Shown: in pieces, positions 1-33,865 of the stretch | Layout: each line of letters opens with the position of its first letter | How positions within the stretch are numbered: position 1 is the stretch's first letter | DNA from: Schoenoplectus triqueter | Lineage: Eukaryota; Streptophyta; Magnoliopsida; Poales; Cyperaceae | Length of the DNA: 33,865 nucleotides | Assembly (NCBI GenBank): GCA_964058805.1 | Contig: CAXKVV010002163.1 | Coordinates: 1-33,865, forward strand | Reading direction: 5' to 3' | Translations under genes and position numbers: made by a program | The notes under the pieces: model-generated | Database searches by the model: none | Told to the model about the DNA's origin: nothing | Seen by the model: only the letters and a program-made list of their open reading frames with translations

Positions 1-2294
1 ATTTTTATTATTTCTATTTATTATCTATAGAAAGATATAAGATTTTTTTATTAGTCATAAGGGATGAAATTCATTATGTTTTTATTAAAACTATTATTTT
101 TACCACATTTTATTCATCAAAAGTATATTTTTGTATATTTGTATAAAAATAACAAAAGAAATACAATTCATATTATATTATCATTCTTTATTATAAAGAA
201 AATGCATTTTACTATTTATTACCATAGTAGTATATTTTTGTTTATTTTGTGCTATTTATTTTATTATTATTTTTTTTACAGAAAATATCAACATAATATC
301 TATTATTATTATTATTATTATATTTTTTTTATTTATCAAAGAATATAGCTAATCTCATCATTTATTATAGTATATTACTATCACTATTATTATTTCATGG
401 AAAATCACTTGAAAAATCACTAAAATATATCTAGTTATTATTTATGATTTTTATTTGTATTTTTGAAATTTTTATAGTATTTAAAATGACAAGTCAAAGC
501 TAAGCCAAATATACCAATATATGTGATGTATTTTGCTTTTAAAATGTTTTATTATGATTATATTTCTAAAACCGGAATATTATTGTATAGAAAAATAGTA
601 TGAAAAATAAGAAAATTTTAGAAACAAATTTGAGTCAATTTGGAGTTCAATAGCATTTTCAAATCATTTATTTACTCTATATTATCACTATTCTGTTATT
701 ATTTAATTAATGGGCTTAATATGGGCCGCCAGATCTGTATCAAGATCAGCGCCTATCTTTCATTTAACTCTATTCTTATTTGGGCCGTCGGATATGCCTC
801 AAGATTAATTCATATGAGATGTAAGGCCCAGATTCACTTATCACGTTATAAGCATCTGATTTATTCCAAGATTCGCGTGTGCGCTTCAATATTCGTGTTC
901 TTGCGCTAATGTTCGTGCTGGTGCGTTTCATTGACTCTCCGGTCAACAGCACCTTCAAGATTTGCGCCGACGGCATTCCCGGCGGCTGAGGCCGTCTCCT
1001 CCCGATCAGATAGTCCCTCCGGTGTCGTCTCTCCTCGGGGAATTGTTCTACAACATCTGATCGATGATCTATGCGGTGGATCGTGCTATATACCAATGCT
1101 AGATGAACTGATTTGGTACCAACCGGTACCGAATCTCGGATTCCACAAATTCAACACAATTACTTATTTCTTTCAACAATTAATCATTCAATTGACATCG
1201 TATACCTATGTAAATGCCTCCTATCATGATTAGAACAATTCAAATTGGTTGATGACTCCATTACTCGGGATGGTTGTCAAAGTGCAATAGAAGCCGTTGG
1301 TACCGATTACAATTTACTTCAAATTCATGTTATTCATTGATCAATATTGACATTGTCATGCTTAATACTCTTTATAACACTTATTCAAACCATGATATGC
1401 ATGCATATGCTTATAATCTTCCCTAATTCTCAATCTGAAACTCAATTTCAGAAACGGAACGCGATAACAGTATTGAAACTCCAAATCAGTCGAGTTCTCA
1501 AGATTATATCTGAGATCAATCGACTTCAAAGGACTCTACAGACCCTAATGCATATAGTATTAACAAGGATCAAGATAATTCTCACTCAAGAATCAAGAAT
1601 TGATCAATGAACTCAACTGTTACCGAGTTCTCAAGTTGAACTGAGATCAATCGATTTAACAGCCTCATTCATCAACCTTTAAGCAAAATTCTTTGAAAGA
1701 AATGAAAGATTTATACTATATAAACTTGCAATGCATGAAATAAAGAAGAAAATCATGAAGAAAGGGTTGAAATTCAAAGAAATTTAGAAACAGCACAGTA
1801 AAATGCTGATACACAGTGGCAATTACATCTTTAAAGCTCCAATCTTCAAGAATTAAATCTACTAATCCCTAATTGACAGATAATAGAGTATATAGCTTAC
1901 CTCCAAACAAGTAATTGAAGCAAATAGATCGAGTTCTCAAGTTAAAACTGAGATCAATCGATTCTATCAGAGTTCTCTTCTGGATTCTTGCTTCTTCTTA
2001 CTCTCTCTCTCTCTATAAAGTGTTCTCTCTATCTCTTGTCTTCTGTATGCGTGTGTATTGTCTCTCTTCCTTGTTCTGTGTGTGTAATTGGTTTATATAA
2101 GCAATTGAGATGGTGTACCAAATGAATTAGAGCCATACACCACTTATACACCATCAATTGAACTCCCTTGGCTCATGAACATGGTTCTTCAATTCTGTTA
2201 TTGTTTCTGTTATGATGTGGGCCCCATTCAAGCGAATCCAAAGTTCAAGCCTTTGGCTGTTGACCATGTTTGACTCACATCTCATATGCTGCTA

Positions 2295-2307
2295 GAACCT
2301 TCTAGAA
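2295..2307. promoter_or_regulatory. Perfect three-unit heat-shock element in the LTR
   Basis: The bases read GAAnnTTCnnGAA, the canonical three-unit heat-shock factor site. The same site is at 24356-24368 in the 5' LTR. For minus-strand transcription it sits about 200 bp upstream of the TATA-like sequence at 24154-24160. Function is inferred from the motif only. Confidence 0.5.
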
Positions 2308-3359
2308 CATCTAAACATACTATATATACTCATTCCAATGTATCTAGAGCATTCATTCATCCTCTGCCATTGTTATCTTCTTCCAAAGCTCAAAGCTTTA
2401 TTACCCGATTCCATCTCTTGGCCAACAACATACCTCCACCATCCAATTGATAATCTCCATCACCTAAACAGCATCGTGAGGGTGCATAGAGGCTGCCAGC
2501 ATTGGTAATTCGAGCTGAGAGTGCAAGGTTTCAAATTTCATCAATTTGCCCGATTTTATCACTCCCTCTCAATTGCTTCAATTCATCCCCTAATTGCTGC
2601 TTCTTTCTTCATCTACAGCGTCGCCTAAGCAAGTGGAGAAGGTTTGCACCATCAATTTTGGATTCTGAAGTAGGAATTGAAGTGCTTCATCAATTGCCCG
2701 AGGTATTCATCTCTCTCAATCACCTTATTCACTTATTGTTTTTCAATTCTGATCAATTGCACATACTCTCCCATGTATAGGCTAACTCTGGGTGAAAGGA
2801 ATTGGAGTTGCGAGCTTTGGAGAGCTTGATCACCTCTAATGGCGCCTTCTGCCTCGTCGAGAAGAAGGAAGAAGAGAGGGAGGGGAGAAGGAGAAGAGAA
2901 AGAGGAGGGTGCGTCCGGCGCACAGAGTCCACAGCTAGGTGGGACCCACAGTCAGAGGCGTAATACAAGTGAGCCAGGTACACATCGCTTCTTTCCTTTG
3001 ATTTAAATCTCTGATTAGATCTGCGTATAGACTAGGTGCATGATTGCCTGTGTGAGCTATACATTCATAAACCTGACAAATGGGCCCCACATGTAAGTAT
3101 ATGAATCTCGGCCTATTAGTCCAGCTGTGGATTAGTTAACCCCTTGCTTAGATTTAATCAATCTGACTTGGCACACTCTGATAGGTCCACTTGTTTAATC
3201 AATCTATTAATCATCTGTTATAGTGCTAATCCATGCTGAGGTGGCTTCTATTAATAAGGGCCATGTGTCACCCCTGGGGCCCATATTGCCTAATTGGACC
3301 AATGAGATACATCCATGTGTTAATAGTTGTAGTGTAGCCTGCTGAGGTGTTTTGCTAGC

Positions 3360-3672
3360 AGACTGCCATGTGGCATATGAGGAGTGAGGTGTGCTGCTGT
3401 GGTGCTGCCATGTGGTAAGTGTAGGGATGAGGTGGGCCTGTCAGGTAGAGCCATGTGGCACTGGGGTAGTGAGGTGTCCTCCTCTGGCTGTGCCATATGG
3501 CACAAGGTTGGGTTAAGTGGACCTCTGGTGTGGTGCCATGTGGCACTAGGGTGGTGAGGTGGCCCACTGGCTGTCTGCCACGTGGCACTAAGGTGGGGCC
3601 CACCTGTCAGTGACTCATACCTGGGTGGGGCCCACTTGCTGACATGGCCCAATGAGAGGCTGCCACGTGGCA
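3360..3672. repeat. E-box/G-box tandem array, about 42.5 bp period
   Basis: Diverged tandem units share a core of TGCCAnnTGGCA. The CANNTG hexamers start at 3367, 3409, 3452, 3494, 3537, 3579 and 3664. Steps are 42, 43, 42, 43, 42 and then 85, so one slot near 3621 has decayed. Two cores (3579, 3664) are the full G-box CACGTG in a GCCACGTGGC palindrome; most others are CATGTG and one is CATATG. The same array lies at 25421-25733 in the other LTR. Spacing near four helical turns would place all sites on one face of the DNA. Plant bZIP or bHLH factors bind such cores. Confidence 0.75.
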
Positions 3673-4108
3673 CACCCTCTCTCTTCGATTATTTTATACC
3701 TCCTGTGTTTCTTGTACCCAGTTTGTACCCAGAGCTGCTGTTATCCCCAACTTGCACCCGGGATTGCTCTGATCAAATCTCAGCCTTTGATTAATCTATT
3801 TAATCTGCCTTTATTTTCCCTGAATTTATTCTGATAGCTCCACTTATCCAAAAATTATGAAATTTTCACCAAAAATCCCTAAATTCATGATGATCATCCC
3901 TGTAATTTTTAATTCCATTTTTACCCCTCCTTCTCTGAATTAAAAATTCTCTTATTCATAAAACCCTATTATTCCTTATGAATTAATCCCTGATTTCATT
4001 TGTAGCTCAATGTCTCTGCCAATTATCTCCCTTTTGCAGAAACCACCCTAACTAAATACCAATTAGACTTATATTGATATTCATTAGGGCTTGATTTGAT
4101 CAAATGCT

Positions 4109-4312
4109 GACTACTTATCAGCAATTAATACAAATCTAGACTTGATCAGGTGGTTGCTCCCGACTTTGGCACCTGATCAGTCTTGTGAAATTGACTTTCA
4201 ATCCCTTAACATGAGGGTGACTTGGTCAAAGAACTGACTACTTATCAGTAATTGACACAAATCAAAGCATGGTTAGGTGGTTGCTCGCAGCTTTGGCACC
4301 AGGTCAGCCTTG
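4109..4312. repeat. Direct repeat pair (about 117 bp apart) with inverted-repeat arms
   Basis: Two related segments start near 4109 and 4225; each has a CTGA...TCAG stem and then a GGTGGTTGCTC...GGCAC block. In the first, the flanks form a perfect 10-bp inverted repeat (TGATCAGGTG and CACCTGATCA). The second copy keeps only the inner GGTG/CACC pairing. Confidence 0.55.
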
Positions 4313-4560
4313 AAAGCAAAATCACATTTGGAATTTCTTATAACTAGCTGCATCAAAATGCTAGCTTGGCATTGACATCATTTCATGTAGCATAGGGATT
4401 ATACTGCTTCAGCTCCTTTCTAGGGTTAGCTCCAAAGGCAGATTTCTAGGGTTCAATTCTGACTCCTTCAATAGGTCACTGGGGTGTGGGGTCCACCTGT
4501 CAGTGAAAATAGTCACATGGTGACTCATCAGATAGGCTATGCTGTTAGATTCATCTGCAA

Positions 4561-5000
4561 GGGACTGCCAGGTGGGTCCCATTTGTCAGAGAAAATGTAA
4601 TCAAATGGCTGACCCATCAGGAGATTTTCTCTCTCCTAAATCTCCCGAGGGTCAGCCACCTCGAATGAGTAGGAGGTGGTGGGGTATTTATATCCTCGTC
4701 TTTCACCGTATTATTTCATTGTGGGATTAATGCTTAACCTCTGTTCCGGGTTGGTTAGCTTTCTTAGCAAAATAGGCTAGGTCCATGTCATTGGAGCTGC
4801 TCATAAGGGACTGCCATGTGGGTCCCACTTGTCAGAAAAGATATAATCACATGGTGACACCCAAGAGGTCTCCTCTCTCCCTCGATCTTCTTGGGTGTCA
4901 CACATGCTGAGTGGATAGAGAATAGCGGGGTATTTATATTCTTCACTTTGCGCTCAGCATTCCATTGTGGGACTAATGGATTTGTTCCGGGGTTATGCAG
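4561..5000 (+). promoter_or_regulatory. Tandem 246-bp repeats with hairpin plus TATA, candidate antisense promoter
   Basis: Two diverged copies begin at 4561 and 4807. Each has, in the same order, a GTGGGTCCCA-TTGTCAG-type motif, a long inverted repeat, TATTTATAT (4685-4693 and 4931-4939), and a CATTGTGGGA-TAATG block. The inverted repeats are GGCTGACCC/GGGTCAGCC (4607-4615, 4649-4657) and TGACACCCAAGA/TCTTGGGTGTCA (4855-4866, 4889-4900), so the arms differ but pairing is kept. A partial third copy starts near 4480. The TATA boxes point rightward on the plus strand, toward the spliced gene at 5151-8803. Start sites near 4715 or 4965 are inferred. Confidence 0.55.
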
Positions 5001-5101
5001 CGACTTTTCCTGATCAGTGGGCCACCTTTCCACTGCTCTCTTTCTTCTTCCCCTTTCTTATGATTTTATCATCAATTTATTTCATTTATTCATCCATTCA
5101 T

Positions 5102-5119
5102 CCTTGAAACTTTTCAAGG
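5102..5119. repeat. LTR-terminal perfect hairpin
   Basis: CCTTGAAA-CT-TTTCAAGG is an 8-bp perfect inverted repeat with a 2-nt loop, ending 7 bp from the LTR terminus. It is identical at 27163-27180. Confidence 0.7.
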
Positions 5120-5126
5120 GTAAACA

Positions 5127-5148
5127 AAGAGCCACCCACCAAGACGAG
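5127..5148 (-). other. Expected polypurine tract position (atypical)
   Basis: The minus strand just before the 3' LTR reads GGTGGGTGGCTC followed by TT. It is G-rich but interrupted by T and C, so it is a poor match to a normal polypurine tract. It is listed only because the LTR terminus fixes the position. Confidence 0.3.
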
Positions 5149-5150
5149 CC

Positions 5151-7029
5151 TTGAACGCTCGAAAGGCTTGTCTTGGTGCATTATTCCTTATTATTCATCA
5201 TTTCATTTCTCATGACGTCTTCTCTTCTTCGGGTATTGTAGTTTTATCTCATGACGCTATTCCGCGTCGCCCCTTGAGTCATTATCATTCTTTCTACGAG
5301 GATCCCAGCGATTGGACTCCTCTCGTCTCAGCCATCCGAGCGACTCCTGTCTACCCGCGAGGCGGCGGTTTATTTTTCAGGGATGATCAGCCTCATGACA
5401 TTATGCCCCTTCAGCCCTTAGGCGTTGCTTCCATAGCTCCTTTGACACATCTCCTGGGCAAGGAGATTATCGACGGGGAGGCTCACAGGTGGACTACTGC
5501 TCCCTTCATCACTCCCTTAGAGTGCCATGGATATCAGCTAGAGTGGACCCGGTATGTGCTTATGCGGGAGGGGACTTTGCTCAGGCGAGCCGGGATATAT
5601 GACTCGGTTTTCTTGTCGATGTTTCATTATCATATCGACACACCCTGGCTACGGGCCTTTTGTGAGAGGTGGAACTATTCTACCAACACTCTGTTTATTG
5701 ACGATCGGGAGCTGACTCCGACCCTCTTAGAGATACAGCAGTTGACCGGGCTGCCGATCTTCGGTCATTTCTATGACGAGTTCATGGTCTCGCCCGCTGA
5801 CTCGGGGGACTTCACTCGGTTCCCGCCTTCTTTGCATAGGATTTATGAGATTTACCATCATCTACGGAGGGGGCATCCCGGAGTTCCGTTCAGACATTGG
5901 ATCGCCTATTTCACCGATCGGGTCCACACTCGCCCTACGGGTCTGGCTTCCACCAGAGATCCATTTGGTACAGGTTGGCTCGAGATTCACCACTACGGCC
6001 CTATCCCATCTCAGGATACCCTGTGTTCACATGACGTGGATCGGGAGACTTATCTGACCGCCTTCATCTCTTGGTGGATTTGCTATTTCTTATTGCCTAG
6101 CTCCCCCGCATACACCATTCGGCCTTCGGTGTTCATTATGGCGAGCCTGATCGCGCGTGGCGACATGATTTCTTTGGCCGTGCCTGTACTGGCCAACATT
6201 TATAGGTGCCTCCGTGGTCTGACTTCATCTCGCAGTCCTTCACAGTGCCAGGAGCTGATCCCATGGCATCTGATTAGTGGATGGCTTCATTTACACTGGT
6301 CTGGCTCATATGATCCCGGCATGGCGGTCACGCTACGAGATCGTCTACCCTTATTGAGTGACTTAGCTGGGGTGCAGCCAGCTTCATTGACTCCGGAGGC
6401 TGCCCGGTATAGATTCTTTAGGAGCCGGGACCATCTACGCTTCTCCCGAGACAGATCAGTGGCCCGTGGGACATCTAGGGTTGCTGACAGGATGGTGATT
6501 GACAGCAGGGTTCCCTCTTCTGACTCTTCTAGCATTCGAGCCAGGCCTATTGACTTGGAGTACCTGATCAGTATTCGTCAGGGCTTTCTTCCTCTCAGAT
6601 TGGGCGATTATATGTTCATCGAGCCCTATTCGCCACATAGATGTGCACATCAGTTCGGCTTGGATCAGGATATTCCAGCGCCTTTTCTCCGCCCTATATC
6701 ATTGGCGGCTGATTTGGAGGGTATCGGATGGTGCTACACTCACCTCTTCCGACTAGGCACAGGCACTCGCTATCAGATGGTATCCACCTCTAGGACTTCC
6801 ACCTTCACGAGGCGTTATCAGCAGTGGTATTATGAGACCATTCGCTCTTATCAGTCATATACCCCTCCGGTGGTCGTCCGGAGTACATGTCCGCGAGATG
6901 GCCAGCCTCTATTAGATGGCACCGTTTCGCATGATCGCAGCCCTTTCCCGGCCCTTGCCGCAGAGCCTGTCGACTTTCAGGGTTTAGACAGCCGATTTTC
7001 TCGTGCTCCTGTTAGGACCATTCTTACAG
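5151..7029 (+). CDS. Exon 1 of the antisense PMD-like gene
   Basis: This exon carries the recognisable domain of a gene running opposite to gag-pol. Residues about 120-460 (counted from 5151) look like the plant mobile domain (PMD, 'aminotransferase-like') family: a LREGTLLRRAGIYD-like lead, then LRAFCERWNYSTNTLF, then LTPTLLEIQQLTGLPIFG, the typical 'W...E.T.TL.D...L.GLP.G' pattern. The biochemical role of PMD proteins is poorly known. They occur in plant transposable elements and in genes affecting silencing and development. The frame is open from 5124, but 5151 is TTG; the first in-frame ATG is 5403, before the conserved part. A start in an upstream exon inside the LTR is possible: a GT at 5120 and an AG at 5240-5241 could bound an intron. 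The exon ends at a GT donor at 7030, leaving one base of a codon. PMD assignment is from pattern recognition, not a search. Confidence 0.75.
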
Positions 7030-7106
7030 GTACACTTCATTATCCCTTTAGGTTATTTTCTTTTGATAAGCCCTATCTCATTCTGACCAATTCTCTTTTG
7101 ATTCAG

Positions 7107-8803
7107 AGCTGGCTTATGAGTATGATCACGCGGAGCCCGGGTTCTCGGTCCCTCGTCCACGAGTAGTTGGCGTTCATTCTCAGCCACCCGTCGAGCCACC
7201 GGCTCCAGCTACCATGGGGAGAGATCGAGACGGCGCCTCTCAGCCGTCTTCCCCGTCTTCTTTTCCTTCTCCCACTCCGGGTGATTTTCTTTATTGACTC
7301 GCCTATCCTTATTCGGGCGCACTTTATTTACATCTCTGATTAGGGTTTATTTTTCAGCTTGTGGGACATCTCCTGTGGAGGCTACCCGAGACGATATCAT
7401 AGCAGATCTATCGGCGCCTGCGAGCACTGCTATTCCAGGGTTTTGCACCGACCTTGCCGTCGCAGGTTCGTGTGCTTCATTTAATACCTAGTCGCCAGCA
7501 TGCACTAGTATTTTCATTCTTACATGTAGATTTTACAGACCCTGAGGCTGATGACATGGCATCTCCACACCGCTCGGAGTCTTTCTTCTACGACGGTCCT
7601 GCCTCACCGTCGATCTTGCTGGTACCCACTGGAGACGGTGACTCATTTGATGTGGTTCTGGGGCCAGTGCTCACTCTTGCACTACCAGAGGAGGCTTCTT
7701 TAGAGCAGAGGAGTCCATTGGCTGTCGAGCCCGCAGGCGACGAGCCATTATTGATCGAGGGAGGGCCATCTCATGCTTCTTCATCTCCCGACGGGCAGCC
7801 TCTCATGGCCACAGATAGCAGAGTCTCGACTGAGCGGGTTGCAGTCGATTATGACTCAGAGTTGGATGAGAGCTGGCTGGTGGAGCAGCTATTCCACAGC
7901 CCAGAGACGGGGGTTCCGGCTAGCGAGGGTCTCGCCGAGCCTCATGCTTCTCCCGGTACTTTATATTTCCTTTATCATTTGCCCGTATTTCACTTTTCAT
8001 GTACTTATGCTTCTTCATTTTATTTTGTAGCCGGGTCTGGTACACCTGCGGGTCCTCCTGAGGCGACCGACATCCCTATTCCTGACTCAGTCCCGCCTGT
8101 CTCAGGCGACGAGGCGATAGGTTAGATCTTCTCTTTCTTCTATTTCTTCTTTGGTTATAACAATTTGTCTAACCCATTTATTTTATTTGCAGATGTTTCA
8201 TCGAGGGATGTGCAGCTCGCCTTGGCCGCGCTGGGGGATGCACTCCGAGATACCTTCTTCGGAGGCTATCCGCTGGATTTCGAGATTTTGGACTCTCTGC
8301 CCAGTGGTTTCTCTTTTGACTGGTATGGGCTGATGCGGGGTACCATCGCGCCAGCTCTACTCATTGCACCTCGTCTCGAGAGCACTTTCATTTCTAGGAG
8401 GTGTGAGGAGCTGCTCAGGGCTTACCAGAATGCGAGCTCTCTCGTATACCAGCACGAGTTGGAGATCCATGAGCTACGCAGGCATTTGGAGGCTGCTCGA
8501 CTCCATTATCTTCAGCGGCTCTCCTCTTGTGCCACTCTCCGCTCCATGGGAGTCAGTGGTGGGCCCGCTCGACTGCTCGTGCAGGAGCTAGAGGACCACA
8601 GATTGTCGGTGGAGGGCTTCTCTCGACATTTGGCGGGACGTCTCCCGGAGCTGCAGATTCACACGAGTGCTCGGGATAGTGCCTTCACTCAGTTCTTGGA
8701 CTTCGAGGCAGCTTCGGAGGAGGACAGGCACTTCCTCCATGCTCATCTGGAGACCATCAGTACTGTGCTATTAGAGTTGGAGTCCCGCTTTTTGGGCCCG
8801 TAG
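7107..8803 (+). CDS. Exons 2-6 of the antisense PMD-like gene
   Basis: The reading frame continues through five short introns with GT-AG ends: 7030-7106, 7281-7357, 7466-7529 (or to 7538, a 9-base alternative), 7956-8030 and 8121-8192. All fall in phase 1, and each acceptor has a T-rich tract. Exons are 7107-7280, 7358-7465, 7530-7955, 8031-8120 and 8193-8803, ending in TAG. With exon 1 from 5151 they total 3288 nt, an exact multiple of three (1095 residues; 1011 from the ATG at 5403). The middle part is rich in Pro, Ser, Ala, Asp and Glu and looks disordered. The last exon is helical with a likely coiled coil (around LRAYQNASSL to LRRHLEAARL). I recognise no domain here. The gene is convergent with gag-pol. 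Confidence 0.7.
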
Positions 8804-10548
8804 ACTGCACCTTTCATTTCTTCTTTTCTCCTTTTCTTTTTGCTATACTTGATATAGGATGTATTGACATTTATCATTTTGATCTTTTTGTTGTGGATGA
8901 TGTTTGCCTCTATTATTATCCCTTCATCGCTTCCTCTGCAGCGCGAGGAAGTATTTCATTCATTCATGCTGTGCACCTCCAATTTTATTTGTAAAAGCGC
9001 CCGATTACAACTGCTTCATTCTTTCGCAGCGTCTAAACATAATAAAAGGAAAATCTTACAACATCCTATTACATTCATTCTATACATCATTTCTTTTTAT
9101 TCATGGCAATACAGAACTCAAGTAACCGTGGTATTTTACGGATACCGAACCTGTCTGTATTGACCTCTAGGCCGGGTACAGAATAAACCCGTTTATCCCT
9201 TTATTACTGATGGATAAACTTACCAGTATCAATTGGATTATGGATGCAATTGATAACACCATTTTGTGGATGCTCCTTATATATTTAATTGACTTTATTT
9301 ATGGAAGCTCACCCACTCTCCCCTCATTTGTGCACCGTTGCGTGCGAAAGTGGAAACTCACATTCACTCATCTCCACTCAATTTGTTTTGTGGGGGTACT
9401 ACTCTCAAACATCCATCACGCATCCCTGCGAGACAGGCTTTCATCGGGTAGGTCCGCTCTCCATGACCTGAGTCACTTCTTTAAGCGAATTACTTTATTT
9501 GACACTGAATGTCGGGCAAAAGCATAAACCCTTAGTCTGACCCCTCCATGACCTATTTTGGGATTAGAAACAGATCACCTCCTTGGGCGTGTGGTACTTT
9601 TGCGGATGAATGTACCCAACCTAGTTTTTTTTTATATTTTAGCTACCCTCAAACATCCATCACGCATCCCTGCGAGACAGGCTTTCATCGGGTAGGTTCG
9701 CTCTCCATGACCTGGGTCACTTCTTTAAGCGAGCCGCTTTGTTTAACATGAAATGTCGGGTACAAGCGTAAACCCTTGGTCTGACCCCTCCATGATATGT
9801 CGTGGGATTATGACACACCATTTCTTCGGGCGTGTGGTGCTTTTACGGATGAATGCACCCAACCTGGCTTTGTATAACACTCGTGGTGTCGGGGACAAAG
9901 GTGGCAACCCCTTATTGAAAATGTTTTATTATTTTTATTTATTTTATTTTTTTTTTTATTTTTATGAGCAGGAAAGTAGGTTTTTATTGTTTTACATATA
10001 TATCCTTTTATTTTATCAGAAGAGGGCAAATTTTTGTTATTAGTGATACATGCTACTAATAATACGAGAGTTATTTATTTACATGCCCTCAGAAGCGACT
10101 ATTTACTAGCCACCAATTTGCTCGACCTATCTCTTGGCTTGCGCCGCGGGCGACCAATATGAGCAACTTTCGTCATTGGGCAACAGATAGTTTGAGGGAC
10201 AAACTGCAAACCCTGCCCATTTTTGCGTTTATTCTGTATCAAATGGACAAACCCAGTGGTATTTGTATTGTGAGCCCAAACACCAAAGCTCTCGCCTTAC
10301 ATTCTCGCGTGGTTTTGGCGTTGAATTCTCTTATTCTATATTTTTTATTTTTATAAGGCTAAATGTGTTTGTGTGGTTTTGGATTTTTGGATGCATTCTA
10401 TTTACAGATGCACAAGTAGGGTTTTGGGATTTTATGCAAAAGTGGAGGTTAGACATGGGTTTGTGTTTCGTGCACGTGTGTGTAAACGAACACTTATTCC
10501 CTCCTTATTTATTTACAATAGATACTACTCGATCGGCCCCGCTCCGGG
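8804..10548. other. Non-coding gap between the two convergent genes
   Basis: This stretch lies between the stop of the plus-strand gene and the stop of gag-pol. It includes a 244-bp-offset duplication (9404-9872), a T-rich simple tract near 9925-9962, and otherwise AT-rich sequence. I see no protein family in its short ORFs. It probably supplies 3' ends for both transcripts, but no poly(A) signal stands out. Confidence 0.6.
9404..9872. repeat. Direct duplication, offset 244 bp
   Basis: The segment starting CTCAAACATCCATCACGC at about 9404 recurs at about 9648. Both copies run on through a TGCGAGACAGGCTTTCATCG block, a GACCCCTCCATGA block and a GGATGAATG-ACCCAACCT end. The copies are clearly diverged, so the duplication is older than the LTR pair. 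Confidence 0.8.
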
Positions 10549-13500
10549 CTATGTGTAGTACTTCTTTAGATATCGCCCATTAATCGGTGGCATGGGCCTC
10601 TCACCTTCATGATCTATGAGTTGGTATGCGCCGCCCTCGTATACCTTCTCAATTACATATGGCCCTTCCCAATTCGGGGAGAATTTTGGGCCGATGTGCC
10701 GGCCAATGATCGGCCTTTTAAGGACAAGAACAAGCTCTCCTTGTTGAAATGCCCTGACTCGCGCCATTTTGTCATATGCCCTTGCCATTTTTGCCTGATA
10801 TATTTCAAGGTTCTGCTGGGCTATTAATCTCTTCTCGTCCATGGCATCCAACTCGTCCAGTCTGAGTTGTTGGCATTCATCCATGGTCATATCATTTTGC
10901 ATAGCTACCCGTAATGACGGTAGTTCCACCTCAAGAGGGAGGACGGCTTCAACCCCAAAAGCCAAAGAATACGGGGTAGCTTGCGTAGGTGTTCGGTACG
11001 TGGTCCGATAAGCCCATAATGCCTCCTGTAGACGATTATCCCAGTCTCGTTGGTTGCCGTCCACGGTCTTCTTCATGATATTTATTAGGGTTTTATTAAA
11101 GGCTTCGGCCAAGCCGTTGGCTCTCGGGTTGTAAATGGACGAGAATCTCCAATCAATATTGAATTGCTCCGCCAGGGCATAGACTTTGGAGCTCTTAAAG
11201 GCCGTTCCATTATCGGATATTATCCGTTGCGGTGTACCGAATCGGTAAAGGATGTGCGTCTTGAAGAACTTAACCACATCGGATGCTTTAACTTCTTTAA
11301 GCGGGATGGCTTCAGCCCATTTTGTAAAATAATCCGTTGCCGCCAGGATGAACCGGTGACCTCTCGACGTAGGAGGGTCTATGGGCCCCACTATATCTGT
11401 GCCCCACATATTAAATGGCCAGGATGCTACCGTGGGGTGCAACGGGTTTGGCGCTTGATGTATAAAAGGGCCATGTATTTGGCACATGCGGCACTTCTTT
11501 GCATGCTCTTCACAATCAGCCACCATCGTGGGCCAATAATATCCCATTCGCTTGATCTTCAACTTCATTTTTGGCCCAGACTGATGTGCTCCGCATAGCC
11601 CGGAATGAACTTCTTTCATAACCTGCCCGGCTTCAGGCCCTGATACACATCTTAGCCATAACTGATCATAAGACCTACGGTATAGCGTATTGCCCACATA
11701 TGCATACCGTAGTACCCGCTTTCTTAGTTGATCAGCGATTCTTTTATCTTTGGGGAGGGTGCCATGCCGGAAATATTCGATGAACGGCTGTCTCCAATCA
11801 TCGTCGTCAGTTATCATTGCTTCTTGGCATTCCATCTTTTCTAGCCCAGCATTTTCATTACTCGCATCATCTGTTATTTGACACAATGATAATGGTCTCC
11901 TATTGCGGACGATGATGTGGATTTCCGGCTCTGTTGGTTCACCCAGCTCCTTGGCGAGTTTGGCCAACGCATCTGCTTCACCGTTCACAGCCCTCGTGAC
12001 CTTCTCGATGGACACGTACGGGATTTTCTTCATTAATTCCATGGCCTTTTGGTGATATTGTATTAGTTCCGGCTTCAAGACCTTGTATTCGCCAATTATT
12101 TGATTTATTATCAGCTGTGAATCCCCAAAGATGCGCACAGCCTTGATTTCTAGCTCCAGTGATAACTCTAGTCCGGCGATGAGTGCCTCATACTCTGCTT
12201 CATTATTTGTACATGGTTCAGTTAAAGCAAGAGAATGTCGTATTATCCCGCCTTCCGGGGTTACGAAGACTAATCCTGCGCCAGCTCGCACAGTTGGGAC
12301 TCCCGGGCCTGCGATCGGCTTGATTGAAGAAGCACCATCAAAGTACATCTCCCATATAGGACTTCCTTCTTCAACATGTAGGGTTTCCTCATCAGGGAAG
12401 TCACATTTTAATGGGGAGTCATCTTGGATCGGGTGTGCAGCCAGGAAATCTGCTAGCGCCTGCCCCTTTATCGCCTTTTGCGATGTATAGGTGATGTCGA
12501 ACTCAGTGAGAATGATAGCCCACTTGGCCAGCCTCCCCGTCAACATTGGCCGAGTCATCAGGTATTTGAGAGGGTCTACCTTGGATATTAAAATGATTTT
12601 GTGGGCTAGCATGTAGTGCCTCAACTTTTTCACCGCGAAGATTAGGGCTAGACAATGCTTCTCGATCGGTGAATATCCGTGTTCTGCCCCTACCATCATG
12701 CGACTTAGGTAATACAGCGCATTTTGATTACCATCCTGGTTTTCTTGTGCTAATAGGGCTCCCAAGGATCCGTCCAGGGCGGTTGTATATAGAATGAGCT
12801 CCTTCCCGGGTATAGGTGCCGCCAACACTGGAGGGTTGAGCAGATATGCCTTGATTTCTTCAAAGGCTCGCTGGCACTCGCCATCCCACTTAAACGAGAT
12901 ATTCTTCTTAGTCAGCCGGGTGAAGGGTTGGATTTTACCCGATAAGTTGGCTATGAACCGCCTGATATACGCCAATTGCCCTTGCAAAGATCGCAATTGT
13001 TTTAAATTCTTTGGCGGGGATAGTTCCGTTATTGCTTTGATCTTGCCTGGGTCTATCTCAATGCCCCTGTGGCGTACCACAAATCCCAGAAATTTACCAG
13101 ATGATACCATGAATGCGCATTTTAACGGGTTTAGTTTGAGCGCATGTTCTCTCAGGCGGTTGAAAACGACCTCGAGATATTGGAGGTGTTCTTCATACGA
13201 CATGGCTTTGATGACTAAATCGTCCACATAGCATTCTACTATTTTATGGATTAGATCATCGAATATTTTCGTCATTGCCCGTTGGTAGGTGGCTCCCGCA
13301 TTTTTGAGCCCAAACGGCATGACTTTGTAACAATATATGCCAATCGGCGTGCGGAATGCCGTATGCCTCTCATCTTCTGGCGCCATTTTAATTTGATTAT
13401 AACCCGCATAACCGTCCATGAAGGAGAAGACTTCATAGGAGGATGTATGGTCAATTATGATTTCGGTTACTGGAAGCGGGAAATCATCTTTAGGGCACGC

Positions 13501-16500
13501 CTTGTTTAAGTCCCGAAAGTCTACGCAAATGCGGATTTGCCCATTTTTCTTTTTAACCGGGACAATGCTAGCCACCCATTCTGGCGTTTCTTCTTCCCGT
13601 ATGAAGCCGGCGTCGATGAGTTTCTTTGTCTCTTCCACGACCTTCTCTTCGAGCTCTATTCTCATCCGCCTCGGCGCTTGTTTAATCGGCTTGAAGGTTG
13701 GATCAATTTTCAAGTAATGGACCGCCACGTTGGGATCTAATCCAGGCATTTCTTTATAACTCCAAGCGAAGCAGTCTATGTAATTTTTAAGGAACATCTT
13801 CAACCTGTCAGCCACCTCTTCTGGCAAAGATGCGCTTATGAAAGTTGGTCGTGGGTCTTCTTCTGTCCCCAAATTAATCTCAGCTAACTCATCGACCGTA
13901 TTAGGCTCCTTTTCTAGCTGCTTTAAAGCATTTTTCAGGACCGGGGCATTGTCCTCTTCTGTTTCATTGTCCGGCATCTCAACAGAAGTCATACAGCAGC
14001 TCTCTTTCATACGGTACTCGTTGAGAGACCCTTCGAGACATGCTGCGTCATCGCAGTTATACCCTAACCCCCGGATATATTTTATTTTACCGTCCAGGCC
14101 CAGGACTTTATTCTGGCCGCCATTCCAGAGTTCATCGAAGCGCTTGGCCTCGGCCTTGGATATGTCTCTCAGACATTTCGCCCTTTTTGCCAGTTTATAC
14201 AGCTCTTTTCCAAAGGGATGAGATGCAACGTCACCGCTCGTTGCATTCTCTGATTCTTGTTCTATCACCCACTTCTTCCAAGTGTTGTGATCAGGGTTCT
14301 TCAGAGACTGGGTTGAATCGCTCTGATAGAAAATTATGGCCTTGTGGATGATAGTCTTCCCTTTGAGACGCTCTACCTTTGCCGGCACAACAAAGGTCTT
14401 TAGGGTTTGGATGTGGTTCACCTCTCTTGGTATGAGGTCTTTAAAATGCCTTTCGGGAACCACAGTGATCTCTAGCGCTGCCATCTCTTCTTCTATTTCA
14501 ATATTCATGACTGAGTTGGAGCGGTAGATTTCTTTGATCGGCTTACGTCTCGCAGCCTTAGGTTTGCTAGGTATGGGAGTGTGCGAGATCGTATAAGCCA
14601 CCCCTTTGCCCTTGTTATTCAAGTTATGCGGAGCTGGGTCTTGTTGAAAGCTCTTCGGGAGTTGGATCGTCCCATTTCTATGCCCTTCTTCTATAAGATC
14701 CTTGAATACCCAACATTCTTCAATTGTATGGCCCAATATGCGATGATAAGGGCAAAATTCGCCTTCGCCGGCTCTTTCTATGTCTGCGGGTCGTTTGCAA
14801 ACGGGAAGTGTCAGTCCGCTCTTTAAGGCCTGCTCAAATATCCGAGCTGTTTTATTTTTCAGGAAAGAGTATGGTTTACTCTTCTTGACCTTGAGGGTTT
14901 GCATGACGGTCGGTTGCTTAGCTTTCATTTCTTCCCCCTTCGATTCATCTACTATGACAATTACCCGTTTGCCGCTATCGGGTGTTTGTCTTTCGGGGGT
15001 CCCGGAACGGGGTTCGCTCGTCACTTCTTTGAGTAGCTCGGAGTTATAGATCGCAGTTTGCAGGTTTTCAATCATTACCATGATTTCATTGTGTTGCGTC
15101 TTGATATCCTGCATCACTTCCCATTGTTCAGACACCTCTCTTCTATTATTTTCAACCTGGTGTCTTATTTCGTCGATCGCATTCCAGACGCGACCTTCAA
15201 AATTTTCCCGCCATGAGCGTTCTTCATTTATAGGTCTTGGCCTAACCGGGTTATCCCTTCCGCTACCGGGTCCCGTGTTGATCATATATGACTCCTCACT
15301 TTCATTATCTGTTTCGGGCCCTTTATATGGCTTCTTGAGGATGTGATAGATGATCTCTTCGTCAGACTCCTCTTCCCAGGGTTGACGATCATGGCCAGAC
15401 TCTTCTCCCGAGGTGGTATTGCCTGGGTTGCTGGAATCTTCGGAGTCTTCTCCCGAAGTTGCCTCTATGATCTGAATTTGAGGAGTGTTGGCAGGTTTAA
15501 AATTGAAAATGACCTCCTCTTCAGAATCACTCGCATTGATTTCGCTCGGTTTTATTTGGGCCTTATACGCAGCCACCTGTTTGAAGCGGAAGGTTGCTTC
15601 TTCACCCGACTTTCTTCCGGGTCTTTGGGCTCGAGCACCTCGGGGTTTAATATTAAATTTGACCTCTTCTTCTTCTCCAGATGAGGTATCAAATTTAGGG
15701 CCTTTGCTGAAGGGTTTCTGACCTGCTTTTGTCATTGGCCGGCTCGGCGCCACAGCGAATTTAGGCAAAAAGTATTGGGCGTCATTGAACTTAATCTCAT
15801 GCACCCCGAATGGCTTGACATCTCCGTCAATTCTCTTTTGCTTACCATTTTCGATATATTTCAGGCATTGGTGCAGAGTAGAGGGTATGACCTGATTGCT
15901 GTGAAGCCACGGGCGACCCAGCAACGCCCGATAAGAAGTTTCAGCGTCAATAACATAGAATTTAGTAGGCGCTCTTAGGCTTCCGCATTGCAGGTTCAGA
16001 GTTATAGCTCCCAGGGCCTTTTGGGAGTTTTGGTTGAAGCCATGGATAATCACCTTTTCATCAGATAGGTTCTTCACATCTAAGGTGATGGTCTTTAGGG
16101 TTTTGAGCGGCATAATATTGATCGAAGACCCTGCGTCGACCAAGATGCGGCCAATCTTTTGCCCTCCACAATTTCCAGTAATGTATAGCGGGCGATTATG
16201 GTCGACGGTGCCTATTAGGAGGTCATCGTCCGTGAAATTTATACAGGCGGCCCGTTTGGCGGTGAATAGGGCTTCTTGCATATTTTGCTCTACGAAGTAT
16301 GACTTGTACTTCTCGGGATCTTGCAAGGCCTGGATTAGCACCTCCCTTAGGTCTTGTGACATCATCAACGCGTCAAATATGCTTAATAGCGCTGGAATCT
16401 TACGCAGATGTGCCAACACATTATATTCTTCGCCCGTCGACCGGGTCTTTTCTGGGTTCTTGCTTAAGCTCTCGGCCTCTTTGCCTTTACTCAGGGCCTT

Positions 16501-19500
16501 ATCTTTTCCTTTATCGGAATCCTTGGGAGCTTGTCTCTCGGGTATATAAGTCCCGGACCGGAGCACGGCTTTGCATTCTTCGTTTTTGGTCCCAGAGGTG
16601 CTTGCTTCTCCTTCATCATTTGGGAAGAACATCTCCTCTAAAGTTGGCATATCTTCGTCGTGAGAAGAATATACCATATTGCACGAAGTACCCCAGATCT
16701 CTTCGCTTTCTTCTTTATTTATTTCTCCATCTATATTTTCTTCCTTTTGACCTAGGGTTAGCTTCTCCCAGTCTTCTTTGAAGATGAAATGTTGAAGGGT
16801 GATCGCCTCGGGACTGCCCTGCTCGTACTCTTCAATCTTGTTCTTTCTGGACTTGTTATTTCTATGCTTCTTTTTCTTCTTAAGAACCTGGTCTTGGCTC
16901 TGGTCCACCTTATAATATACCCTGGGTTTTGGTGGGACCACTGGTGTAATATCGTCTTTCCATTTCATGCCAGGTTCTTTCTTAAGGGTTTTAAGCATTT
17001 TAATCGATTTCTTCGATAGGTGCGTAGTCCATTGCTCTTCTTGTTCTTCGCTTAACTGGCCCGGGACTTTCTCTTCCTCATGAGAGATCGTGTTGGCCTG
17101 CTCATGGGCTGATGGGCTTTGCAAGAACCCTTTTGGTAAAGTAATTTCACCATTTTTATACGCCTTCTCGACCCAATCTTTGAAGACCCAGCAATCTTCA
17201 ATTGAGTGCCCTATTATTCTGTGGTATGGGCAGAAGTTGGGTTCGTCCGATTTATCGGCATCTTCCGGGCGTTTACTAGCCGGCAGGGTTAAACCATTCT
17301 TCAGTGCCCCTCTAAAGATTTGGGCAACTTTATCCCTCCTGAAGGAGTACGGTTTAGATTTCTTTTGTTTAAGTGATTCAAAACTCCGTGAACTCCCTCC
17401 TGGATTGGGCCTGGGTCCCTTATTATAATTATTGCCATTTGTGCCACTGCTGCCGCTTTGGGTGTCTGCGTTGGCGACCATCTTGTCTTTTAACAAGGTG
17501 AATGCCACTTTGGTTTCAGCTCGGGCTCCTCGTTGCGGCCTATTATTCATAAAGTTCGGCATGGTATGCGGTGACATCCTTTCCATATTGGATACCGATC
17601 TGAGCAAGTCTTTAAATGTGTTGACCTTTGTCACACCAAGAAGCATGCCCATCCACCCGTCAATGTTCTTCATGATTAGGTTGACGGCCTCGTCTTCAGT
17701 TAATGTGCGGTCGCATTTGATGCTGAGGTTCCGCCATCTATTGATAAAATCTGTCATTGACTCCCCTTTCTTGGGTTTAGTGCTTGCCAGATCGGCTATG
17801 TTTATCTTGTCAGACACCATGACAAAACGTGCCCTGAACGAGTCTGCCATTTCATCCCAGGTCCTGATGCTGTTGTTTTCCAGCGAATAATACCATTGGA
17901 AGGCGGTTCCCACTAAGCTCTGAGGGAATTGTCTTAACAACAGTGCATCATTGCCGCCCGTGTTGCCGCACGAGGCTACAAAGTGGGCCAGGTGTTGTTC
18001 GGGGTTTAGGTCTTTATTGCCTTCCCCTGAGAAGGTCCTGAAGCGGGGGATCACATACCCTTTAGGATATTCTTCCAAGTCGTATATGGCAGGGTATGGA
18101 TGTCCACAGTTTTTAACGGGAGGGATAGCGTATCCACCTCCAGCTATTTGCATTTGCTGGGCAATCATGGCTTGAATCTCTTTCCGGGATATTCCCGTTG
18201 GTTCAGCCTCCACATCTATTGTTCTATGTGGATGGGGTTTAGAATCGACCGGTTGTTTCCCCTTATGATTACTTTTGGTACTGTGGACCCCTTCTTGACG
18301 GGAGCTACCAGCTTTGAAGTTGGCGTCTTGTGATTCTTGTAATGATTTGACCGCCTTAATTAGTTCTTCATTCTGCTTCAGCATGGTAGCGATTAGCTCC
18401 CGTTGCCTAATCAGCTCTTCGTCCCGTGCCTCAATGTGGCCTTTTAATATTTCTATTTCATCGATGGGCATCTCGGGACGTGCTTCAACGTCATCTTCAT
18501 TATCGAAGAAGTCAGGGTTTTCATTGTGGTCTTCCCCTTCCCTGCTATTGCCTTCGGGGTTGACTCTCTTTGGGGGTCTCCCTTTTCTACCATTATTTTT
18601 GTTGGTGTTTGTGACGTGAGCTTGATTAGGCGGAGACTGGTCATCCTGGACCATATTCACCTCACCATCAGTGTCTGGATCAGTATCGTAGCTTATACTG
18701 ATGGTGTTGACTGAGAAGTGCTCTTCATAGTGAGCGGTTCTTCTCTTCTTCTTCGCTTGGTCAGGGGCAGTTATTTTTAAGTTGTTGAGTGGTATTCTCG
18801 AGCCTAATCGGCTGAATACACTCTTTTGACCCAAGCGGCTAAATACGCTCTCGGGCGGAGCGTTGGATTTGCCGGCCTTGCTGGGCTGGGTTTGAGACTG
18901 GGGTTTTATTGGCTGGGAACCCTTTGGGACCCACACCTGCTGGACGCTAGGTGTTGCCTTTGGTATAGACCTCCTTGGGTGTGGAGTGGAGGCAATGGCT
19001 TTCGGCTGAGACATGCCTTGAGATTGGTCGGGGCGGGAGACGTATCGTCTCGACCTAGCGTTTTTAACGCTCTTCCTCTGTTTGAGGGCCCTGTGAGCCT
19101 TGTAGATGGCTTCCGCAGGGGTTTGAGACTTGTTCTGGCGGCGCTGAGGCCTTTGAGATGGGCGAGGTGTGGGCTTAGGCACCTCCCATGCCTGGCGGAG
19201 CTGGCCGGTGGCTGAGTTTTTGGCCACTATTCGGAGGGCTGTGAATTTGTTGGAGACTGGGATAGCTGGCCTAGCCACCAGCTGGTTTTGGTATGCATCC
19301 AGGGCCCTCTTCCTGGATGCTTGAGAGTTGCGAGTAGTCTGGGCTGCTACCTTTGGGGCCGTCTTCTTAGATGGGCGCCTTCTCCTCTTCGGGGAGGCAG
19401 TAGGAGAGGCCATGACATTATTTGAGATCCCCTTGGGAGTTAGGGTGATCGATTCCTCCTCTTCGTCCAGGATGGAGATCTGGACGGTCGCGGGAGTGAA

Positions 19501-19635
19501 GGCGGCCACTGGAGCTGGGCCATAGACGGTAAGTTCTTGCGGGATGGTCCCGAAGAACATAAAAAGCTTGCCCTCTGGGCTTTGTGCAGGAGTGACGGTG
19601 TAGGGAGCGAGGTTGAAGTTTCCAAAGAATGCCAT
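10549..19635 (-). CDS. gag-pol: Gag-Pol polyprotein of a Tat/Ogre-type Ty3/gypsy retrotransposon
   Basis: One uninterrupted frame of about 3028 residues encodes all proteins needed for particle formation, reverse transcription and integration. I start it at the ATG at 19635; three upstream codons are open but begin with TTG. Order by residue: basic low-complexity N-terminus (1-380), coiled coil (386-431), Gag (526-692), zinc knuckle (802-815), protease (Asp1167), acidic repeats (1316-1432), coiled coil (1476-1534), second zinc knuckle (1628-1641), RT (YVDD 2136-2139), degenerate RNase H, second RNase H (D2433, E2479, D2505, D2555) and integrase (D2747, D2808, E2844). There is no chromodomain. 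The doubled RNase H and extra antisense gene are hallmarks of the Tat lineage. No stop or frameshift interrupts it, so it may be active. Ogre-like elements are usually shorter in the protease-RT interval. Confidence 0.95.
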   Translation of the reverse strand: MAFFGNFNLAPYTVTPAQSPEGKLFMFFGTIPQELTVYGPAPVAAFTPATVQISILDEEEESITLTPKGISNNVMASPTASPKRRRRPSKKTAPKVAAQTTRNSQASRKRALDAYQNQLVARPAIPVSNKFTALRIVAKNSATGQLRQAWEVPKPTPRPSQRPQRRQNKSQTPAEAIYKAHRALKQRKSVKNARSRRYVSRPDQSQGMSQPKAIASTPHPRRSIPKATPSVQQVWVPKGSQPIKPQSQTQPSKAGKSNAPPESVFSRLGQKSVFSRLGSRIPLNNLKITAPDQAKKKRRTAHYEEHFSVNTISISYDTDPDTDGEVNMVQDDQSPPNQAHVTNTNKNNGRKGRPPKRVNPEGNSREGEDHNENPDFFDNEDDVEARPEMPIDEIEILKGHIEARDEELIRQRELIATMLKQNEELIKAVKSLQESQDANFKAGSSRQEGVHSTKSNHKGKQPVDSKPHPHRTIDVEAEPTGISRKEIQAMIAQQMQIAGGGYAIPPVKNCGHPYPAIYDLEEYPKGYVIPRFRTFSGEGNKDLNPEQHLAHFVASCGNTGGNDALLLRQFPQSLVGTAFQWYYSLENNSIRTWDEMADSFRARFVMVSDKINIADLASTKPKKGESMTDFINRWRNLSIKCDRTLTEDEAVNLIMKNIDGWMGMLLGVTKVNTFKDLLRSVSNMERMSPHTMPNFMNNRPQRGARAETKVAFTLLKDKMVANADTQSGSSGTNGNNYNKGPRPNPGGSSRSFESLKQKKSKPYSFRRDKVAQIFRGALKNGLTLPASKRPEDADKSDEPNFCPYHRIIGHSIEDCWVFKDWVEKAYKNGEITLPKGFLQSPSAHEQANTISHEEEKVPGQLSEEQEEQWTTHLSKKSIKMLKTLKKEPGMKWKDDITPVVPPKPRVYYKVDQSQDQVLKKKKKHRNNKSRKNKIEEYEQGSPEAITLQHFIFKEDWEKLTLGQKEENIDGEINKEESEEIWGTSCNMVYSSHDEDMPTLEEMFFPNDEGEASTSGTKNEECKAVLRSGTYIPERQAPKDSDKGKDKALSKGKEAESLSKNPEKTRSTGEEYNVLAHLRKIPALLSIFDALMMSQDLREVLIQALQDPEKYKSYFVEQNMQEALFTAKRAACINFTDDDLLIGTVDHNRPLYITGNCGGQKIGRILVDAGSSINIMPLKTLKTITLDVKNLSDEKVIIHGFNQNSQKALGAITLNLQCGSLRAPTKFYVIDAETSYRALLGRPWLHSNQVIPSTLHQCLKYIENGKQKRIDGDVKPFGVHEIKFNDAQYFLPKFAVAPSRPMTKAGQKPFSKGPKFDTSSGEEEEVKFNIKPRGARAQRPGRKSGEEATFRFKQVAAYKAQIKPSEINASDSEEEVIFNFKPANTPQIQIIEATSGEDSEDSSNPGNTTSGEESGHDRQPWEEESDEEIIYHILKKPYKGPETDNESEESYMINTGPGSGRDNPVRPRPINEERSWRENFEGRVWNAIDEIRHQVENNRREVSEQWEVMQDIKTQHNEIMVMIENLQTAIYNSELLKEVTSEPRSGTPERQTPDSGKRVIVIVDESKGEEMKAKQPTVMQTLKVKKSKPYSFLKNKTARIFEQALKSGLTLPVCKRPADIERAGEGEFCPYHRILGHTIEECWVFKDLIEEGHRNGTIQLPKSFQQDPAPHNLNNKGKGVAYTISHTPIPSKPKAARRKPIKEIYRSNSVMNIEIEEEMAALEITVVPERHFKDLIPREVNHIQTLKTFVVPAKVERLKGKTIIHKAIIFYQSDSTQSLKNPDHNTWKKWVIEQESENATSGDVASHPFGKELYKLAKRAKCLRDISKAEAKRFDELWNGGQNKVLGLDGKIKYIRGLGYNCDDAACLEGSLNEYRMKESCCMTSVEMPDNETEEDNAPVLKNALKQLEKEPNTVDELAEINLGTEEDPRPTFISASLPEEVADRLKMFLKNYIDCFAWSYKEMPGLDPNVAVHYLKIDPTFKPIKQAPRRMRIELEEKVVEETKKLIDAGFIREEETPEWVASIVPVKKKNGQIRICVDFRDLNKACPKDDFPLPVTEIIIDHTSSYEVFSFMDGYAGYNQIKMAPEDERHTAFRTPIGIYCYKVMPFGLKNAGATYQRAMTKIFDDLIHKIVECYVDDLVIKAMSYEEHLQYLEVVFNRLREHALKLNPLKCAFMVSSGKFLGFVVRHRGIEIDPGKIKAITELSPPKNLKQLRSLQGQLAYIRRFIANLSGKIQPFTRLTKKNISFKWDGECQRAFEEIKAYLLNPPVLAAPIPGKELILYTTALDGSLGALLAQENQDGNQNALYYLSRMMVGAEHGYSPIEKHCLALIFAVKKLRHYMLAHKIILISKVDPLKYLMTRPMLTGRLAKWAIILTEFDITYTSQKAIKGQALADFLAAHPIQDDSPLKCDFPDEETLHVEEGSPIWEMYFDGASSIKPIAGPGVPTVRAGAGLVFVTPEGGIIRHSLALTEPCTNNEAEYEALIAGLELSLELEIKAVRIFGDSQLIINQIIGEYKVLKPELIQYHQKAMELMKKIPYVSIEKVTRAVNGEADALAKLAKELGEPTEPEIHIIVRNRRPLSLCQITDDASNENAGLEKMECQEAMITDDDDWRQPFIEYFRHGTLPKDKRIADQLRKRVLRYAYVGNTLYRRSYDQLWLRCVSGPEAGQVMKEVHSGLCGAHQSGPKMKLKIKRMGYYWPTMVADCEEHAKKCRMCQIHGPFIHQAPNPLHPTVASWPFNMWGTDIVGPIDPPTSRGHRFILAATDYFTKWAEAIPLKEVKASDVVKFFKTHILYRFGTPQRIISDNGTAFKSSKVYALAEQFNIDWRFSSIYNPRANGLAEAFNKTLINIMKKTVDGNQRDWDNRLQEALWAYRTTYRTPTQATPYSLAFGVEAVLPLEVELPSLRVAMQNDMTMDECQQLRLDELDAMDEKRLIAQQNLEIYQAKMARAYDKMARVRAFQQGELVLVLKRPIIGRHIGPKFSPNWEGPYVIEKVYEGGAYQLIDHEGERPMPPINGRYLKKYYT
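10906..11643 (-). other. Integrase domain (HHCC, DD35E)
   Basis: An N-terminal zinc-binding HHCC segment ends in KKCRMCQ. The catalytic core has D2747 in WGTDIVG, D2808 in ISDNGTAF and E2844 in NGLAEAFNK, with exactly 35 residues between the last two. A GPF/Y-like C-terminus (NWEGPYVI) follows and the protein ends in KKYYT without a chromodomain. Confidence 0.93.
11926..12363 (-). other. Second (archaeal-type) RNase H domain
   Basis: All four expected acidic residues are present: D2433 in MYFDGAS, E2479 in NNEAEYEAL, D2505 in FGDSQL and D2555 in GEADALAKLA. This extra domain between the first RNase H and integrase marks Tat-lineage gypsy elements. Confidence 0.9.
12466..13818 (-). other. Reverse transcriptase and first, degenerate RNase H
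   Basis: RT motifs run from FKPIKQAPRRM through ICVDFRDLNKACPKDDFPLP, FMDGYAGYNQI and MPFGLKNAGATYQ to YVDD (2136-2139). The first RNase H begins near LILYTTALDGSLGALL; TT replaces the usual catalytic Asp, so this copy is probably a tether while the second domain is catalytic. Confidence 0.93.
14656..14889 (-). other. Second zinc-knuckle module, between protease and RT
   Basis: About 78 residues repeat the Gag C-terminal module. Both start KKSKPYSF, continue with a G-LTLP--KRP stretch, hold a C-x2-H-x4-H-x4-C knuckle (here 1628-1641, CPYHRILGHTIEEC), then CWVFKD and a LPKxF end. The C-H-H-C form is usual in Tat-lineage Gag. A second copy after the protease is not what I expect of the family. 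Confidence 0.85.
15016..15690 (-). other. Acidic repeat region and second coiled coil of the polyprotein
   Basis: Short units of the form SGEEEEVKFNIKP, SGEEATFRFK, SDSEEEVIFNFKP and ESDEEIIYHILKKP alternate an acidic run with a hydrophobic-basic patch. Then comes a long charged helix (around NAIDEIRHQVENNRREVSE). It lies between protease and the second knuckle. I know no named domain for it. Confidence 0.6.
15901..16218 (-). other. Retropepsin-like aspartic protease domain
   Basis: The active-site loop is LVDAGSSINIM with Asp1167; Ala replaces the more usual Thr/Ser/Asn after Asp. A downstream ALLGRPWLH motif closes the fold, as in plant gypsy proteases. Confidence 0.88.
17131..17373 (-). 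other. First zinc-knuckle module (Gag C-terminus)
   Basis: Residues 756-835 begin KKSKPYSF and carry CPYHRIIGHSIEDC at 802-815, a C-x2-H-x4-H-x4-C knuckle. It follows the Gag core as expected for a nucleocapsid-like region and is the parent or sister of the copy at 14656-14889. Confidence 0.88.
17560..18060 (-). other. Gag core domain
   Basis: Residues about 526-692 match the plant retrotransposon Gag pattern: PRFRTFSGEG, LAHFVASCG, LRQFPQSLVGTAFQWYYSL, TWDEMADSFRARF and FINRWRNLSIKC. It is preceded by a coiled coil (18480-18345) and a long basic N-terminal extension with two SVFSRLG motifs (near 18810-18855). Confidence 0.9.
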
Positions 19636-19638
19636 TTC

Positions 19639-19665
19639 CTGCAAAACAAAAATACTTGAAAATCA
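19639..19665 (-). promoter_or_regulatory. Candidate 3' splice site just before the gag ATG
   Basis: The minus strand reads a T-rich tract ending TTTTGCAG, then GAAATG, so the start codon lies 3 nt after a good acceptor. A branch-like CTAATGA sits some 25-30 nt upstream. The donor in the leader was not identified. Confidence 0.4.
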
Positions 19666-19751
19666 TTAGTCATTTTAGCACATAGAAGACCACTTGTATC
19701 TCTTAAGTATTCTATTTGCCTCTCTCTTTCAGAGATAAGAGGAGAATCTAG

Positions 19752-19999
19752 GTCCCACCGGGCGTGCCAGATCCTGTGCGACCCTTTTTCGCGCGCCGCC
19801 GCACCGCCGCCGGGCGATGGGTTCTGCGGAAGAAGGACACGGAGATCCCTCCCGGATATGCATCCAAATCTTATGTTCCCTGAGTTTATTTTGATAGTCC
19901 CACTGGGCGTGCCAGATCCTGTGCGACCCTTTTTCGCGCGCCGCCGCACCGCCGCCGGGCGATGGGTTCTGCGGAAGAAGGACACGGAGATCCCTCCCG
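19752..19999. repeat. 145-bp tandem duplication across the LTR/primer-site junction
   Basis: Bases 19752-19854 repeat at 19897-19999 with one mismatch (19759 C, 19904 T). Each copy holds a primer-site-like block, a GATCC spacer and then TGTGCGACCC with a GC-rich stretch. Confidence 0.9.
19753..19770 (-). other. Candidate primer-binding site (copy 1; copy 2 at 19898-19915)
   Basis: On the minus strand it reads TGGCACGCCCGGTGGGA; copy 2 has CA for CG in the middle. It starts with the TGG expected of a site pairing with a tRNA CCA end. It lies 5 nt beyond a CA that would end the LTR (CGCACA). I could not name the tRNA from memory. Confidence 0.5.
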
Positions 20000-20002
20000 A
20001 GC

Positions 20003-20056
20003 GTGCATCTGAATGGGTGTCGGCTGATTCTGCCGATTAGAGATATTTGGATGCAC
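20003..20056. other. Nested hairpin at the LTR inner end
   Basis: Outer arms GTGCATC (20003-20009) and GATGCAC (20050-20056) enclose inner arms TCGGC (20020-20024) and GCCGA (20032-20036). Confidence 0.6.
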
Positions 20057-20237
20057 ATTCAGGGGGTTTTTAGTGATTGTGAGTTCTTGTAGATTCCGGT
20101 GGGCGCAAGCCCCCACCGTTAATTACCCTGGGCTACGAACCTCGAGGCACCTCTGGATCTTTGAAAGAGAGAAGCAAATAGTATAGTTAAGAGATGGGCA
20201 AGTGGTCGTCTAAGTTTATAAAAAGGGATCTACGGAA

Positions 20238-20832
20238 GATGAACCTACAAACAGACCGGTTCAATCTAGGGAAGACAAAACCTACAAACAGATCGGTTTT
20301 ATCCTATGGGGACGAACCTACAAACAGACCGGTTCAGTCCATGCCACCTCGAGATGTAACCTTACCAACAGACCAGGTTAATCTCTTCATAGGGGCTTGA
20401 GGTGAGTCTACATACAGACCGACTCGACCTCCGTTGATCTAGAAGATAAACCTACAAACAGACCGGTTCAATCTTAACTAGTCAACAACCAATCACACAA
20501 AATACAACTCGAAGCACTAAGCCGGTTGATCTTGAGGTTGGTGAATCAGGAGAAGGGTGGATATGGCCCACGTATTTCTTCTCACCGATCTTCTAGATCA
20601 TGAATTCGAAACACTAAGCCGATTCATAAACCTAGGAAACACAATTGCACACAATGTCAAACCTGAAGCGCTGGGCCAGTTCAACATTGAGGCATGTGTT
20701 AGTGAAGGAACCTACCTACAGAACGGTTCACATTCACTGTTTTGTGGATGAATCTACCAACAGACCGATTCAATCTCACAGTCTCGGGAAATGAGTCAGG
20801 AGACAAACTCATCAACGGACGAGTTCAGTCTT
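20238..20832. repeat. Array of 12 hairpins with co-varying arms, two loop families
   Basis: Nine units share a loop like TACAAACAGACC. Inner arms (left and right starts) are: GAACC/GGTTC 20241/20258; AAAACC/GGTTTT 20277/20295; GAACC/GGTTC 20314/20331; AACCT/AGGTT 20358/20375; GAGTC/GACTC 20404/20421; AACC/GGTT 20449/20465; GAACC/GGTTC 20708/20725; GAATC/GATTC 20750/20767; AACTC/GAGTT 20806/20821 (10-nt loop). Outer arms also pair and differ: GGAC/GTCC, GAGAT/ATCTC, AGGT/ACCT, AAGAT/ATCTT, AGTGAA/TTCACT, GTG+GAT/ATC+CAC and AGAC/GTCT. They are usually separated from the inner arms by a bulged A or CA on the right side. Three more units share a loop like TCGAAGCACTAAGCCG: CAAC/GTTG 20505/20525, ATGAAT/ATTCAT 20600/20622, and AAC/GTT plus CAATGT/ACATTG around 20652-20689. 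Small ORFs here are incidental. Confidence 0.85.
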
Positions 20833-20848
20833 GCCAGCTCAAATGGTC

Positions 20849-21440
20849 ATGAATTACTTGTTCACGACACCGAGTCATTAAGATGTCACTTCGCTCGGAC
20901 ATCGTAATGTTCTTCATCTTCAAAGTCGACATATCTCTCCATGCTGATGTCGTAGCTTTGGTCAATCTTCAACGAACGTCAAGATGTTCTTGTCTCGACT
21001 AATCATTCTACATGTTGCACTACTTGTGCAAAATCACTATGTAGCCCTACACCCCTTGTGTGAGCGTATTCAATCATGAGTTACTTGCTCATGGCAGCGA
21101 GTCATTAAGATGTCACCTCTCTAGGACATCGTAATGTTCTTCTTCTTCAGAGTCGACGTATATCTTCATGTTAGTATCGTAGCTCTGGTTATTCTTCATC
21201 AAACATCAAGATGTTCCTGTCTCGATGTATCTTCTCAGGTCGCTATCGAAGCCTTAATCTTCTCACGTCAAGATGTTCTTGTCTCAACGCATCTTCTTCA
21301 TATTGCTATCGAAGTCTTAACGTATCTTATTATTATTCATCAAATGTCAAGATGTTCTTGTCTCGACATATCTTCTCATATTGCTATTAAATCCTTAATC
21401 ATCCTACGTCAAGATGTTCTTGTCTTGACTAATCGTTCTA
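20849..21440. repeat. Second hairpin array, loop AAGATGTTCTTGTCTC
   Basis: The 16-nt loop starts at 20981, 21208, 21270, 21349 and 21411. Flanking arms differ but mostly pair: GTC/GAC, ACATC/GATGT, CGT/ACG (with a C-A mismatch next to the loop), ATGTC/GACAT, GTC/GAC. Related pairs in the same stretch are TGAA/TTCA (20850, 20861) against ATGAG/CTCAT (21076, 21088) around a shared TTACTTG loop. GATGTC/GACATC occurs twice (20882/20898, 21109/21125). Confidence 0.75.
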
Positions 21441-21489
21441 AATGTTGTGCGAATATTCCCATGTGACTCTACACTCCTTGTGTGAGCAT

Positions 21490-21572
21490 TTTTTTATTCA
21501 TCTCAAAAATATACAAAGCCCATATAATATCTTTTATTATTATCTCTATTATAAAGATGCATTTATTTATTA

Positions 21573-21616
<44 letters not shown>

Positions 21617-22061
21617 TTTGAATGCTATTTATCTATGTAGAAAACTATTTACAAAAATAATAGAAAATGGGTAGCTATTAACTTAGAACTTTATTTATAT
21701 TTTGGGATTTTTACAATAGCTAGAATAGTAGAATTTTATTTTTATTATTTCTAAACTCTATTTATTCTATAGAAAACCACTTACTAAAATAATAGAAAAT
21801 AAAATGGCTATGATTTTTATTTGTATTTTTAAAATGTTCATAATAGCTAAAGTAATAGGATTTTATTATTATATTCTATTATATTGAAATACTATTCATT
21901 ATGTAAGAATCATTTACAAAATTAAAAGGTGGTTAGCTATACTATTCTACTATTATTATTTTTATTATATTTATTATTTTTTATTATTTTTAATATCTAT
22001 AATAGCTAAAAGAAATCATTACTAATATTCTATTCTATTTATTATACTATTCATTATATCT
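21490..22061. other. AT-rich LTR stretch with a TTA microsatellite
   Basis: The stretch is non-coding and dominated by ATTATT-type sequence, with a pure run of TTA units near 21570-21616. Short motifs such as TAGAAAACTA--TTAC-AAAATAATAGAAAAT recur near 21640 and 21770. No gene was seen. Confidence 0.7.
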
Positions 22062-24153
22062 ATTTTTATTATTTCTATTTATTATCTATAGAAAGATATA
22101 AGATTTTTTTATTAGTCATAAGGGATGAAATTCATTATGTTTTTATTAAAACTATTATTTTTACCACATTTTATTCATCAAAAGTATATTTTTGTATATT
22201 TGTATAAAAATAACAAAAGAAATACAATTCATATTATATTATCATTCTTTATTATAAAGAAAATGCATTTTACTATTTATTACCATAGTAGTATATTTTT
22301 GTTTATTTTGTGCTATTTATTTTATTATTATTTTTTTTACAGAAAATATCAACATAATATCTATTATTATTATTATTATTATATTTTTTTTATTTATCAA
22401 AGAATATAGCTAATCTCATCATTTATTATAGTATATTACTATCACTATTATTATTTCATGGAAAATCACTTGAAAAATCACTAAAATATATCTAGTTATT
22501 ATTTATGATTTTTATTTGTATTTTTGAAATTTTTATAGTATTTAAAATGACAAGTCAAAGCTAAGCCAAATATACCAATATATGTGATGTATTTTGCTTT
22601 TAAAATGTTTTATTATGATTATATTTCTAAAACCGGAATATTATTGTATAGAAAAATAGTATGAAAAATAAGAAAATTTTAGAAACAAATTTGAGTCAAT
22701 TTGGAGTTCAATAGCATTTTCAAATCATTTATTTACTCTATATTATCACTATTCTGTTATTATTTAATTAATGGGCTTAATATGGGCCGCCAGATCTGTA
22801 TCAAGATCAGCGCCTATCTTTCATTTAACTCTATTCTTATTTGGGCCGTCGGATATGCCTCAAGATTAATTCATATGAGATGTAAGGCCCAGATTCACTT
22901 ATCACGTTATAAGCATCTGATTTATTCCAAGATTCGCGTGTGCGCTTCAATATTCGTGTTCTTGCGCTAATGTTCGTGCTGGTGCGTTTCATTGACTCTC
23001 CGGTCAACAGCACCTTCAAGATTTGCGCCGACGGCATTCCCGGCGGCTGAGGCCGTCTCCTCCCGATCAGATAGTCCCTCCGGTGTCGTCTCTCCTCGGG
23101 GAATTGTTCTACAACATCTGATCGATGATCTATGCGGTGGATCGTGCTATATACCAATGCTAGATGAACTGATTTGGTACCAACCGGTACCGAATCTCGG
23201 ATTCCACAAATTCAACACAATTACTTGTTTCTTTCAACAATTAATCATTCAATTGACATCGTATACCTATGTAAATGCCTCCTATCATGATTAGAACAAT
23301 TCAAATTGGTTGATGACTCCATTACTCGGGATGGTTGTCAAAGTGCAATAGAAGCCGTTGGTACCGATTACAATTTACTTCAAATTCATGTTATTCATTG
23401 ATCAATATTGACATTGTCATGCTTAATACTCTTTATAACACTTATTCAAACCATGATATGCATGCATATGCTTATAATCTTCCCTAATTCTCAATCTGAA
23501 ACTCAATTTCAGAAACGGAACGCGATAACAGTATTGAAACTCCAAATCAGTCGAGTTCTCAAGATTATATCTGAGATCAATCGACTTCAAAGGACTCTAC
23601 AGACCCTAATGCATATAGTATTAACAAGGATCAAGATAATTCTCACTCAAGAATCAAGAATTGATCAATGAACTCAACTGTTACCGAGTTCTCAAGTTGA
23701 ACTGAGATCAATCGATTTAACAGCCTCATTCATCAACCTTTAAGCAAAATTCTTTGAAAGAAATGAAAGATTTATACTATATAAACTTGCAATGCATGAA
23801 ATAAAGAAGAAAATCATGAAGAAAGGGTTGAAATTCAAAGAAATTTAGAAACAGCACAGTAAAATGCTGATACACAGTGGCAATTACATCTTTAAAGCTC
23901 CAATCTTCAAGAATTAAATCTACTAATCCCTAATTGACAGATAATAGAGTATATAGCTTACCTCCAAACAAGTAATTGAAGCAAATAGATCGAGTTCTCA
24001 AGTTAAAACTGAGATCAATCGATTCTATCAGAGTTCTCTTCTGAATTCTTGCTTCTTCTTACTCTCTCTCTCTCTATAAAGTGTTCTCTCTATCTCTTGT
24101 CTTCTATATGCGTGTGTATTGTCTCTCTTCCTTGTTCTGTGTGTGTAATTGGT

Positions 24154-24160
24154 TTATATA
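24154..24160 (-). promoter_or_regulatory. Candidate TATA box for gag-pol transcription
   Basis: The minus strand reads GCTTATATAAACC, followed downstream by an A/C/G-rich leader-like stretch (ACACACAGAACAAGGAAGAG). A second candidate (TATATATA at 24382-24389) is close by. If this one is used, the 5' part of the RNA inside the LTR would be over 4 kb long. Confidence 0.35.
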
Positions 24161-25420
24161 AGCAATTGAGATGGTGTACCAAATGAATTAGAGCCATACA
24201 CCACTTATACACCATCAATTGAACTCCCTTGGCTCATGAACATGGTTCTTCAATTCTGTTATTGTTTCTGTTATGATGTGGGCCCCATTCAAGCGAATCC
24301 AAAGTTCAAGCCTTTGGCTGTTGACCATGTTTGACTCACATCTCATATGCTGCTAGAACCTTCTAGAACATCTAAACATACTATATATACTCATTCCAAT
24401 GTATCTAGAGCATTCATTCATCCTCTGCCATTGTTATCTTCTTCCAAAGCTCAAAGCTTTATTACCCGATTCCATCTCTTGGCCAACAACATACCTCCAC
24501 CATCCAATTGATAATCTCCATCACCTAAACAGCATCGTGAGGGTGCATAGAGGCTGCCAGCATTGGTAATTCGAGCTGAGAGTGCAAGGTTTCAAATTTC
24601 ATCAATTTGCCCGATTTTATCACTCCCTCTCAATTGCTTCAATTCATCCCCTAATTGCTGCTTCTTTCTTCATCTACAGCGTCGCCTAAGCAAGTGGAGA
24701 AGGTTTGCACCATCAATTTTGGATTTTGAAGTAGGAATTGAAGTGCTTCATCAATTGCCCGAGGTATTCATCTCTCTCAATCACCTTATTCACTTGTTGT
24801 TTTTCAATTCTGATCAATTGCACATACTCTCCCATGTATAGGCTAACTCTGGGTGAAAGGAATTGGAGTTGCGAGCTTTGGAGAGCTTGATCACCTCTAA
24901 TGGCGCCTTCTGCCTCGTCGAGAAGAAGGAAGAAGAGAGGGAGGGGAGAAGGAGAAGAGAAAGAGGAGGGTGCGTCCGGCGCACAGAGTCCACAGCTAGG
25001 TGGGACCCACAGTCAGAGGCGTAATACAAGTGAGCCAGGTACACATCGCTTCTTTCCTTTGATTTAAATCTCTGATTAGATCTGCGTATAGACTAGGTGC
25101 ATGATTGCCTGTGTGAGCTATACATTCATAAACCTGACAAATGGGCCCCACATGTAAGTATATGAATCTCGGCCTATTAGTCCAGCTGTGGATTAGTTAA
25201 CCCCTTGCTTAGATTTAATCAATCTGACTTGGCACACTCTGATAGGTCCACTTGTTTAATCAATCTATTAATCATCTGTTATAGTGCTAATCCATGCTGA
25301 GGTGGCTTCTATTAATAAGGGCCATGTGTCACCCCTGGGGCCCATATTGCCTAATTGGACCAATGAGATACAGCCATGTGTTAATAGTTGTAGTGTAGCC
25401 TGCTGAGGTGTTTTGCTAGC

Positions 25421-25733
25421 AGACTGCCATGTGGCATATGAGGAGTGAGGTGTGCTGCTGTGGTGCTGCCATGTGGTAAGTGTAGGGATGAGGTGGGCCT
25501 GTCAGGTAGAGCCATGTGGCACTGGGGTAGTGAGGTGTCCTCCTCTGGCTGTGCCATATGGCACAAGGTTGGGTTAAGTGGACCTCTGGTGTGGTGCCAT
25601 GTGGCACTAGGGTGGTGAGGTGGCCCACTGGCTGTCTGCCACGTGGCACTAAGGTGGGGCCCACCTGTCAGTGACTCATACCTGGGTGGGGCCCACTTGC
25701 TGACATGGCCCAATGAGAGGCTGCCACGTGGCA
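25421..25733. repeat. E-box/G-box array, 5' LTR copy
   Basis: This is the 22061-offset twin of 3360-3672, with identical cores and spacing. Confidence 0.75.
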
Positions 25734-27441
25734 CACCCTCTCTCTTCGATTATTTTATACCTCCTGTGTTTCTTGTACCCAGTTTGTACCCAGAGCTGCT
25801 GTTATCCCCAACTTGCACCCGGGATTGCTCTGATCAAATCTCAGCCTTTGATTAATCTATTTAATCTGCCTTTATTTTCCCTGAATTTATTCTGATAGCT
25901 CCACTTATCCAAAAATTATGAAATTTTCACCAAAAATCCCTAAATTCATGATGATCATCCCTGTAATTTTTAATTCCATTTTTACCCCTCCTTCTCTGAA
26001 TTAAAAATTCTCTTATTCATAAAACCCTATTATTCCTTATGAATTAATCCCTGATTTCATTTGTAGCTCAATGTCTCTGCCAATTATCTCCCTTTTGCAG
26101 AAACCACCCTAACTAAATACCAATTAGACTTATATTGATATTCATTAGGGCTTGATTTGATCAAATGCTGACTACTTATCAGCAATTAATACAAATCTAG
26201 ACTTGATCAGGTGGTTGCTCCCGACTTTGGCACCTGATCAGTCTTGTGAAATTGACTTTCAATCCCTTAACATGAGGGTGACTTGGTCAAAGAACTGACT
26301 ACTTATCAGTAATTGACACAAATCAAAGCATGGTTAGGTGGTTGCTCGCAGCTTTGGCACCAGGTCAGCCTTGAAAGCAAAATCACATTTGGAATTTCTT
26401 ATAACTAGCTGCATCAAAATGCTAGCTTGGCATTGACATCATTTCATGTAGCATAGGGATTATACTGCTTCAGCTCCTTTCTAGGGTTAGCTCCAAAGGC
26501 AGATTTCTAGGGTTCAATTCTGACTCCTTCAATAGGTCACTGGGGTGTGGGGTCCACCTGTCAGTGAAAATAGTCACATGGTGACTCATCAGATAGGCTA
26601 TGCTGTTAGATTCATCTGCAAGGGACTGCCAGGTGGGTCCCATTTGTCAGAGAAAATGTAATCAAATGGCTGACCCATCAGGAGATTTTCTCTCTCCTAA
26701 ATCTCCCGAGGGTCAGCCACCTCGAATGAGTAGGAGGTGGTGGGGTATTTATATCCTCGTCTTTCACCGTATTATTTCATTGTGGGATTAATGCTTAACC
26801 TCTGTTCCGGGTTGGTTAGCTTTCTTAGCAAAATAGGCTAGGTCCATGTCATTGGAGCTGCTCATAAGGGACTGCCATGTGGGTCCCACTTGTCAGAAAA
26901 GATATAATCACATGGTGACACCCAAGAGGTCTCCTCTCTCCCTCGATCTTCTTGGGTGTCACACATGCTGAGTGGATAGAGAATAGCGGGGTATTTATAT
27001 TCTTCACTTTGCGCTCAGCATTCCATTGTGGGACTAATGGATTTGTTCCGGGGTTATGCAGCGACTTTTCCTGATCAGTGGGCCACCTTTCCACTGCTCT
27101 CTTTCTTCTTCCCCTTTCTTATGATTTTATCATCAATTTATTTCATTTATTCATCCATTCATCCTTGAAACTTTTCAAGGGTAAACAATCTCCACACCCG
27201 AAAGAGATGGTTCTGTCTAGGAAAGATTGAATTTAAAGTGGTCCTCGTGACCCCGATCTTTCCTGGGAGCCCCTTTTACGTGTCCTGATAACTGGCCGAA
27301 AAGGAACTTTGTCACGTTATCAAATTACTTTATCGTACCAGAAGGAATTAACTGTTTTGAAATCATATAAAATGTTTATATGCTTTTTACGGTATAAATA
27401 AAGAACAAAGATGTAGTTGCAAAATAAAGAATTGAGAACTG

Positions 27442-27655
27442 ATAGTTATATATGTGACTGATTCATGTATATATATACAAAATGTTTGTATGAGCAGGTA
27501 AATTAGATTTACTGCTTTGATATGAAATGTATCTTATCATAGATGCAAAGCTACTTCTATTGGATAGATAGTAGTTATATACGTGACTGATTCATGTATA
27601 TATACAAAATGTTTGTATGAGCTGGTAAATTGGATTTACCGCTTTGATAATAAAT
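27442..27655. repeat. Direct repeat pair, offset about 128 bp
   Basis: The block AGTTATATA-GTGACTGATTCATG ... ACAAAATGTTTGTATGAGC ... TTTGATA is present twice, starting near 27442 and 27571. The ending hairpins differ: GCA-GTAAAT/ATTTAC-TGC in the first, AGC-GGTAAAT/ATTTACC-GCT in the second. Confidence 0.75.
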
Positions 27656-28115
27656 GAGTAAATTAGATTTATCATTTTAAGGAACCGTGAAAGAATGTTA
27701 TGTCAAAGAAAGACTGGAAAAGGAACTTTCAATGGTCTTTCTGGCAGACGTCTTTTCACGTGTTCATAAGTCTGTTTAAAGTCAGCTTAATAAACTGACT
27801 AATTATAAATGTGTAAATTAGATTTATCATTTTAAGGAACCGTGAAAGAATGTTATGTCAAAGAAAGACTGGAAAAAGAACTTTCAATGGTCTTTCTGGC
27901 AGACGTCTTTTCACGTGTTCATAAGTCTGTTTAAAGTTAGCTTAATAAACTGACTAATTATAAATGTGTAAATTAGATTTATCATTTTTAAGAAACCGTG
28001 AAGGAAGGTTGTGTCAAAGAAAGACTGGAAAAGGAACTTTCAGTGGTCTTTCTGGCAGACATCTTTTACGTGTTCGTAAGTCTGTTTAAAGTCAGTTTAA
28101 CAAACTGACTGCTTA
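27651..28115. repeat. Three tandem 155-bp repeats
   Basis: The TAAATTAGATTTATC block starts at 27659, 27814 and 27969, exactly 155 bp apart. Each unit carries AGAAAGAC/GTCTTTCT arms and an AGTC-GTTTA/TAAAC-GACT hairpin. Units 1 and 2 are nearly identical; unit 3 is more diverged. Confidence 0.9.
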
Positions 28116-28556
28116 CGATGTTAAACCCGAAAAATTAAGTAATATGCCCTACCTACTCTGTCCTCGCATATCATTGTTCATTGGCAGACGTGACCTACTC
28201 AGTAGGCGTCACCTTTTACCTTTGGTTTTCGAGGGTTATGTCCGACATAACGAATCAAATAGAGTGAGGTTACTTACCAATGATTTCCAAAACAGTTTTG
28301 GGCTTGGGGCAAAGTTTCGTTAAAACATATGATGTTTAGCGAAACCAAGAATCACATAGAGATGTGATTAGCAAAGAGTTGCTTACCTAAGATAATTAAT
28401 AAACGAGTTATTCAACGATAACTTGATTATCAATGAAAATAGGGATCTTGGTCCTAACTACAAACGGGAATAGAACAAATTTGTAGTGGGAGTTTTATTT
28501 GAAATAAGACATTACATGAACAAAGCTAAAAATCTTTACATTTTACGTTGTAGCAC

Positions 28557-29786
28557 ATGGCTAAAGAAACTCTTACTAATACGTTCCGTGCGCTCATACT
28601 AAGACATGAGAAACTCGAGTACGTCCTTAACACACCAATCTCTGCACAGCCTGCAGTAGGCTGCACAGCAAATGAAGTCACCATGTACAACAAGCACAAA
28701 GAAGATGAGCTTGATGTACAAAGTTTATTGGTCAAGAAATTTAAGGTGACTAAATCTCTGCTGAGTCATAAGATGACTGAGGGCAGCTCTCTTGACACTC
28801 ACATGCTCCGTATGACGAGCGATGTTGAGCAGTTGGAGAAGCTTAACAGTCCGTTGAACAAAGAGTTTGTTACGGATGTTATCCTGAACTCTCTCCCTCC
28901 TAGCTATTCTAATTTCATCAGGAATTATCATATGCTGGGAATGGACAAGAGCTTGCAGGAGCTCCAAGGGATGTTGAGGATCGCTGATGGGGACATGAAG
29001 AAGAGTTCTTCTATCCTCGTGATCCAAGAAGGTGCGAGGAAGATTAAAAAGATGAAACGCAAAGCGACTCCCAAAATGGCACCTAAGTACAAAGGCAAAG
29101 GGAAGATGGTTCCTAATCAGAACACTTCCAAGGCAAAAGCTTCTACCTCTGACTGCTTTTATTGTCAAGGCAATGGTCATTGGAGGAGGAACTGCCCTAA
29201 GTATCTGGAGGATTTGAGGACGGGAAAAGTTCCCAAAGTTTCAACCTCAGGTATTTTCATGATTGAAGTTAACGTTGTTACCTCTATTTATGATTGGGTA
29301 TTGGATACTGGATCATGTGCTCATATTTGTTCAAATATACAGGCACTAAAGAATAGGAGGAAACTACGTAATAAGGAAGTACAACTCCGAGTTGGAAATG
29401 GAGCACAAGTTGCAGCCGTAACAGTCGGAAGTATAGAGTTGTATTTGCCTAGCGGGCTTGTAATGGAACTTGAAAATGTATATTTTGTTCCAAGTATTTC
29501 CAGAAACATCATTTCAATCTCATGTTTAGAAATGAATGGTTTCTCTTTTGTTATAAAGGACAATGGTTGTTCTATATATAAAGATGAGTTATATTATGGA
29601 TCTTCTTTTATGATGAATGATCTTTATATACTGGAAATAGACAAACCTATATTTAACATCAATAAACGACTCAAAACATCTCATGAAAGTATGACTTTCA
29701 TATGGCATTATCGCCTTGTTCATATAAACGAGAAACGCATCAAAAGTTACATGAAGTTGGACTTCTTGATAATTTTAATATTGTGA
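28557..29786 (+). pseudogene. Ty1/copia gag, zinc knuckle, protease and pre-integrase fragment
   Basis: The frame starts at an ATG and runs 409 residues. After a divergent N-terminus comes a copia Gag region (LPPSYSNFIRNYHM), a basic stretch, a CX2CX4HX4C knuckle (CFYCQGNGHWRRNCPKYL), and a protease active site WVLDTGSCAHIC. A pre-integrase segment (FIWHYRLVHINEKRIKSY) follows. The Gag N-terminal part looks shortened near residues 50-60 compared with relatives I know. The frame ends in non-homologous residues because of indels at about 29745-29815, after which integrase resumes. The knuckle, protease and integrase order is that of copia elements. Confidence 0.88.
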
Positions 29787-29804
29787 ATCTTGTTTACGTG
29801 AAAA

Positions 29805-30362
29805 ATGACCAAATTGTCTTTCTCCAAGAAGGGCGAAAGGACAAGTGACTTATTAGCCCTTATACACACAGATGTATGCGGACCAATGAGTACTCGTACA
29901 AGAAATGGTGATCGCTACTTTATCACGTTTACTGATGATTACAGTAGATATGGTTATGTCTACTTGATGAGACATAAGTCTGAATCCTTTGAAAAGTTCA
30001 AGGAATTCAAGACTGAAGTAGAAAATCAACTGAATAAAAGTATTAAGGCCTTACGGTCAGACCGTGGAGGCGAATACTTAAGTTATGAGTTTACAATGTA
30101 CTTAAAAGAATGTGGGATAGTCTCACAACTCACACCTCCGGGAACGCCGCAATGGAACGGTGTTTCTGAGAGGAGGAATCGAACTCTGTTAGACATGGTT
30201 CGTTCCATGATGAGTAATACCACACTCCCAAAAATGTTTTGGGGGCACGCACTAGAAACTGCTGCACTAACAATAAATAGGGTTCCATCCAAGTCAGTAG
30301 AAAAGACTCCATATGAGTTATGGTTTGGTAAGATACCAAATATGTCTTATCTTAAAATTTAG
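29805..30362 (+). pseudogene. Ty1/copia integrase core
   Basis: The catalytic triad is intact: Asp in HTDVCGPM, Asp in RSDRGGEY, and Glu in PQWNGVSERRNRTL. The frame ends at a TAG at 30360-30362, where relatives have Trp in the motif before GC-VFVK. Homology continues straight on after it, so this is a nonsense mutation. It has the same frame number as the gag fragment but is separated from it by frameshifts. Confidence 0.9.
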
Positions 30363-30818
30363 GGTTGCAAGGTATTTGTCAAACGTTCGACTTCTGACAA
30401 ACTTGGACCCAAAGCTGATAAATGTTTTTTCGTAGGGTATCCTAAGGAAACGAAAGGATATTACTTCTATTATCAGTCCGAGAACAAGATAATTGTTGCT
30501 CGTCATGGTATATTTTTGGAGAAAGAGTTTCTCGCAAAAGGAAGTAGTGGGAGTAATGTAATACTTGAAGAAATTCAAGATACATCACACAATACAATAT
30601 CTGATACTGATCAGATAAACCCACCACTTGATTCTCCGGCTAATGAGCATTTGGAAGAACCAAATCTACAAATAGTTGTGGAAGAAGTTCTAGTCCCGAG
30701 CTCATCTACTTCAACGCAAGTTGAAATAGAACTAAATGCGCATACTGATGTGGATGAAGTTCGACAACCTGAAGAACAAGTGCTACGAAGGTCACATAGG
30801 ACAGTTCGTGCACCTTAA
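30363..30818 (+). pseudogene. Copia integrase C-terminus and variable linker
   Basis: After the TAG the same frame continues with GCKVFVKR, KCFFVGYPKETKGYYFY and a hydrophilic linker ending RRSHRTVRAP. It is stopped by TAA at 30816-30818, where relatives have a Glu codon before RYMGLHE, a second nonsense mutation. Confidence 0.82.
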
Positions 30819-30824
30819 AGGTAC

Positions 30825-31658
30825 ATGGGACTGCATGAAGTCTCAGTATTTGATGCTGAAGATCCTCTGACCTATGCGGAAGCAGTGGATAGACCCGACT
30901 CTGATAAATGGCTGGAGGCCATGAGATCCGAAATACAGTCCATGTATGACAACAAGGTTTGGAACCTGGTTGCACCACTTGTTGGGGTAAAACCCATAGC
31001 TAACAAGTGGGTTTTTAAAAGAAAAACAGGCATGGATGATAATATGATTATTTACAAAGTACGGCTAGTAGCGAAAGGTTTCAAGCAAATTCTCGACGTA
31101 GATTATGATGAAACTTTTTTCGTCCGTAGCTATGTTTAAGTCAATTCGGATGCTCCTAGCAATTATCATATTTCATGATTATGAAATATGGCAAATGGAT
31201 GTCAAAACCGTCTTCCTAAATGGAAATTTGGAAGAGGACGTGTATATGATACAGCCCATAAGTTTTGAGGATCCAAAGAATGCTGGGAAGTTATGCAAGC
31301 TTCTCAGATCCATTATGGATTGAAGCAAGCATCACGGAGTTGGAATCTTTGATTTGACGAAGAAGTCAAACAGTTTGACTTCGTCAGATGCAAAGAAGAA
31401 CATTGTGTATACAGGAAAACTAGTGGGAGTGTCATCGCTATTTTAACCCTCTATGTGGACGATATACTCTTAATGGGAAATAATATTCCCCTATTGCAAT
31501 CAGCCAAATCTTCATTAAAGAAAGTGTTCTCAATGAAAGATTTGGGCGAGACTGTCTATATACTAGGCATAAAGATCTATAGAGATAGATCTAAGAGACT
31601 TATTGGATTAAGTCAAAGTACATACATTGATAAAGTGCTGAATCGGTTCAGCACGTAG
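30825..31658 (+). pseudogene. Ty1/copia reverse transcriptase, broken
   Basis: RT blocks are recognisable: KWLEAMRSEIQSMYDN, NKWVFKRKTG, YKVRLVAKGFKQ, IWQMDVKTVFLNGNL, the YVDDILL active site (about 31455) and SMKDLGE-YILGIKIYRDR. Frame changes occur in a T run near 31115-31120 and near 31310. In-frame stops lie at about 31350 and at 31656-31658. The element cannot make a functional RT from this copy. Confidence 0.9.
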
Positions 31659-32089
31659 AATTCTAAGAAAAGATTTCTGCCAATGAATCATGGTGCACAG
31701 CTTAGCAAGACTCAGTGTCCTTTGACAACTGATGAGCAAAACATAATGAGTAGAGTACCATATGCTTCGGCTATTGGCTCTATCATGTACGCCATGTTGT
31801 GCACTCGCCCTGATGTCTCGTACGCTTGGAGTGTGACGAGTAGATATCAGGCTAATCCATGCTAGGAGCACTGGAATGCTGCAAAGAATATCTTTAAGTA
31901 CTTAAGAAGAACTAAGGATATGTTTCTCATCTACGGTGCTGACTCGGAGCTCATGGTAAGTGATTACACAGACGTTATCACCTCATATGAAAAATCATAA
32001 ATAGAGGCGACGTAAAGATTTGTAAAATTGACACCGTCGGCAACACAGCTGATCCACTTGTAAGATCTCTACCTCAGGCCAAGCACTAG
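31659..32089 (+). pseudogene. Copia RT thumb and RNase H remnant with internal deletion
   Basis: Homology continues with RVPYASAIGSIMYAMLCTRPDV (stop near 31863) and AAKNIFKYLRRTKD. Then, after SDYTD near 31970, it jumps to RGDVKI near 32010. Relatives have roughly 120 residues of RNase H between these points, so the catalytic part is deleted. The C-terminal tail (DTVGNTADPL, LPQAKH) ends at TAG 32087-32089. Confidence 0.82.
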
Positions 32090-32217
32090 TTGCACATATC
32101 TTCTATGGGTTTGAGACACATAGGAGATTGGCTGTGAGATTTTCCTTTAAATCTGAGAGATTTATAGAATAAAGAGATTTGTATAAGGCATGGCTCAATA
32201 TGATTGACTCCAAGCTT

Positions 32218-32228
32218 AAGTGGGAGAT
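32218..32228 (+). other. Copia polypurine tract
   Basis: AAGTGGGAGAT immediately precedes TGTTAG, the usual form and position of a copia plus-strand primer next to the 3' LTR. Confidence 0.75.
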
Positions 32229-33522
32229 TGTTAGTTTGTAATAATCTTGAAGTCAATAATACGATAAATTTGTTATATAAAGCTTTGTTCATGAATTGGA
32301 TATTTAAACGATATTTTATTTCCTTGAGTATTATTGAATTTATGAATCATTCCGAGTTCATGACTGGAATTGTGAAACTTCATAATATAGAATATACTCT
32401 TAAAAGTCACTAACCAAGGTAATTAGCAGGAACACTAATTAAGCGTTATCAGGTTAGTATGTGGATTAAATGATGGTCAAGTTTTACAGACCATAGACAA
32501 AGAGTTGTCATTTTAATCACATAAATAGATGTTCTAGGAACATCGTATTTGATAGACCCCGAATGAAACATTAAATGGAATTGTGTTCGTGTCATTAATG
32601 TTTTCGTTCAGTATTAAATTCTAAAGTATGAGGTATTCATTTTTCCTACATAAGATATGTATGTGTGTGATTTCTACCAAACGTTATCCGTAAAAGGTGG
32701 CTATAAAGGTAGCTCTTCGGTATACATAACTTATGCGGAGGAAGAGATGGTTTGCCAAAAGTACTATTGTCCCTCATATTTCTATATGAGTTATAGCATC
32801 ACTGGGCCCCTTGATAGAGTAAGATTATCTGCTAGCAGTATAATTACAAGAGTAATTATATTTGATATTTTACTCAGGATCAAGAAAAGATTAAGTTTGC
32901 AAGGATGACACATACCTACCTTGAAACTGATCTGATAGCTATGAGACAAAAGAATTAAACACAAGTAAATAGTTTACTGGATCATGATATTGTACAGTAC
33001 ATCATCATCTGTGTAATTGGATGGTCATAGTGCATTCTGCCAGATGCCTCCTATGATTATAGAAGTTAAAAGGGTTTTAACTCTATTTACCAACATAACA
33101 CGGATCCTGTCGGGTCACACCGTATAGGAGTTAATCGGAGAATCTTATTGATTAATTATAAATTGTTTATAATTAATAATAAGATGGTTATAATTAATTA
33201 TATATGATATAATTATATTTGTCATAGAGATGACAAGAAGCAAAAATCAGATTGAATTTATAACGTGTTGGACACGTCGTATAAATTCGCCGAAACAACA
33301 ACCGAGAAAAATATAATTGTATATGACAATTATATATATATTTGATTTGGATTTTAAATGTTAATTATGGATTTGAATTATGGGCCAAAAGCCCATTAAT
33401 AATTAAAGCCTTAATTAATAATTAAAAACCCAAAATCAGAAAAGCCCAAAATCCAAAAGCCCAAGGGTATTTCGGTAATTTGGCCAAAAGCCCAATGGCA
33501 AACTTGTAAATTTGGATCTTAG

Positions 33523-33592
33523 ATGACATCATGCATGACATCATATATGACATCATCCATGACATCATATATGACATCATCCATGACATCAT
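33523..33592. repeat. Six ATGACATCAT units at a 12-bp period
   Basis: Units start at 33523, 33535, 33547, 33559, 33571 and 33583, separated by GC, AT, CC, AT, CC. Each contains TGACATCA, one base from the bZIP palindrome TGACGTCA. They lie about 90-155 bp upstream of the TATA box, where an enhancer would be. Confidence 0.8.
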
Positions 33593-33677
33593 CCTCAAGG
33601 GTATTTTGGTCTTTTCACTTTGAAACCTCCTTACTATTCACGAGGGCATTTTGGTAATTTGTCAATTCCATTTTTTC

Positions 33678-33685
33678 TATAAATA
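33678..33685 (+). promoter_or_regulatory. TATA box of the copia LTR
   Basis: CTATAAATAGAGG is a strong plant TATA context. Transcription would start near 33710, close to a pyrimidine-rich stretch (TTTCTCTCTC). Confidence 0.7.
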
Positions 33686-33865
33686 GAGGGGTAGGGTGAG
33701 AGAAAAAGTCCCACCAAATCAGTTCTACTTTCTCTCTCCCGGTATACGGTTGTTTCAGAATTCACGGGATCGGTGAATAGTGTTTTTACGAAAGTTGCGG
33801 TATTTCTGCACATTTGTGAAACAGAATTACTACGAGTCGTGAATAGTACTATTTCGTCTTTTTCT

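Follow-up and report, generated by a model that had tools for sequence, protein, structure and literature searches.

A covarying hairpin array in the LTRs of Ogre-like retrotransposons of Schoenoplectus triqueter, a candidate protein-binding platform on the element's RNA

A stretch of 33,865 nt of the Schoenoplectus triqueter genome (contig CAXKVV010002163.1; the whole stretch is called the window here) contains a row of short inverted repeats whose arms differ from unit to unit and whose intervening sequence is nearly constant. The questions raised by this locus are whether such an array acts as RNA or as DNA, and what it could be for. A sequence-only reading had described nine stem-loops at this place, and all nine were found (20236-20836, in the sense of gag-pol, i.e., the minus strand). 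That the units form hairpins we regard as highly probable. For their role, the explanation that we favour, while putting it a little short of an even chance, is a multivalent protein-binding platform on RNA, most likely for the element's own Gag.

The minus strand of the window carries an Ogre-like (Tat lineage) Ty3/gypsy element, assigned from its domain content rather than from an RT/RH/INT tree. In the gag-pol polyprotein, RNase H (RT_RNaseH) occupies aa 2279-2382, a second RNase H (aRH, RVT_3) aa 2452-2564 and the integrase (H2C2/rve) aa 2672-2840. What marks angiosperm Tat elements (Ogre and Retand) is an additional RNase H domain placed between the usual one and the integrase, and a plant mobile domain, encoded here in an extra ORF, is present in 57% of the Ogre elements surveyed (PMC6317226). 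Given these two features, the element appears to be Ogre-like. The prevailing, though not universal, Ogre layout of two ORFs split by a short region or intron (PMC6317226) is absent, as gag-pol is one ORF. The LTR copies start 22,061 bp apart, which together with one LTR of 7,268 bp gives a whole element of ~29 kb; this size and the LTR of 7.3 kb are above those quoted for Ogre, up to 24 kb for the element and roughly 5 kb for the LTR (PMC6317226). The two LTR pieces in the window (1-5127 and 22062-27188) are 99.88% identical over 5127 bp, so the insertion is recent. Two CPYHR...GH...C motifs in the polyprotein, at aa 805 and aa 1631, which we take to be zinc knuckles, have similar surroundings, suggesting a duplicated polyprotein segment. 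Pieces of Ty1/copia at 28557-30362 adjoin the Ogre-like element, and before them lies a 155-bp x 3 tandem array (27650-28110).

Since the second LTR copy is cut by the contig end, the end of the LTR cannot be read from the window by itself, and the limits were mapped through other copies in the source assembly (82 Mb in 2086 contigs). The LTR start is fixed by the end of the repeat 1-5127/22062-27188 and by the start of homology in locus L199. At the other side, 19 of 37 family copies (matches of >=88% and >=120 nt, the window's own copy L001 included) stop, 15 at 19914-19920 and four at the duplicate end 19774/19775, and the other 18 continue into gag. In diverged families, the match breaks off at 19917-19920 in 9 of 11 loci and falls short of that point in the other two. 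An end at 19920, followed by a probable primer binding site (PBS; 19897-19914), bears out the earlier placement of the array in the LTR near the primer site. The PBS is named from its sequence and from the LTR end, and a tRNA scan of the window found no tRNA.

Two other readings of these limits were rejected. One set the LTR end at 21930, as seen in one nested insertion; the sequence continues there in 242 matches at <=2 mismatches, no PBS was found near 21930, and the join looks like a truncated copy. The other put the array in a leader downstream of the LTR, and arose because LTR identity in the window reaches only down to 22062; array copies ~22.06 kb apart are LTR pairs, and 19 of the 37 copies stop at the LTR end. 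A 145-bp tandem duplication (19752-19869 and 19897-20014) includes both the LTR end and the probable PBS, and in 4 of the 37 copies (L003, L006, L130 and L134) the LTR ends at the inner duplicate, a pattern suggestive of an LTR lengthened by use of the second PBS.

Table 1. Positions in the window of the element, its LTRs and the units of the hairpin array
Feature	Position	Strand	Details
gag-pol, single ORF of 3031 aa	10549..19644	-	gag, protease (below cut-off), RT, RNase H, second RNase H, integrase
Antisense extra ORF with plant mobile domain	5151..7166	+	PF10536, E 3.4e-26
5' LTR, ~7.27 kb (7,268 bp)	19920..27187	-	minus-strand TGTTTACC...GGTCGCACA; starts TGTT, ends CACA
3' LTR, cut by contig start; its array outside the window	1..5126	-	repeat 1-5127/22062-27188
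Probable primer binding site (PBS), TGGCACGCCCAGTGGGAC	19897..19914	-	5 nt past LTR end; from sequence and LTR end
Block conserved between families, just downstream of array	19920..20207	-	putative start of R/U5
Hairpin array	20236..20836	-	inside LTR, 317-917 nt from PBS-side end
Hairpin U1, stem GAACC/GGTTC, loop GGTCTGTTTGTA	20236..20270	-	from folds and model alignment
Hairpin U2, stem AAACC/GGTTT, loop GATCTGTTTGTA	20273..20307	-	
Hairpin U3, stem GAACC/GGTTC, lower stem GGAC/GTCC	20309..20343	-	
Hairpin U4, stem AACCT/AGGTT, lower stem GAGAT/ATCTC	20353..20387	-	
Hairpin U5, stem GAGTC/GACTC, lower stem AGGT/ACCT	20399..20433	-	
Hairpin U6, stem GAACC/GGTTT (one G·U)	20443..20477	-	
Block of second loop type	20495..20700	-	clear hairpins ~20495-20540 and 20590-20640, weak one 20655-20700; from folds
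Hairpin U7, stem GAACC/GGTTC, loop GTTCTGTAGGTA	20703..20737	-	
Hairpin U8, stem GAATC/GATTC, loop GGTCTGTTGGTA	20745..20779	-	
Hairpin U9, divergent loop	20800..20836	-	

Read in the sense direction, each unit is built from a short lower stem and, beyond a 1-nt bulge (usually U), an upper stem of 5 bp capped by a loop of 12 nt; the units are regularly spaced, mostly at 42-46 nt. The loop common to eight hairpins is GRUCUGUUNGUA, with exceptions (0-3 mismatches to TACAAACAGACC); the near-constant 12-nt spacer described earlier therefore holds for eight units, and the ninth (20801-20836) differs in its loop. The co-varying arm pairs are as had been described, except that the unit at 20443-20477 is fully paired only with a sense G·U (GAACC/GGTTT). 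Including the hairpins of a second loop type, the array totals about 11-12. The region 20200-20850 folds at -206.8 kcal/mol on the minus strand (z -4.36, 20 shuffles), and the plus strand has a z of -3.83. In hairpin precursors of miRNAs and siRNAs the stem is long and near-perfect, at about 20 bp or more, and the stems here have ~9-11 bp. Upstream of the array, at ~20980-21430, there is a repeated short palindrome, CAAGAACATCTTG (sense), together with duplications of 152 bp and 110 bp.

Pairing in the nine units was compared with 500 shuffles of an alignment of 9 base pairs by 9 units (81 cells). Standard pairs fill 91.4% of the cells versus 77.1% after shuffling, a value that none of the 500 shuffles reaches. 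Two-sided changes occur at eight of the nine base pairs (reached by 1 shuffle in 500), and the covariation score is 0.627, versus 0.302 in shuffled alignments and 0.083-0.148 for partners displaced by 1-3 columns. By one further measure, the count of additional pair types (12), the alignment is ordinary, as 148 of the 500 shuffles reach that count.

Are such arrays found elsewhere in the genome? A covariance model built from the nine window units only (R1) gave no further match in the rest of the window at E up to 10. The check that had been proposed, taking such a model to related LTRs, was borne out in three of the four other loci searched, where R1 finds long arrays (L154, L159 and L160), and failed in the fourth, L161, which has one weak match and no array. 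The choice of these four loci had rested on the loop of a single unit, found there with other arms, and not on arms fitting the window. A further pattern search returned 102 exact genome matches (0 for the reversed control) and gave 30 loci. Units were then gathered from the window and 33 loci with the loop as the sole criterion (four loop variants, <=2 mismatches); as the loci overlap, units were made distinct by a 52-nt key, and a few single matches on the opposite strand are counted.

Among the 259 distinct loop-defined units, all five upper pairs are possible in 184, four in 47 and fewer in 28, such that 231 keep at least four (G·U counted). When the 73 units bearing the arm used for fetching are left out, four or five upper pairs are kept by 158 of 186, and the mean is 4.33 of 5, versus 3.51 with the arms re-dealt (largest of 1000: 3.70). 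The complementary arm pairs seen include GAACT/AGTTC, GAATC/GATTC, GAGTC/GACTC, GAACC/GGTTC, GATCT/AGATC, GGACT/AGTCC, GAGTT/AACTC and AACCT/AGGTT; units with plain A·C also exist (e.g., AAACT/AGTTC in 8 units). For 237 distinct 33-nt units the mean fold is -5.70 kcal/mol in sense, -4.12 in antisense and -2.88 with shuffled letters, and all five upper pairs are present in the predicted fold of 151 of them. The fetched stretches (~3 kb), which cut arrays, hold 4-21 units each; the largest single array has ~19 units (L159, L178), and the 21 units of L185 span two arrays. In L185 (C177), an array 89% like that of the window ends at the LTR end and a second one, 75% like it, lies within ~260 nt, suggesting a nested insertion.

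We also placed the covariation on a tree of the 237 units, with a null in which the inferred substitutions were re-placed at random positions, branch by branch (300 simulations). The upper stem is paired at 0.900, versus a null mean of 0.470 and maximum of 0.770, and its two-sided changes, at 0.133, lie beyond the null (at most 0.112). Without the fetch arm (177 units) its pairing is 0.867, versus at most 0.792. The lower stem is paired at 0.723, within the null range (maximum 0.809), and its two-sided changes (0.113) exceed the null maximum of 0.102. In our own implementation of an R-scape-like G-test (200 simulations, 435 column pairs), the top four column pairs are predicted pairs, three upper and one lower, and a fifth predicted pair ranks sixth; only 2 of the 10 predicted pairs reach E 0.05 over all column pairs. 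Because trees of 33-nt repeats are rough, we read these tests as support for pairing and not as a formal R-scape result.

Orthologous copies of U4, aligned by their flanks, show how the arms change. The window has AACCT/AGGTT, six stretches have GATCT/AGATC and three GATCT/AGGTC; GACCT/AGGTC occurs in L160 and AATCT/AGGTT in L154/L182. The intermediates are G·U in the sense strand, and single A·C cases occur among the orthologues at U6 and U7. The claim that pairing itself has been kept is upheld by the covariation of the nine units, the loop-defined units, the tree-based null and the orthologues of U4.

The recent copies of the family allow constraint to be viewed over a shorter time. We counted variable sites in the 37 copies (29 distinct), leaving out U4, the unit by which 29 of the 37 had been retrieved. 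The upper stem has 3 variable sites of 70, the loop 8/84, the lower stem 7/56, U9 12/36, the linkers 16/99, the rest of the region 77/465 and the second-type hairpin block 23/219. The upper stem is less variable than the linkers (p 0.024) and the rest (p 0.0061), as are stem and loop taken together (11/154 versus 93/564 for linker and outside, p 0.0028). Taken by itself, the loop shows no significant reduction in variable sites (p 0.2 and 0.14), and neither does the lower stem (p 0.57). U9 folds well yet is not constrained among the copies, and may be a decaying unit.

These counts bear on the possibility that the array has little or no function, and is a hairpin that was duplicated in tandem and maintained through template switching or arm-to-arm correction during reverse transcription. 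The variable number of units per fetched stretch and their regular spacing would suit such an origin, as would the comparison between families, where linkers are as alike as stems: over 25 stretches, identity is 0.761 for the loop, 0.807 for the upper stem, 0.757 for the lower stem and 0.808 for the linker. Loop and stems are not more alike between families than linkers, in part because the loops of the window have shifted and because the arms change freely in pairs. Against this stand the depletion of variants in the upper stems of the 37 copies, the loop that is held while the arms differ, and the G·U intermediates at U4, which point to stepwise compensation. We consider an array of this functionless kind very improbable.

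If pairing is kept, it could be kept in RNA or in DNA, and the earlier reading had left the choice between a structured RNA and a protein-bound cruciform. Changes on the tree from Watson-Crick to G·U outnumber those to A·C by 76 to 45 (binomial p 0.006), or by 61 to 43 without the fetch arm, and present-day upper stems have 74 G·U versus 46 A·C. Given that transitions outside the stems of the 37 copies lean the opposite way (47 favouring G·U, 66 against), mutation bias is not a likely cause of the excess. The loop points in the same direction as these counts in energetic terms: a G·A mismatch closes it (positions 1-12) in 205 of the 237 units, and such a closing mismatch is favourable in the sense strand only. 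Loop positions 2-11 plus 3-10 are able to pair in 219 of 237. The lower stem has no G·U excess at present (87 versus 85 A·C), and neither do the internal nodes (103 versus 104; 110 versus 81 without the fetch arm). Given these parities, the lower counts without the fetch arm and the units with plain A·C, the strand signal is moderate, and a sense-strand RNA is likely to be the form under selection rather than a DNA cruciform.

The DNA-level alternative would have the inverted repeats act upstream of a promoter, as transcription-factor sites or cruciforms, like the palindromes in Sirevirus LTRs. Repeated dyad motifs do lie in the LTR just upstream of a TATA-like sequence, and Sirevirus motifs cluster upstream of the TATA box (PMC2829016); the lower stem, without strand asymmetry of its wobbles, would also suit DNA. 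A factor site, however, conserves its arms, and here the arms vary and their pairing is kept. A cruciform predicts no asymmetry of G·U over A·C, which is present overall, and hairpins this short (5 plus 4 bp of stem around a 12-nt loop) are not readily extruded from duplex DNA. We hold this alternative to be improbable.

Where the array falls in the transcript depends on the transcription start. The earlier reading placed it in R/U5 near the primer site; the nearness to the primer site stands, R/U5 does not stand as established, and the sequence downstream leans towards U3. The block 20207-19920 is 76-86% identical between families (loci whose match covers from 20204-20208 on). It holds a TATA-like CTATA(C/G)TATTTG at 20186-20175 followed by a pyrimidine patch at 20174-20163, and we suspect that 20186-20163 is the best candidate for the block that sets the transcription start. 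A promoter-like block in this position would favour an array in U3. With transcription starting near 20150, the array would belong to U3 and lie close to the 3' end of the genomic RNA, and a start upstream of the array would put it in R/U5; with either start, the full-length sense RNA should contain the array at least once. Other conserved blocks with TATA-like letters, at 22781-22462 and 21076-20997, lie in AT-rich DNA. The promoter-like block recurs reversed just before gag, as an inverted repeat (20139-20215 / 19680-19753, 80% over 77 nt).

A position in U3 also bears on who might read the hairpins. They could be sites for a host RNA-binding protein rather than for Gag, with an array in the 3' UTR (U3) or the leader that governs nuclear export, stability, polyadenylation or translation in the manner of a CTE. 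All of the structural evidence would apply equally to such sites. Export and stability elements act near the RNA 3' end, which is where the core-promoter-like block would put the array, and the loop is alike across diverged families within one host. No known host motif was identified, and no Rfam family matched in the window. The second letter of the loop is G in six of the eight window units and A in nearly all units elsewhere, an A to G shift in one family that fits a partner tracking the element slightly better than a host protein. Within the window family, the choice of A or G in the loops of U1 and U3 occurs in all four combinations. A host protein as the reader of the array seems to us rather unlikely.

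In the explanation that we prefer, the array would form RNA hairpins on the full-length sense transcript of the Ogre-like retrotransposon. The stems, free in sequence so long as they pair, would present the loop, and the loop would be the recognition site of a trans-acting RNA-binding protein. A near-constant loop carried many times on interchangeable stems is what would be expected of a repeated binding site along one RNA; 4-21 units per fetched stretch have the shape expected for multivalent binding, and many units in a row would make that binding multivalent and cooperative. The likeliest binder would be the element's own Gag, via its zinc-knuckle region, and Gag binding would mark the genomic RNA for retrosome targeting or packaging. 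Packaging signals usually lie in the 5' leader, and a promoter downstream of the array would leave the hairpins absent from that leader, which counts against packaging. In Ty3, localisation and packaging of the RNA require sequences in the UTRs or POL as well as the zinc finger of NC (PMC4974528, PMC11381356), and for this reason we would place Gag first and a host RNA-binding protein second.

That the array is transcribed, that a protein binds it, that this protein is Gag and that packaging is served are steps that we infer. Gag binding and packaging as the role of the array we would call possible, at well under an even chance. The broader proposal, that a copy-number-variable array of up to ~19 interchangeable hairpins marks the own RNA of giant plant retrotransposons, its loop shifting as if to track a co-evolving partner such as Gag, is offered tentatively and is on the doubtful side.

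The loops might also contact one another, or some other stretch of the element, in dimerisation or another form of RNA-RNA pairing; retroelement RNAs can use their hairpin loops for kissing interactions. The loop here, however, is not self-complementary. The window has 12 loop-complementary sites on the sense strand at <=3 mismatches, all of them with 3, and the 28 loop matches on both strands are what chance predicts (26.7 expected); ~2.1 kb of the 3' LTR lie outside the window. We see only a slight chance that the array works in this way.

The compact, repeated and covarying hairpin with its near-constant loop offers a ready probe in the form of a ~31-nt RNA, with which to ask whether Gag or host proteins bind it and how Ogre-like elements, among the largest plant retrotransposons, select their own RNA. 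The array would also define a new RNA family and could serve to mark LTRs of this kind.

The sequence-only reading had known of no described element of this form, and our comparisons agree with it so far as they reach. A search of the window against Rfam 15 gave 0 matches at the gathering score, and no such array was found in the literature consulted, mostly at the level of titles and abstracts, which does not establish its absence in print. The terms stem-loop, hairpin, psi and dimeriz- are absent from the main text of a 2025 review on the host factors of LTR elements in plants. A 14-mer of loop and arm occurs in at least 120 stretches of viral contigs, with a single match each among the 80 matches listed, which we take as chance; a 22-base hairpin pattern has 0 matches in viral contigs and 2 in prokaryote genomes, likewise taken as chance. 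A 500-aa query from the RT region found no confirmed relative in viral contigs.

In the parts consulted of PMC6317226 and PMC11963269, a hairpin array is not mentioned for Ogre/Tat elements, the host element's own kind, which share its great size, second RNase H and plant mobile domain ORF. Nearest in layout are the repeats of Sirevirus LTRs (Bousios et al. 2010, PMC2829016), which also occur in many copies (8-32 per element), are dyad-symmetric and lie in plant LTRs upstream of the TATA box. The Sirevirus motifs are palindromes of Ty1/copia elements; copies in one element are commonly >85% identical, and most have a CGG-CCG core with few bases in between. By contrast, in the Ty3/gypsy element of the window the arms differ between units and vary with compensation, a 12-nt loop is conserved, and the CGG-CCG core is absent.

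A likeness to the CTE-type elements at retroviral 3' ends, which are repeated or symmetric RNA structures near the RNA 3' end, holds if the array is in U3; in sequence, the two were compared through Rfam only. In retroviruses a packaging signal usually comprises a single stem-loop or a few distinct ones within the 5' leader, with the loop as the likely protein target. Like these and the packaging and dimerisation signals of Ty1 and Ty3, the array would be a structured RNA in a non-coding end, with a paired upper stem, a weaker lower stem and an unpaired loop that may be what a protein recognises. Even in Ty1 and Ty3, the packaging sequences have yet to be delimited precisely (PMC4974528, PMC11381356). 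What sets the array apart from such packaging signals is its form, up to ~19 near-equivalent modules inside the LTR.
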